Positions 1 through 64,000 of a stretch of DNA of 64,000 nucleotides are shown here, piece after piece. The DNA comes from a bacterium. GTDB taxonomy: Bacteria > Desulfobacterota > Binatia > HRBIN30 > CADEER01. Made by a program: the position numbers and the translations under genes. Location of the stretch: contig JAHBUY010000004.1 in assembly GCA_019637795.1 (NCBI GenBank), forward strand, positions 310,001 through 374,000. Direction: 5' to 3'. How positions within the stretch are numbered: the first letter of the stretch is position 1; each line of letters starts with the position of its first letter. The notes beneath the pieces were generated by a model that saw nothing but the letters and a program-made list of their open reading frames with translations, was not told the DNA's origin and searched no databases.

Positions 1-974
1 TGATGCTGTCGAGCAGAATCACGACGTCGCGCCCGTGCTCGACCAGGCGCTTCGCCTTCTCGATCACCATCTCGGCGACCTGGACATGGCGCGTGGCCGG
101 CTCGTCGAACGTCGAGCTGATGACTTCGCCCTCGACCGAGCGCTGCATGTCGGTCACTTCCTCTGGCCGCTCGTCGATGAGCAGCACGATGAGGACGACC
201 TCCTTGTGGTTGCGGGTGATGCCGTGCGCGATGTTCTGCAGCATCACCGTCTTGCCGGTGCGTGGCGGGGCGACGATGAGGCCGCGTGTGCCCTTGCCGA
301 TCGGCGTGAAGAGGTCGATGAGGCGAGTCGTGTGCTCTTCGGGATCGTGCTCGAGGCGGAGCTGTTCGTTGGGGTAGAGCGGCGTCAGGTTGTCGAAGAG
401 GATGATGTCGCGCGCCCGCTCCGGCTCCTCGTAGTTGATGGCCTCGACCTTGAGCAGCGCGAAGTAGCGCTCGCCCTCCTTGGGGGGGCGGATCTGGCCG
501 GACACGACATCACCGGTGCGCAGGTTGAAGCGGCGGATCTGGCTGGGCGAGACGTAGATGTCGTCGGGACCGGGGAGGTAGTTGTAGTCGGGCGCCCGCA
601 GGAAGCCGAAGCCGTCGGGCAGGATCTCCAGCACGCCCTCCCCGTACACCAGACCGCTCTGCTCGGTCTGCGCGCCGAGAATCGCGAAGATCAGCTCCTG
701 CTTGCGCATCGCCGACGCGCCATCGACGTTGAAACCCTTGGCGATCTGCGCCAGCTCGCTGATCTTCTTCGATTTCAGCGACTTGAGATTGAGGCCATGG
801 TCACCGTTGACCGCCTCCTCCTCCACGGCGTCGTCGGTCGGTTCGGCGGGCGGCGCCACGGCGACCTCGGCGGCGACGGCGCCGCCGTCGCCATCGCGAC
901 GGCGGCGCTCGACACGGCCTGCGACCGCCGCCGCAGACGGTGTCCGATTCCTCCCGACGCTCTCGTCGGCCATG
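1..974 (-). CDS. rho: Transcription termination factor Rho (3' end outside window)
   Basis: Rho is the hexameric RNA-dependent ATPase that ends transcription. About 324 N-terminal residues are visible; the C-terminus lies beyond the left edge. The first ~55 residues are a poorly conserved Arg/Ala/Glu-rich extension. The Rho N domain follows ([19 protein letters not shown], then [11 protein letters not shown]), then the cold-shock-type RNA-binding domain ([30 protein letters not shown]) and the start of the ATPase core with Walker A APPRTGKT and Walker B VVILLDSI. The ATG is chosen because GGAGAGGA lies just upstream (minus strand) and the extension before the Rho domain is short. It is the last visible gene of the minus-strand run ribF-rluD-rho. 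Confidence 0.95.
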
Positions 975-1011
975 TTGGATCCTCTCCGTGGGGCGTGTGG
1001 TGGTGGAATTG

Positions 1012-2043
1012 TCAGGCAGGGGAACGCCGGCGCGAGGGCCTGGAGGTTGATCCAGAGCGGCGCCGGGTCGTGGAATCGGGCGGGACGCTATGGGACGGCA
1101 TCTGGGATGTCAAGCTTGTGCCGCGCAGGGCCGCCAGCGCCGCGGCGAAGTCCGTCGGCAGGGGGGCGGCGAGCCTCATCCGCTCCCCGCTCGTCGGGTG
1201 GCGGAAGTCGATCGCCTCGGCGTGCAGCGCCTGGCGTGGGATCAGATCGCTCTGGCCCGGGTGTCCGCGCGCGTACAGGAGGTCAGAGACCACCGGGTGG
1301 CCGATCGAGGCGAGGTGAACGCGAATCTGGTGGGTCCGGCCGGTTTCCGGATTCGCCCGCACCAGCGCGACGCGACCCGATTGCTCGAGCACCTCGTACC
1401 GGGTGGTTGCCACGCGGCCGCGCGCCCGCACCGCCATCTTCTTGCGCTCGACCGGATGACGACCGATCGGCCGGTCGATGACCCCGCGCGACGGTCGCGG
1501 CGCGCCCCAGACCAGGGCCAGGTAGTCCTTCTTGATCTCGCGGCGCCGGAACTGATCGCCAAGGTTGGCGAGTGCCGCGGACGTCCGTGCGATGAGGAGA
1601 ATCCCCGAGGTGTCCTTGTCGAGGCGATGGACGATGCCGAGGCGATCCGGATCGAGATCCGTTGGCACCGCCTGCCAGCGATGCAGCAGGGCACTCACCA
1701 ACGTGCCCTGCCAGTGTCCCGGCGCCGGGTGCACCACCAGACCGGGCGGTTTGTTGATCGCCAGCAGCGACGCATCCTCGAAGAGGACGTCGAGGTCGAT
1801 TGGCGCCGCGACGGCGCGAATCTCGGGCAGCGGCAGTGGGTCGGCGACGATCTCGTCACCGGCGCGCAACGTGGTGCCGGGCTTCACCGCGCGATCACCG
1901 ACGCGTACCCGGCCGGCCGCGATCAGACGTCGCACCTGCGATCGCGTCCCCAGCACCTGGCGCTCGGTGAGGAAGTGATCGAGGCGCGCACCTGCCTCCG
2001 CTGCGCCCACCGTCCACATGTGGCGCGGCTCATCAGTGGCCAT
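1012..2043 (-). CDS. rluD: Ribosomal large subunit pseudouridine synthase, RluA/RluD family
   Basis: Converts specific uridines to pseudouridine, most likely in 23S rRNA. At 343 residues it has the usual family length. An S4 RNA-binding domain lies at about residues 15-80 ([22 protein letters not shown]). The catalytic domain carries the signature [11 protein letters not shown] with the catalytic Asp, and later [17 protein letters not shown]. The ATG that begins MATDEPRH is preferred; the open frame extends farther upstream, but that part only overlaps ribF antiparallel-frame sequence with no family similarity. The start overlaps the ribF stop by 11 nt, suggesting translational coupling. Assignment to RluD rather than RluC is inferred from the S4 domain plus length. 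The last ~35 residues are low-complexity and Arg/Ser-rich. Confidence 0.9.
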
Positions 2044-2872
2044 TGCCGTGCGTCGCGAGCAGGTCGCGCGCCGCCGCCATGTCGGCACGGATCTGCGCCA
2101 CCAGCGCTTCGATGCCTGCGAACTTCTGCTCGCCCCGCAACCGCGCCACGAACGACACCTCGAGACGCTCTCCGTACAGGTCGCCACTGAACTCGAAGAG
2201 ATGGGTCTCGACCGAGCGCGCAACATTGCCGAAGGTCGGATTCAAGCCGATGTTCGCGACGCCATCGCGCCGGACGCCCCGGTGGACGGCGCGCACCGCG
2301 TACACGCCGTCCGGCGGCAGCACGAGATGCTGCACGCGCAAGTTGGCGGTCGGAATGCCAAGCCGGGCGCCGCGATGAAACCCGTGGATCACCGGACCCT
2401 CGACGGCGTGCGGCCGCCCGAGCGCACGCTCCACCGCCGGGAGGTCACCGCCGATGAGCCATTCGCGAATGTTCGCCGCCGTCAGCGGCAAGGCGCCGTT
2501 CAGCGCCAGCTCTACCCGCTCGACGTCCACGCCTGGCCCCGTCAGCTCGCCGCCGGTAACCAGCGCCGCCGCACCGAGACGCGCCGCCACGGCCGCGTCG
2601 TCAGCCGGGTCGTCCCGGCCGAGCAGCACCCCCCAGTCGACCCCCCACTCGCGCAGCAGTGCTACTCGTTGCCGCAGGGTGGTCAACGCCCGGCCGCGCT
2701 CGGGCGCATAGCGGAGGGCCACCACCGCTTCGGCGCGACGCGCGCGGGCCAGCGCGGCGAGGCGGCCGAGCACCCGCTGGTGGCCGCGGTGCACTCCATC
2801 GAAACGCCCGACGGCGACCACTCGCGGCCGAGTGACCGGCTCTGTGCGCGCCAGATGACGAACCAGCAGCAT
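2033..2872 (-). CDS. ribF: RibF-type riboflavin kinase with a degenerate FAD synthetase half
   Basis: RibF normally phosphorylates riboflavin to FMN (C-terminal half) and adenylylates FMN to FAD (N-terminal half). The C-terminal flavokinase half is well preserved: VIHGFHRGARLGIPTANL, PPDGVYAVRA, GVANIGLNPTFG, and an ending typical of the family (DLYGERLEVSFVARLRGEQKF). The N-terminal half keeps RFDGVHRGHQ but has LRYAPER where FDPHP is usual and lacks a recognisable DFRFG segment; the ISSTxIR motif is replaced by LTAANIREWL. The protein is 279 residues, about 30 shorter than typical. It may therefore be mainly a riboflavin kinase. It sits 26 nt downstream of cpoB and overlaps rluD. Confidence 0.85.
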   Translation of the reverse strand: MLLVRHLARTEPVTRPRVVAVGRFDGVHRGHQRVLGRLAALARARRAEAVVALRYAPERGRALTTLRQRVALLREWGVDWGVLLGRDDPADDAAVAARLGAAALVTGGELTGPGVDVERVELALNGALPLTAANIREWLIGGDLPAVERALGRPHAVEGPVIHGFHRGARLGIPTANLRVQHLVLPPDGVYAVRAVHRGVRRDGVANIGLNPTFGNVARSVETHLFEFSGDLYGERLEVSFVARLRGEQKFAGIEALVAQIRADMAAARDLLATHGNGH

Positions 2873-2898
2873 GGAGCGCAGGGCGCCGCGCGGGCGCG

Positions 2899-3690
2899 TC
2901 AGTCGGCGAGGGACTGGAGCTGCTGCCGCCCGATCTGCGCTTCCTCCGAGCTCGGGTGGTCGCTGATGAGTTTCTGCAGCACCAGCTTGGCGTCGATCTT
3001 GTCCCCCGAGGTCGAGAAGGCACTCGCCAGGGCCAGCAGCGCTCCGGGCACCTGGTCCCCCTGCGGAAACTTGAGCAGCACCTCGTTGAACTCGATGATC
3101 GAGCGATTGTAGTCGCCCTGCGCGTAGTACGCCTCGCCGATCCAGTACTGGGCGTTGTCGGCCAGCGGCGATTTCGGGTTGCCGCGCAGGAAATCCCGGA
3201 AACCGTTGATCGCCTGCTCGTGCTGGTTGTCGCGATAGAGCTGCAGCGCCCGCTGGTACGACAGCGGTGCGCTGCTCGCCGTCTGCGCGTCGCGACGCAT
3301 CGCGATCTGCGCCGCGTCGCTGCCGGCAACGCGGGCGATCGGCGTCGCTGTCGGGCTGGCCTCCGCCCCGGCGCCCGGAGTCGACGTAGGCTCGGCGGTC
3401 CGCGACGCCTCGATGTCGGCGAGACGCCGCTCCAGCTCCTTGACCCGATCCTGTGCCGCGCGCGTCTTCGAATCCGACTGCGACGAGCGCATGGTGTCGA
3501 CACGGCGCGAGAGCGCGTCGACCGACACCTGCAGATCCGCCAGCGACGCTCGCATCTCCTGCTGATCGCGGCGCACGCGCTCGAAGTCAGCGCGGGTGAC
3601 GCAGCCGGCGACCGTCAGCGACGCGAGACAGGCAATCGCGGTCAGTTGCCGACGGGCACGAGATGGGCGCGCCGGTTCCGGCTCCAGCAC
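2899..3690 (-). CDS. cpoB: Cell division coordinator CpoB (YbgF), Tol-Pal associated TPR protein
   Basis: CpoB/YbgF is a periplasmic coiled-coil and TPR protein that works with Tol-Pal during outer-membrane constriction. Seen here: an N-terminal export signal ending in a lipobox-like LTVAGC, a coiled coil at roughly residues 35-95 (RRDQQEMRASLADLQVSVDA), a Thr/Ala/Pro linker, then TPR repeats (YQRALQLYRDNQHEQAINGF, AQYWIGEAYYAQGDYNRSII). The start chosen is a GTG at 3690, because AGGAGG lies 10 nt upstream; an in-frame GTG at 3711 lacks such a site. The gene begins inside the end of pal (49-nt overlap), so it is probably translationally coupled. Presence of a lipobox is unusual for E. coli CpoB but seen in other groups. 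Confidence 0.9.
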   Translation of the reverse strand: MLEPEPARPSRARRQLTAIACLASLTVAGCVTRADFERVRRDQQEMRASLADLQVSVDALSRRVDTMRSSQSDSKTRAAQDRVKELERRLADIEASRTAEPTSTPGAGAEASPTATPIARVAGSDAAQIAMRRDAQTASSAPLSYQRALQLYRDNQHEQAINGFRDFLRGNPKSPLADNAQYWIGEAYYAQGDYNRSIIEFNEVLLKFPQGDQVPGALLALASAFSTSGDKIDAKLVLQKLISDHPSSEEAQIGRQQLQSLAD

Positions 3691-4190
3691 GACTCGGTTT
3701 CCTCCTGGCACAGCGGCAACTCCTCGCCGTAACTGATCGTGGTCAGGCGGTCGCGGCCAATCCCGAGAGCGATGAGATAGCTCTTCGCCGCGGCGGCCCG
3801 TTTGGCTCCCAGCGCGAGATTGTACTCCACGGTGCCACGGTTGTCACAGTGCCCTTCGATCTCGACCCGCACCTCGGGGTGATCCTTGAGCCACTCGGCA
3901 TCTTCCTGCAGGGTCTGCCGCGCCGATTCGTCGAGCTCGAACGAGTCGTAGTTGAAATGGATGTCGTGCAGGGGGCCGGAATCGCTGCCAGCGCCGCCGG
4001 CGCCGTACTTGCCCTGCTGCGCCAGCGCCAGGCTACCGCCCGGCGCGCCACCAGCACCGAGCGATTCCTCGCCGTAGCCTGCCTCACCTTCCTGCCCCTC
4101 GAGGCCCGCGCTGCCCTTCTTTTTGGACGAGCACCCAAGCGAGACGAGCATGGCCAACACCACCGCCAACCCAACGAACGACCTGTTCAT
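3642..4190 (-). CDS. pal: Peptidoglycan-associated lipoprotein Pal
   Basis: Outer-membrane lipoprotein that binds peptidoglycan and anchors the Tol-Pal system. The 182-residue product starts with a lipoprotein signal (MNRSFVGLAVVLAMLVSLGC, lipidated Cys at residue 20) and a Gly-rich linker. An OmpA-C domain covers residues ~75-180: IHFNYDSFELDESA, EGHCDNRGTVEYNLALG and the typical NRRAHLVPVG end. The ATG at 4190 is chosen because it places the signal peptide at the N-terminus; the frame stays open to 4250. It lies 38 nt downstream of tolB. Confidence 0.95.
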   Translation of the reverse strand: MNRSFVGLAVVLAMLVSLGCSSKKKGSAGLEGQEGEAGYGEESLGAGGAPGGSLALAQQGKYGAGGAGSDSGPLHDIHFNYDSFELDESARQTLQEDAEWLKDHPEVRVEIEGHCDNRGTVEYNLALGAKRAAAAKSYLIALGIGRDRLTTISYGEELPLCQEETESCWSRNRRAHLVPVGN

Positions 4191-4228
4191 CGCGTGTACC
4201 CTCATCCAGTGGAGCCGCGCGGATCGCG

Positions 4229-5524
4229 CTACTCCAACCAACCCGACCACGCTGGAGAGGTATCACCGCCCCCCCCCGTGGTCAATTCTGCTTGGTTCGC
4301 TCCAGACAGATCCGAGAGATAGATTTTTGCTGCGCCGCCGCGTTTGGAGCTGAAGACGAGATAGCGACCGTCGGGCGACCAACTCGGATCCTCGTTGCTG
4401 CCGACCGATGTCACCTGACGCGCGTCGGAGCCGTCGGTCTTGACGGTCATGATCTGAAAACGCCCATCGGCGCGCGTCGCATACGCGATGCGATCGCCCT
4501 TCGGCGCCCAACTCGGCGAGGTATTGTAGCGCCCCGCGCTGCTCACCCGACGCACGCCGCTGCCGTCGGCGTTCATCACGTAAATCTGCGGCGACCCCGA
4601 TCGATCGGAACAGAAGACGAGCTGCGTGCCGTCGGGCGACCAATTGGCGGACACGTCGACGGCCCAGTGTTCGGTCAGTCGGCGCGCCAACGAACCGTCC
4701 GGATTGAGGATGGCGATCTCCGGGTTGCCATCGAACTCGAGCGTGACCGCAATCTGCCTGCCGTCCGGCGACCAGCGCCCACCGAGATTGAGGCCGCGCA
4801 GCGCCGACAACCGCGACCAGGCGCCGCGCCCGAGCCCGATCGCGTAGAGATCCGGGTTGCCGCTGCGGAACGAGGTCAGGATCAGCGACCGGTTGTCCGG
4901 CGCCCACGACGGCGACAGGTTGATCGTGTTCTCGCTGGTGATGCGGCGCACGTCCTCGCCATCGGCGCCCATGACGTACACATCCTTGAAGCGGCCGCTG
5001 CGGGTCGACAGGAAGGCGATCTGCGAATCAAACGGTCCGCGCTCGCCGGTGAAAGTCTGGATGACCTCGTCGGCGAAGCGATTGGCCATCCGTCGTTCGT
5101 CACCGACGACGCCGCGGAAGCGACGCCCCGCCAATTGACGCCGCTGACCGACGTCGAAGAGCCGCGCTTCGATCGTCAGATCGTTGCCCTGCCGCTCCGC
5201 GGTCCCCTTCACCAGCGCCAGGGCGCCGATCACCGACCAGTTCTCGAAGTTGATCGCCTCGGCGGTGACGCCGGCGGTCTGTGCGTTCTCGATGTACGCG
5301 TCGCGCGGCAGGACGCGGAACAGTCCCGAGAGCTCGAGGTCGCGTCCCAGCACCTCGGTGAAGCGATCACCGGCGCCGCCGGTGATCTGCTTGAGGGGGG
5401 CGACGGCAATCGGATAGCGGGTGACCCCGGGACCGACGATCGTCGAACGGACCTGGCCGACGGCCGGATGCGCCACCACCGCGGCGACGACTCCGGCCAG
5501 GACGAGTGGGCTGATGCGCATCAC
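4229..5524 (-). CDS. tolB: Tol-Pal system beta-propeller protein TolB
   Basis: Periplasmic TolB bridges Pal and TolA. The 431-residue product has a Sec signal peptide (LVLAGVVAAVVAHPAVGQ), an N-terminal alpha/beta domain (YPIAVAPLKQITGG) and a six-bladed propeller made of WD40-like PD40 repeats such as SWAPDNRSLILTS, RWSPDGRQIAVTLE, NWSPDGTQLVFCSDRSG and SWSPDGRYLVFSS. The first codon is GTG (an ATG is the second codon), overlapping the tolA-like stop as GTGA, which implies coupling. Confidence 0.97.
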   Translation of the reverse strand: MMRISPLVLAGVVAAVVAHPAVGQVRSTIVGPGVTRYPIAVAPLKQITGGAGDRFTEVLGRDLELSGLFRVLPRDAYIENAQTAGVTAEAINFENWSVIGALALVKGTAERQGNDLTIEARLFDVGQRRQLAGRRFRGVVGDERRMANRFADEVIQTFTGERGPFDSQIAFLSTRSGRFKDVYVMGADGEDVRRITSENTINLSPSWAPDNRSLILTSFRSGNPDLYAIGLGRGAWSRLSALRGLNLGGRWSPDGRQIAVTLEFDGNPEIAILNPDGSLARRLTEHWAVDVSANWSPDGTQLVFCSDRSGSPQIYVMNADGSGVRRVSSAGRYNTSPSWAPKGDRIAYATRADGRFQIMTVKTDGSDARQVTSVGSNEDPSWSPDGRYLVFSSKRGGAAKIYLSDLSGANQAELTTGGGGDTSPAWSGWLE

Positions 5525-6840
5525 GACTCCAGATCGCTGGCCCGGAAGGTCAGCTCGACGGTGGCAAAGGCGTCCCGGTACTTCTCGGGAACCGGTTCGA
5601 GTGGATTTACGGCGCGTACGGCGCGCTCGGCCGAGGCATCATAGGAGGTGTCGCCGCTCGATTGAATGGTGTGGACGTTGCGGATCTGTCCGTCGGGCGC
5701 GACGTTGAATTGGATGATGACGGTGAGCGAGCGGTCGGCACCACTCCAGGCCCAGGCGTTCTTGATGCGCTCGCGCATCCGCCCTTCGTAGAGGACGTAC
5801 TGCAGGTCGGTCGGGGTGCCGCCGACGCCGCTCCCGGGGCCGGCCGAGATGGGGCCGCCGGCGCTCGGCGCGCCGGAACCACCCTTCTCGAGCTGCTGCG
5901 CGCGCTTCTGCACCGCAGCGGCGATGCGATCGTCCACGGCCTTGCCCGTCGCTGCGCGTTGCCCCTCTTCCGCGGCGCGCTTCTGCACCGCGGCGCGAAT
6001 CGCCTGATCGCGCCGCTGCGCCTCGTCCACCGGTTGCTTCGCCGCCGGCGTCGGCGCCACCGCGACGGCCTTGCTCGGCGCGGTCTTGGGCGGCACCTTC
6101 GCGACCGACTTGGCCGCCTCCGCCGGCTTCGCGGCGTCCTTCTCCGGCGCCGGCTTCTGCGCCGCCGGCGCCGGCGGCTTCTCCGCCGGCTTCGCCTTCG
6201 CCGGGGCAGCGGACGGTGGAGCCGGCGCTGCCGGCTTGTTCTCCGCGACCGCCTTCGGCTTCGGCGCTTCGGCAGCAGGCTTCCCCTTCAGCGCTTCGGC
6301 AGGCTTTGCGGGCTGCGGCGGCTTCACCTCGGATTTCGGCTTCGGTTCGGGCGCCTTCGGCTCCGGCTTTGCGTCCGCCGGCTTCGCGTCGACCGGCTTT
6401 GGCGGTGGCTTGGGCGGCTCGGCGGCGACCGGCGGCTGTGGTTGCGGTTGCGGCGCCTCCACCGGCTTCGCCGGCTCGATCGCCTCCGGCGCCTCGGCGA
6501 GCGGCGGAGGCGGGACGACCGGTTCCGCGGCGGGTGGCGGAGCCACGGCCTGCGGCGGCGGCACCGCCGCGGGCGCGGGCTCGGCAGCCTGAGGCTCGAG
6601 CTTGGCGGCGACGGGCTTCTTCGGTCCGCCACCGGGGAGCAAATTGGTGCCGCCGATCACATCCGGCGCGACGAGATCGACGGTGTACGATTGCACGCGC
6701 GGTGGGGCGCTGAGGAAGCGGCCCGGCATGGCGACCAGCAGGCCGATGGCGCCGACGTGGACCAGCGCCGAGATGACGATGGTGCCGATGAGGCCGCGCT
6801 CGACACCGCGCGGCGCGAGCTCCGGCGCCGCCGAGTGCAT
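5521..6840 (-). CDS. tolA: TolA-like energy-transducing protein with TonB-type C-terminus
   Basis: Occupies the TolA position between tolR and tolB and would carry proton-motive energy from TolQR across the periplasm. One transmembrane helix near the N-terminus (residues ~20-40, GTIVISALVHVGAIGLLVAM) is followed by about 230 residues of Pro/Ala/Lys/Glu-rich linker with many PKP and AEAPKPK units. A basic coiled stretch follows (DQAIRAAVQKRAAEEGQRAA), then a TonB/TolA C-terminal domain at residues ~330-439 (YEGRMRERIKNAWAW, LTVIIQFNVAPDGQIRNV). The linker is proline-rich like TonB rather than alanine/lysine helical as in E. coli TolA. The start shares one base with the tolR stop (TGATG). Operon position makes TolA more likely than a TonB function. 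Confidence 0.9.
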   Translation of the reverse strand: MHSAAPELAPRGVERGLIGTIVISALVHVGAIGLLVAMPGRFLSAPPRVQSYTVDLVAPDVIGGTNLLPGGGPKKPVAAKLEPQAAEPAPAAVPPPQAVAPPPAAEPVVPPPPLAEAPEAIEPAKPVEAPQPQPQPPVAAEPPKPPPKPVDAKPADAKPEPKAPEPKPKSEVKPPQPAKPAEALKGKPAAEAPKPKAVAENKPAAPAPPSAAPAKAKPAEKPPAPAAQKPAPEKDAAKPAEAAKSVAKVPPKTAPSKAVAVAPTPAAKQPVDEAQRRDQAIRAAVQKRAAEEGQRAATGKAVDDRIAAAVQKRAQQLEKGGSGAPSAGGPISAGPGSGVGGTPTDLQYVLYEGRMRERIKNAWAWSGADRSLTVIIQFNVAPDGQIRNVHTIQSSGDTSYDASAERAVRAVNPLEPVPEKYRDAFATVELTFRASDLES

Positions 6841-7250
6841 CAGGACTGCGGTGCCTCCGTAATCATGCCGAGTCGCTGGACGCCGGCCTCGCGCAGCGAG
6901 CCGATGACCCGCATCACCTCTCCATAGGGCACCGCGGCGTCGGCACGAACGAACACGCTGCGATCGGGCGCCTCGCGCAGGACGCCCTGCATCCTGCTCA
7001 ACAGGTCGGGGGCGCTCATCGCCGTGTCATTGAGGTAGATCTCGCCAGCGCGCGTGACGGTCACGACCAGTTGCACCTCGTCGCCGCTGACCGGCCCGGC
7101 CTTCACCTTCGGCAGGTTCACGTCGACGCCCTGGTGCAGGATCGGTGCGGTCACCATGAAGATGACGAGCAGCACCAGCATGACGTCGACGAGCGGCGTC
7201 ACGTTGATCTGCGACAACGCTTCGTTGTTGCGCTCGCTGGTGAACGCCAT
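6840..7250 (-). CDS. tolR: Biopolymer transport protein TolR (ExbD family)
   Basis: Inner-membrane partner of TolQ in the proton channel. The 136-residue product is of normal length. It has a short cytoplasmic N-terminus, the conserved INVTPLVDVMLVLLVIFMVT transmembrane helix (residues ~15-36) containing the essential Asp, and a periplasmic domain (VDVNLPKVKAG, VFVRADAAVPYGEVMRVIG). It begins 6 nt after tolQ. Confidence 0.95.
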   Translation of the reverse strand: MAFTSERNNEALSQINVTPLVDVMLVLLVIFMVTAPILHQGVDVNLPKVKAGPVSGDEVQLVVTVTRAGEIYLNDTAMSAPDLLSRMQGVLREAPDRSVFVRADAAVPYGEVMRVIGSLREAGVQRLGMITEAPQS

Positions 7251-7256
7251 TGGGTC

Positions 7257-7997
7257 TCAGTTGAGAAAGTGCCGTTCGGCGATGTTGAGGAACTCGAAGC
7301 CGAAATTGTCCATCTCAGCCGACAGGACGCGAATCTGTCGTGAGAAGGAGTTGTACGCGACGACGGCCGGGATGGCAGCGAACAGGCCGGTCGCGGTGGC
7401 GATCAGCGCCTCGGCGATGCCCGGCGCCACCGCCTGGATGGTCGACGACTGGGTGGCGCTCAGGCCGAGGAAGGCGTGCATGATGCCCCACACGGTGCCG
7501 AAGAGCCCGATGAACGGCGTCGCACTCGCCGTCGTGGCGAGGAACGTCAGCGCACGCTCGAGCGACGTCAACTGCTGCGTGGCGGCGCGCCGCATGGCAC
7601 GCTCGACGTTGGCGACGCCGCCCAGATCGGTGCTGAGCTGCGCCTCTTCCGCCTGCCGTTTGGCGCGGGTCAGGCGGACCAACTCCTGGTAGCCGGCGCG
7701 GAACACCTGCGCCACCGGACTGTCGGCCATCTCCTGGCTCGCGGCATGAACGGTGGTGAGATTCTTCGTCTCCCAGAAGGTCTCGATGAAGCGATCGGAA
7801 GCGCGCCGCGCGGTGCGGATCTGGCGTGCTTTGTAGAGGATCACCCCCCAACTGGCGATCGAAAAGAAGACCAAGAGGTAGAGCACGGCCTGCACGACGG
7901 GTCCGGAACCCGTCACCATCGTCAGCAGGTCGTCATTGCTCGGACCCGCGCCGACTGTCAGCGCCGCCAGAAGGGACGGCACCATTGCCGCTGCCAT
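7257..7997 (-). CDS. tolQ: Tol-Pal proton channel subunit TolQ (MotA/TolQ/ExbB family)
   Basis: Inner-membrane proton channel of the Tol system. The 246-residue product shows three transmembrane helices: VLYLLVFFSIASWGVILYKA (residues ~36-56), LTFLATTASATPFIGLFGTV and ALIATATGLFAAIPAVVAYN. The TolQ/ExbB signature around TPFIGLFGTVWGIMHAF is intact. The ATG at 7997 is supported by GAGG six bases upstream on the minus strand. It is the first gene of the minus-strand envelope operon and is divergent from gap. Confidence 0.95.
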   Translation of the reverse strand: MAAAMVPSLLAALTVGAGPSNDDLLTMVTGSGPVVQAVLYLLVFFSIASWGVILYKARQIRTARRASDRFIETFWETKNLTTVHAASQEMADSPVAQVFRAGYQELVRLTRAKRQAEEAQLSTDLGGVANVERAMRRAATQQLTSLERALTFLATTASATPFIGLFGTVWGIMHAFLGLSATQSSTIQAVAPGIAEALIATATGLFAAIPAVVAYNSFSRQIRVLSAEMDNFGFEFLNIAERHFLN

Positions 7998-8033
7998 CAG
8001 CTACCTCACCACCACCCCTGCGAATCGAACGCT

Positions 8034-8062
8034 ATTATGGGCCACCCACGCGAGTCAACGAA
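8034..8062 (-). promoter_or_regulatory. Possible sigma70-type promoter for tolQRAB-pal-cpoB
   Basis: On the minus strand a CATAAT (5 of 6 to the -10 consensus, 8039-8034) lies 17 nt after TTCGTT (8062-8057, 3 of 6). A better TTGACT also occurs nearby but at a 13-nt spacing that is too short. It is the only AT-rich candidate in the tolQ-gap divergent region, so the call is tentative. Confidence 0.35.
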
Positions 8063-8096
8063 GCTGCGCCCTAGTTTCTTGACTTCGCAACGCTAA

Positions 8097-9152
<1,056 letters not shown>

Positions 9153-9168
9153 ACCGAGAGCGGGGCCG

Positions 9169-10340
<1,172 letters not shown>

Positions 10341-10341
<1 letters not shown>

Positions 10342-11102
10342 TGACCGCTCGGACGCCGCTCCTGGCAGGCAACTGGAAGCTGCACTGCCGGATCGACGAA
10401 GCCTTGTCGTTGATCGATGCCCTGCTGCCGTTGATCGACACGGCGGCAGATCGCGACGTACTGGTCGCCCCACCCTTCACCGCCATCGCGGCGGTCGCCG
10501 CGCGCCTGCGGGGCACGCGCGTCCACGTGGCCGGCCAGGATCTCTACTGGGAGGACCAGGGCGCCTATACCGGGGAGGTGTCCGGACCGATGCTGGCGAG
10601 CGCCGGCTGCAGCCACGTCATCGTCGGGCACTCCGAGCGGCGTCAGTTCTTCGGCGACTCGGACCAATGGGTCGGGCGCAAGACGGCAGCGGCGCTGCGC
10701 GCTGATCTGACGCCGATCATCTGTGTCGGCGAGACGTTGGCCGAGCGCGAATCCGGCACCACGCTGGCGGTGGTCGGGCGCCAGGTGAGCGCGGCGGTCA
10801 GCGATCTCGACCCGGCGGCACTACGACGCGTCGTCATCGCCTACGAACCCGTGTGGGCCATCGGCACGGGCAAGGTGGCGACTCCGGAGCAGGCGCAGGA
10901 GGTCCATCGCGCCCTCCGCGAGATGCTTGCGGCCCAAGGGGGACCCGAGATTGCCGCTGCGGTGAGAATCCTTTATGGAGGCAGCGTGAAACCGGACAAC
11001 ATCGATGCGCTGATGGCGCAGCCAGACCTCGACGGCGCCCTTGTGGGCGGTGCCAGTCTGCAGGCCGCCGACTTCGCGCGCATCGTCCGCTTCAACGCCT
11101 GA
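10341..11102 (+). CDS. tpiA: Triosephosphate isomerase
   Basis: Interconverts dihydroxyacetone phosphate and glyceraldehyde 3-phosphate. The 253-residue product starts with GNWKLH (catalytic Lys), and carries VIVGHSERR (catalytic His region), the active-site AYEPVWAIGTGK with catalytic Glu, and the phosphate-binding ILYGGSVKPDN. Translationally coupled to pgk through a one-base overlap. Confidence 0.97.
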
Positions 11103-11122
11103 CCCCGCCACGAAAGGTTCCA

Positions 11123-11488
11123 ATGTTCACCGTCATTACGATCATCCACATTCTCGCCTGCATCTTCCTGGTGCTGGTCGTCCTGCTCCAGACCGGCAAG
11201 GGTGCCGACATGGGCGCCGTCTTCGGCGGCTCCAGCTCGACGGTCTTCGGCAGCTCCGGCGCCGGCAACCTGCTCACCAAGCTGACCGCCGGGACGGCTA
11301 TCGTCTTCATGCTGACCTCGCTCGGCCTGACCTACTTCTCGGCCCGCCGCAACAGTGCCACGGTTTTCGATGCCGCTCCGGCAGCTCCGGCCTCGGCGCC
11401 GGCGCCGGATGCCGCGCCGCCGGTCGCCCCGGCGCCAGATGCACCGGCCGCCGACCAGGCACCTGCGGTGCCGGCCGGGAATCCGTAA
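11123..11488 (+). CDS. secG: Preprotein translocase subunit SecG
   Basis: Small SecYEG component in the inner membrane. The 121-residue product has two transmembrane helices, at about residues 2-22 and 52-75, joined by the conserved LLQTGKGADMGAVFGG loop and SSTVFGSSGAGN. The C-terminal ~40 residues are an Ala/Pro tail without known role. The ATG at 11123 follows GAAAGG; the longer open frame upstream overlaps tpiA in another frame and is a shadow. tpiA-secG-tRNA-Leu order is common in bacteria. Confidence 0.93.
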   Translation: MFTVITIIHILACIFLVLVVLLQTGKGADMGAVFGGSSSTVFGSSGAGNLLTKLTAGTAIVFMLTSLGLTYFSARRNSATVFDAAPAAPASAPAPDAAPPVAPAPDAPAADQAPAVPAGNP

Positions 11489-11502
11489 TCCCTCCCTGCC
11501 AC

Positions 11503-11586
<84 letters not shown>

Positions 11587-11590
11587 CTCC

Positions 11591-11622
11591 AAAGGCTGCG
11601 CTGGGAGACCGGCGCGGCCTTT
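11591..11622 (+). terminator. Terminator-like hairpin after tRNA-Leu
   Basis: AAAGGCTGCGC (11591-11601) pairs with GCGCGGCCTTT (11612-11622) through one G-U wobble, giving an 11-bp stem with a 10-nt loop, then a short pyrimidine tail. It starts four bases after the tRNA and would end the gap-pgk-tpiA-secG-tRNA unit. Confidence 0.7.
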
Positions 11623-11983
11623 CTACCTCCCATCCTGCTTCGCATCTCGGTCTCGTCACCGGGCGCGCCCTCTCGCAGCTCGGAGCCTACGCAGGGACCA
11701 AGTGCAGGATCCCCCGCTCGGTCCGGCGCGCGGATCCGCCCTTTGAGCTCACTCGGCACACGCTGACCGTGCCAGGTCCCAACGCCCACGAGCACGGGGA
11801 GGCGGTGAAGGCTCCTCCTCGCGATCCGGGCTCGGAGGCCGCTCAGTGTGGCCACGGACAAGGCCCCAGGCGCGGCTACGATCGCCCTGACGGCCGGTAT
11901 GGTCGCCTCCAACTAGCCCGGTGCGATGCCGACACTCGAGGCGCCACCCCGTTGTCCGGAGGCACGGCCGCTCGACCCAGCCC
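11623..11983. other. Non-coding stretch, no supported gene
   Basis: About 360 bases between the tRNA terminator and the terminator of the minus-strand paralogue operon. Short open frames exist on both strands, but none has a Shine-Dalgarno site or recognisable domain. The composition is slightly less GC-rich than the neighbours. No RNA gene or repeat was recognised. Confidence 0.5.
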
Positions 11984-12018
11984 AAAAAGAAAGGGCGGGA
12001 GCTTTCGCCCCCGCCCTT
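11984..12018 (-). terminator. Intrinsic terminator of the secreted-paralogue operon
   Basis: Read on the minus strand, AAGGGCGGG (12018-12010) pairs with CCCGCCCTT (11999-11991) around a 10-nt loop and is followed by TTCTTTTT. It lies 24 nt after the stop codon of the last paralogue, so it is well placed to end the four-gene transcript. Confidence 0.85.
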
Positions 12019-12042
12019 CCGTACGGAGCTGATCGATTTCGG

Positions 12043-13197
12043 TTACGGCAGGACGATGAAGTCGGGGTTGGCGCGATCGCCCTGGAAGTGGACGTTGAAG
12101 TCCGCCAGCCCGCTGCTTTCGTGGACCTCGTGCGCCACCGCCAGCAGGCCGCTGCCGATCGGGTTGATGCGCGTCTGGCCGGTCAGCGTCCCCGACACGC
12201 CAGCGCTGAAGATCGAACGCTCGTTCTGCGTCGTGTCGATGTTCGAGATCAGCGAGAACTGCTTGCACTGCATCGGCCGGCTGGTGGAGAAGCGCTGCTC
12301 GAACTCGTTGTAGACCAGGTACTGGACCACGGCCGCGCCCGGCTTCTGGCGCAGGTAGTCCTCGCTGCACGGCACCAGTTCGAGCACCGTCCCGATCTGC
12401 GAGCCGTCGTTGCTCACCGGGTCCTCGGCGCCATCGAAGAAGTGGTTGAGGATGAGGAAGTTCGGGCAGCCGTTGTACTCCGCATCCGGCCCACCGAGCA
12501 CCAACACGTTGTCGTCGTTGACCGCACCTTCGATCGCCTGGATGCCGATCGCATTGTGCTTGGCCACCGTGAGATCGAGGCCGTCATTCACTTGCAGCGT
12601 CGCCTCGCCCTTGATGACGTTGCGGTCGATGGGCACGCCGTCCTGATCGACGACGATGCAGCGCAGGCTGCCGAGGAACGGCGATTCCGGCACCGGCGGG
12701 ATCCGGCTGCCGGCGTTGCTGCTGCCGCCGATGCCGAAGTTGGTCACCCCGTCGATGGCGAACTTCCCGAATGCCTTGGGCGGGAAGGTGGAGAACCCAG
12801 CCACCCCCGACGAAGCCAGCCAGCCCATCGGCTGGCGCGGCGTCAGTCGGATGCGGAAGTCCGTCTCGTTCCACCCCGGCAGGCAGACGCCGCAGCCGGC
12901 GCCCGGGATGCAGCACTCCTGCGCCGCCTCGCACACCTGTCCGGTGTTGGTGCAGTGCGCGTTCGCGTTCTCGTAGAAGCAGTGCACGTTGACCGGATCG
13001 GTCGACGTGTTGCTCAGTTGCACGATCGTGTCGATCGCCCCGCCGACGAAGCTCGAATCGGCGTAGATGATGCTCGGCCACTCGAGGATCGCCGCCGCGC
13101 GATCGGACGTCACATCCGCTCTCGCGGTTCCCACCCCACCGATCGCAAGAGCCGCGGCGAGTCCCACCGTCCAGCTCGCCCAACGCACCTGTCGCAT
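12043..13197 (-). CDS. Secreted paralogue 4 (B type), function unknown
   Basis: A 384-residue exported protein that I do not recognise as a named family. A Sec signal peptide (WTVGLAAALAIGGVGTARA) is followed by SDRAAAILEWPSIIY, a beta-rich segment (DTIVQLSNTSTDPVNVHCFY), a Cys-rich insert at residues ~80-110, and the motif RIRLTPRQPMGW. Then come SLRCIVVDQDGVPID, CPNFLILNHFFDGAEDP, LVYNEFEQRFSTSR, SIFSAGVSGTLTGQTRI and a C-terminal HFQGxRxxxDFIxLP box. All these blocks recur in the 14554-16107 gene, making the two B-type. The ATG at 13197 is chosen for AAAGGAGA 9 nt upstream. Last gene of the four-gene operon. Cell-surface or extracellular location is inferred from signal peptide and paired Cys. 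Confidence 0.85.
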   Translation of the reverse strand: MRQVRWASWTVGLAAALAIGGVGTARADVTSDRAAAILEWPSIIYADSSFVGGAIDTIVQLSNTSTDPVNVHCFYENANAHCTNTGQVCEAAQECCIPGAGCGVCLPGWNETDFRIRLTPRQPMGWLASSGVAGFSTFPPKAFGKFAIDGVTNFGIGGSSNAGSRIPPVPESPFLGSLRCIVVDQDGVPIDRNVIKGEATLQVNDGLDLTVAKHNAIGIQAIEGAVNDDNVLVLGGPDAEYNGCPNFLILNHFFDGAEDPVSNDGSQIGTVLELVPCSEDYLRQKPGAAVVQYLVYNEFEQRFSTSRPMQCKQFSLISNIDTTQNERSIFSAGVSGTLTGQTRINPIGSGLLAVAHEVHESSGLADFNVHFQGDRANPDFIVLP

Positions 13198-13245
13198 GAT
13201 TGTCGTCTCCTTTCCCCTTTGGCGCACGCTTGTACCGGCCTCGGA

Positions 13246-14484
13246 TCAGCGAACCTGGTCCGGCGGGATCGTGATCAGGTCGTGCTGCGGCCGCTCGCCT
13301 TCGACGTGCAGGTTCACGTCCGCCGTCGCGATGTAGCCGTCGTCGTCGTCGCTCGAATACGCCTCGGTCTGCACCATCATGAAGCCCGAGTTGGTCTGCG
13401 CCGACGGCCGCAGCCGCGTCTGCGCGAACGACGTGCCCAGCGCCGCGTAGCTGAAGGTGACCGGGTTGACCTCGTCCAAGCTCAGCTCGTCCCAGCAGGT
13501 CACCTGCGTCGACGACGAGAAGGCCGTCTCGAACTCGTTCCAGGTGTTGATCGCGATCGTCACCGTCTGCGGCGCCTGGGTCTCGAAGTTCTGCGTGCAC
13601 GGCACGATCGTCCACGCCGTCTCGACCGACCCGTTGGCCACCGTCGGGTTCGGCGCCCCCTGCGCGAAGTGGTTGGCGATCCAGAACTGCGGGCAGGCGT
13701 CGTACTCGGCGCCGTTCGGGCACTCCTCGCTCGGCTCCCCGCCGAGACAGAGGACGTTGTCGCCGTCGTTGTTCTCGTTACCGATGACGCCGATCGCGTT
13801 GTACTTCGCGACGTCCTGCACGTCCCCGTTGCAGTCGGAGTCGCTGTAGCAGGGCGTATCGAGGGTCTCGAGCACGCAGCGGCCGTCATTCGGGTCGAGC
13901 GGGCTGCCGGGATTGCACACGTTGAAGGTCGTGGTCGTCGCCTCGCCCTTCAGATGGTTGCCGGACAGCGGCGCCCCCGACGGATCGACCTCGATGCACT
14001 TCAACTCGCCGGTGAAGTACTCCACCACCGGTGGCACCCGGCCGGGATCGATGCCGGCGTCGTTGCAGCCGTAGAAGCCGCCGCTCGGCAGGCCGCCACT
14101 CTGCCCGACCGGCAGCGCCGTGTTGCTGCACGGCGGATCGGCCGCATTGACCAGACGGCCCTGCGACACCACCCAGTGCGTCGGCTGCTGCTTGGTCAGC
14201 CAGATGTCGAAATCCGTCTCGATCCACAGCGGCGGATTGAACACGCTGCGCGGCTCGTTCGGACGGGTGAGCGCGCCATTCACATAGAAGCAATGCGCGT
14301 GCACCATCGAATTCGAGGTGTTGGTGATCTGGATGACCGTGTCACGCGTGCCATCGGCGATCACCTTCGGAAAGACCAGGATCGACGCGCTCTTCTCGGT
14401 GGTCACCTGGGCTTGCGCACCCCCGACCACCAGTCCCACCAGAGCCGCGGCCATGAGCCCGACTCGTCCTCGCTGCCTACGCAT
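13246..14484 (-). CDS. Secreted paralogue 3 (A type), function unknown
   Basis: A 412-residue exported protein of unrecognised family. The signal peptide RVGLMAAALVGLVVGGAQAQ is followed by SASILVFPKVI, DTVIQITNTSNSMVHAHCFY, DIWLTKQQPTHWV, DAGIDPGRVPPV, ELKCIEVDPSGAPLSGNHLK, DNVLCLGG, and AEYDACPQFWIANHFAQGA. It ends with HVEGERPQHDLITIP. These blocks match the 16110-17240 gene much more closely than its direct neighbours, so both are called A type. A Cys-rich insert sits near CNPGSPLDPNDGRC. Start: ATG at 14484 with AAGGAGG 6 nt upstream; the open frame to 14505 has no such site. It begins 69 nt after the previous gene's stop and 48 nt before the next start. Confidence 0.85.
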   Translation of the reverse strand: MRRQRGRVGLMAAALVGLVVGGAQAQVTTEKSASILVFPKVIADGTRDTVIQITNTSNSMVHAHCFYVNGALTRPNEPRSVFNPPLWIETDFDIWLTKQQPTHWVVSQGRLVNAADPPCSNTALPVGQSGGLPSGGFYGCNDAGIDPGRVPPVVEYFTGELKCIEVDPSGAPLSGNHLKGEATTTTFNVCNPGSPLDPNDGRCVLETLDTPCYSDSDCNGDVQDVAKYNAIGVIGNENNDGDNVLCLGGEPSEECPNGAEYDACPQFWIANHFAQGAPNPTVANGSVETAWTIVPCTQNFETQAPQTVTIAINTWNEFETAFSSSTQVTCWDELSLDEVNPVTFSYAALGTSFAQTRLRPSAQTNSGFMMVQTEAYSSDDDDGYIATADVNLHVEGERPQHDLITIPPDQVR

Positions 14485-14553
14485 TAGCCTCCTCCTTTCG
14501 GTCACGGCCCATTCGCCGCGCCACCATGCCGTACCGCGTTGCCCCGTGGGTGG

Positions 14554-16107
14554 CTACGGCAAATAGATGAAATCACTCTGGGGGCGACGCCCCTGGAAGT
14601 GCAGATTCTTGCCCGTCCCGCTCAGGGTCCGCTGCGCATCGACCAGGTCGCAGGTCGGGAACTGATACTTTGGCCCCTGGCAGCGGAACTCCTCGGCGAT
14701 GCCGAGGAGCGTGTTGCCGCCGCGCCCGACGTTGTCGTCGTTGACCACGCCGCGGATGCGCGACTGGCCGGTCAAGGTGCCGGCGACACCCGCGCTGAAG
14801 ATCGAACGCGTGTTGTCGCTGGTCTCCATGTTGGAGAGCTGGATCTCCTTGAAGCAGTCGACCGTGCGGCTGGTCGAGAAGCGCTGCTCGAACTCGTTGA
14901 AGACCAGGAACTGCGCCACCGTCCGCGACAGGTCCAAGCGGCGCTCCTCGAAATCCTCCGTGCAGGGGATCAGCGTCAGATCAGTCGCCAAACGGACCTG
15001 ATAGTCGGCCGCCACGCAGTCGGCGTCCGACGAGCAGCGGTTCCCGGTGAGGGTGCAGGTGTTGTTGCCGAGGTTGCAGGTGTTCTGGCAGTCCGCGTCC
15101 GTCGCGCAGGCGGTGTCGGTAACGCTGCAGGTGGCCCCCAGGCAGGTGTTCTTGGTGCACTCGGCGTCGGTGTCGCACGGAGTGCGGCTCAGGCTGCAGA
15201 CCGAATCCACGCACACATTCTGCAACACCGGATCGACCGCGCCGTCGAAGAAGTGGTCGAGGATGAGGATGTTGGGGCAGCCCTCGTATTCGGCAGCGCT
15301 GGCATCGCCGCCGAGAACCAAGGTGCGATTGCGGTTGCCGGTGCCCGGTATGGCGGGAATGCCCACCGCGTTGTAGCCGAGGAGTTGCATGCGCGACTGC
15401 GGCCCCATCGAACGGCCGATCAACGCCGTGCCGATGAGGTCATTGCGCGCCACCGGCTGCCCGTTCTCGTCGACCGCGATGCACTTGAGCTCGCCGATGA
15501 AGGGATCGTCCGGCGACAGCGGGATCGCGCCTTCGTTGGTCTGCCCACCCGGCCCGACGCGGCCGAGCGGACTGCCGTCAAGCGGCAGGCACGGCTGGAT
15601 GACGCAGCGATTGCCGGCGCCGCACTGGGTGTCGCGTTGACACTTCGTCGCCGGGCTGTTCGAGCAGAAGCCGTCGAGGAACGGGCAGTTGGTGCTCTGT
15701 CCCTTGGACACCGCCCAGCCGGTCGGCTGTTCGCGCGTCAGACGGAAGGTGAAGTCGTTCGGCTGCCAGTTGTCGATGCAGCTTCCGATGAAGATCTGGC
15801 CGCCGATGTTCGCCTGGCAGGAGAGCTGGTTCGGGAAGCAACTGCCGCCCGGAATGGAGCAGATCGGGGTCGCGTTGACGTAGAAGCAGTAGACGTTGAT
15901 CGGCGTGTCGGAGACGTTGCTCATGCGGATCAGCGTGTCGAGACCGTTGGCCGTGTCGACGAGCAGCTTGGGGAAAACCAGGATGGCCGCCGGATGGTCG
16001 GAGCCGATATCCGCCCGGGCCCGCCCCCCGGCCGCCAAGCCGAGGCCGAGCGCGAGCGCCATCGTCAGCACCAATCGCACGCCCATCTTCGCGCCCCGCC
16101 CCATCAT
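14554..16107 (-). CDS. Secreted paralogue 2 (B type) with Cys-rich repeats, function unknown
   Basis: A 517-residue exported protein, the longest of the four paralogues. The signal peptide (LVLTMALALGLGLAAGGRARA) precedes HPAAILVFPKLL and DTLIRMSNVSDTPINVYCFY. It shares FRLTREQPTGW, ELKCIAVDENGQPV, AEYEGCPNILILDHFFDGA, FNEFEQRFSTSR, SIFSAGVAGTLTGQSRI and HFQGRRPQSDFIYLP with paralogue 4. Two inserts are extra: a Cys-rich stretch near residues 140-165 and, near residues 300-370, consecutive units of the form C-x-L-x(3)-PC-x-TDAEC. The ATG at 16107 has GGAGGG 9 nt upstream; a GTG at 16113 overlapping the upstream stop is an alternative. Disulfide-rich extracellular function is inferred. Confidence 0.85.
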   Translation of the reverse strand: MMGRGAKMGVRLVLTMALALGLGLAAGGRARADIGSDHPAAILVFPKLLVDTANGLDTLIRMSNVSDTPINVYCFYVNATPICSIPGGSCFPNQLSCQANIGGQIFIGSCIDNWQPNDFTFRLTREQPTGWAVSKGQSTNCPFLDGFCSNSPATKCQRDTQCGAGNRCVIQPCLPLDGSPLGRVGPGGQTNEGAIPLSPDDPFIGELKCIAVDENGQPVARNDLIGTALIGRSMGPQSRMQLLGYNAVGIPAIPGTGNRNRTLVLGGDASAAEYEGCPNILILDHFFDGAVDPVLQNVCVDSVCSLSRTPCDTDAECTKNTCLGATCSVTDTACATDADCQNTCNLGNNTCTLTGNRCSSDADCVAADYQVRLATDLTLIPCTEDFEERRLDLSRTVAQFLVFNEFEQRFSTSRTVDCFKEIQLSNMETSDNTRSIFSAGVAGTLTGQSRIRGVVNDDNVGRGGNTLLGIAEEFRCQGPKYQFPTCDLVDAQRTLSGTGKNLHFQGRRPQSDFIYLP

Positions 16108-16109
16108 CC

Positions 16110-17240
16110 TCACGGGCCCTCCGGAATGAAGATCAGGTCGGTCTTGTCGCGCGTGCCCTGTTCGTGGAGGTTGAACGCCACCCGCGCCGTGAGCCCGTCG
16201 ATCGGCACGATCGTGTGATACTCTTCACTGATGCCGACGAAGCCCGAGTTGGCAGCGTCCGACGGCCGCATCTGCGTCTCCACGAACCGCGTCTGCGAGA
16301 CCAGCACGCCGAAGATGTTGCTGATGTCGCTCAGCAGAAAGCTGCGCCAGCAATCGACCGTCGTGCTGGCGGAGAAGCGCTGCTCGTACTCGTTGACGCC
16401 GATGAACTGGACGACGATGCGCGTCGCTTCCTGCCGCTCGTAGTCGGCGCGACATGGAACCAACGTCACCTGGGTCTGCACGCTCGACAGATCGGCAAAG
16501 ATCGGGTTGTCAGCCCCGCCGGCGAATTGGCTCAGGATCGCCTTCTGGCCGCACCCCTCGTACTCCGCACCGCTCGGGCAGTCGTCGCTGACGCCGCCGC
16601 CGAGGCAGAGGACGTTGTCGCCGTTGTTACTGAAGGGCTCGCCGAGCAGCCCGACCGCGTTGTACTTGGTCGCCTGGCCGTCGTTGTAGACGATGGTCCC
16701 CTCGCCCTTCAGGTGATTGCCGCTGATCGGCGCGCCGGACTGGTCGACCTCGATGCAGCGCAACTCGCCCTGGAAGGGGAAGCTCGCGACCGGCGGGACG
16801 CGCCCCGGATCGAGACCCGCGCCGTCGCAGTCGTACTTGCCGGTGGTGCGGTCGCACGGCTCGTCGGACGGGTTGGTGAAGCGACCGACACCGGCCGCCC
16901 AGTGCGTCGGCTGCTGCTTGGTCAACCAGATGTTGAAGTCGACCTCCTGCCACTGCGGCTGGCAGACGCCCGAGCAGGTGCCGGCCAGACAGTCGCCACT
17001 GCCCAGGCAGATCGGCGTCGCGTCGACGTAGAAGCAATGCGCGTGCACCATGGAATTCGAGGTGTTGCTGATCTGAATGATGGTGTCGCGGCTGCTGTCG
17101 TAGACGATCTTGGGGAAGATGAGAATCGAGCTCGAGCGCTCGGTGGTCGACTCGGCCGACGCGGGACGAGCGACGGCGGCGACGAGCATCAGGGCGCTCA
17201 CCGCCCACCATGCGATCGATGCCATGCGCGTCATACGCAT
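16110..17240 (-). CDS. Secreted paralogue 1 (A type), function unknown
   Basis: A 376-residue exported protein, first gene of the four-gene operon. The signal peptide (SIAWWAVSALMLVAAVARPASA) precedes SSSILIFPKIVY, DTIIQISNTSNSMVHAHCFY, a small Cys-rich insert (CLGSGDCLAGTCSGVC), and NIWLTKQQPTHWA. It continues with GLDPGRVPPV, ELRCIEVDQSGAPISGNHLK, DNVLCLGG, AEYEGCGQKAILSQFAGGA, GVNEYEQRFSAS and the terminal HEQGTRDKTDLIFIP. Start 17240 or the ATG six bases on (17234), which has AGGGA at good spacing; the frame is open to 17312 but that part lacks a signal-peptide look. No enzymatic motif was found. Confidence 0.85.
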   Translation of the reverse strand: MRMTRMASIAWWAVSALMLVAAVARPASAESTTERSSSILIFPKIVYDSSRDTIIQISNTSNSMVHAHCFYVDATPICLGSGDCLAGTCSGVCQPQWQEVDFNIWLTKQQPTHWAAGVGRFTNPSDEPCDRTTGKYDCDGAGLDPGRVPPVASFPFQGELRCIEVDQSGAPISGNHLKGEGTIVYNDGQATKYNAVGLLGEPFSNNGDNVLCLGGGVSDDCPSGAEYEGCGQKAILSQFAGGADNPIFADLSSVQTQVTLVPCRADYERQEATRIVVQFIGVNEYEQRFSASTTVDCWRSFLLSDISNIFGVLVSQTRFVETQMRPSDAANSGFVGISEEYHTIVPIDGLTARVAFNLHEQGTRDKTDLIFIPEGP

Positions 17241-17344
17241 TCCCTGCGCGCCATCAGCGCATCGCCGGGCTGTCGTCGAGAACACCGCCTCCCCCATCAC
17301 GTCTGTCGGCAATCGGCCGAACCAGCTGCTCCGCAGGATGCCCC

Positions 17345-17373
17345 CGTATAGAGAGTTGCCCCAAAAGTGTCAA
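17345..17373 (-). promoter_or_regulatory. Strong sigma70-type promoter of the paralogue operon
   Basis: On the minus strand a perfect TTGACA (17373-17368), a 17-nt spacer and TATACG (17350-17345, 4 of 6 to consensus). The first start codon is about 100 nt downstream, leaving a substantial 5' leader (about 17241-17338) in which no clear hairpin or riboswitch was recognised. It lies between ilvE, which ends at 17434, and paralogue 1. Confidence 0.75.
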
Positions 17374-17433
17374 GGAAAAAGCCCGCGGCGACAGCGTCTT
17401 TGTCCAGGTTTGGCAAGCGCGATGGGCTCGGAC

Positions 17434-18345
17434 TCATACCGGTGTGAACCAGTTGCGGTATCGGGGCTCTTCGCCGCGCACGATTTTGGCGTATGCGGCT
17501 TGCAGTTGCCGAGTCACCGGACCGGGGGTGCCGTCGCCGATGCGGCGATCGTCGAGCTCGCGGATGGGCGTGATCTCAGCCGCCGTGCCGGTGAGAAAGG
17601 CCTCGTCGGCGATGTAGACCTCGTCGCGGCTGAATCGGTCTTCGCGGCACACGATGCCCTGCTCCTCGAGCTGGGTCATGACCGTGTCGCGGGTGATGCC
17701 AGGCAGAACCGAGGTCAGCGGCGAGGTCTTCACCCGCCCGCCCTTGACGATGAAGATGTTCTCGCCGCTGCACTCGGCGACGAAGCCGTCGGTGTCGAGC
17801 ATCAGCGCCTCGTCGTAGCCCGACCGCCGCACCTCGACGCTGGCCAGGATGGAGTTCACGTAGTGCCCCACCACCTTGGCCTTGCTCATCAGCGAGTTGA
17901 CCGGAAATCGCTGAAATGACGACGTTTTCACCCGAATGCCGTCGCGCACGCCGGCGTCGCCGAGGTACGAACCCCACGGCCAGACGACGATCGCCACCCG
18001 CACCGGGTTGTTCACCGCTGCCAGACCCATCTCGCCATCGCCGAGGAACACCAGCGGGCGGATGTAGCAGGACTGCATCCGATTGCGGCGCACGGTTTCG
18101 ATGCAGGCGTCGTTGATCTGCTGGCGGGTGAACGGGATCTCGATGCCGATGATGTGGGCGGAGGCGAACAGCCGCTCCGTGTGCTCGGTCAGGCGAAAGA
18201 TGCCCGACCCGCCGGCGCCGCCGTAGCAGCGGATGCCCTCGAAGACACCGAGGCCGTAGTGCAGCGTGTGCGTCAACACGTGCACCGTCGCGGCCTCCCA
18301 GGGGACGAACCTTCCGTCCAGCCAGATGTGCTCCGTGCGCTCCAT
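17434..18345 (-). CDS. ilvE: Branched-chain amino acid aminotransferase
   Basis: PLP-dependent class IV transaminase, last step of Val/Leu/Ile synthesis. The 303-residue product has typical length. Visible blocks are WLDGRFVPWEAATVHVLTHTLHYGLGVFEGIRCY, SCYIRPLVFLGDGEMG, NSLMSKAKVVGHYVNSILA, MLDTDGFVAECSGENIFIVK and SVLPGITRDTVM. The start is the ATG giving MERTEHIW. Upstream on the minus strand a TTGACT is followed after 17 nt by TAGCTC, a weak promoter candidate. D-amino acid transaminase and aminodeoxychorismate lyase are less likely given the LHYGLGVFEG motif. Confidence 0.93.
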   Translation of the reverse strand: MERTEHIWLDGRFVPWEAATVHVLTHTLHYGLGVFEGIRCYGGAGGSGIFRLTEHTERLFASAHIIGIEIPFTRQQINDACIETVRRNRMQSCYIRPLVFLGDGEMGLAAVNNPVRVAIVVWPWGSYLGDAGVRDGIRVKTSSFQRFPVNSLMSKAKVVGHYVNSILASVEVRRSGYDEALMLDTDGFVAECSGENIFIVKGGRVKTSPLTSVLPGITRDTVMTQLEEQGIVCREDRFSRDEVYIADEAFLTGTAAEITPIRELDDRRIGDGTPGPVTRQLQAAYAKIVRGEEPRYRNWFTPV

Positions 18346-18535
18346 CGCGGCGAAGCGGCAGAGCTAACGAAGCGCTGCCGGCAAGTCAACGCGAAGGGCC
18401 GAGATGACCGCCCCTCCATGCCCTTGAAATGGGCCGCGGGCCCAGACCGGAGGACGGGCCAGCCGACGCTTCGAAGCCGAGATGCTGAGCGGAAGGTGCG
18501 CAGAGGCTCCTGCCGGCCTCCGCGTCTGGCGCCTG

Positions 18536-19878
18536 TCAGCGACTCAGCCCCGAGGAAGCCGTCGACTCCGCCGAGCGCATGGCGCTGCTGGCGAGCCACT
18601 GCGCCGCGTCGCGAACGGCGCGATCCGCCAAGGCGGCGCGGCGGTCCCGCCCGCGGCCGGCGATCCCCTCGGCGGGGAAGAGGCCGTAGTTGGCGTTCAT
18701 CGGCTGGAAATCGCGCCGGGCGCGGTCGGTGACGTACGCAAGCAGCGAGCCGAGCGCGGTGGTCGGCGGCGGCAGCAGCAGCGGCCGCTCGTCCATGAGC
18801 CGCACGGCATTCAGCCCGGCGAGGATACCGCTGGCCGCCGATTCGACGTAGCCCTCGACGCCGATCAGTTGTCCGGCGAGGAAGGCGTCCGACCGGCGCC
18901 GCAGTTGCAGGGTGGGCTCCAGGGCGCGCGGCGAGTCGATGAAGGTGTTGCGGTGCAGGCTGCCGAGGCGCACGAACTCCGCCCGCGCCAGGCCCGGGAT
19001 CATGCGCAGCACGCGGCGCTGCTCGGGATAGGTCATCTTGGTCTGGAAGCCGACCAGGTTGTAGAGCGTCGCCGCCGCGTTGTCCTGACGCGCCTGCGCC
19101 ACCGCGAACGGGCGGCGGCCGGTGCGCGGATCGGTGAGTCCGACCGGACGCATCGGACCGAAGGCGAGCGTGTCGCGGCCGCGCCGCGCCATCTCCTCGA
19201 TCGGCATGCAGCCCTCGAAATAGACGCAGCGCTCGAAGTCGCGGGTCGGAACCTTCTCCGCCGCCAGCACCGCATCGATGAAGGCGTAGTACTCGTCGCG
19301 CGTGAACGGGAAGTTGAGATAGTCGTCGCCGCCCTTGCCGTAGCGCGACTGCGAGAACGCGACCTCACGATCGATCGAGTGCGCGGCGACGATCGGCGCA
19401 ATGGCGTCGTAGAAGTACAGGTGGCGGGTCCCGAGCAGCGCCTGCAATGCCGCCGAGAGCGCCGGCGAGGTGAGCGGTCCGGTGGCGATGATCACGACGC
19501 CCCCGGGGATCTCGCTGACCTCCTCGCGCCGCATCGTGATGCGGGGATGCGATGCGATCGCCGCCGTCATCGCCGCCGCGAAGCCGCCGCGATCGACCGC
19601 CAGCGCCGAGCCCGCGGGCACTGCGTGCGCGTCGGCGCACTGCATGACCAGCGAGCCGAGCTGGCGCATCTCCTCCTTGAGCAGGCCGACCGCCGTGTCG
19701 CGCGAGTTGTTGCGGAAGGAGTTCGAGCAGACGAGCTCGGCGAGCGCGTCGGTCTCGTGCGCCTCGGTGCGGCGCAGCGGTCGCATCTCGAAGAGCTCGA
19801 CCTCGCAGCCGGCATGCGCGGCGGCCCAGGCGGCTTCGCAGCCCGCGAGCCCGCCGCCAACCACGGTGAGCCGGCGGC

Positions 19879-19882
<4 letters not shown>
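18536..19882 (-). CDS. trmFO: Methylenetetrahydrofolate-tRNA-(uracil-5-)-methyltransferase TrmFO
   Basis: Folate- and FAD-dependent enzyme making 5-methyluridine at tRNA position 54. The 448-residue product has the N-terminal FAD motif LTVVGGGLAGCEAAWAAA, the family blocks ELVCSNSFRNNS and LLKEEMRQLGSL, IIATGPLTS, NFPFTRDEYYAF, YFEGCMPIEEMARRG and NYGLFPAEG. The GTG at 19882 overlaps the topA stop (GTGA) and puts the FAD motif at the N-terminus; the frame continues open upstream through topA but that is not part of this protein. The topA-trmFO pair is frequent in bacteria using TrmFO. Confidence 0.95.
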
Positions 19883-22173
<2,291 letters not shown>

Positions 22174-22179
22174 GTCGCC

Positions 22180-23277
22180 TCAGTGCGCCGTCGGCGCGCC
22201 GCCGCGCGCGAACTGCTGGCCGGGGAGCTGGCGCACCAAACCGCGCAGCTCCAACAGCAGGAGGCTCTCGAGCAACGCCCCGGCGCTCAGCCGCGTGCGT
22301 CCGATCAGCTCGTCGATGCCGCGCGGCGTCTCATCGAGCTCCGCCAGCACCGTCGCCTCGACACCCGCCACCACCGGCGCCGCCGGCCGCGCCGCGGTGC
22401 GGAGGTGGGGCGCGATCTCGCGCAGCACGTCTTCCGGCCCCTCGACCAGCGCCGCGCCGTCGCGCAGTAGCTGATGCGTTCCACGCGTCCGGACACCCAC
22501 CGGACCGGGCACCGCGAACACCTCCCGCCCCTGCTCGGCCGCGTAACGGGCGGTGATGAGAGAGCCGCTGCGCTCCGCCGCCTCGACCACGATGGTGCCC
22601 AGGCACATGCCGCTAATGATGCGATTTCTTCCGGGAAAGTTCTCGGCGTCTGGGGCCGCGCCCATGGGATACTCGGACACGACGGCGCCGTTGCGAGCGA
22701 TCTGCATGGACAGGCGATGATGCTCACTCGGGTAGATCACGTCAATCCCGCTTCCCAGAACGGCGATGGTCCGCCCCCCGGCACGCAGGGCCGCGTCATG
22801 GGCCGCGGCGTCGATTCCGCGCGCCATGCCGCTGACGATCGTGATGCCCCGGGCTGCCAATCCCTCGCCGAGCTGCGCCGTCATCTGCCGGCCGTACGGG
22901 CTGGCGTCCCGCGACCCCACCAGGGCGACCGCCAGTGCGTCCCGGTCGATGGGCTCGCCGCGGGCGTGGAGGTACAGCGGCGGATCCGGAATGTGGCGCA
23001 GGAGGTCCGGGTAGCTCGCGTCCTCCCAGGTGATCAGCCGGCCGCCGGCCCGGTCGAGACGGGCGAGTTGGTCGTCGACATCCGCCCAGCGACTGAACCC
23101 GCGCAGCGCCGCCCGCACCTCCCGCCGCACGCCGATCCGCTGCAGCTCGCGATCACCGGCCGCGAACACCGCCTCGGGCGAGCCGAGGGCGCGCACCAGG
23201 CCCACCCCGAGCACGTTGCCGATGCCCGATACCAGCTTCAGAGCGATCCACGCCCCCCATCCGACCCGCGACCTCAC
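22180..23277 (-). CDS. dprA: DNA-processing protein DprA
   Basis: Loads RecA onto incoming single-stranded DNA during natural transformation. The 365-residue product has an N-terminal helix-hairpin-helix/SAM-like region (LVSGIGNVLGVGLVRALG), a Rossmann-like core (VALVGSRDASPYG, VSGMARGIDAAAHDAAL, VLGSGIDVIYP, SEYPMG, FPGRNRIISGM) and a C-terminal winged-helix DprA_WH-type domain. Divergent from comM, another transformation gene, across ~150 nt. dprA-topA linkage is common. Confidence 0.95.
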   Translation of the reverse strand: MRSRVGWGAWIALKLVSGIGNVLGVGLVRALGSPEAVFAAGDRELQRIGVRREVRAALRGFSRWADVDDQLARLDRAGGRLITWEDASYPDLLRHIPDPPLYLHARGEPIDRDALAVALVGSRDASPYGRQMTAQLGEGLAARGITIVSGMARGIDAAAHDAALRAGGRTIAVLGSGIDVIYPSEHHRLSMQIARNGAVVSEYPMGAAPDAENFPGRNRIISGMCLGTIVVEAAERSGSLITARYAAEQGREVFAVPGPVGVRTRGTHQLLRDGAALVEGPEDVLREIAPHLRTAARPAAPVVAGVEATVLAELDETPRGIDELIGRTRLSAGALLESLLLLELRGLVRQLPGQQFARGGAPTAH

Positions 23278-23293
23278 CGGGACGAGCTCTTCA

Positions 23294-23363
23294 GCGAAGA
23301 CGCGAAGACGCGGCGCCCCGCGGCAGACGCGCCGGCGCCCTCGGCACGACTTCGCGTCTTCGC
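23294..23363. repeat. Imperfect palindrome with 14-bp inverted arms
   Basis: GCGAAGACGCGAAG (23294-23307) recurs inverted as CTTCGCGTCTTCGC (23350-23363), separated by 42 bases. The arms continue as loose runs of CTTCGCG/CGCGAAG units on both sides. It lies between the divergent dprA and comM starts. The pattern resembles a small interspersed palindromic (REP-like) element; no second full copy was noticed in the window. Confidence 0.6.
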
Positions 23364-23427
23364 GCCTTCGCGTCGCAGAGGTTCAATCATGTTGCTAGCT
23401 TCTTCGGATATGTGTTATGTAGTATGA

Positions 23428-24957
23428 ATGCTGGCAACGGTCCAGTCCGGCGCGCTGCGCGGCGTCGACGGCCTCGCGGTCGCCGTCGAGTGCGACGTCT
23501 TCGGCACCCAGTCCAAGGTCTTCGTGGTCGGCCTGCCCGAGGGAGCGGTCAAGGAGGGGATGTTTCGTGTCCGCGCCGCCATCCGCAACGGCGGCTACCA
23601 GTACCCGGGGAACCGCAAGGTGGTGATCAACCTGGCCCCGGCCGACCTGCGCAAGGAGGGTTCGGCGTTCGACCTGCCGATCGCCATCGGCATTCTCGGC
23701 GCCTGCGGCCAGCTCCCGCGCGAGGCGCTGGGCGGCTATGCCGTCCTCGGCGAGCTGTCGCTCGATGGCGCGGTGAAAGCCGTGCGCGGCGCCCTGCCCA
23801 TCGCCGCGGGCGCGCGCGCCCGCGGCCTGCGCGGCATCCTCCTGCCGGAAGCCAACGCGCGCGAAGCCGCCGTGGTGCAGGAGCTGGAGGTGCTGCCGGT
23901 TGGCACGCTCGCCGACGCGGTCGGGTTCCTGCGCGGCGAGCGCCCGATCGAGCCGACGCGGGTCGACCTGCACGCCGTCTTCAACCGCGATGGACGTGCC
24001 GAGGCCGATTTCGCCGACGTGCGCGGCCAGGACGGCGCCAAGCGGGCCCTCGAAGTCGCCGCCGCCGGCGGCCACAACGTCCTGATGGTCGGCCCGCCGG
24101 GCGCCGGCAAGACCATGCTGGCGCAGCGCCTGGGGACCATTCTGCCACCGCTCACATTGGAAGAGGCGGTGGAAGCGACGCGCGTCCACAGCGTCCTCGG
24201 CCTGATGCGCGGCCGCTCGCTGATCACCGCCCGCCCCTTCCGCGCTCCGCACCACACCATCAGCGACGCCGGCCTGATCGGCGGCGGCACCATCCCGCGC
24301 CCCGGCGAGGTCTCGCTCGCCCACCGCGGCGTGCTCTTCCTCGACGAGCTGCCCGAGTTCCGCAAGAACGTGCTCGAAGTGCTGCGCCAGCCGCTCGAGG
24401 AGCGGCGGATCACCGTCACCCGCGCCGCCGGCTCGGTCAGCTTCCCCGCCGACATCATGCTCGTCGCCGCGATGAACCCCTGCCCGTGCGGCTATCTCGG
24501 CGACGCCCAGCACCGCTGCTCGTGCACCATCCAGCAGGTGCAGCGCTATCGCAGCCGCATCTCCGGCCCCCTGCTCGACCGCATCGACCTGCACCTCGAG
24601 GTGCGCCCGGTGCCCTACGCCGAGCTCGCCACCACCGCATCCGGCGAGAGCTCCGCCACCATCCGCGCCCGCGTCCACCGCGCCCGCGCCGCCCAGCTCG
24701 AGCGCTTCGCCGGCCGTGGCCTCTACTGCAATGCCCAGATGACCACCGCCGATCTGCGCGCGGCCGCGGCCATCGACGGAGCCGCCGGCCAGCTCCTCGA
24801 GCGCGCCATGCGCAGCCTCGCCCTCAGCGCCCGCGCCTACACCCGCATCCTCAAGGTGTCGCGCACCATCGCCGACCTGGCCGGCGCCGAGTCGATCACC
24901 GCCGCCCACGTCGCCGAGGCGGTGCAGTACCGAACGCTGGACCGCGCCGTCGGATGA
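23428..24957 (+). CDS. comM: YifB/ComM family Mg-chelatase-like AAA+ ATPase
   Basis: ComM is a hexameric helicase promoting branch migration in natural transformation. The 509-residue product has an N-terminal Lon-protease-like ChlI domain (VQSGALRGVDGLAVAVECD, AIRNGGYQYPGNRKVVINLAPADL), a Walker A GPPGAGKTMLAQRL around residue 225, the Mg-chelatase block RPFRAPHHTISDAGLIGGG, Walker B GVLFLDELPEF, and the C-terminal region with CPCGYLGDAQHRCSC and RYRSRISGPLLDRIDLHLEV. The neighbouring divergent dprA supports a role in DNA uptake. Confidence 0.95.
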   Translation: MLATVQSGALRGVDGLAVAVECDVFGTQSKVFVVGLPEGAVKEGMFRVRAAIRNGGYQYPGNRKVVINLAPADLRKEGSAFDLPIAIGILGACGQLPREALGGYAVLGELSLDGAVKAVRGALPIAAGARARGLRGILLPEANAREAAVVQELEVLPVGTLADAVGFLRGERPIEPTRVDLHAVFNRDGRAEADFADVRGQDGAKRALEVAAAGGHNVLMVGPPGAGKTMLAQRLGTILPPLTLEEAVEATRVHSVLGLMRGRSLITARPFRAPHHTISDAGLIGGGTIPRPGEVSLAHRGVLFLDELPEFRKNVLEVLRQPLEERRITVTRAAGSVSFPADIMLVAAMNPCPCGYLGDAQHRCSCTIQQVQRYRSRISGPLLDRIDLHLEVRPVPYAELATTASGESSATIRARVHRARAAQLERFAGRGLYCNAQMTTADLRAAAAIDGAAGQLLERAMRSLALSARAYTRILKVSRTIADLAGAESITAAHVAEAVQYRTLDRAVG

Positions 24958-25044
24958 TCCCGCCCTCTGGTCGGGGTCCGTGACCGGCCCCGGAGTGGAC
25001 AGGAGGGGCGGTCGGGGTAGATACGAAGGCAGCGCTCGCTGCTC

Positions 25045-26433
25045 ATGACCACGCCAGGGGTCCGCATCGAATCCGACAGCCTGGGCACCATCGCGGTGCC
25101 CGCCGCGCGCCTGTGGGGGGCGCAGACGCAGCGCTCGCTGCAGCACTTCGCGATCGGCGACGATCGCATGCCGGCGGCGGTCATCCACGCCCTCGGCTAC
25201 GTCAAGAAGGCGGCGGCGCTGGTGAACGCGGACGCGGGCCGGCTGTCGCGCGACACGGCGGACCTGATCGCGCGCGCTGCCGACGAGGTGATCAGCGGCG
25301 CGCTCGATGACGAGTTCCCGCTCTCGGTCTGGCAGACCGGCTCGGGCACGCAGAGCAACATGAACGTGAACGAGGTGATCGCCAACCGCGCCATCCAACT
25401 CGCCGGCGGCCGCCTCGGCAGCAAGGACCCCGTCCACCCCAATGACCACGTCAACCTCGGGCAGTCGTCGAACGACGCCTTCCCGACCGCCATGCACATC
25501 GCCGCCGCCCGCGAGCTCGTCGAGCGCCTGTGCCCCAAGGTGACCGCCCTGCGCGACGCGCTGGCGGAGCAGGCGGCGGCCTGGGTCGACATCGTCAAGA
25601 TCGGCCGCACGCACCTGCAGGACGCCGTGCCGCTCACCCTCGGCCAGGAGTGGTCGGGCTACGCGCGCCAACTCACCGACGCCCTGGCCCGCATCGATGC
25701 CGCGCTCGCCGGACTGTGCGAGCTGGCGCTCGGCGGCACCGCGGTCGGCACCGGTTTGAATGCACCGCCCGGCTTCGCCGCGGCAAGCGCCGCGCGCCTG
25801 GCGGCGTTGACCGGTCTGCCGCTCGTCTCGGCCCCGAACAAGTTCGCCGCCCTCGCCTCGATCGATGCCCTGGTGCACGCCAGCGCCGCCCTGCGCACCC
25901 TCGCCGGCGCGCTGCTCAAGATCGCCAACGACATCCGTTGGCTCGCCTCGGGACCGCGCTGCGGCCTCGGCGAGCTGCGGCTGCCCGCCAATGAGCCGGG
26001 CTCGTCGATCATGCCGGGCAAGGTGAACCCCACCCAGTCGGAGGCGCTGATCATGGTCTGCGTCGCGGTCATCGGCGCCGACACCGCCATCGCCATCGCG
26101 GGCTCACAGGGCAATCTCGAGCTCAACACGCTGCGCCCACTCGCCATCCACGAGTTCCTGCACGCCGCGCGCATCCTCGGCGACGCCAGCGAGTCGTTCC
26201 GCATCCACTGCGTCGCCGGCATCCAACCGGACCGTCGCCGCATCGCCGAGCTGCTCGAACGGTCGCTGATGCTGGTGACGGCGCTGACGCCGGCGATCGG
26301 CTACGACCGCGCCGCGGAGATCGCGCACGCCGCGCTGCGCGACGGCCGCAGCCTGCGCGAAGCGGCACTGGCGAGCGGCTACATCGACGCCGCCACCTTC
26401 GATCGCGTGGTCGATCCGACGAGGATGGTCTGA
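25045..26433 (+). CDS. fumC: Class II fumarate hydratase
   Basis: Hydrates fumarate to malate in the TCA cycle, oxygen-stable iron-free type. The 462-residue product shows [14 protein letters not shown], the substrate-site [41 protein letters not shown], the catalytic-loop signature [13 protein letters not shown] and the C-terminal helical domain. Length is normal. It follows comM by 87 nt. Confidence 0.96.
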
Positions 26434-26592
26434 GACCGACCACAACCGACACAGCGCAGCGCATGCGTCGCCCGGCCGCGGCATGAGCGCAAACTGTCAT
26501 CGGTGACGCCGCGCCAACACCTGGGGATGTCGAATCCGTGTCATCCCCCGCACGCGGGAGGCGGGAACGCGGCTTGCTCATCGCCGCCGGCC

Positions 26593-27261
26593 ATGGTTCG
26601 CGTCGTACTGGCTGACGATCATGCGATGTTCCGCGAAATGATGCGGATCGCACTGGCGAAGGCGGGCGAGATCGAGATCCTCGGCGAGGCTGGCGACGGT
26701 CCGCAGTTGCTCGACGTGCTGCACCGGTTGCGCCCCGACGTCGTGCTGCTCGACTACAAGATGCCGGGCGCGCGCGACTTCCGCGGCCTGCTCGAGCAGA
26801 TTCTGCAGCGCACTGCGGCGGCCCGCGCCCTGGTGCTCTCGGCGTTCGCCAACCTCGACATGGTGACCCGCGCCGCCGACGGCGGCGCCCGCGGCTACGT
26901 GCTGAAGACCACCCGCCTGTCGTCGGTCGTCGATGCCATCCACGCGGTCGCCGCCGGCGGCGTCTGGATCGACCCGTCGCTGCCGCGCAGACTGTTCGCC
27001 GAGTTCCAGCGCCGCGCCGGCGACCGCGGCGACAGCGCGCCGCTCGATGCCAGTCTCTCACGCCGCGAACGCGAGGTGCTCGCCTGCATGGCGCACGGCG
27101 ACAGCAACCGCGCCATCGCCGCGAGGCTCTCGATCAGCCAGGAGACGGTGAAAACCCACCTTCGGCACGTCTTCGCCAAGCTCGGGGTGCGCAACCGGGT
27201 CGAGGCGACGCTGGTGTTCCACGGCAAGCCGCGACGCGAACCGGGCAGCGCGGCGGCCTAG
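26593..27261 (+). CDS. NarL/FixJ-type response regulator
   Basis: A 222-residue two-component response regulator. The receiver domain (residues 1-120) has the acidic pair ADDH, the phosphoacceptor Asp in VVLLDYKMPG, and the Lys in GYVLKTTRL. The C-terminal LuxR-type helix-turn-helix reads SLSRREREVLACMAHGDSNR and ISQETVKTHLRHVFAKLGVRNR. The ATG at 26593 starts directly at the receiver; no good Shine-Dalgarno is visible, and in-frame starts at 26503 and 26527 cannot be excluded. It converges on the histidine-kinase-like gene on the other strand, which may be its partner. Confidence 0.88.
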   Translation: MVRVVLADDHAMFREMMRIALAKAGEIEILGEAGDGPQLLDVLHRLRPDVVLLDYKMPGARDFRGLLEQILQRTAAARALVLSAFANLDMVTRAADGGARGYVLKTTRLSSVVDAIHAVAAGGVWIDPSLPRRLFAEFQRRAGDRGDSAPLDASLSRREREVLACMAHGDSNRAIAARLSISQETVKTHLRHVFAKLGVRNRVEATLVFHGKPRREPGSAAA

Positions 27262-27313
27262 CCTGGGCGAGCGAGGTGGGCCGGAAGACGGCGCGCCACG
27301 GCACCGCCCCTTT

Positions 27314-28459
27314 TCAGATCGCGGCGCCGCGGGCCGGCAGCGCGCGCAGCACGGGCGGCGTGAACGGCAGGGCGACGCGGAAGAGGATCCCGGTGTCGAG
27401 CGGGCGCGCTTCGACGGTCGCGCCGAGCAACTGGCCGAAGCGCTGCGCGATGGTCAGCGCCAGAATCTGGTCCGGGGTCTCGAACAGCTCGTCCGCCGCG
27501 TCCAGGGCAAGCGGTTCGGTGCGCACGCCCGCCGCCGCGGCGTCCGCGCTGCTGGCGACATCGAACACCACCGCGTCGCTGGCGGCAGTGACACGCAGCG
27601 TGACCACGCCGTCGGCGCTCCGCTTCAGCGCCGCGTCGACGAGATGGGTGAGCATGGCGTGCAGCTTCTCGCGGTCGGCGCGCACCGCCGCCGCCGGCGA
27701 GGCGCCGGCCAGCAGGGCGCACGGCGCATAGCGGGAGCGGAGCTCGACATGCCGCCGCACGGCGGCGACGATGGCGCGCACGTCGATCGGCTCGCGCCGC
27801 TCGGCGAGGTGCTCGGCGTCGCAGTGGGCGAGCGCCGCGTAGGTGTCGACGAGCTCGTGGCTCTGCCGGCCGGCCTTGCGCAACCCCGCCACCGCGCCGC
27901 GGGCGCGGGCGGACCCATCGGTCTCCTCACCGAGCACGTCGACGTAGCCGTTGATGACGTCGAGGTTGGCGCGCAGGTCGTGGCACAGCTTGGCGAGCAG
28001 AGTGACCCGCACCGCGTGCTCGGCGCGGCGGCGCTGCTGGTCGCGACCGACGTCGACCGCGGTGTCCACCAGCTCGAGGAACCGCTCCAGCCCGTCGCCC
28101 GGGTCGTGGATCGCGAACAGCGCATAGCGGCGGCGCAGCCGGCGGCGCTCACGCTCGGACAGCCCGCCGGAGATGCCGATCAGCAGCCCGCCGGCGCTGG
28201 CGACGGCGCGGCGCAGGCGCTCGATCGCCGCCGGCTCGCAGGCCGCGAGGTCCACCACCACCGGCCCCAGAGCGCCGCTGGCCGCCAGCACGGCGAGCTG
28301 ACGGGTCTGCGGCACGGCGATGACCGGGTAGCCGGCGTCGCCGAGGGTGCGGGCCAGATCCGCCTGACTCGCGTCGGCCCCCGCCAGCAGCACGATCGGC
28401 GTCACGGGCCCGACGCGATGGCCGCGATTCGCTCCCTGACCGCTGTCGTCTCTCAGCAT
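27314..28459 (-). CDS. Histidine-kinase-like protein with degenerate ATPase domain
   Basis: A 381-residue soluble protein. Residues ~15-150 look like a receiver-type or pseudo-receiver domain (PIVLLAGADASQADLARTL, VVVDLAA). A HisKA dimerisation segment has a candidate phospho-His in LAKLCHDLRANLDVINGY. The HATPase-like C-terminus is eroded: the N-box Asn is replaced in THLVDAALKRS, the DxGxG G1 box reads DVASSADAAAA, and the GxGL G2 box reads QILALTIAQRFG. No transmembrane helix is seen, so it is cytoplasmic. The start is uncertain (ATG 28459, GTG 28405 or GTG 28474). It may act as a phosphatase or scaffold rather than a kinase. Confidence 0.7.
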   Translation of the reverse strand: MLRDDSGQGANRGHRVGPVTPIVLLAGADASQADLARTLGDAGYPVIAVPQTRQLAVLAASGALGPVVVDLAACEPAAIERLRRAVASAGGLLIGISGGLSERERRRLRRRYALFAIHDPGDGLERFLELVDTAVDVGRDQQRRRAEHAVRVTLLAKLCHDLRANLDVINGYVDVLGEETDGSARARGAVAGLRKAGRQSHELVDTYAALAHCDAEHLAERREPIDVRAIVAAVRRHVELRSRYAPCALLAGASPAAAVRADREKLHAMLTHLVDAALKRSADGVVTLRVTAASDAVVFDVASSADAAAAGVRTEPLALDAADELFETPDQILALTIAQRFGQLLGATVEARPLDTGILFRVALPFTPPVLRALPARGAAI

Positions 28460-28796
28460 CCGCTTGGTCGCCACGCCACGTCGCCGGCCGGTGGAACCGC
28501 TCCTGCGCGAGGCCCGCACCTCGTCCAGCCGCCGGTTGCGAATCCCATGCCGCAGTCGCTCACGAGCAGCGACTGCTGGACCGGTGACGTGCGTCGTCGT
28601 TCAAGGCTCCGCCAGACTGCCAGGCGCGGCGCCGACCTGAAATCGCCGCGACGGGTGATTTTCGCCCCGTTCGCCACGGGCGCATCCCCCGTTGGCGTTG
28701 GCAGGACAGTGCCCGGCTCCCCGGCAGCCCGACGGCCCGGCCCTGCGTCACCGACGCCGGGTCCGTCCGTGGGCGGAGCCGCTTCAACGGAATCCC
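28460..28796. other. Intergenic stretch, nothing recognised
   Basis: About 340 bases between the 3' end of the exported hypothetical gene and the start of the kinase-like gene, both on the minus strand. No open frame with a start site, no hairpin with a T run and no RNA gene were recognised. It should contain the promoter of the kinase-like gene, but no convincing -35/-10 pair was found. Confidence 0.4.
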
Positions 28797-30050
28797 CTAT
28801 GGCGTCGTGAGCTGGCGCGCGGAGACGGTGATCGGCTGATCGCGCTCGCGGGCGAACGCGGCGAGGTCAGCGTCGGGCGGCAGTGCGCGCGCCACGGCGG
28901 CGAACCAGTGGGTGCCGCGGTCCACGTCGGACCATTCGGTGAGGCGGTAGCCGATCGCCGGCGCCTCGCCCGGCACCCCCTCGGGAGGCGCCGGCTCGCC
29001 GGCGTCGCGGTAGACGATCGTCGGCACCAGCGTCGCCAGCGACGGACCACGCACCAGCTCGAGGGTCAGGGTCGCGTCGGCGCCACGCATCGCCACCCAG
29101 TCGCTGCGCGTGCCGTCGAGCCGAGCGGCGGCCGCGTCGCCGACGCGCACCGCTGGACGGCCGTCGGCCGCCACCTGCCACCCGCGCAGGTCGCGAAAGT
29201 CGAGCACCGCCTGCACCTCGATGCCGGCGAAGAAGTACGTCGGCGGGAAGTTGAGGCGCAGGCGCACCGGCAGCGTCATGGCGTCGCGGGTCATCAGCGT
29301 CTCGGTCTCGAAGACCGGCGTCCGCAGCCAGGAGGCGAGGCGCACCCACTGGTACTCGCGGCGGAGCACGCGCACTGGGCCGGCGCGCCAGGCGCTGAAC
29401 GCGTACTCGATGTCGTCCTCGTCGCGACCGAGGGGGATGAAACCGAGGAAGCGGGCGTGGGCCCGCACCTTGAGGCGGTCCAGCAGATTGGGCCCAAAGG
29501 CGGCGCCGGGGCCGCGCACGGCGAGGTAGCGCGGAGTGGGCGCGCCGAAGCCGACGGCGACGCGCTCGCCCTCGACACGATCGGCGGCGGGATCGTAGGT
29601 CACGTAGCGGCGCGGCGAGCGCGGCGCCGCCCCACTGGTGCGGACGGCGTATACCCACGTCGCCTGTTCGCCGCGCCGGACCTCGACCTCGACGACGCAT
29701 TCGCCAACCGGCAACTCGTCGCGGGTCGCGCGCCGGCCGCCGTCGGCGGCCATCCACACCAGCTCGTCGTTGTCGTCGACGATCCCGGGCGGATCGTCGA
29801 GGTTCGGCTCCGGTCCCTGATCGAGCGCCCAGCGACCGTCGCCGTCGCGCTCGTCGAGCTGCCAGGGAATGGGCGCGCAGTCCGCGGCGCAGGCCAGCAG
29901 CGCGATCTCCACCTCGGCGGCTCCGCGCAGGCAGCCGACTCCGTCGCCCGATAGTGACGCGACACCCGGCGCCGGCACCTGCGCCGTCGCCGCGCCCGCG
30001 AGCAGGAACAGCGCCGGGAGGATCGTCGCGAATCGGGTGCGACGCGGCAT
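28797..30050 (-). CDS. Exported protein of unknown function
   Basis: A 417-residue protein that I do not recognise. It begins with a Sec signal peptide (FATILPALFLLAGAATAQ). The first third has paired Cys residues (CLRGAAEVEIALLACAADCAP) and reads PIPWQLDERDGDGRW and DDNDELVWMAADGG, a segment resembling Ca-binding or beta-sandwich domains of exported proteins. The remainder is beta-rich without catalytic signature (YVTYDPAADRVEGERVAVGF, LRLNFPPTYFFAGIEVQAVL, HWFAAVARALPPDADL). Codon use is like its neighbours. It is divergent from the DUF1302 cluster by ~357 nt, so a link to that envelope system is possible but unproven. The ATG at 30050 is chosen for the signal peptide; the upstream frame to 30302 is GC-rich and unsupported. 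Confidence 0.75.
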   Translation of the reverse strand: MPRRTRFATILPALFLLAGAATAQVPAPGVASLSGDGVGCLRGAAEVEIALLACAADCAPIPWQLDERDGDGRWALDQGPEPNLDDPPGIVDDNDELVWMAADGGRRATRDELPVGECVVEVEVRRGEQATWVYAVRTSGAAPRSPRRYVTYDPAADRVEGERVAVGFGAPTPRYLAVRGPGAAFGPNLLDRLKVRAHARFLGFIPLGRDEDDIEYAFSAWRAGPVRVLRREYQWVRLASWLRTPVFETETLMTRDAMTLPVRLRLNFPPTYFFAGIEVQAVLDFRDLRGWQVAADGRPAVRVGDAAAARLDGTRSDWVAMRGADATLTLELVRGPSLATLVPTIVYRDAGEPAPPEGVPGEAPAIGYRLTEWSDVDRGTHWFAAVARALPPDADLAAFARERDQPITVSARQLTTP

Positions 30051-30407
30051 CAGCGTGAAACGATCACGGCTCTGTCGGCATGCGCTGCTGAGGGCAGGCG
30101 TTGAATGCCACCCCGCGACATCTGTCCCGGCCGCCGCCGTCGCCGCGCTTCGGCTCCTGCTGGGCGGCGGGGGGGCGGACCGCCCGTCGCCCATCGCCCC
30201 GGGCGCGCCTCCGCCGCTCGCGCCAGGGCCCTGCGGACCGTCGCGGGGCGGCGAGAAAGTGCAGAAGGGACGCCACAATAGCCGCCGCGGAGCGCTGTCC
30301 ATTCAGCTTGACAATGGAGAATGGTGTCACGTAAGCAGCCGCCTGCTTGCCGGCACCTTGGGGGGGGCCGATCGGGCGTCACCACAGCGACAGAGGGAGG
30401 GTCTCGA
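30051..30407. other. Divergent regulatory region upstream of the DUF1302 cluster
   Basis: A 357-nt non-coding region. A consensus TTGACA (30308-30313, plus strand) lies about 95 nt before the DUF1302 start, but no good -10 follows at 16-18 nt spacing. A G-run (30361-30367) and a very GC-rich block (30165-30200) occur; no clear operator palindrome was found. Confidence 0.4.
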
Positions 30408-32312
30408 ATGGCGCGGCGCGCATTCAGATGGGGGCATTGGTGTCTCTTCGCGGCAGTGACATCGCTGGCTCTGGCAGGCGTGGCGTTCGGCGCTGCGCTG
30501 GATGAACGGGGCGAGATCAACCTCGGCGTCCGCGCCTACACGGCGGCGCGCGTCGGTACGCAGGACACCGACATCACGATCTGCAATCTCGTCGGCGGCA
30601 AGGTCGTCTGCGGCGGCTCGAACGGTGGCGGCCCGGCCGGCACGCGCGTCGTGAGGAAGTCGTTGACCTTCCCGGTCTCGCCCGCCGGTCACCTGCGCCA
30701 GCAGCGCTCGTACGTGGAAGCCGAGCTCGACCACAATCTCAGCCGCCTGCTCGAGGAGGGCTTCGGTCCGCTGGCGCTGCTCAACGACCTCCCGTTCCAG
30801 TTCAAGAAGTTCAAGTACCATCTGACCTACCGTGGCGAATACGAAGGCGTGTACGACTACGGTCCGGCCGAGTACCGCACCCACTACCAGTACGACAACC
30901 CGCTCCTCGTCCCGCCGTTCTCGGGCAACTTCCCCAACATCGGCCAGGCGCGCCGCCGCCTGCGCTCGGTGGCGGTCATCCGCAACCGCCTCTTCCAGGC
31001 CTACCTGGAATCGCAGGTATCGAAGCTGATGTTCCGTTTCGGCCGTCAGATCCTGTCCTGGGGACAGACCGACGCCTTCCGCCTGCTCGACAACATCAAT
31101 CCGATCGACAACAGCTTCGGCGGCTTCCTGATCCCGCTCGACGAGCGGCGCGTGCCGCTCGACATGCTGCTCGCCAACTATCGCATCGGCAGCATCGGGC
31201 CGCTGTACGAAGCCTTCGTCGAGGCCTATGCGGCGATCGACGAGAAGGTCGGCTTCGACCCGGGCATCCCCGTCGGCTCGCCGTGGTCGCTGCCCAACCT
31301 GGGCTATCCGAGCGCCACCACCCAGCAGCAGCGCACGCATCCGCAGCGCACCATCAAGGACACCCGCGGCGGCCTGCGCTTCAACTTCACCGCCCCGATG
31401 CCGGTCATCGACGAGATGGAGTTCAGTCTCGCGAACTACTGGACCTATCTCGACAACCCGATGGTGCAGAGCTACGTCAGCCGCGAGTTCCCGCGCGCCA
31501 TCGGCGGCTGCCCCAACGGCGGCAACTGTCCGGCGGAAGGCTTCCTCGCCAACACGGTGCAGACCGCGCCGCGGGTGATGATCTCGGGTCTGGCGTCGAC
31601 CTTCGGCTTCCCCGTCGACTGGGCCCGCGCCATGTTCCTCAGCGGCCAGCCGATCATCCGCTACGAGCTCGCCTATTTCTACGGCGAGCCGCGCAACAGC
31701 CAGCAGCAGCTCGATCCGTTCATCTACGCGGTAGGCGGCTGCTCGAAGGGCCGCCTCATCGTCACCCCCGAGGGGCAGGAGCTGTGCACCGGCGGCAAGC
31801 GCTACGGCGACTCCTGGAACTTCGTCCTCGGCATCGACACCAACCAGTTCGTCCGCTGGCTGAACCCGAACCAGTCGATCTTCATCACCACGCAGTTCTT
31901 CTACAAGCACCTGAACGGCGCCGCGGCGCGCAACCGCGCCGGCCTCGGCCGCCAGGCGCCGCAGGTCTTCAACGGCGAGGTGCTCGCGGTGCCGGCGCTG
32001 ACCCTGGAGCCGCCGTTCCTGACCTCCGGCGCCGCCCAGCAGGTGCTGGTGCACAATCCGGTCGACCAGTATCTGCAGACGCTGCTGCTCTCGACCTCCT
32101 ACTTCAGCGGCCAGGTGTCGCCGACCTTCACCCTGGTCTACGACTGGAACGGCGCCTGGGTCGTCCAGCCGGCGGTGGTCCTCAGCCGTGACCCGTTCCG
32201 CTTCAGCTTCAGCTACAGCTACCTGACCGCCAACCACCTCTTCGGCGGCTCCGGCGTCAGTCTGCTGCGCGACCGCGACAACGTGCTCTTCCAGCTCGAC
32301 TACGTCATCTGA
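30408..32312 (+). CDS. DUF1302 family outer-membrane-type protein
   Basis: A 634-residue exported protein, first gene of a four-gene envelope cluster. A Sec signal (CLFAAVTSLALAGVAFGA) precedes a long beta-rich sequence with many alternating hydrophobic/aromatic strands and a terminal aromatic-hydrophobic strand (DNVLFQLDYVI), as expected for an outer-membrane beta-barrel. Blocks typical of DUF1302 include GEINLGVRAYTAARVG, LMFRFGRQILSWGQTDAFRLLDNINPIDN and VFNGEVLAVPALTLE. The ATG follows AGGGAGG by 7 nt; upstream in-frame codons are dismissed. Members are usually encoded with DUF1329 proteins, as here. Function is not established; transport of a hydrophobic compound is an inference. Confidence 0.82.
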   Translation: MARRAFRWGHWCLFAAVTSLALAGVAFGAALDERGEINLGVRAYTAARVGTQDTDITICNLVGGKVVCGGSNGGGPAGTRVVRKSLTFPVSPAGHLRQQRSYVEAELDHNLSRLLEEGFGPLALLNDLPFQFKKFKYHLTYRGEYEGVYDYGPAEYRTHYQYDNPLLVPPFSGNFPNIGQARRRLRSVAVIRNRLFQAYLESQVSKLMFRFGRQILSWGQTDAFRLLDNINPIDNSFGGFLIPLDERRVPLDMLLANYRIGSIGPLYEAFVEAYAAIDEKVGFDPGIPVGSPWSLPNLGYPSATTQQQRTHPQRTIKDTRGGLRFNFTAPMPVIDEMEFSLANYWTYLDNPMVQSYVSREFPRAIGGCPNGGNCPAEGFLANTVQTAPRVMISGLASTFGFPVDWARAMFLSGQPIIRYELAYFYGEPRNSQQQLDPFIYAVGGCSKGRLIVTPEGQELCTGGKRYGDSWNFVLGIDTNQFVRWLNPNQSIFITTQFFYKHLNGAAARNRAGLGRQAPQVFNGEVLAVPALTLEPPFLTSGAAQQVLVHNPVDQYLQTLLLSTSYFSGQVSPTFTLVYDWNGAWVVQPAVVLSRDPFRFSFSYSYLTANHLFGGSGVSLLRDRDNVLFQLDYVI

Positions 32313-32349
32313 TGAGGCGATCCGAACGGCCGTTTGCACCCTGATCCGA

Positions 32350-32377
32350 CCGGCGGGTCGCCCCTGCGACCCGCCGG
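32350..32377 (+). other. Intra-operon stem-loop without T run
   Basis: CCGGCGGGTCG (32350-32360) and CGACCCGCCGG (32367-32377) form a perfect 11-bp stem with a 6-nt loop, 37 nt after the DUF1302 stop. No T tract follows, so it is more likely an RNA-stability or processing hairpin, or a partial attenuator, than a full terminator. Confidence 0.65.
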
Positions 32378-32423
32378 CGCAACGCGGTTCCACAACCGTG
32401 GGCAACCAAGTATAGAGGCACAG

Positions 32424-33440
32424 GTGATTCCCCGACATTCTAGGCTTTTCGTGCTCGCGGCGGTGTGGTGCGCCCTGGCGGCGCCGGCCCGCGGCGAGGA
32501 AACCGTCGCGCCCGGCGACATCCGCCAGAACCTGTTCTCCACCTGCTTCTCGTCCGACGAGGACGGCTGGGTGGTGGGCGAGTTGGGCCGCATCTACCAC
32601 ACCACCGACGGGGGCAAGACCTTCTCCCGCTCGGACGCCGGCACCAAAGCGGCGTTCCTCTCGGTCGCCTGCCTGGGCGACGGCTCCGTCATCGTCACCG
32701 GCCAGAAGGGGCTGGCGATGCGCAGCCGCGACAAGGGCAAGACGTGGGAGACGCTCGACACCGGCGTGAAGCGCGACCTGCTGAGCGTCCACTTCGCGAC
32801 GCCGCAGGTGGGCGTCGCGGTCGGCGATTTCGGCACCATGGTGCGCACCGAGGACGGCGGCCAGACCTGGACGAGGATCCCGCTGCCGAGCGACATCGCG
32901 CTGCCCGAGGACGTCGCCGAGATCGTCGAACCGGGCGACATCCTGCTCTACGACGTCGACTTCCCGACCCCCGAGCAGGGTTGGGCGGTGGGCGAGTTCG
33001 GCGTCATCCTCGCCACCAGCGACGGCGGCAAGACCTGGCACGCGCAGAAGGGACCGGTCGAAACGACGCTGTTCGGCGTCCAGTTCACCGACGCCAGCCA
33101 CGGCTTCGCCACCGGCATCGAGCAGGTGCTCCTGCGCACCAGTGACGGGGGCGCCACCTGGAAGCAGGTGACGGTGCCGGGCCCCAAGGGATTCGTGCTC
33201 GGCCTCTACGACGTGGCGGTGCAGGGCAAGGTCGGCTGGGTCATCGGCGACAGCGGCCTGCTGTTGCGCACCACCGACGGCGGGGAAAGCTGGCAGATGG
33301 TCGAGCTGCCGATCAAGCTCGCCGGCAACTGGTTCCGCGGCATCGGCCTGACGCCGAGCACCGCCGGCATCATCGTCGGCAGCGAGGGCCTGATCCTCAC
33401 CACCCAGGGCGATCAGTACAGAGAGCGCGCGGGTTCGTGA
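32424..33440 (+). CDS. YCF48/BNR-repeat beta-propeller exported protein
   Basis: A 338-residue exported protein related to photosystem II assembly factor Ycf48/HCF136. A signal peptide (LFVLAAVWCALAAPARGE) is followed by about six propeller repeats of the type WxVGxxGxIxxTxDGGxTW: WVVGELGRIYHTTDGGKTF, AVGDFGTMVRTEDGGQTW, WAVGEFGVILATSDGGKTW, LLRTSDGGATWKQV and WVIGDSGLLLRTTDGGESW. The start is a GTG with AGAGG 5 nt upstream; the open frame to 32334 runs through the hairpin and is unlikely to be translated. Outside photosynthesis such proteins often sit next to RND transporters and DUF1302/DUF1329 genes; here they probably act as a periplasmic accessory. Confidence 0.85.
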   Translation: MIPRHSRLFVLAAVWCALAAPARGEETVAPGDIRQNLFSTCFSSDEDGWVVGELGRIYHTTDGGKTFSRSDAGTKAAFLSVACLGDGSVIVTGQKGLAMRSRDKGKTWETLDTGVKRDLLSVHFATPQVGVAVGDFGTMVRTEDGGQTWTRIPLPSDIALPEDVAEIVEPGDILLYDVDFPTPEQGWAVGEFGVILATSDGGKTWHAQKGPVETTLFGVQFTDASHGFATGIEQVLLRTSDGGATWKQVTVPGPKGFVLGLYDVAVQGKVGWVIGDSGLLLRTTDGGESWQMVELPIKLAGNWFRGIGLTPSTAGIIVGSEGLILTTQGDQYRERAGS

Positions 33441-33477
33441 TGACGTCCCGAAGCGACCACGTCATCGGAGGTCTCGC

Positions 33478-36111
33478 ATGATTCCGCAGCGTTGGATCGA
33501 AGCCTACCTGAAGTTCCTGCTCAAGTTCCGCGGCAGCGTGACGATCGCGATCATCCTGTTCACGGCGCTCTTCTGCTTCTTCCTGACGAAGATGCGCGTG
33601 CACACGGACTTCCTCGATTTCTATCCGAAGTACCGCACCTTCGCCGACGCGTTCTCCGAGTGCCGCGAGTCGGGCAAGAGCGGCTTCAGTTGCTTCGTGC
33701 CGTCGGTCGTGAAGCCGGGGCCGAACCCGTACATCAAGATCTACACCGACTTCAAACGGATGTTCGGCAGCGCGAACATCCTCTCGGTGATCGTCGAGAC
33801 CAAGAACGGGGACATCTACAATCCGGAGACGCTGCAGAAGATCGACCGCATCACCAAGAAGGTCACGCTGCTCAAGGGCGTCGTCCCCTACCAGATCCTG
33901 TCGATCGCCCACCCGAAGGTGAAGAGCATCACCGCCCGCGAGGGGGCGCTGCAGATCCGCGAGCTCTTCTACCCCGAGGTGCCGAAGACGCAGGAGGACG
34001 CCGACCGGGTCAAGTTCGCGGTCTACTCCACCAAGGGCGTGCGCGGCGTGTTCACCTCGCTCGACGACACGGCCGCCGTCGTCCACGCCGGCTTCTGGGA
34101 AGAGGCGCTCGATTTCCGCGACCTCTACTCGAGCCTGATGCAGCTCAAGGCGGAGGAGGACGACGCCAACCACACCATCTACATCACCGGCCTGCCCTGG
34201 CTGTACACGTCGGTGCTGCAGTACCTGAACCAGTTGCTCTGGATCTTCGGCCTCACCTTCATCACCCTCGCCTTCCTGCTCTACACCTACTTCCGCACCT
34301 GGACCGGCATCTGGGTGCCGATCCTCTCCGGCATCCTGTCGAGCGTCTGGGGCCTCGGCTTCGCCGCCGTGCTCGGGTTCAACTTCGACCCGCTGGTGCT
34401 GGTGATCCCGATCTTCCTCACGGCCCGCGCGCTCAGCCACTCGGTCCAATCGATGGACCGCTACCACGAGGAGTACTACCGGCTGCACGACAAACAGGAG
34501 GCGATCATCGTCTCCTACTCGCACCTCTTCCAGCCGGCGATGTCGGGCATCATCACCGACGGCATCGGCCTGCTGGTGGTCGCCGTGGCGCCGATCCCGC
34601 TGATCCAGAAGGTGGCCATCTTCGCCAGCTTCTGGATCGTGTCGATCTTCATCAGCGTCGTCACCCTGCACCCGATCCTGCTGTCGTACATCGACCCTCC
34701 GCCGCAGTCGCACGAGAACCCGGCGGCGCGGAAGGTGCCGATGAACATCTGGTGGGCGCGCGTCATCCTGTGGGGGCTGGTCGCCGCCGCCTACGGCGCC
34801 ACCCACCACGGCCTCGTCCCGAACGCCTTCATCGCCTTCCTCATCATCTCCCCAGGCCTGGCCTGGTACTGGCTGCACTACGGCGATCGCGCCTACGTGG
34901 CCTGGTCGCGCTGGACGATCATCGCCACCGAGGGCGCGCGCCGCTGGTACGTGGTGGCGCTCACTATCGCGCTGTTCATCATCTTCCCGATCTGGGGCTG
35001 GACGCTGAAGGTCGGCGACATGACCCCGGGCTCGGCGCTGTTGTTCCCGGACCACCCGTACAACGTCGGCTACCACAAGCTGAACGACAAGTTCCTCGGC
35101 GCCAGCCAGTTGATCGTCATCGCCGACACCAAGCAGCCGGACGGCATCAAGAACGCCGCGACGTTGAGCGAGATCGAAGAGTTCTCCGACTACATGCAGG
35201 GGGCGGAGGGCGCGAGCGGCTCGCTCACCATCATCGACGTCGTGAAGCGACTGGCGCAGCTCTATCACGATGGCGATCCCAAGTGGGGCCTCATCCCCGA
35301 GAGCCCGAAGGAGATCGGCCAGCTCTTCTACGTCTTCACCAGCTCGGCGTCGGCCGGCGACCTCGACCGCTTCATGGATCCCTCCGGCCGCTACGGCACC
35401 GTGATGACGCTCTTCCGCGGCTACTCGCACGACATCATCGCCAACTCGATCGACTACGGGAAGCGCTTCGGCGCCGGCAAGGACAGCCGGGTCGAGTTCA
35501 AGTTCGCCGGCGGCATCTTCGGCATCCTCGCGGCGGTGAACGAGGCGGTCGAGAACTCGTACTGGACCAACCTCACCCTGATCTTCATCCTGGTGTTCAT
35601 CTGCCTCTACCTCACCTACGGCTCGTTCGTCGCCGCCGGCCTGCTGATGATTCCGGTGGTGCTCTCGCAGCTCGCCTCGGAAGCGATGATGGTGTGGTTG
35701 AAGATCGACCTGAACGTGAACTCGCTCCCCATCGCGGCCGCCGGCGCCGGCGTCGGCGTCGATTACGGCATCTATCACTTCAGTCGCATGATCGACGCCT
35801 ACGACGAGGTCGGCGACCTCGACGAGGCGGTGGACTACGCCACCGCCACCACCGGCAAGGCGATCATCTTCACCGGCACGACGATGATCGCGGGCACCGG
35901 CTTCTTCTACCTGTCCGACCTCAAGTTCCTGGCCGAGATGGGCCTGCTGCTCACGCTGCTGATGACCTTCAACAAGTTCGGCGCCCTGATCGTGGTGCCG
36001 GCGCTGGTGAAGGTGATCCGCCCGGCCTTCCTGCTCGACCGCGTGCCCCGCACCATCATGTCGACCGAGCAGGCGCGCGCCGCGACGCGGTCGCTGACCA
36101 CCGACCGCTAG
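33478..36111 (+). CDS. MMPL/RND superfamily membrane transporter
   Basis: An 877-residue inner-membrane protein with the RND layout: TM1 (SVTIAIILFTALFCFFLT), a large periplasmic loop (~residues 40-240), TM2-6 (LNQLLWIFGLTFITLAFLLYTYF, ...), extra helices around residues 420-515, a second periplasmic loop (~520-700) and TM helices to the end. The RND family signature GVGVDYGIYHFSRM lies near residue 760. It resembles HpnN/MmpL-type lipid exporters rather than AcrB; no adaptor or TolC gene is adjacent. GGAGG precedes the ATG by 7 nt. It is the energised component of the cluster DUF1302-YCF48-MMPL-DUF1329; the substrate is unknown. Confidence 0.9.
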   Translation: MIPQRWIEAYLKFLLKFRGSVTIAIILFTALFCFFLTKMRVHTDFLDFYPKYRTFADAFSECRESGKSGFSCFVPSVVKPGPNPYIKIYTDFKRMFGSANILSVIVETKNGDIYNPETLQKIDRITKKVTLLKGVVPYQILSIAHPKVKSITAREGALQIRELFYPEVPKTQEDADRVKFAVYSTKGVRGVFTSLDDTAAVVHAGFWEEALDFRDLYSSLMQLKAEEDDANHTIYITGLPWLYTSVLQYLNQLLWIFGLTFITLAFLLYTYFRTWTGIWVPILSGILSSVWGLGFAAVLGFNFDPLVLVIPIFLTARALSHSVQSMDRYHEEYYRLHDKQEAIIVSYSHLFQPAMSGIITDGIGLLVVAVAPIPLIQKVAIFASFWIVSIFISVVTLHPILLSYIDPPPQSHENPAARKVPMNIWWARVILWGLVAAAYGATHHGLVPNAFIAFLIISPGLAWYWLHYGDRAYVAWSRWTIIATEGARRWYVVALTIALFIIFPIWGWTLKVGDMTPGSALLFPDHPYNVGYHKLNDKFLGASQLIVIADTKQPDGIKNAATLSEIEEFSDYMQGAEGASGSLTIIDVVKRLAQLYHDGDPKWGLIPESPKEIGQLFYVFTSSASAGDLDRFMDPSGRYGTVMTLFRGYSHDIIANSIDYGKRFGAGKDSRVEFKFAGGIFGILAAVNEAVENSYWTNLTLIFILVFICLYLTYGSFVAAGLLMIPVVLSQLASEAMMVWLKIDLNVNSLPIAAAGAGVGVDYGIYHFSRMIDAYDEVGDLDEAVDYATATTGKAIIFTGTTMIAGTGFFYLSDLKFLAEMGLLLTLLMTFNKFGALIVVPALVKVIRPAFLLDRVPRTIMSTEQARAATRSLTTDR

Positions 36112-36172
36112 CCGCGCCCTCGTCCCGCATCACACGAACGGCGGACCGACCGACCCCAAGGAGGCAGTCTCA

Positions 36173-37489
36173 ATGCGTTATTCACGACAGATCGCAGCGA
36201 CCGCGGCGTTCCTGGCCGGCCTGGCTGCGCTCGCGCCCTGCACGCCGAGCGCCGGCGCGGCGGATGCCGGCGCCGACGGCAAGGAGTGGATCCTCGACAG
36301 CAACAACTGGCAGCAGGCCGAGGGCATGCTGCCGCCGGTGGTGCTCGAGCGGGTCAAAAAGGGCGACTACTGGTACAAGGTCGTCCCCGTCGACCCCGAT
36401 CAGTTCAAGCACAATTACTCGCAGAAGTTCTGGGACGCGAGCGAGGCCAATGCCGGCAAGTTCGACCTCGATCCCAATACCTGCGGTCTCAAGGACGTGA
36501 AGACCGGCAAGGTGCCTGACTTCTACTTCGGCTACCCCTTCCCGAAGATCGACCCGAAGGAACCGCTCGCCGCGTGCAAGATGGCGTGGAATTTCGACGC
36601 CGCCAACTCGATGGGCGAGGGCCAGGGCGCCACGTTCACGCTCAACGGCATCGACACCAGTGGCGAGTTCAAGCGCATCAAGCTGTGGCTGCACACCATG
36701 GCGTTCCTCGGCCGCCACGGCGGGCCGATCGAGAACCCGGAGGGGCTGCGGGCGACGTCGCTCTCCAACGTCCTCGAACCGCAGGACGTCGACGGCGTCG
36801 GCGGCCTGACCAAGCGCGTCAACGACTGGGACTCGCAGGACAAGTCGTGGTTCTACGTCCCCGCCACCCGCCGCGTCCGCCGCGTCAACGCCGCCACCCG
36901 CTCCGATCCCGTCGCCGGCCTCGACATCTTCGCCGACGACCTCAACTGCTACGGCGGCAAGGTCGAGTACTACAAGTGGAAGGTCATCGGCGAGCAGAAC
37001 ATCCTGGCGCCGCTCCTGAGCCCGAAGCCGCTGGCGCAGAAGAAGACCAGCTCGCCGAGCCGCTTCGAGGTCGAGATCCCCTACTTCAAGGGCGCCTACG
37101 AGACGCCGGGCGCCAAGGGCATCCCCTGGCTGGTGGTCGACAACCTGGTGCTGGTGCCGCGCCCGGTCTACGTGCTCGAGGGCGAGTCGACCGACCCGTA
37201 CTACAACTTCGGCAAGGTGATCATGTACATGGACAAGGACATGTACCGGATCTACTGGAAGCTGGTGCACAACCGCGCCGGCGAGTACTTCTACAACGCC
37301 ATGTGCGCCTACCACTTCTCCAAGAACGACGATGGCACGTTCACCGCCGTCACCCCGAACATGGTGGTGGGCGTGAACGACAAGACCAACCGCGCCTGCC
37401 TGGCCGGCCGGTACAGCTCGCAGTTCATCGAGCGCGACTATCCGGACGACTACTTCTCGCTGCGCACCCTGACCCACATCTCCGACTGA
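36173..37489 (+). CDS. DUF1329 family exported protein
   Basis: A 438-residue periplasmic or outer-membrane-associated protein. A signal peptide (QIAATAAFLAGLAALAPCTPSAGA) precedes DUF1329 blocks: FYFGYPFPKIDPKEPLAACK, WFYVPATRRVRRV, DIFADDLNCYGGKVEYYKWK, PYFKGAYETPG and RPVYVLEGESTDPYYNFGK. Members are predicted to have a LolA/LppX-like lipid-binding fold (family knowledge, not visible directly). AAGGAGG lies 7 nt before the ATG. It is the last gene before the bidirectional terminator at 37524. It probably works with the DUF1302 barrel and MMPL transporter. Confidence 0.88.
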   Translation: MRYSRQIAATAAFLAGLAALAPCTPSAGAADAGADGKEWILDSNNWQQAEGMLPPVVLERVKKGDYWYKVVPVDPDQFKHNYSQKFWDASEANAGKFDLDPNTCGLKDVKTGKVPDFYFGYPFPKIDPKEPLAACKMAWNFDAANSMGEGQGATFTLNGIDTSGEFKRIKLWLHTMAFLGRHGGPIENPEGLRATSLSNVLEPQDVDGVGGLTKRVNDWDSQDKSWFYVPATRRVRRVNAATRSDPVAGLDIFADDLNCYGGKVEYYKWKVIGEQNILAPLLSPKPLAQKKTSSPSRFEVEIPYFKGAYETPGAKGIPWLVVDNLVLVPRPVYVLEGESTDPYYNFGKVIMYMDKDMYRIYWKLVHNRAGEYFYNAMCAYHFSKNDDGTFTAVTPNMVVGVNDKTNRACLAGRYSSQFIERDYPDDYFSLRTLTHISD

Positions 37490-37523
37490 TCCAGGAGCGC
37501 GACCAGCGCCTCACGGAAAAAGA

Positions 37524-37557
37524 AGAGGGGGCGGAGTGATCCGCCCCCTCTGTCTTT
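37524..37557. terminator. Bidirectional intrinsic terminator
   Basis: A perfect 12-bp stem (37524-37535 with 37540-37551) and GTGA tetraloop. On the plus strand it is followed by GTCTTTTT (37552-37559), ending the DUF1302-DUF1329 operon. On the minus strand it is followed by TCTTTTTCC, ending the zinc-ribbon gene that converges from the right. Confidence 0.93.
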
Positions 37558-37576
37558 TTGGCCGACCGCGAACCGC

Positions 37577-37906
37577 TCAGCCGCCGCTCAGCCGCTCCCG
37601 GAGCAGGCGGCCGAAGTAGCCCTCCTGCTCCCGCCCGGCGATGAGCTCGAATTCCCCCTTGTCGAGCCAGAGGCCGCCGCAACTCGGGCACTCGTCCACG
37701 GTCACGTCGTGGTGCACCCGCTCCACGAGCTCCGAGTGGCAGCGCGGGCACTGCATGGTCGCCGTCGGCTTCTGCAGTGCCTGCCGGCGCTGCTGCCGCA
37801 TCTTCTCCAGCAGCTCTCGGTCGCGCCGGCCGAAGTAGTCGTCTTCCTGCCCCTTCTGCCGGTCCCGGAGCTTGTCGCCGAACCGGTCCCGCTCAGTGTC
37901 CGCCAT
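37577..37906 (-). CDS. zf-TFIIB domain zinc-ribbon protein
   Basis: A 109-residue soluble protein. The N-terminal half is charged and helical ([20 protein letters not shown]). The C-terminal half is a TFIIB-type zinc ribbon, [12 protein letters not shown] followed by [20 protein letters not shown]. Such small proteins are widespread and of unknown role, possibly nucleic-acid binding. GGAAGGAG precedes the ATG. It is divergent from clpB. Confidence 0.88.
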
Positions 37907-38092
37907 CGTCCTCGCTCCTTCCTGATCGTCGGCGCCGCTGCCCGCCGGACATCGAGATCGTGTAGCAGGTCAGAGCGACCCTGTCGCCCAGCCGATTCTC
38001 GCCCGCGGCGTTGCGCCGGTGCACTTCGTGCTTACCATCGCCGCGTCGATTTGTGCAGCCGGTCGACAATCCGCCGCACCAAGAAGGAGCCC

Positions 38093-40711
<2,619 letters not shown>

Positions 40712-40781
40712 ACCGAGCGGGCAGCGCGGATCTCGCGGCCGGGACGCCCCTCGCCCGTGAGATCCGCGATTCCGCCCGCGC

Positions 40782-41588
40782 TCACCCGGTCGCGAGGTTG
40801 GCCGGCATCACCGCCGGCAGCGTCCGCCGGTAGCTGGCGTAGCGATTGAGGATCCGCTCGACGTACCCGACCACCGCGCGCCCCTGGGCGAAGCCGTGGC
40901 GCGTCGCCGACGCCACCTGCGGCTCCTCGAGCAGGCCGACCATGACGTCCATCGCCCCGTCCCAGCGCAGCGGATCGTAGCCGAAGCGGCGCGCCAGCTC
41001 CTGGGCGTCGCGGACGTGCCCCATGCCCATGTTGTACGCCGCCAGCATCAGCGCCAGGCGGTCGCGCTCCGGCGCCGCCGCGTACTCCCGCACCAGGCGC
41101 TGCAGGTAGCGCACGCCGGTCCGCACGTTGGCCTCGGGCTCGTGGAAGCGCAGCTCGCCGACGTCCTCGGCCGCCGCCGGCATCACCTGCATCAACCCCA
41201 CCGCGCCGGCGGAGCTGCGGCTGTCGGCATCGAAGCGCGACTCCTCGTAGATCACCGCCGAGACGAACCGCCAATCGAGCCCGGCCGCCTCCGCGTGGCG
41301 GGCGATCATTTCATCGTACGACGAGAGCACCGGCCGCACGTACTCGGGCTCGAGCTCGGGAATCGCCTGCTTGACGACCTCGTCGACCTTGATCGTCCAG
41401 CCGTCGATCTGCACCGACCAGCGCGGTCCGCTCGGGGCGGCGGCGATCACGCCGGCCGGCGCCGCATCGACCTCGGGCGTCGCTGCGGACGCGGCGACGT
41501 CATGGACCATGCGGTGGCCGACGCCGATCGCCACGAGCGCTCCCACCCAGGCCGTCACGGCGCAGCCGATGTAGAACCGGACCCCCAT
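40782..41588 (-). CDS. Membrane-anchored lytic transglycosylase (GH23, SLT domain)
   Basis: Cleaves peptidoglycan to 1,6-anhydro muropeptides. The 268-residue product begins with a hydrophobic anchor or signal (YIGCAVTAWVGALVAIGVG), then a ~70-residue region and an SLT domain with catalytic Glu in SAVIYEESRFDADSRSSAGA, followed by GLMQVMPAAAEDVG and LMLAAYNMGMGHV. The start at 41588 is chosen because it puts the hydrophobic segment near the N-terminus; the open frame reaches 41780. Similar to MltF/Slt catalytic domains without a solute-binding module. Confidence 0.88.
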   Translation of the reverse strand: MGVRFYIGCAVTAWVGALVAIGVGHRMVHDVAASAATPEVDAAPAGVIAAAPSGPRWSVQIDGWTIKVDEVVKQAIPELEPEYVRPVLSSYDEMIARHAEAAGLDWRFVSAVIYEESRFDADSRSSAGAVGLMQVMPAAAEDVGELRFHEPEANVRTGVRYLQRLVREYAAAPERDRLALMLAAYNMGMGHVRDAQELARRFGYDPLRWDGAMDVMVGLLEEPQVASATRHGFAQGRAVVGYVERILNRYASYRRTLPAVMPANLATG

Positions 41589-41721
41589 CGAGCCCGTACT
41601 CTGCCCAAGCCCTCTCGCGGCGGCAAGTCGCGCGCCCCTTGCGCGCGGGGGCGCGCGAGCGATGCCGCGGCAGGCGGCGCAAATTGACACACGCCGCGCT
41701 TTCCCCGTAGCTTCGCCTGGG

Positions 41722-42321
41722 ATGGTCGAGCAGGCACACGGAGACCAGGGACTCCAGACGCGCGATCGGATCCTCGCCACCGCCGCCCGCCTCTTCTCCG
41801 AGAACGGCTATGAACACACCCCGCTCTCTCAGGTGGCGCGCGAGGCGCAGGTCAGCAAAGCGCTCGTCCTCTGGCACTTCGATTCCAAGGAGGCGCTGTT
41901 CCGCGCCGCGCTCGGGCGCACGCTCGAGCCGTATCACCTCGATCTCGAGGACCTCGAGGGCCTCGACGAACGCGCCCAGATCGAGCTGCTGATGGACCGC
42001 TTCTTCGAGTTCGTCCGCGGCAACGTCTACTCGGTGCGCTTCCTGTTCGGCCTGCTGATCCGCCCCGAGCCCAAGCGCGACGACGTCATCGGCAGGATCA
42101 GCGACCTCTACGAGCTGTTCCGCAGCGTGCTGGCCGACATCATCGAGCGCGGCCGGGCCCGCGGGATCTTCCGGGCCGACGTCAATCCCCGCCTCGACGC
42201 CTCGCTGATCCTCGTGTCGCTCGCCGGCATCCTGATCGAGCAACTGATGCGGGAGCAGGACGAATCAGCGGCGCTGATGGATCATCTCAAGCAGACCGTC
42301 TTTCGACGCTTGATCGCCTGA
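41722..42321 (+). CDS. TetR/AcrR family transcriptional regulator
   Basis: A 199-residue regulator. The N-terminal helix-turn-helix reads TRDRILATAARLFSENGYEHT, LSQVAREAQVSKALVLWHFDSKEALF. The C-terminal ligand-binding domain is all-helical (RAQIELLMDRFFEFVRGNVY, RRLIA end). Divergent from the lytic transglycosylase by ~133 nt, in which no clear operator palindrome was identified. Its target and ligand are unknown. Confidence 0.9.
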   Translation: MVEQAHGDQGLQTRDRILATAARLFSENGYEHTPLSQVAREAQVSKALVLWHFDSKEALFRAALGRTLEPYHLDLEDLEGLDERAQIELLMDRFFEFVRGNVYSVRFLFGLLIRPEPKRDDVIGRISDLYELFRSVLADIIERGRARGIFRADVNPRLDASLILVSLAGILIEQLMREQDESAALMDHLKQTVFRRLIA

Positions 42322-42370
42322 GGGTTAGGTCCTATAGAGGCCGCGAGCGTGGGGCGAGAGTTCCACCTCC

Positions 42371-42394
42371 GCGGGGCGCCCGAAGGCGCCCCGC
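42371..42394. terminator. Strong GC hairpin between convergent tetR and nrdJ
   Basis: GCGGGGCGCC (42371-42380) and GGCGCCCCGC (42385-42394) form a perfect 10-bp stem with loop CGAA. No T run follows on either strand. It sits between two convergent stops (42321 and 42503), so a terminator or RNA-protection role is plausible. Confidence 0.5.
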
Positions 42395-42502
42395 GCCGGC
42401 TCCCACCGGCCACACCACCCCACCACCTCCGGGAAGCTCCACACCACCGCACCACCACGTGCCAGCGCTTCCCAGGTCTTGCCCGGCCTCAGCCGGCGCC
42501 CG

Positions 42503-45250
42503 TCACGAGCAACCGCTCGTCGCGCCACAGTTGAGGCATTTGTAGCAACTGCCGTTGCGAATCATGATCGAGCCGCAGTCGGCGCAGCTCGGCGCGTCCG
42601 ACTGCGGGCTGAAACCCAGCCCGTCGACGACGTGATCGCCGACCGGCGCCGGCGCCGCGGACATCCGCTCCGCCGTCGAATCGCCGCGATCCGGCAGCGC
42701 CAACCCCACCGCCTCGCGCTGCTCGGGATTGAGGAACTTCGCCCCGAGGAAGCGGAAGATGTAGTCGATCAGCGACTTGGCGAGCGGGATCTCGGGATTC
42801 TTGGTGAACCCCGACGGCTCGAAGCGAACGTGGCTGAACTTGCTCACCAGCACGTCGAGCGGCACGCCGTACTGCAGCGCCATCGAGGTCAGGATTCCGA
42901 TGGTATCCATCAGCCCGGAGATGGTGCTGCCCTCCTTGGCGATCTTGATGAACAGTTCGCCCGGGCTGCCGTCCTCGAACAGGCCGACGTGGATGTAGCC
43001 CTCGTGGCCGGCGATGTCGAACTTGTGCCGCACCGAGCGGCAGTCCTGCGGCAACCGCCGGCGCACCGGTCGTGCCTCGACCACCGGCGCCGCCACCTCG
43101 AGCGTCTTCTCGCTCCTCGCCGTGTTCAGCGGCTGCGTCCGCTTGCAGCCGTCGCGATAGATCGCCACCGCCTTCACGCCCAACTTCCAGGCGGCGATGT
43201 ACGCCTCCATGATCTCGTCGACCGTCGCCTCGTGCGGCATGTTGATGGTCTTCGAGATCGCGCCCGAGATGAACGGCTGCACCGCGCCCATCATCCGCAG
43301 GTGGCCCAGATAGTGGATCGAGCGCTGGCCGCGCGCCGCCTTGAAGGCGCAGTCGAACACCGGCAGGTGCTCGTCCTTCAGGTTCGGCGCTCCCTCGATG
43401 GTGTCATGCTCGTCGATGTACTCGACGATCTCCTGCACCTCTTTCGACTCGTAGCCGAGCCGCTTCAGCGCCCGCGGCACCGTCGTGTTGACGATCTTCA
43501 GCATGCCGCCGCCGACCAGCTTCTTGTACTTCACCAGGGCGATGTCGGGCTCGACCCCGGTGGTGTCGCAATCCATCATGAAGGCGATCGTGCCGGTCGG
43601 CGCCAGCACCGTCGCCTGCGAGTTGCGGATGCCGTGTTCGCGGCCGGCCGCGTAGGCCTCGTCCCACACCGCGCGCGCCGCCGTCAGCAGCTCGAGCGGC
43701 ACCAGCGACGGATCGAGCTTGTGGGTGCAGCTCCGGTGCTTGGCGATGACGCCGAGCATCGGCTCGCGATTCACGGCGTAGCCGGCGAACGGCCCGAGCT
43801 GGCCACTGATGCGCGCCGACTGCAGGTAGGCCTCGCCGCACATCAGCGCCGTGATCGCAGCGGCGTACTGGCGACCACCCTCCGAGTCGTACGGGAGGCC
43901 GAGCGACATCAGCACCGCGCCGAGATTGGCGTACCCGAGCCCGAGCTCGCGGAAGGCGCGGGCGTTGGCGCCGATCGCCTCGGTCGGGTAGCTCGAATTG
44001 TCGACCACGATGTCCTGCGCCGTGATCAGCAGGTCCACCGCGTGGCGGAACCCCTCGACGTCGAACTCGCCGGCGTCGCCCAGGAACTTGAGCAGGTTCA
44101 GCGACGCCAGATTGCACGCCGAGTTGTCGAGGTGCATGTACTCGGAGCACGGATTCGAGGCGTTGATGCGGCCGGTATTGGCGCAGGTGTTCCAGCCGTT
44201 GATGGTGGTGTCGAACTGCATGCCGGGATCGCCGCAGACGTGGGTCGCCTCGGCGATGGCGCGCAGCAGCTCGCGCGCCGGCATGGTCTCGCACACCTGG
44301 CCGTCGAGCACGAAGCGCGTCTGCCACGGCTTGTTCTCGACCGCCGCCTGCATGAACTCGTCGGTCGCCCGGACCGAGTTGTTGGCGTTCTGGAAGAAGA
44401 CCGAGCCGTAGGCCGGCCCGTCGAGCGAGGCGTCGTAGCCCGCGTCGATCAGCGCCCAGGCCTTCTTCTCCTCCTCCTCCTTGCAGCGCACGAACTCCAT
44501 CACGTCGGGGTGGTCGGCGTTGATGATCACCATCTTCGCCGCCCGGCGGGTCTTGCCGCCCGACTTGATGACGCCCGCCGATGCGTCGGCGGCGCGCATG
44601 AAGGACACCGGACCCGACGCCGTGCCGCCACCCGCCAGGCGCTCCCTCGAGGAGCGGATGCGCGACAGGTTGACTCCCGCGCCGGATCCGCCCTTGAAGA
44701 TGATCCCCTCGTTCCGGTACCAGCCGAGGATCGATTCCATGGTGTCCTCGACCGACAGGATGAAGCAGGCCGAGCACTGCGGGTGGGCCTCGATGCCGAC
44801 GTTGAACCAGACCGGGCTGTTGAACGAGGCCTTCTGCTCCAGGAGCAGGTGCGTGAGCTCGTCGGCGAAGATCTCGGCGTCCGCCGGCGTGGCGAAGTAT
44901 CCCTGCGCCTCGCCCCAGCCGCGGATGGTTCGCACGACGCGGCCGATCATCTGGCGCACGCTGCTCTCGCGCTCCGGGCTGCCGATGGCGCCGCGGAAGT
45001 ACTTCGACACGACGACGTTGGTGGCCAACTGCGACCAGGCGGCGGGGATCTCGACGTCGTGCTGCTCGAAGACCACCCGCCCCTTCTCATCCTGGATGAC
45101 GGCGCTGCGCCGCTCCCAGGCGACGGCGTCGAAGGGCGCGACGTCGGGGCTGGTGAAGTGGCGCTGGAACCGCAGCCCCTCGCGCGCCGGCGCCGCTGCC
45201 ACCGTCTCCGTCCCTGCCGCCGTTTCTCGCTTGGCCGCCCGCTCAGCCAT
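42503..45250 (-). CDS. nrdJ: Vitamin B12-dependent ribonucleotide reductase (class II)
   Basis: Reduces ribonucleotides with adenosylcobalamin, independent of oxygen. The 915-residue product has FNSPVWFNVG, GSGAGVNLSRIRSS, the active-site Cys blocks AHPQCSACFIL, NPCSEYMHLDNSACNLASLNL, the glycyl-radical-like fold blocks (TGTIAFMMDCDTTGVEPD), a TSCPD domain (FIKIAKEGSTISGLMDTIG) and a C-terminal zinc ribbon CADCGSIMIRNGSCYKCLNCG. Its promoter carries an NrdR box (see separate entry). No cobalamin riboswitch was recognised in the ~70-nt leader. Convergent with tetR, divergent from the DciA-like gene. Confidence 0.95.
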   Translation of the reverse strand: MAERAAKRETAAGTETVAAAPAREGLRFQRHFTSPDVAPFDAVAWERRSAVIQDEKGRVVFEQHDVEIPAAWSQLATNVVVSKYFRGAIGSPERESSVRQMIGRVVRTIRGWGEAQGYFATPADAEIFADELTHLLLEQKASFNSPVWFNVGIEAHPQCSACFILSVEDTMESILGWYRNEGIIFKGGSGAGVNLSRIRSSRERLAGGGTASGPVSFMRAADASAGVIKSGGKTRRAAKMVIINADHPDVMEFVRCKEEEEKKAWALIDAGYDASLDGPAYGSVFFQNANNSVRATDEFMQAAVENKPWQTRFVLDGQVCETMPARELLRAIAEATHVCGDPGMQFDTTINGWNTCANTGRINASNPCSEYMHLDNSACNLASLNLLKFLGDAGEFDVEGFRHAVDLLITAQDIVVDNSSYPTEAIGANARAFRELGLGYANLGAVLMSLGLPYDSEGGRQYAAAITALMCGEAYLQSARISGQLGPFAGYAVNREPMLGVIAKHRSCTHKLDPSLVPLELLTAARAVWDEAYAAGREHGIRNSQATVLAPTGTIAFMMDCDTTGVEPDIALVKYKKLVGGGMLKIVNTTVPRALKRLGYESKEVQEIVEYIDEHDTIEGAPNLKDEHLPVFDCAFKAARGQRSIHYLGHLRMMGAVQPFISGAISKTINMPHEATVDEIMEAYIAAWKLGVKAVAIYRDGCKRTQPLNTARSEKTLEVAAPVVEARPVRRRLPQDCRSVRHKFDIAGHEGYIHVGLFEDGSPGELFIKIAKEGSTISGLMDTIGILTSMALQYGVPLDVLVSKFSHVRFEPSGFTKNPEIPLAKSLIDYIFRFLGAKFLNPEQREAVGLALPDRGDSTAERMSAAPAPVGDHVVDGLGFSPQSDAPSCADCGSIMIRNGSCYKCLNCGATSGCS

Positions 45251-45318
45251 CGGACCCTCTCCCCCTCACCTGCCCGGCCGCACCCGGGATCTCGTCTCGC
45301 TTCGTGTCGTGGCGACGC

Positions 45319-45372
45319 GTCATACCACAAGATCTAGCGGGGTCAAGTTTTTTCTTCCACTAGGGATGGGCT
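45319..45372 (-). promoter_or_regulatory. nrdJ promoter with NrdR box
   Basis: On the minus strand TTGACC (45346-45341), a 16-nt spacer and TATGAC (45324-45319) form a promoter about 70 nt before the nrdJ ATG. The spacer itself, CCACAAGATCTAGCGG on the plus strand (45325-45340), matches the NrdR box ACACWAKATCTWGTGT at 13 of 16 positions. A weaker second box (CCACTAGGGATGGGCT, 45357-45372) lies 32 bp away, the three-turn spacing usual for paired NrdR boxes. Repression by NrdR-dATP is inferred. Confidence 0.7.
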
Positions 45373-45394
45373 CGCCCGCCGACGAGATCGGTCG

Positions 45395-45847
45395 ATGACG
45401 CGGCCGCGCAATCGCCCCGACCGCGTCGCTGACGCGCTGCGTCAGGTGGTGCAACGGATCGATCCCGAGCGCCGGCTGGCCGCCTATCGGCTGTGGACGT
45501 TCTGGGCCGACGAGGTCGGACCGGCGGTCGCGGCGCGCGCCGAGCCGGCGTCGTATCGCGACGGCGTGCTCTCCGTGCGGGTCGCCGGCGCGGCCTGGAT
45601 GCAGGAGCTGCAGTTCATGAAGGAGGAGCTGCGGCGGCGCTTGAACCAGCGGCTCGGCGCCGACCTGATCCGCGACATCTACTTCGTGTCCGGCCCGGCG
45701 CCGCGCCGCGCCACCCCCCGGCCGGCGCCTGCGGGACCACCGCGCGCGATCGAAGCGCCGATCGCGCTGCCCGAGGTGAGCGACCCCGCGCTCGCCGCCG
45801 TGCTGGCGCGCCTCGCCGACGCGGCTCGCACGCGCGGCCGTCGCTGA
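45395..45847 (+). CDS. DUF721 / DciA-like replication initiation protein
   Basis: A 150-residue protein. DUF721/DciA recruits the replicative helicase DnaB in bacteria without DnaC or DnaI. The conserved N-terminal ~90 residues read LRQVVQRIDPERRLAAYRLWTFWADEVGPAVAARAEP, YRDGVLSVRVAGAAWMQELQFMKEELRRRLN, the typical KH-like fold pattern. The C-terminal tail is Pro/Arg-rich. Divergent from nrdJ, which fits DNA replication-linked context. Confident as DUF721, moderate for DciA function. Confidence 0.82.
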   Translation: MTRPRNRPDRVADALRQVVQRIDPERRLAAYRLWTFWADEVGPAVAARAEPASYRDGVLSVRVAGAAWMQELQFMKEELRRRLNQRLGADLIRDIYFVSGPAPRRATPRPAPAGPPRAIEAPIALPEVSDPALAAVLARLADAARTRGRR

Positions 45848-45899
45848 CCCGGCCATCCCGGCGGGCGCCGGCCGGGCGCCGCCGCCGCGGGCGCCGGGC

Positions 45900-46364
45900 T
45901 CAGCCGCCCGGCGGCGCCTCCGGATCGCCGGGCGCCTGCACCAGCTCGATGAGCGTCCCGTCCGGGTCGGCGACGAACACCGCGGCGGCGCCGAATTCCG
46001 GGATCTCGATCAGCGTCTCGTCGAGCACCCGGCCGCCGAGGGCGCGCAGCGCCGGCAGGGTCGCGCGCAGATCGTCGACGCGCAACGAGAGGTGGGTGAG
46101 GCCGCGACCGTTCATCGGCCGCGGCGCGCCATCGCCGAGCGCGCCGGGCACGACGTAGTGCAACAGCTCGATGCGGGTGCCGTCACGTTCGAGGTACACC
46201 GCTTCGAGGTCCACGTCGGCCAGGCGCAGGAGGGTGGTCGACGGCGGTCCGCAGACGCGCAGCTCCGACCGGTGCCGAAAGCCGAGGCCGTCGCGATAGA
46301 AGGCGGTGGCGCGCGCCAGGTCGCTGACGCAGACGCCGATGTGGGTCATCCGCAGGATCGCCAT
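45900..46364 (-). CDS. VOC family (glyoxalase/bleomycin-resistance-like) protein
   Basis: A 154-residue metalloenzyme-fold protein. Two beta-alpha-beta-beta-beta modules: HIGVCVSDLARATAFYRDGLGFR (with potential metal His) and LTHLSLRVDDLRATLPALRALG, with terminal VFVADPDGTLIELVQ (potential metal Glu). The start is the ATG with GAGGAG 4 nt upstream. It lies 16 nt after rnd in the operon egtD-rnd-VOC. Substrate unknown; lactoylglutathione lyase is possible but not proven. Confidence 0.85.
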   Translation of the reverse strand: MAILRMTHIGVCVSDLARATAFYRDGLGFRHRSELRVCGPPSTTLLRLADVDLEAVYLERDGTRIELLHYVVPGALGDGAPRPMNGRGLTHLSLRVDDLRATLPALRALGGRVLDETLIEIPEFGAAAVFVADPDGTLIELVQAPGDPEAPPGG

Positions 46365-46380
46365 CGTGCTCCTCAAGCGG

Positions 46381-47595
46381 TCAGGATTCGCCGTCGCGCC
46401 GCTTGCTCACCCGCACCGCGCCGCTCGCCGGGTCGAGCGACACCGCGGCACGCCCCTCGAGCAGCGCCATCAGCGCGTCGCCGGCGATGGCGTGGCGCCA
46501 GCCCTGCATGATCGGCAGCTCGGCCGCGGCGCCGGCGGCGTGGCGTTGCACCAGCAGTTGCAGGTCGGCGTTGGTCGCCAGCAGGGTGGGCGCGATCCCG
46601 GCCTCCTCGGCACGCAACCGCAGCACCGCCTGCAACAGCTCGACGACGCCGGTGGCGGGGGTGGCGGTCGGCGGAGGCGGCGGCTGCGGCCAGGTGTCCT
46701 TCGGGGTATCGAGCGCGGCGGCGATCCGCACCACCACGTCGGCGGCCTGCCGCTCGAGGTCGCGCGAGTGCACCGCGCGCAGGCCGCGCAGGCCGTCGAC
46801 GGTGATCGGCGCCTTGCGCGCGATCTCCACCAGCGCCTCGTCGCGGACGATGCTGGCGCGCGGCTTGTTGCGCGTCCTGGCGATCTCCTCGCGCCACTCC
46901 GCCAGCGCCTTCAGCACCACCAGGCCGCGCGCCCGCAGCGAACCGCGGCCGCGCACCCGCAGCCACGCGTCGCCGGGCTCCATCGGAATGCTGCGCACCG
47001 TGCGCTCCAACCGCCGGCACTCCTCGACCGCCCATGCCCAGCGGCCGAGCTCGCTCAGGCGCGCCTTCAACGCGTCGCAGGCCGGCAGCAGGTAGCGGAC
47101 GTCGTCCACCGCGTACGCGAGCTGCGCCTTGGTGAGCGGCCGCCGCGACCAGTCGGTGAGCGTCTCGCTCTTGTCGACGCTGACGCCGAGCAGCCGTTCC
47201 ACGAGTTGCGCGTAGCCGACCTGCGCCCCGTAACCGCCGAGCGCGGCCGCCACCTGCGTATCGAGGATCGGCGTCGGCGCGCTCCCCGTCAGGCTGTGGA
47301 AGAGATCGAGGTCCTGCTGACCGGCGTGGAACACCTTCTCGACGCCGGGCGCCGCGAGCACCTCGAAGAACGGCGCCAGCGACGCCACCGCCCGGCAGTC
47401 GATCAACGCCACCTCGTCGGCAGTCGCGACCTGGATGAGCTCCAGCGCCGGCACATAGGTCCGCTCGCCGACGAATTCGGTATCGAGCGCGAACCGCGGC
47501 GCCGCCGCGAGATGGGCGCAGACGCGCCGCAGCGCCGCGTCGTCGTCCACATACGTCACCGGGAGGTCGTACGCCGCCCCGCGTCCACTGTTCAT
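46381..47595 (-). CDS. rnd: Ribonuclease D
   Basis: 3' exoribonuclease for tRNA maturation. The 404-residue product has the DEDDy motifs FALDTEFVGERTY (Exo I), VFHAGQQDLDLFH (Exo II) and AYAVDDVRYLLP (Exo III with Tyr), followed by HRDC domains (VVLKALAEWREEIARTRNKP). The ATG at 47595 directly precedes the exonuclease domain. Middle gene of the minus-strand operon egtD-rnd-VOC. Confidence 0.93.
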   Translation of the reverse strand: MNSGRGAAYDLPVTYVDDDAALRRVCAHLAAAPRFALDTEFVGERTYVPALELIQVATADEVALIDCRAVASLAPFFEVLAAPGVEKVFHAGQQDLDLFHSLTGSAPTPILDTQVAAALGGYGAQVGYAQLVERLLGVSVDKSETLTDWSRRPLTKAQLAYAVDDVRYLLPACDALKARLSELGRWAWAVEECRRLERTVRSIPMEPGDAWLRVRGRGSLRARGLVVLKALAEWREEIARTRNKPRASIVRDEALVEIARKAPITVDGLRGLRAVHSRDLERQAADVVVRIAAALDTPKDTWPQPPPPPTATPATGVVELLQAVLRLRAEEAGIAPTLLATNADLQLLVQRHAAGAAAELPIMQGWRHAIAGDALMALLEGRAAVSLDPASGAVRVSKRRDGES

Positions 47596-47633
47596 CCGCC
47601 CTGCCCCCCTGTGCTCCCGGCCGTCGCCCGCGG

Positions 47634-48644
47634 TCACGCGACGGACCCGACGCAGCCGAGCGCCAGCGCGAAGGCGGCGTCCGGCGACTCGTCCCAGCGC
47701 GCGAGGCGGAACCCGCTCCGCGCCAGCAGCCCCTCGACGCCGGGGCGCGTGAACTTGCGGCTGCACTCGGTGTGGATCGTCTCCCCGGCGGTGAACTCCA
47801 CCACCAGGTCGAGCGCCGCGATCGACACCGCGTGCGCCTCGCGCGCCCGCAGGTGCATTTCGACCTGCGCCGCGTCGGCATTGAAGAACGCCACGTGATC
47901 GAAGCGGTCGGGGCGGAAATCGGCGCCGAGCTCGCGATTCAGCACCCGCAGGATGTTGCGGTTGAACTCCGCCGTGAGCCCGGCCGCGTCGTCGTACGCG
48001 GCCTCGAGCGTCGCCGCCGCCTTGACCAGATCCACCCCGAGCAACAGCGCGTCGCCCGGCTGCAGGCGCGCCGCGATCGAGCCCAACAGGCGCTCGTCGT
48101 GCGGCGGCTCGAAATTGCCGATCGAGCTGCCGAGATACGCCACCAGGCGGCGGCCGCGCGGCAGCGACGGCAGTCCGTCCTCGAAATCCGCCACCAGGCC
48201 GTGCACGCGCAGGCGCGGATAGGCGGCGCGCAACGCGCTCGCGCTCTGCCGCAGGATGCCGCCGCTGACGTCGATCGGCACGTACACCGGCCGCGCCTGA
48301 TCGCGCTGCAGCGCATCGAGCAGGACGCGCGTCTTGCGCGAGGCGCCGCTGCCGAGCTCGATCAGATGCGACGGCGCCACCATCGCGATGATCGCGCCCG
48401 CCACGCGCCGCAGCAGCGCGTGCTCGGTTCGCGTCAGATAGTACTCCGGCAGATCGCAGATGGCGTCGAACAGTTGCGAGCCGCGATCGTCGTAAAAGTA
48501 CTTCGGCGGCAGCCGCTTCGGGCGCCCCACGAGGCCGCGGCGCACGTCGTGCGCGAGGCGTTCGCGAAGGACGTGCGGCGCCCGGTGCTGCTCGATGTGC
48601 AGGAGGGGATCGACGGCGCTGGGGCCGGGGCTCGCGGACGTCAT
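47634..48644 (-). CDS. egtD: L-histidine N-alpha-methyltransferase EgtD
   Basis: Trimethylates histidine to hercynine, the first step of ergothioneine synthesis. The 336-residue product has family length. Blocks: YFYDDRGSQLFDAICDLPEYYLTRTE, the SAM-site LIELGSGASRKTRVLL, YLGSSIGNFEP, LLLGVDLVKAAATLEAAYDD, FNRNILRVLNRELGADFRPD and HTECSRKFT, which places the Glu and Ser that bind the histidine amino group. Start 48644 (MTSASPG) is preferred over a longer GC-rich frame to 48743. No egtB gene is adjacent. A betaine-type ABC transporter is divergently encoded ~200 nt away. Confidence 0.88.
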   Translation of the reverse strand: MTSASPGPSAVDPLLHIEQHRAPHVLRERLAHDVRRGLVGRPKRLPPKYFYDDRGSQLFDAICDLPEYYLTRTEHALLRRVAGAIIAMVAPSHLIELGSGASRKTRVLLDALQRDQARPVYVPIDVSGGILRQSASALRAAYPRLRVHGLVADFEDGLPSLPRGRRLVAYLGSSIGNFEPPHDERLLGSIAARLQPGDALLLGVDLVKAAATLEAAYDDAAGLTAEFNRNILRVLNRELGADFRPDRFDHVAFFNADAAQVEMHLRAREAHAVSIAALDLVVEFTAGETIHTECSRKFTRPGVEGLLARSGFRLARWDESPDAAFALALGCVGSVA

Positions 48645-48714
48645 CGCGCTCGTCGTCAGCGACGTCGGGCCCCGCGCCGTGGCGGTTGCGAGCCCGTCGC
48701 CGGGACGTTCACGT

Positions 48715-48743
48715 TTTGCAACACAGGGCTGGCGGCTTGTCAA
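48715..48743 (-). promoter_or_regulatory. Candidate promoter for egtD-rnd-VOC
   Basis: On the minus strand a perfect TTGACA (48743-48738), a 17-nt spacer and TGCAAA (48720-48715, 3 of 6). The start of egtD is about 70 nt downstream. The -10 is weak, so confidence is modest. Confidence 0.45.
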
Positions 48744-48847
48744 CGCGGGGCCGCACCTTCCATGAGCGCGCGGCGCGGCGGACGCGCGCCCGCCGCGCCC
48801 GAGCGTTCCGTTGCAGGCGCACCGTCCATCCAGTATCGCGCCCGACA

Positions 48848-49588
48848 GTGGCGACCATCGACATCGAGGAGGTGCGCAAGGTCTATCCCGGCGGCCACGT
48901 CGCCCTGCACGAGGTCTCGCTGCGCATTGCCGGCGGCACGACGCTGGCCCTCCTCGGCCCCTCCGGCGGCGGCAAGACGACGCTGCTGAAGCTGATCAAT
49001 CGCCTGCTCGAACCGAGCAGCGGGCGGGTGCGGATCGATGGCGCGGACGCCGCCGCGCTCGACCCCGTCCTGCTCCGCCGGCGCATCGGCTACGTCGTCC
49101 AGGACGCCGGCCTGTTTCCGCACCTGACGGCGGCCGCCAACGCCGCCATCGTGCCGCGCCTGCTCGGCTGGCCGGCTCCGCGCCGCCGCGCCCGGGTGCG
49201 CGAGTTGTTCGCCCTCCTCGGCCTCGACGACGCGCTCGCCAACCGCTACCCGGCGCAGCTCAGCGGTGGCCAGCGCCAGCGCGTCGGCCTGGCGCGGGCG
49301 CTCGCCGCCGACCCCGCCATCCTGCTGATGGACGAGCCGTTCGGAGCGCTCGATCCACTCATCCGCGTCCGCCTGCAGGACGAGTTCCGCGCCCTGCAGG
49401 CGCGGCTCGCCAAGACGGTGGTGCTGGTCACCCACGATGTCGACGAGGCGTTCCGCCTCGCCGATGCCGTCGCCGTGCTCGACGACGGCCGTCTGGTCCA
49501 GCTCGGCACGCCCTCGGCGATCCGGCGCGCGCCGGCGTCGCCGTTCGTCGCCGCCTTCGTCACCCGTCGCGACGCCGCGCCGCCATGA
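48848..49588 (+). CDS. OpuC/ProV-type ABC transporter ATP-binding protein
   Basis: A 246-residue ATPase of the quaternary-amine (betaine/choline) transporter family. Walker A GPSGGGKTTLL near residue 40, Q-loop YVVQDAGLFPHLT, signature LSGGQRQRVGLARAL, Walker B ILLMDEPFGALDP and switch VTHDVDEAF. It lacks the CBS domains of ProV. The start is a GTG beginning MATIDIEEV. The stop overlaps the next gene (ATGA), a coupled pair. Confidence 0.9.
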   Translation: MATIDIEEVRKVYPGGHVALHEVSLRIAGGTTLALLGPSGGGKTTLLKLINRLLEPSSGRVRIDGADAAALDPVLLRRRIGYVVQDAGLFPHLTAAANAAIVPRLLGWPAPRRRARVRELFALLGLDDALANRYPAQLSGGQRQRVGLARALAADPAILLMDEPFGALDPLIRVRLQDEFRALQARLAKTVVLVTHDVDEAFRLADAVAVLDDGRLVQLGTPSAIRRAPASPFVAAFVTRRDAAPP

Positions 49589-51135
49589 GCCGCGCCCTGC
49601 TGCTGCTCGCCGCCGCGCTGAGCGCGGCGCCGGCGCGCGCCAGCGCCGCGGACCCGCCGCGGGTCGTGGTCGGCGCCAAGAAGTTCACCGAGAGCGCCAT
49701 CCTCGGCGAGCTCATGGCCCAGGTGCTGGAAACCCACGCCGGCGCCGTGGTCGAGCGCCGCTTCAACCTCGCCGGCACCCAGGTCTGCTACGACGGCCTG
49801 CGCAGCGGCGCCATCGACGTCTACGCGGAGTACACCGGCACCGCCCTGCGCAGCATCCTCGGCGCCGCCGACGCGCCCACCACCGCGGCGGCGGTGTTCG
49901 CCGAGGTCAGCGAGGCCTTCCGCAGCCGCGAGGGGCTCGTCTGGCTGGCCCCGTTCGGGTTCGACAACACGTACGTGCTGCTGATGCGGCCGGCGCGCGC
50001 CGCCGCGCTCGGCATCGCCACGGCCAGCGATCTCGCCGCCCATCCGCTGCGCTACGGCCTGTCGCACGAGTTCCTCGCCCGCCCCGATGGCATGCCCGGG
50101 CTGCGCGCCGCCTACCGCCTCGACGAGGCCCGCACCGTCGGGATGGAGCACGACCTCGCCTACCAGGCGCTGGCGAACGGCGACATCGACGTCGCCGACG
50201 GGTACGCCACCGACGCCAAGATCGCCGCCCTGGCCCTGCTGCCGCTGGCCGACGACCGCGCCTTCTTCCCGCCCTATCAGGCGGCGCCGTTCGCGCGCGC
50301 CGATCTCCTCGCCCGCGTCCCGGACGCCGAGGCCGCGCTGCGCCTGCTCGCCGGCCGCATCGACGCCGCGACCATGCGCCGCCTCAACGCCGCCGTCGAG
50401 ATCGAGCGCCGCGCTCCGGAGGAGGTGGCCGCCGCCTTCCTGCGCGAGCTCGGGCTGGGAACGCGCGAGGTGGCGCCGACGCGCCGCGCCACGACGCTGG
50501 CCGGCGTGCTCTGGGAGCGACGCGCCATCACCGCCCGGCTCACCGCCCAGCACCTGCTGCTCACCGGCACGGCGCTGCTCGGCGCCGTGCTGATCGGCCT
50601 GCCGCTCGGCATCGTCGCCTCGCGGCGGCCGCTGCTCGCCGGGCTGGCACTGGCGAGCGCCGGCATCCTGCAGACCATCCCGTCGATCGCGCTGCTCGCC
50701 TTCATGCTGCCGCTGTTCGGCATCGGCACCGCGCCCGCGATCGCGGCGCTGTTCCTCTACGGGCTGCTGCCGATCCTCCGCAACACGGTCGCCGGGCTGC
50801 GCAGCGTCGATCCGCTGCTCATCGAGGTCGGACGCGGCGTCGGCATGCGGCCGCGCGACCTGCTGTGGCGCGTCGAGCTGCCGCTCGCGGCGCCGGTGGT
50901 CCTCGCCGGCATCCGCACCGCCGCCGTCATCAGCGTCGGCACCGCCACCCTCGCCGCCTTCATCGGCGCCGGCGGCCTCGGCGACCCCATCGTCACCGGC
51001 CTGTCGGTGACCGACGTCAACCTGGTGCTGAGCGGCGCACTGCCCGCGGCGCTGCTGGCGATCGCCGTCGACCTCGGGCTGCACGCGGTCGAGCGGCTCG
51101 CGACGCCGAGAGGCCTGCGGATCAAGGGCGCGTAG
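49585..51135 (+). CDS. Fused substrate-binding protein and permease, OpuC family
   Basis: A 516-residue fusion. The N-terminus has a signal peptide and an OpuC-type binding protein: VVVGAKKFTESAILGELMAQVLE, YDGLRSGAIDVYAEYTGTAL, the aromatic/polar ligand region HEFLARPDGMPGLRAAYRL and GDIDVADGYATDAK. A linker at about residues 285-320 leads to a permease with about five to six helices (LLLTGTALLGAVLIGLPLGIV, TIPSIALLAFMLPLFG) and the EAA-like loop VDPLLIEVGRGVGMRPRDLLWRVELP. Order binding protein then permease is the reverse of EgtU-type fusions. Its position beside egtD suggests betaine, hercynine or ergothioneine as ligand; this is inference. Confidence 0.9.
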   Translation: MSRALLLLAAALSAAPARASAADPPRVVVGAKKFTESAILGELMAQVLETHAGAVVERRFNLAGTQVCYDGLRSGAIDVYAEYTGTALRSILGAADAPTTAAAVFAEVSEAFRSREGLVWLAPFGFDNTYVLLMRPARAAALGIATASDLAAHPLRYGLSHEFLARPDGMPGLRAAYRLDEARTVGMEHDLAYQALANGDIDVADGYATDAKIAALALLPLADDRAFFPPYQAAPFARADLLARVPDAEAALRLLAGRIDAATMRRLNAAVEIERRAPEEVAAAFLRELGLGTREVAPTRRATTLAGVLWERRAITARLTAQHLLLTGTALLGAVLIGLPLGIVASRRPLLAGLALASAGILQTIPSIALLAFMLPLFGIGTAPAIAALFLYGLLPILRNTVAGLRSVDPLLIEVGRGVGMRPRDLLWRVELPLAAPVVLAGIRTAAVISVGTATLAAFIGAGGLGDPIVTGLSVTDVNLVLSGALPAALLAIAVDLGLHAVERLATPRGLRIKGA

Positions 51136-51248
51136 CGCCTTGCGGCGCCGCGCTGCTGGAGTTGCAGGTTGGTGCGCGCTCAGGCGCGCAAGCCGTCACC
51201 CGGCCTTGCCCAAGAATTCGCTGCTCCCGCGAGGCAGCCCCAGGTTGT

Positions 51249-51274
51249 TATTGAGTCTCGCAGAATATAGTGAC
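51249..51274. repeat. Left terminal inverted repeat of the IS630 element
   Basis: Starts TATTGAGTCTCGCAGAATAT and continues AGTGAC. Compared with the reverse complement of 52321-52346 it differs at three of 26 positions. The leading TA is the duplicated target. Confidence 0.9.
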
Positions 51275-51279
51275 GGGAT

Positions 51280-52289
51280 CTAGAACAGCTCCGCTTGCTG
51301 CCAGAAGGCGGTCACCAGCGTGGGGCGGCGCTGCATTCGGCGCAAGGCGCGGCGCGCCACGGTGGTGAGCTGCGAGAAGTCCTTCGGACAGAAGTTGGGC
51401 AGCTCATGCTTCTTCCAGTACCCCCAGATGTATTCCACGGGGTTCAGCTCCGGCGCGTAGGCGGGCAGGTACTCCAGGTGAATCGCGCCGCGCTGGCGAG
51501 CGATGAAGTCCTTCACCAGTCGACTGCGGTGCTGCCGCAGCCCATCCCAGATGATGAGCAGCTTGCCGGGGAGGGCCCGTTGGAGACGGCCCAAGAAGTC
51601 GACGATCTCCGGACTCTTGATCGTGCCGGGGTACAGCCGGAAGTAGAACTGCCACCACGTTACGCCCGCGATCGCCGAGAGCGTCTTCCAGTGGAAGTGA
51701 TACTGGAGGACCGGGGTCTGCCCCCGCGGCGCCCATGTCCGACAGCGGTGCGGGCGCTCACTGAGTCCGCTTTCATCGATGAAGACGATGGTGCGCCGCT
51801 CGCGGCGGGCTTTTTTTTAAGGGCGGGCCAGTGCTCGCGTTTCCACCAGCGGATACGGGCTTCGTCGCGCTCCAGGGCGCGCCCGGTCGGCCGCTGGCAG
51901 CTCCACCCGAGCTGCCGGAGCAAGCGCCAGACGTGGCCGGGATGGAAGCGCTCCGCGAACTCCTGCTCGATCAGCTCCGCGACGCGCCCGGTGGTCCACA
52001 ACCCGGTGGGGTATCCGAGCGCTTCCGGGCCGCGCTGCAGGGCGCGTTCGAGCTGGCGGCGTTGCGAGGCGGTCAGGCGCGGTGGGCGCCCCGCGCGCCC
52101 CGCCTTCTTCAGCCCGGCCCGCCCGTGGGTCGCCAACTGCTGCACCCAGCGACTCACCGACTGGCGATGGACGCCCACCCGCCGCGCCACCTCGGCCGGT
52201 TTCACCCCGGCCTTCAGTAACCGCGCGGCCTCCAGTCGCCGCCGTTCCAACTCATCAAAATCCCGCTTCACCCCCGCCGGATTTCCCAT
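51280..52289 (-). CDS. IS630 transposase produced by -1 frameshifting
   Basis: A DDE transposase of about 336 residues when read through a -1 shift. Frame 0 starts at 52289 (MGNPAGVKRDFDELERRRLE) and contains a helix-turn-helix (AEVARRVGVHRQSVSRWVQQ) and the winged region; unshifted it would end at 51660. At the minus-strand A8 run (51818-51811, in context CTTAAAAAAAAGCCC) a -1 slip continues into IVFIDESGLSERPHRCRTWA (catalytic D), LLIIWDGLRQHRSRLV (D) and PAYAPELNPVEYIWG (E). The full span is 1010 nt, one short of a multiple of three, as a -1 shift requires. A slippage-type programmed frameshift or transcriptional slippage is inferred, as in other IS630 members. Confidence 0.88.
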
Positions 52290-52320
52290 GGATCGTCGTG
52301 TATCACATCCGCCGCTCAAT

Positions 52321-52346
52321 GTCACTATATTTTACGATACTCAATA
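52321..52346. repeat. Right terminal inverted repeat of the IS630 element
   Basis: Begins GTCACTATATTTTACGATAC and ends TCAATA. It pairs with the left end at 51249-51274. The terminal TA (52345-52346) is the second copy of the target duplication. Confidence 0.9.
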
Positions 52347-52430
52347 GGTTGCTAGGTTGTTAGGCCTGAACGGCCTCTGAGACTAACAACCTAACAACTA
52401 ACAACCTAGCAACCTTTCTTGGGCAAAGCC
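52346..52430. repeat. Palindromic repeat interrupted by the IS630 element
   Basis: AGGTTGCTAGGTTGTTAG (52346-52363) recurs inverted at 52398-52415 (perfect 18 bp, 34-nt gap), made of CTAACAAC-type units. Beyond it TTCTTGGGCAAAGCC (52416-52430) is the inverse of GGCCTTGCCCAAGAA (51202-51216, 14 of 15) to the left of the IS. Thus the original palindrome spanned the IS site; removing the element and one TA rejoins AGGTTGT with TAGGTTGC. It contrasts in composition (AT-richer) with the rest. Function unknown. Confidence 0.75.
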
Positions 52431-52485
52431 CCGTCACCCGTCACCCCCTACCCCCCGGACCCCGCGTCTGCACCGGCGTCGCATC

Positions 52486-53619
52486 TCAGGAATTGTTCTC
52501 CACCCGTCCGATCGCGGCGAGGAACTTCTCGTGCACGATCTCGCAGGCGAGACGGTAGAGCTGCTCGCGATCCTTGTGCTGGGCGAGGAAGCCGAGCGGG
52601 ATCTGGAAGGCGCCCTTGTTGCGCAGGTTGCCGCCACCGTACGGCGCGCCCCGTTCCTCGTCGACGCCGAAGGCGCGCTTGAGGAAGGCGTCGGGATTGA
52701 TGGTGTCGCCGCGCGTCCGCAGCGAGCCCTCGATCGCCTTGCCGTCGACGATGCCGAACACCAGCACGGTGTCGATGCCGGCCCGGGTCAGCAGGAAGTC
52801 GGCCGCCTGGGGAATGCCGTCGCGGTGCTCCTTGCGGACGAAGCCGACGTCGCTGACGAGGAAATTGTCGTAGGTCTTCCGCCGCTCCAGCGCCGCCTGG
52901 ATCATGTCCATCACCGCCGGGCTCACCGATTGCGCCGAGATCTTGCGCAGCAGCCCCTGATCGACGGCCGACGAGACGAACGCGGCGGCGAGGAAGTCGG
53001 CGCGCGAGGCTTCGAGCATGAGCCGGGTGTCGGTGCGGATGCCGTGCATCAGCGCCGTCGCCAGCTTGATGTGCTCGGGATCGTCGGGGTCGAGACCGTC
53101 GGGGTGGGCACCGCGCAGGTACTCGCACATGATCGCCGCCGTCGACCCGACCTCCTCGCGAACGTCGGTGAACTCGGCGACCGTCTCCTCGATCCGTTTG
53201 TGATGATCGACGCAGGCGACGAAGCGCTTGCCGGCGAGCGCCTCGACGATCGCCGGATCGATTCGCTGCGTGTCGACCAGGGCGTAGCCGGCGTACGCGG
53301 CGAGATCGCACCGCCCGTCGTACAGCCAGAGGTCGAGGTCGAGCTGGGTGACCAGGGCCTGGTTCTCCTGGTGGCTGACCTCGTGGAACGAGAGCAGCCG
53401 CGATTCGACGCCGTGCAGGCGCGCCAGGTGCTGCAGCGCCAGGCCGGAGGCGATGTTGTCGGGGTCCGGGTAGCCGGCGAGCAGGATCACCAGGCGCTCG
53501 CCGCGGTGCCGCTCGAGCACCCCGGCGAGCTCGGCCCACTTGCTGGCGAGATCGCCTTCGGCGCGGCGGACGGGCCGCAGGCGCGGTTCGGGCAGCGGCT
53601 CGACTGAACGATCAGCCAT
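52486..53619 (-). CDS. DHH/DHHA1 family phosphoesterase
   Basis: A 377-residue protein of the RecJ/NrnA-like superfamily. Motif II is VDTQRIDP, the DHH motif is CVDHHKRIE and the DHHA1 glycine motif is GGGNLRNKGAFQIP near the C-terminus. Motif I reads LAGYPDPDNIASG, where the usual first His of HxxPDxDxxxS is absent. It may hydrolyse nanoRNA or cyclic-dinucleotide products, or act on pNpN; specificity is not visible. Start 53619 has GGAGG 4 nt upstream; the longer open frame to 53853 is discounted. Confidence 0.85.
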   Translation of the reverse strand: MADRSVEPLPEPRLRPVRRAEGDLASKWAELAGVLERHRGERLVILLAGYPDPDNIASGLALQHLARLHGVESRLLSFHEVSHQENQALVTQLDLDLWLYDGRCDLAAYAGYALVDTQRIDPAIVEALAGKRFVACVDHHKRIEETVAEFTDVREEVGSTAAIMCEYLRGAHPDGLDPDDPEHIKLATALMHGIRTDTRLMLEASRADFLAAAFVSSAVDQGLLRKISAQSVSPAVMDMIQAALERRKTYDNFLVSDVGFVRKEHRDGIPQAADFLLTRAGIDTVLVFGIVDGKAIEGSLRTRGDTINPDAFLKRAFGVDEERGAPYGGGNLRNKGAFQIPLGFLAQHKDREQLYRLACEIVHEKFLAAIGRVENNS

Positions 53620-53902
53620 GCATCCTCCACTCACCCCGTCGTGCGACGTGGGTGGTTCGTCCCGCCCGGCCGCCCGCGCATCGGGAGCGCAGACGGCCGG
53701 CGCGACCTTGTGGAGGGTCGTCGGCTGGATCGTCCCCGATGATGAGCTCTGGCATACGGTGCGGGCTGTGGACGCCGCGGGCGTCCGGGTACGGTGACGG
53801 CGCGAGGCTAGCACCGCCCTTCCGGGCTGCCAATGGAGGGGAGCGGGCGCCACCCGCGCAGCAGCCTCTGAAGCCGCGCTAATGCCGTCGCCCGGCGGCC
53901 GC

Positions 53903-55183
53903 TCATCCGTTGTCCGCCGCGATCACCGCCGTGCCGCCCATGTAGGGCCGCAGGACCAGCGGCACCTGCACGCTGCCGTCCGCCTGCTGGTAGGTCTCGA
54001 GAACGGCGATCATCACCCGCGGCAGGGCCAGGCCGGAGCCGTTCAGGGTGTGCAGCAACTCGGGCTTGGCGCCGGGCGCCGGCCGGTAGCGGATGTTGGC
54101 GCGCCGCGCCTGGTAGTCGCGGAAGTTCGAGCACGACGACACCTCCAGCCACTCGCCGCAGCCGGGCGCCCAGACCTCGACGTCGTACTTCATCGCCGCC
54201 GCGTAGCTGAGATCGCCGGTGCACATCTGCACGACGCGATGCCGCAGGCCGAGCCGCCGGCAGACGTCCTCGGCGTCGTCGAGCAGCGACAACAGCTCGG
54301 CGTCGGAGGTCTCGGGGGCGACGAACTTCACCATCTCGACCTTGTCGAACTGGTGTCCGCGCTTGATGCCGCGGACGTCGCGCCCCGCCGACATCTTCTC
54401 GCGCCGGAAGCACGGCGTGTAGGCGACGTGGCGGATCGGCAGCCGGCCCGGCTCGAGGATCTCGTCGCGATAGAGGTTGGTCACCGGCACCTCGGCGGTG
54501 GGGACGAACCAGAAGTCCTCCTCGACGTCGCGGTACATCGTGTCGCCGAACTTCGGCAACTGCCCGGTGCCGATCGCGCACTCGGTGCGCACCATCGCCG
54601 GCGGGTACACCTCGCGATAGCCGTGCGCCGTCGTGTGCAGGTCGACCATCCAGTTGATCAGCGCCCGCTGCAGGCGCGCCCCGGCGCCGAGCAGCACGTA
54701 GAAGCGCGAACCGGCGATCTTCACCCCGCGCTCGAAGTCGACGATGCCGAGGGCCGGGCCGAGATCCCAGTGCGGCTGCGGCGCGAAGGCGAACGCCGGC
54801 GCGTCGCCGACCTCGCGCACGACGCGGTTGGCGCTCTCATCGGGACCCACCGGCACGTCCGGGTGCGGCAGGTTCGGCAGCTCGAACAGGGCCGCGGTGA
54901 ACGCCGCTTCGGCGGCCGCCACCTGCTGCTCGACCTCGCCGATGCGGTCGCCGAGGGCGCGCATCTCGGCCACCACCCGCTCGCGCTCCGCCGGCGGCAG
55001 TGTGCCGACGCTCTTCGAGGTCGCGGCACGCGTCGCCCGCATCTGCTCCGCTTCGGTGATCAGCTTGCGGCGCCGCGCATCGGCGGCGAGGACGGCGTCG
55101 ACCAGCTCGGGCGCGGTGCCCACCGTCGCCAGCGCGCGTTTCACCTCGTCCGGCCGCTCGCGGATCATCTTGATGTCGAGCAT
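53903..55183 (-). CDS. serS: Seryl-tRNA synthetase
   Basis: Charges tRNA-Ser. The 426-residue product has the N-terminal coiled-coil arm ([20 protein letters not shown] to roughly residue 105, with [16 protein letters not shown]) and the class II core: [20 protein letters not shown] (motif 1 region), [23 protein letters not shown] (motif 2) and [19 protein letters not shown] (motif 3). The ATG at 55183 gives the canonical MLDIKMIR start; the frame upstream of it is not conserved. Confidence 0.96.
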
Positions 55184-55302
55184 GCGCTGCCGGGTAGCAC
55201 GCGCCCGGAGCCGGGGCCAGCCGCCCGGTTCGCCGCCCGGTTCGCCGTCCGTTTCGACGGCAATGCGCGCCGCGCCGCGGGCGCGACCAGCCCCTCCCGC
55301 CA

Positions 55303-55671
55303 TCACCCGTCGTCACCGCCGAAAGCGCCGCGCACCAGCTCGCAGCGCGGCGCGGCGCCGTCGAGCCAGACGCCGACGAGGTCGAAGCGCAGCGGGCGAC
55401 CGGACAGGCGATGGCGGCTCAGGTAGTCGGTCGCGGCGCTGACGATGCGGCGCTGCTGCGAGGCCGTCACGGCATCGAGCGGGCTGAGCAGCGGGCGGCG
55501 GCGCGTCTTCACCTCGACGAAGACGACGACCCGGCGGTCGAGGGCGACGAGGTCGATCTCGCCGGCGGCGCAGCGATAGTTGCGCGCCAGGATCACGTAT
55601 CCGGCGCGGCGCAGCCACCGCTCGGCCGCATCCTGGCCGGCGCGCCCCGCGGTCTGCCGCTCGCGGGTCAT
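55303..55671 (-). CDS. yraN: YraN family (UPF0102) endonuclease-like protein
   Basis: A 122-residue protein with a restriction-endonuclease-like fold: [37 protein letters not shown] and [10 protein letters not shown], which carry the E-ID-ExK catalytic constellation. The cellular role is poorly defined. It starts 3 nt after the upstream protein's stop, so the two are probably cotranscribed. Confidence 0.9.
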
Positions 55672-55674
55672 CGT

Positions 55675-56793
55675 TCACAGCTCCCAGTCGATCGGGCGGT
55701 CGGGCTCGTAGACGCAGTACGTGCCGGTCTTGATGGCGTTCACGAGGTGGCGCCACAGCGGCTCGTCGTGGCGGCGGATGGCGCGCAACGCGCCGGCGAC
55801 GCAGTTGCGCACGTTGACCCGCGCCCGCTCCTGCGCCGAGGTGGCGCCGCGCGTTCCATGGCGGCCGGCCGCGAGCTGGCGCGCCAGCATGTCGATCTCC
55901 CGCTGCGCCTGCTCGATCCGGCCGGGGTCGTTGTCGCGCTCCGCCGCCGCCTGCTCGGCGAGCAGCTCGCGCCAGCGGGCGCGATAGTCCAGGCGGGCGC
56001 GCCGGTCGAGCTCCGACTCGGTGCGCGCCGCCGCCACCACGCGCAGTCCGTGCTCGTCGAGCTCGCGCGCCGACAGGCCGGCGGCGCCGCCGCCCTCGGG
56101 GCGCATCAGCTCGACCACGTAGATCGGCCGGTGCGGCCGGCGCAGCAGCTCGACGATGTACTCGAAGCCGCGCCGGCCGCGCACGCGCGCCAGCCGCCCG
56201 GGCGACGCCAGGGTCCAGTAGTCGCCCTCGCGGCGGAAGACGAAGCCGCGGCGCGCCGGCGCGACGGGGGCCGCCGGAGCCGCGGCCGCCGGCGGGTTCT
56301 CGGGCAACTGCAGGCTGGCCAGCAGCGCCACCAGCAGCCGGTGCGCGCGCGCCGCGTCGCCGGCGGCGCCGCGCGCCAGCAGCACCCGCGCGTAGGCGAG
56401 CTGCGTGCGCGCCACCTCGACGGCGGCGCCGATCGTCGTCGCGGCGCGCAGGGCATCCTCGAGGTGCGCCGCCGCCACATCCGCCCGGCCGGCGGTCCCG
56501 GCCAGCAGCCCGAGATAGAGCGCCGCCGTGCCCGGCCAGAATCCGGACGGCGGCTCGGCGCCGCGGCGCGCGAACCCGGCGAGCAGGGCGTAGAGCCCGT
56601 CCGCGGCGCCGGCGTCGCCGCGGGCGACGCAGCGCTCGCACAGGATCCACACCTCGCCGAGCCGGAACACCTCCTCCGGCAGCTCGCCCAGGCGGCGCGA
56701 GCCGAGGAAGGCCCGCGCCCGATCGATGGCCGCCTCGGCGCTCGGCAGCGGAGCGCCAGCCGCCCCGTCGCAACATCCGTCGACGCTGTTCAT
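55675..56793 (-). CDS. Uncharacterised protein with a C-terminal module of ATPase/cyclase-type regulators
   Basis: A 372-residue soluble protein. Residues ~20-200 are helical and TPR-like (DLADVAAAHLEDALRAA-type repeats, ARTQLAYARVLLARGAAGDA). An Ala/Pro linker follows, then a C-terminal module: FVFRREGDYWTLASPGRLAR, RGFEYIVELLRRPHRPIYVV, a coiled segment (RWRELLAEQAAAERDNDPGR) and ERARVNVRNCVAGALRAIRR ending GTYCVYEPDRPIDWEL. I recall a similar end in large AAA/adenylate-cyclase-type regulators, but here it stands alone. AAGGAGG precedes the ATG by 4 nt. Function unknown. Confidence 0.7.
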   Translation of the reverse strand: MNSVDGCCDGAAGAPLPSAEAAIDRARAFLGSRRLGELPEEVFRLGEVWILCERCVARGDAGAADGLYALLAGFARRGAEPPSGFWPGTAALYLGLLAGTAGRADVAAAHLEDALRAATTIGAAVEVARTQLAYARVLLARGAAGDAARAHRLLVALLASLQLPENPPAAAAPAAPVAPARRGFVFRREGDYWTLASPGRLARVRGRRGFEYIVELLRRPHRPIYVVELMRPEGGGAAGLSARELDEHGLRVVAAARTESELDRRARLDYRARWRELLAEQAAAERDNDPGRIEQAQREIDMLARQLAAGRHGTRGATSAQERARVNVRNCVAGALRAIRRHDEPLWRHLVNAIKTGTYCVYEPDRPIDWEL

Positions 56794-57028
56794 GCCGCCT
56801 CCTTCCTGGTGGATGCCCACGCGCCAGCTAGCCGCGCCGCGCCGCGCGGCACAATGAGCGGGTCGACTCGATGCCCGCCGCTCGATGCCGCTCCTCGCTG
56901 CGCGGCGTGCACCGCCCGCCAGCGGCGGCCGCTGTGACCCGCCACTGACTGCGTTGCAGCTACCCATTGATGTGTCTTGACTGTCGGAATTTGGCGGACG
57001 TATCGGCGACGCAGGTGGAGGGAGACCG

Positions 57029-57655
57029 ATGTTTCGCTATCTCATCCTCGGCATGCTCCGCGCCGGCAGCCGCCAGCACGGCTATGCGTTGGTCAAGGCG
57101 TACCGCGAGCGATCCGGGGTCGACGTCAGCACCGGCAACTTCTATCGCGAGCTGCAGCGACTGGTGCTCGACGGCCTGATCCGCAGCGCCGACAACCCGC
57201 CCGACGCCGACGCGCGGCGGACCCCGTACGAGATCACGCCGCTCGGCATCACCGTCTTCGACGAGTGGCTGACGGCGCACGACGCCGCCGCCGGCGGCTG
57301 GGCCGAGGACGAGATCTCCGCCCGCCTGCTGTTCGCCGACGAGGCCGACCCGCCGATCATGCTGAAGGTCCTCGACCGCCTGCAGGAGAACGTCTGGTTC
57401 TACGGCAAGAGCCTCGAACGCGCGCGCCGGCAGGCGATCGCCGAGGCCGACGCCGCCGATGCGCCGGCGGCCTTCCGCGTCCTGCCGCTGCTGCTCGGCC
57501 GGCGCCTCAAGCACGTCGCCGCCGACATCGAGTTCCTCGGCGAGCTGCGCACCCGGTACCAGGCCTTTCTCGACGACGCCGCCGCGCCGATGGTGGCGGA
57601 GAGCGCCAGCGAGCCGGCGCGCGCCCTGCGCGCCGCCGCGCGCCGGCGCCGATGA
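57029..57655 (+). CDS. PadR family transcriptional regulator
   Basis: A 208-residue regulator. The winged helix-turn-helix reads FRYLILGMLRAGSRQHGYALVKAY, NFYRELQRLVLDGLIRS, RTPYEITPLGITVF; the C-terminal half is helical, as in Vir_act_alpha_C-type PadR proteins. GGAGGGAG precedes the ATG. Upstream, TTGACT (56977-56982) and TATCGG (57001-57006) at 18 nt spacing are a possible promoter. It probably regulates the following ABC ATPase. Confidence 0.88.
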   Translation: MFRYLILGMLRAGSRQHGYALVKAYRERSGVDVSTGNFYRELQRLVLDGLIRSADNPPDADARRTPYEITPLGITVFDEWLTAHDAAAGGWAEDEISARLLFADEADPPIMLKVLDRLQENVWFYGKSLERARRQAIAEADAADAPAAFRVLPLLLGRRLKHVAADIEFLGELRTRYQAFLDDAAAPMVAESASEPARALRAAARRRR

Positions 57656-57745
57656 GCGAGTCCCGTGCGCCGCGCCATGGCGAGCCGTCGCCCCCGGAGC
57701 GCGCCGCGGCCGGCGCCGCGCCGGCGCGATGAGGAGGAGGAGCGC

Positions 57746-58480
57746 ATGCCGAACCCGCCGGCCGTCCAGCTCGACCGGGTCAGCAAGCATTACGCGCAGG
57801 GGCGTGCCGCGGTGCCGGCGCTGCGCGACGTCAGCCTCGCGGTCGCGCGCGGCGAGTTCCTCTCGATCATGGGCGCCAGCGGCTCCGGCAAGAGCACGCT
57901 GCTCAACCTGATCGCCGGACTCGACACGCCCGACACCGGCCGGGTGCGGGTCGCCGGCGCGGATCTGGCGGCGCTCTCCGACGACGCGCGCAGCGACATC
58001 CGCCTGCGCCACGTCGGCATCGTCTTCCAGAACTTCAATCTCTTCCCCAGCTTCAGCGTCGAGGAGAACATCGCCTGGCCGCTCGAGCTGCACGGCCACG
58101 GGGCCCGCGCCGCCGCCGCCCGCGCCCGCGAGCTGCTGGCGCAGGTCGGCGTCGACGTCGCCACCGCCCGCCGCCGGCCCGCCGAGCTGTCGGGCGGCGA
58201 GCAGCAACGCGTCGCCATCGCCCGCGCCCTGATCACCGCGCCGACGCTGCTGCTCGCCGACGAACCGACCGGCAATCTCGATTCGCTCACCGGCCAGGCG
58301 ATCCTCGATCTCCTGCGCCAGCTCAACGACGAGCGCGGCGTGACGGTGATCATGGTGACCCACAGCACCTTCGCCGCCACCTACGGCCACCGCACCGTCG
58401 AGCTGCGCGACGGCCAGATCGTCCGCGAGGTGCAGACGCCGCGCGTCGAGGGCGCCCGGGTGATTCCGCTGTTCGAGTGA
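57746..58480 (+). CDS. LolD/MacB-type ABC transporter ATPase
   Basis: A 244-residue ATPase: Walker A GASGSGKSTLLN near residue 45, Q-loop VFQNFNLFPSFSVEEN, signature LSGGEQQRVAIARAL, Walker B LLLADEPTGNLDS, the LolD/MacB-class sequence. SD GAGGAGGAGG precedes the ATG. No FtsX/MacB-type permease is adjacent: the next gene on the plus strand is 3 kb away. It lies directly beyond the PadR gene and converges on a LolA-like gene, so an orphan subunit of a lipid or drug transporter is possible. Confidence 0.9.
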   Translation: MPNPPAVQLDRVSKHYAQGRAAVPALRDVSLAVARGEFLSIMGASGSGKSTLLNLIAGLDTPDTGRVRVAGADLAALSDDARSDIRLRHVGIVFQNFNLFPSFSVEENIAWPLELHGHGARAAAARARELLAQVGVDVATARRRPAELSGGEQQRVAIARALITAPTLLLADEPTGNLDSLTGQAILDLLRQLNDERGVTVIMVTHSTFAATYGHRTVELRDGQIVREVQTPRVEGARVIPLFE

Positions 58481-58508
58481 GGGGCCAGGGCGGAGCGCCG
58501 CCGCGGCG

Positions 58509-59387
58509 TTACCTGGCGCCCGGGGCGTAGGAGCCCCACTCCAGCGCCGGTTGGGTGAAGAGCTCGTCCGGCAGGGAGAGGTCGAAGGTGACGCGCTCGA
58601 AGCTGATGATGGTCCGGCTCCCCGCCGCCGGCGTGTGCACCTCGGCGCGGAACGGCACCGGGATCGCCCCGACGCGGCGGATGTCGCGCTGCTCGATGCG
58701 GCGCGTCGGCATCGCGTCGCCGCCGCGCCCGAACCACCCGCGCGCCGGCGCCTGCTCGTGGAGGTCGACGCGGCGGGCGACCAGGTCGTCGCGCCCCAGC
58801 CAGAGGACGATGCGCTGGTAGCCGATGTCCTCGCGCACCGGCGTCAGCTCGATGACGTGGCACGGCACGCCGTCGATCGTCTCCTCGCCCCGCCGCGCCG
58901 CCGTCGCGTCCGCCTCGCTCCAGTGCGGCATCTCCGCCAGCAGGTCGAGGTCGTGATAGGTGAGGTCGGTGCCGACGAAGCCGCTGTGGCGCGCCGCGCC
59001 GCCCACCCGGCGGGCGCGGCGGAGCTCGGGCAGGTAGAGCCACTGGTCGGCGGCGCGATCCGGGTGCGTGACGCCGAGGAACGCGGTGCCCCTGGCGCTC
59101 GCCGGCGCCGAGAAGAAGGCGATGGTGCGCTGCTCGCCGGGCGCGGTCTTCTTGTCGAAGAGATCCAGCGTCATCGACCGCGGCGCGTGCTCCGGGGTCA
59201 CGACCTCCATCGCCAGTCGCTGATGGCGGTCGCTCCAACGGCGCGCCCCCTCGTCGAGGGCGCGCTGGCGGTCGAGGATCTGGCGCGCCGTCTCCTCCTC
59301 GGCAGCGAGCGCCGGGGACGCCGCCACCAGGCCGCTCACCAGCAACCCGCACAGGCCGCACGTCAGATGGCGCGCCGCGCCGGTCAT
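58509..59387 (-). CDS. Outer-membrane lipoprotein-sorting (LolA-like) protein
   Basis: A 292-residue exported protein. The signal peptide (TCGLCGLLVSGLVAASPALA) precedes a LolA/LppX-like incomplete barrel: EEETARQILDRQRALDEG, SMTLDLFDKKTAPGEQRTIAFF, RGTAFLGVTHPDRAADQWLYLPELRRARRV and GSDLTYHDLDLL-like ending RRGEETIDGVPCHVIEL. Such proteins usually partner ABC or MMPL transporters in lipid trafficking. It overlaps the cytochrome gene by 4 nt (ATGA). Start 59387 has GGAG 5 nt upstream. Confidence 0.83.
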   Translation of the reverse strand: MTGAARHLTCGLCGLLVSGLVAASPALAAEEETARQILDRQRALDEGARRWSDRHQRLAMEVVTPEHAPRSMTLDLFDKKTAPGEQRTIAFFSAPASARGTAFLGVTHPDRAADQWLYLPELRRARRVGGAARHSGFVGTDLTYHDLDLLAEMPHWSEADATAARRGEETIDGVPCHVIELTPVREDIGYQRIVLWLGRDDLVARRVDLHEQAPARGWFGRGGDAMPTRRIEQRDIRRVGAIPVPFRAEVHTPAAGSRTIISFERVTFDLSLPDELFTQPALEWGSYAPGAR

Positions 59388-60310
59388 TCCGACTCCATCG
59401 ACAACGTCCTGGCGCGATACAGCGGCGGCGAGTCGTACACGACGTGGCCGTGGACGCCGATGAACTCGTCGAACTTCGCCGCCAGCTCGCGCTGGCCGAT
59501 GTTGTTGTTCCAGCGCTCGTAGGCGGCGCGATCGCGGAAGGCGATGACCGTGGTCATCGGCGGTCCGCGGCGGGCGCGGTCGACCGTGGTCTCGATGCTG
59601 ACGACGCCGCCGAAGGCCCGCAGCGCCGGCACGAAGGTCTGCTGCAGCCACTGCTCGAAGGCCGTCAGCTTGTCCGGCAGGATGTCGTAGGTCTGCACCA
59701 GGAACACCTGCGCCGCCACCGTGGGCGGCGCCGGCAGCGGCGCGGCCGGCGTCGGCGCCGACGGCGCGACGACGTTGGTCGGCACCGGCCCGGCCCCGGG
59801 CGTGATCGCCGGCGGCGCGTGGCAGGCCTCGCCGCCGCTGGTGAGACTGGCGAGGAAGACGACGAGGTCCTGCAATTGCGCCACCGTCAGGTCCGGGTAG
59901 GCCGGCATCGTCGAGTGCCCATCGGACGTGAGGTAGCCGGCGCCCTCGACCCGCACCGCCTGCGGGTTGACGATCGATTCGAGGAAGTAGACCGGCGGGT
60001 GGTGCGAGCCCATGCCGGTGAGCTCCGGCCCGGGTTGCCGCTGCGCCGGCGGCACCTCCGGCAGGTTGGCGCCCTGCACGACGTGGCAGTTGTGGCAGCC
60101 CTGGGTGATGAACAACTGCCGCCCGCTCAGGACGTCGCCGGGGATGAGCGCCAGCTCCCACCCCGGCGGCACGCCGCCGGCCGCATGGAGGGCCTCCATG
60201 GTGATGCGCACCGACTTCGGCGTCGGCGGCGCGCTCTGCGCGAACGCCGTGGCGACGAGGAGGACGAGGAGGCCGGCGGCCAGGGCGCCGCGAGAACGGG
60301 ATGCGGTCAT
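59384..60310 (-). CDS. Cytochrome c fused to an alpha/beta-barrel domain
   Basis: A 308-residue exported protein. Residues 1-26 form a signal peptide. A cytochrome c domain at roughly 60-180 has the heme motif CHNCH (residues 72-76) and candidate axial Met in HSTMPAYPDL. A Pro/Ala-rich linker follows, then a C-terminal domain (residues ~210-305) with the look of a dimeric alpha/beta barrel or NIPSNAP/antibiotic-monooxygenase fold (FLVQTYDILPDKLTAFEQWL, MTTVIAFRDRAAYERWNN). This fusion is unusual. It overlaps both neighbours by 4 nt, forming a coupled three-gene set with the MFS and LolA-like genes. Redox partner and substrate unknown. Confidence 0.82.
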   Translation of the reverse strand: MTASRSRGALAAGLLVLLVATAFAQSAPPTPKSVRITMEALHAAGGVPPGWELALIPGDVLSGRQLFITQGCHNCHVVQGANLPEVPPAQRQPGPELTGMGSHHPPVYFLESIVNPQAVRVEGAGYLTSDGHSTMPAYPDLTVAQLQDLVVFLASLTSGGEACHAPPAITPGAGPVPTNVVAPSAPTPAAPLPAPPTVAAQVFLVQTYDILPDKLTAFEQWLQQTFVPALRAFGGVVSIETTVDRARRGPPMTTVIAFRDRAAYERWNNNIGQRELAAKFDEFIGVHGHVVYDSPPLYRARTLSMESE

Positions 60311-61595
60311 GTCGGCTCGGGAGCGATGTCCTCCAGACTTCGCCCAGCGGTCTCGGGAAAGGCAAGCGCGACGATCAACGGCCCGAGCAGCGCGCCGGCG
60401 AGCATCAGCGAGATCGCCTGCCAGTGCGAGCCGAGCGCGCCGTAGAGCAGCGATTCCACCGCCAGGCCGAGCGCGCCGCCGAGCGTGGCGACGATGGCGC
60501 GCGCCCCCGTGGCCGTGCTGCGGTACGAGGTCGGGAACAGCTCGGCGCCGAAGCTGGCCTGCAGGACGTCGTGTCCGACGACGGCGAAGATGAGCGCGAT
60601 CCACAGCACCGGCAGCCACCAGCCGGCGGCGTTGTAGAAGGCGATGGCGAGCGACAGCACGGTGACGCCGAAGGCGACCGTCACCGGCCGCCGGCCGACG
60701 CGATCGCTGAGCCGGCCGGCGTAGGCCGAGCCGGCGATCGCCAGCCCGCCACCGAGCACGTAGAGCACGGCGACCCGCGCCGGCGACCAGCCGTGCGCGT
60801 CCTGCAGGTACTTCGGGCCCATGAAGTCGGCCGCCGCGCCGCCGGCCGAGAACACGAACGCCACCGCCGCGACGGCGGCGAAGCGCCCGGGATAGGCCCG
60901 CGCCAGGGCGACGATCGGCGCCAGCGCCGGCGTGCGGGTCAGCGCCGCGGCCCGCGCCTCGCTGAAGCCGCCGTCTCCGGCAACACCCGCCGCCAGTAGG
61001 CGACCACCGTCAGCGGCACGACGCCGACCGCGAACAGCGCCCGCCAGTTGAGCCCCAGCCACTCGAAGAGCGGAAACAGCAGCGCCGCCAGACCGACGCC
61101 GCAGGACTGGATCGCGAACAGCGCGCCGATGCCCCAGCCGCGCACCTCCGCGTCCAGCTCCTCGGCGATCACCACCACCGCCAGCATCGACTCGGCGGCG
61201 GTGAAGATGTGGGCCAGGAACTGGAAGGCGACGAAGCTGCGGGCGTCGGGCGCCAGCGCCGTCGCCGCCGTGCAGACGGTGTAGCCGACGATCGTCGCCA
61301 GCAGGACGCGCCGCCGGCCGACGCGGTCGGCGGCGACGGTGGCGAGGAACGCCGGCAGCGCGCCGAGGCGGACGATCGAGCCCAGCCAGCCGACGTCCGC
61401 CTCGGCGATGCCGAGGCTCGACTGGATCTGCGGCAGCGCCAGGGCGAACAGCGCGCGGTCGTACTGATCGAACAGCGTGGCGATCGACACCAGCCCCAGC
61501 ACCTGCCACTGGCGCGGCGTCAGCGCCGGCGCCCGGCCGAGAAACGGCGCCAGGCGCAGCCAGCGCGGCGGACGCGCCTCGATCGCCGATGCCAT
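60307..61595 (-). pseudogene. MFS transporter interrupted by a frameshift
   Basis: Two overlapping frames together encode one major-facilitator transporter of about 429 residues. The N-terminal six helices are in one frame (61595-60939, with FDQYDRALFALALPQIQSSLG and the ADRVGRRRVLLATIVGY motif). The C-terminal six are in another (from about 60985 to 60307, with YAGRLSDRVGRRPVTVAFGV and FPTSYRSTATGARAIVATLG). The switch is near 60976-60985, where the read VLPETAASARRGPRR should continue as FSEARAAALTRTP. The combined span is 1289 nt, i.e. two more than a multiple of three, as a single deleted base would give. Sequencing error or true mutation cannot be told apart. Confidence 0.85.
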
Positions 61596-61699
61596 GCGCC
61601 GCGCTCTCTAGCGCGTCGCCGCGGGCGAACGCGAATTCCCCGCGCGACGCGGGGTCGCGCCTGGCCACGCCGGGTCATCTGTGGTTCCCTGCCGCGGCG

Positions 61700-62293
61700 A
61701 TGAAGCACTTCTCGATGCTCCGCAGCTTTCACGCCGCCGACCTCTTCACCATGGCGAACGGCGGCTGCGGCGTCCTGGCGGTCTTCCACGCCATGCAGTT
61801 CCACGGCGGCGGCGGCGCGCGCGCGCTGTGGATCGCGGCGGCCCTGGTGCCGTTGGCCATCGTCTTCGACGTGCTCGACGGCCGCGTCGCGCGCTGGCGC
61901 CATCGCCAGTCGCCGATGGGACGCGAGCTCGACTCGCTCGCCGACGTCATCTCCTTCGGCGTGGCGCCGGCGGCGATCGCCTACGCGGTCGGCCTCGCGA
62001 CCGCGCTCGACCAGCTCGTCCTCGTCGCCTTCGTCCTCTGCGGCCTCAGCCGCCTGGCGCGCTACAACGTCACCGCCGAATCGCTCAGCGACGCCGACGG
62101 CGCGGTGACGCATTTCGAAGGCACGCCGATCCCGACCAGCATCGTGCCGCTCGCGCTGCTGCTGCTCGCCTACGCGACCGACCACCTGGGCGCCGTGACG
62201 ACGCTCGGCCTTGCCTGGCATCTCCCGGTGCTGCTCTTCGCCGCGTCGGGCAGCCTGATGATCAGCAAGACGCTGCGCATCCCGAAGCCGTGA
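61700..62293 (+). CDS. pssA: CDP-diacylglycerol-serine O-phosphatidyltransferase
   Basis: Makes phosphatidylserine, precursor of phosphatidylethanolamine. The 197-residue product has five to six transmembrane helices and the CDP-alcohol phosphatidyltransferase motif DGRVARWRHRQSPMGRELDS with the three Asp spaced as D-G-x2-A-R-x8-G-x3-D-x3-D. Type II short form (about 200 residues), as in Gram-positives, rather than the E. coli type I. The ATG at 61700 starts MKHFSMLRSFHAADLF; the frame continues to 61589 but without support. Divergent from the MFS gene. Confidence 0.9.
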   Translation: MKHFSMLRSFHAADLFTMANGGCGVLAVFHAMQFHGGGGARALWIAAALVPLAIVFDVLDGRVARWRHRQSPMGRELDSLADVISFGVAPAAIAYAVGLATALDQLVLVAFVLCGLSRLARYNVTAESLSDADGAVTHFEGTPIPTSIVPLALLLLAYATDHLGAVTTLGLAWHLPVLLFAASGSLMISKTLRIPKP

Positions 62294-62366
62294 CGTCGCC
62301 GCGCGGACCCGCGCCGCCGCTGCGTGGTCAATCGCGGCGGCGCGTGCTAGGCGTGCCGCCGCTCGC

Positions 62367-64000
62367 ATGCCGTGCACCCGTCTGCTGATCGCCAATCGCG
62401 GCGAGATCGCCATCCGCATCGCCCGCAGCGCCGCCGAGGTCGGGGTGGCGACGGTGGCGGTGTTCTCCGAGGACGACGCCACGGCGCTGCACCGCCTGCA
62501 CGCCGACGCGGCGCGGCCGCTGCGCGGCGTCGGTCCGGCGGCCTACCTGGACGCCGAGCAGCTCATCGCCGCGGCGCGCGACGCCGGCTGCGACGCGCTG
62601 CACCCGGGCTACGGCTTCCTCGCCGAGCAGGCCGACTTCGCGCGCGCCTGCGGCGCCGCCGGCCTGACCTTCGTCGGGCCGCACGCCGACGCGCTGGCGC
62701 TGCTCGGCGACAAGTCGAAGGCGCGCGCCCTGGCGGTCGGCGCCGGCGTGCCGGTGCTCGCCGGCAGCGAGGGCGCGGTGTCGCTCGAACAGGCGCGCGC
62801 CTTCCTCGCCGGTCTCGCCGGGGCGCCGATGGTGATCAAGGCGGTCGCCGGCGGCGGCGGCCGCGGCATGCGCATCGTCGCCGAGGCCGACCACCTCGCC
62901 GCCGCCTATGCCCGCTGCCGCTCCGAAGCCGGCAACGCCTTCGCCGACGATCGGGTCTACGTCGAGCAACTGCTGCCGCGGGCGCGCCATCTCGAGGTGC
63001 AGATCGTCGGCGACCGACGGGGCGGGCTCGTCGATCTCGGCGAGCGCGAGTGCACCCTGCAGCGGCGCCACCAGAAGCTGATCGAGCTCGCCCCGAGCCC
63101 GTGGGCGACGCCGCGGCTGCGCCAGCGCCTCGCCGCGGCGGCGCGGCGGCTCGCCGAGGCGGTCGCCTGCGACGGCGTCGCCACCGTCGAGTTCCTGGTC
63201 GACGCCGACGCGGCGCCGGACGAGGCGCCGTTCTTCTTCATCGAGGCGAATCCGCGCCTGCAGGTGGAGCACACGGTGACCGAGGCGGTCACCGGCCTCG
63301 ACCTGGTGGCGATCCAGCTCGCCATCGCCGCCGGCGGCTCGCTCGCCGATCTCGGTCTCGGCGCCGCCGCGCCGCCGCCGCGCGGCATGGCGCTGCAGGC
63401 GCGGGTGAACATGGAGACGGTCGGCGCGGACGGATCGGTGAAGCCCGCCGGCGGCACCCTCACCGCCTTCGACGCGCCGTCCGGACCGGGGGTGCGGGTC
63501 GATACCTGCGCCTACAGCGGCTGGTCGCCGAGCCCGCGCTTCGACTCGCTGCTGGCGAAGGTCGTCGTGCACGTCCCCGATGCGCGGATCGGCGCCGTGG
63601 TCGACAAAGCCTCTCGCGCCCTCAGCGCCCTGCGGGTCGGCGGCGTGGCGACCAACGTCGACTTCCTGCAGACCCTGCTCAGCGAGCCCGACGTGCGGGC
63701 GATGGACGTCACCACCGGCTGGGTCGACGCCCGCCTCGGCAGCCTGGCCGCCGCCGACGCGGCCCGCCATCCGCGCCGCTTCTTCGCCGTCGCCGACGTC
63801 GAGGCCGCCGCCGACGCGTCGGTGGAGATCGCAACGCCGCCGGGGGCGCGCGCGGTGCGCGCGCCGCTGCAGGGCACGGTGGTGAGCATCGACGTCGCCG
63901 TCGGGTCGCGGGTCGCCGCCGGCCAGTCGCTGCTGGTGATGGAAGCGATGAAGATGGAGCACGTCGTCGCCGCGCCGACCGGCGGCATCGTGGTCGCCGT
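62367..64000 (+). CDS. Biotin carboxylase / biotin carboxyl carrier subunit (3' end outside window)
   Basis: The first 544 residues of a biotin-dependent carboxylase. Biotin carboxylase N-domain (LLIANRGEIAIRIARSAAE), the ATP-grasp core with HPGYGFLAEQADFA, MVIKAVAGGGGRGMR and FFIEANPRLQVEHTVTE, the C-terminal BC domain (MALQARVNMETVGADGSVKP), and a biotinyl domain with VMEAMKMEH, the biotin attachment Lys. The right edge cuts the gene just after the biotin domain; whether it ends or continues into a carboxyltransferase cannot be seen. Likely acyl-CoA (acetyl- or propionyl-CoA) carboxylase. Confidence 0.93.
   Translation, partial: MPCTRLLIANRGEIAIRIARSAAEVGVATVAVFSEDDATALHRLHADAARPLRGVGPAAYLDAEQLIAAARDAGCDALHPGYGFLAEQADFARACGAAGLTFVGPHADALALLGDKSKARALAVGAGVPVLAGSEGAVSLEQARAFLAGLAGAPMVIKAVAGGGGRGMRIVAEADHLAAAYARCRSEAGNAFADDRVYVEQLLPRARHLEVQIVGDRRGGLVDLGERECTLQRRHQKLIELAPSPWATPRLRQRLAAAARRLAEAVACDGVATVEFLVDADAAPDEAPFFFIEANPRLQVEHTVTEAVTGLDLVAIQLAIAAGGSLADLGLGAAAPPPRGMALQARVNMETVGADGSVKPAGGTLTAFDAPSGPGVRVDTCAYSGWSPSPRFDSLLAKVVVHVPDARIGAVVDKASRALSALRVGGVATNVDFLQTLLSEPDVRAMDVTTGWVDARLGSLAAADAARHPRRFFAVADVEAAADASVEIATPPGARAVRAPLQGTVVSIDVAVGSRVAAGQSLLVMEAMKMEHVVAAPTGGIVVA

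Follow-up and report, generated by a model that had tools for sequence, protein, structure and literature searches.

A family of paired secreted paralogues with a predicted ASRT-like fold across an uncultured order of Binatota

Within the window, as we call the whole 64,000-nt stretch of DNA analysed here, four intact open reading frames follow one another on the minus strand in the order A-B-A-B, with an ilvE-like aminotransferase gene upstream and a tRNA-Leu gene downstream. The features of this array are as follows.

16110..17240, minus strand: gene 1, A-type secreted paralogue of 376 aa, first in the operon (ORF, motifs, A clade)
14554..16113, minus strand: gene 2, B-type secreted paralogue of 519 aa (ORF, B clade)
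15010..15219, minus strand: cysteine-rich repeat insertion found in gene 2 only, at about residues 299-368, as seen in the alignment
13246..14505, minus strand: gene 3, A-type secreted paralogue, probably starting at the ATG at 14484 (ORF, A clade)
12043..13227, minus strand: gene 4, B-type secreted paralogue, probably starting at the ATG at 13197 (ORF, B clade)
11989..12020, minus strand: intrinsic-terminator-like hairpin (14 pairs, 10 of them G-C) and T tract directly 3′ of gene 4, of a kind no rarer in shuffled sequence

Genes 1 and 2 overlap in a GTGA that holds both the stop codon of the former and the GTG start of the latter, the remaining intergenic gaps are short, and clear AAAGGAG-type ribosome sites can be read before ATG 14484 of gene 3 and ATG 13197 of gene 4. 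All four proteins begin with a hydrophobic stretch followed by an AxA-type cleavage site, and none carries a lipobox. Genes 1 and 3 share the motifs NTSNSMVHAHCFYV, LTKQQPTHW, DPGRVPPV and SGNHLKGE, and genes 2 and 4 share LIL[DN]HFFDGA, [FY]NEFEQRFSTSR, SIFSAGV[AS]GTLTGQ and HFQGxRxxxDFIxLP. A sequence-only reading of this DNA had described four secreted paralogues in A-B-A-B order, and its open reading frames, coordinates and signal-peptide-like N-termini, together with every motif it had quoted for the two types, are borne out. In the alignment the paralogues are homologous over their full length, with 37-49% identity to gene 1 and about 80 invariant columns, so that by their sequences A and B are two subfamilies of one family and not two families. 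The insertion in gene 2 is built of CxTDAxC-like units that the neighbouring genes lack, and the same residues give a weak, sub-threshold Pfam match to DUF5885.

Scans of the four window proteins against Pfam and NCBIfam returned nothing above the curated cut-offs. Pfam scans of 57 B and 55 A members gave scattered single-member matches only (best E 0.001), none of which was common to two members within A or within B, and a PDB sequence search with A and B profiles gave nothing credible. The C-terminal extensions that some divergent B members carry likewise yielded no domain.

The host belongs to an order of Binatota that forms an uncultured lineage of soils and hot springs. By a whole-genome search together with a family profile, we found 16 members in its own 6.16-Mb assembly, in arrays that are all even-numbered (4, 2, 2, 4, 2 and 2 members). 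The family is present in 15 of the 15 available genomes of this HRBin30-type order (the HRBin30 order of Binatota is named in PMC8262859), at roughly 10 to 27 match segments and about 16-20 copies per genome. Among 133 genomes of the class, only two further ones hold a distant homologue, one each, and a phylum-wide sample added two more genomes outside the order. These four lone homologues (L120, L121, L124 and L126), from other orders and classes of the same phylum, share with the A/B family full-length homology (profile E 1e-28 to 1e-45), a signal peptide and the core motifs, but differ from it in being single-copy, partnerless and outside the order, with no second member within 14-18 kb. 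They probably represent the state before duplication. Plasmid sequences searched for lone homologues gave no match. Using a heuristic pattern rather than SignalP, we counted an AxA-type site in 107 of 110 members and a lipobox-like pattern in 2 of 110. Secretion is supported by these signal-peptide features of the sequences, and a location beyond the inner membrane, like the surface location put forward in the sequence-only reading, is presumed. That the proteins are bacterial lipoproteins, with a lipobox cysteine after the signal peptide, was considered and rejected for lack of support (2/110).

To describe the arrangement of the two types we used 130 members in 43 arrays from nine genomes. 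The arrays read ABAB (16), AB (16), ABA (4), BB (2) and B (2, one of which sits at a contig edge), together with ABABB, ABABBB and ABAAB; those ending in extra B copies belong to genomes G001 and G003. Adjacent genes number 58 A→B, 23 B→A, 5 BB and 1 AA, and like neighbours this few occurred in none of 20,000 label shuffles, where the minimum was 25; as the labels were obtained by cutting the tree at its best branch, this statistic tests the order along arrays and not the existence of the split. A/B alternation is thus far beyond chance. The main exceptions to pairing lie in genome G006, where L092 is a BB locus and L093 a lone B. In genome G005 a family gene at L082:9181-10435 (minus strand) is divided between two frames that overlap, apparently by a frameshift or as a pseudogene; this broken copy stands between two As where a B would be expected, and its array reads ABAAB.

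The split itself is seen in a tree of 57 sequences, in which the bipartition of A and B has support 100/97, with one change per label. The two checks that the sequence-only reading had set speak for it: members of each type group with their own kind, and A next to B is found again at several unlinked loci in each of the genomes examined. A tree in which neighbours 1 and 2 or 3 and 4 are closest relatives, named beforehand as the one that would speak against this, is rejected by AU tests (p 1e-4 and 6e-6). Orthology instead follows array position, each of the four genes grouping with its positional counterparts in other genomes; these positional groups, some of which gain or lose extra copies and not all of which are strict clades, span the order, which makes the A-B-A-B array older than the whole order. 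Duplication of an A-B pair, the origin first suggested, is therefore supported by the tree and by adjacency, although not as a recent local event. Two hallmarks set B apart: three extra cysteines in an N-domain loop (64 of 67 B vs 11-15 of 63 A) and the Arg of NEFEQRFS (63 of 67 B vs 18 of 63 A). When the tree is rooted with the four lone homologues, B forms a clade (99/98) inside an A-like grade, from which B is probably the derived partner; under the same rooting, monophyly of A is not rejected (p 0.25).

The spacing of the genes identifies the A-B pair as the unit, because the gap from A to B is tighter than that from B to A (medians of 15.5 and 45 bases, taken from the stop codon to the point where the profile match begins; p 1e-4). 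We also observed that the tree of A mirrors that of the neighbouring B, with r 0.76 across 58 pairs and 0.83 when the four conserved loci are taken, compared with at most 0.42 when B partners were reshuffled within genomes 5000 times. Taken from sequence comparison, these mirrored trees show joint inheritance of specific partners and do not by themselves prove physical contact. They would also arise if A and B were co-transcribed but independent secreted paralogues with divided labour, whose adjacency and matching trees reflect block duplication and joint inheritance with no contact between them, since co-phylogeny is expected for any block-duplicated gene pair; the B-only loci L092 and L093 fit such independence too. 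Four loci have nevertheless kept their gene order and spacing for a time that covers the whole taxonomic order, the A→B gap is the tighter one and nearly every unit retains both partners. Selection that maintains pairing or equal dosage explains this more simply, even if co-expression alone could suffice. We regard independent paralogues as a doubtful reading, though one to be taken seriously. Pairing and ancestry of A and B are well supported; a physical A/B complex, its stoichiometry and its ligand are what we infer from the comparisons that follow.

AlphaFold2 models of mature gene 4 (B) and mature gene 1 (A) are confident, with pLDDT values of 94.4 and 93.8. In structure searches with both models, TM1070 of Thermotoga (1nc7) was the clear best match, to the following domains.

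12535..13101, minus strand: N-terminal domain of gene 4 (model residues 10-198), predicted ASRT/TM1070-like beta-sandwich
16152..16562, minus strand: C-terminal domain of gene 1 (model residues 198-334), second predicted ASRT/TM1070-like beta-sandwich

In VIA-align the gene 4 N-domain aligned to 1nc7 with Z 12.4 and rmsd 3.4 and the gene 1 C-domain with Z 12.4 and rmsd 3.8, each over 114 of 116 residues. TM1070 belongs to the superfamily of ASRT, the Anabaena sensory rhodopsin transducer, which is known from bacterial light signalling; the runner-up for the B model was 2ii8, the structure of ASRT itself, at Z 8.0, and the next row for the A model stood at Z 6. Combining the B N-domain and A C-domain matches, the models suggest two ASRT-fold domains per chain, because A and B are homologous across both halves. 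The predicted models have the eight-stranded ASRAH beta-sandwich topology, and a conserved Asn, the residue that is nearly invariant at the end of strand 2 in ASRAH domains, ends model strands 22-30 and 245-254 in A and 31-40 and 265-274 in B. This strand-2-end Asn is present in 125 of 130 N-domains and 111 of 130 C-domains, with Asp in 18 more of the latter. Strand 1 of the N-domain has an aromatic residue (Phe, Tyr or Trp) in 126-127 of 130 members; it is mostly Phe, and the Trp that ASRAH domains conserve at the start of this strand is not generally kept (Trp in 17 of 130).

By sequence the relationship is not visible. PF07100, the ASRT family of the ASRAH superfamily, had no match in the Pfam scans of the family or in 148 genomes of the phylum including its own, and hhalign of the family profiles against nine plasmid-derived ASRT sequences scored below 1%, which is not significant. 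Because real ASRT sequences gave no significant profile match, we speak of a predicted ‘ASRT-like fold’ and not of an ASRT member. Profile-profile comparison of the N-half with the C-half likewise detected no internal duplication, so the shared fold of the two halves rests on the models. With neither of these profile comparisons significant, any analogy to ligand binding by ASRT is weak. The earlier statement that no known domain was recognised thus stands in so far as no characterised family matches by sequence, and needs amending in so far as the models have a known, ASRT/TM1070-like fold.

The genes around the family loci share no common function from one locus to another. At T1, ilvE-like, trmFO-like and topA-like genes lie ahead of the array (the last two identified by reading ORFs), T3 is near a UDP-sugar dehydrogenase gene, and T4 is near ABC exporters and lptD. 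Directly downstream of T2 arrays (L080:6674-9195 and L038:4925-5422, both minus strand) we observed a single-domain response regulator and a conserved protein of about 700 aa with no Pfam match. Directly upstream of another ABAB array, L038:10965-13523 (minus strand) encodes a secreted protein with a dockerin-like repeat and a long Thr/Pro-rich, mucin-like stretch, ending in a C-terminal domain of unknown type; ORFs resembling it stand at the equivalent place in other genomes, a match that low complexity may inflate. The UDP-sugar dehydrogenase, LptD, the ABC exporters and the Thr/Pro-rich secreted protein fit an envelope or extracellular setting, to which we give little weight because the neighbours differ from locus to locus and the genome is rich in dockerin-like matches. 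It is very improbable that A and B act as cohesin-like secreted partners of dockerin-bearing proteins, a notion raised by dockerin-type repeats encoded close to two further A-B loci in the same genome: that genome has 30 dockerin-like matches, not specific to A-B loci, the fold match is to TM1070 and not to cohesin, and the annotated cohesin matches lie elsewhere. The dockerin/cohesin link was rejected as unspecific.

The same proteins might serve as structural surface or matrix components, such as a coat, fibre or biofilm scaffold in which A and B alternate as building blocks, rather than as ligand-binding modules. High copy number, secretion, tandem beta-sandwiches and conserved cysteines are in keeping with this, as are a weak, low-ranked structural similarity to RbmA and major pilins and the Thr/Pro-rich protein upstream at the L038 type of locus. 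The Z values to pilins are background, however, at 4-5, and sortase, donor-strand and S-layer signatures were not recognised, which leaves a structural role improbable.

The account we prefer, and to which we give roughly an even chance, is that A and B are obligate partners, joined in a secreted heteromer that comprises four ASRT-fold domains and perhaps has an envelope or extracellular sugar as ligand. The proposal draws on TM1070, a tetramer in which the dimer interface forms part of the cleft, and on multi-domain ASRAH relatives, whose domains are arranged as dyads or tetrads, both as described by De Souza et al. 2009 (PMC2739507). Small-molecule, probably sugar, binding by ASRAH proteins is itself a prediction of that study, and ASRT has been examined as a DNA-looping protein as well (PMC8660804). 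Most likely, a lone ancestral protein, still single in distant relatives, duplicated into A and B, which became partners. The two would be translated one after the other, exported by Sec, folded with their conserved cysteines presumably in disulphides, and assembled as an A:B heteromer; by analogy, an A:B dimer of two-domain chains would present four ASRT-fold domains, as the TM1070/ASRT homotetramer does. A-B units would then have multiplied to at least four loci before the order diversified, each unit presumably with a small ligand of its own, which may be a saccharide of the envelope or of the extracellular space. More tentatively still, and less likely than not, these may be lineage-defining, combinatorially expanded secreted binding proteins, with at least four ancient A/B pairs per genome, each an ASRT-fold pseudo-tetramer with its own ligand.

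Set beside known systems, the A/B family resembles TM1070/ASRT in predicted fold, which covers almost the whole 116-residue TM1070 chain, in the Asn ending strand 2 and in the strand-1 aromatic, and it would resemble secreted actinobacterial ASRAH dyads in the two domains per chain that the models suggest. It differs from TM1070/ASRT in being secreted, cysteine-rich, bearing large insertions and coming as paired A/B paralogues, in lacking a significant sequence or profile match, in having mostly Phe rather than Trp on strand 1 and in being non-lipoprotein. Heteromers of paralogues that evolved from homomers are a general phenomenon (for example PMC6711710 and PMC7480870). The series proposed here, from a lone ancestor to two diverged paralogues kept together, would match it, with a heteromer that is presumed.

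What is new is a secreted family for which Pfam and NCBIfam have no model and which all available genomes of an uncultured order carry: an order-specific, paired variant on a known fold, that fold being predicted. It extends the ASRT fold, as modelled, to an unexpected setting, and the ancient A/B split with clear orthologous loci makes it a defined, testable system. The natural series of lone homologue, single pair and double pair bears on how a lone protein may become an obligate heteromer. On the more tentative reading of an expanded set of binding proteins, a fold so far examined mostly in a homotetramer of the cytosol would here take an extracellular form, as a heteromer of paralogues. 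The family also gives an initial clue to what these bacteria might present or bind on the outside.
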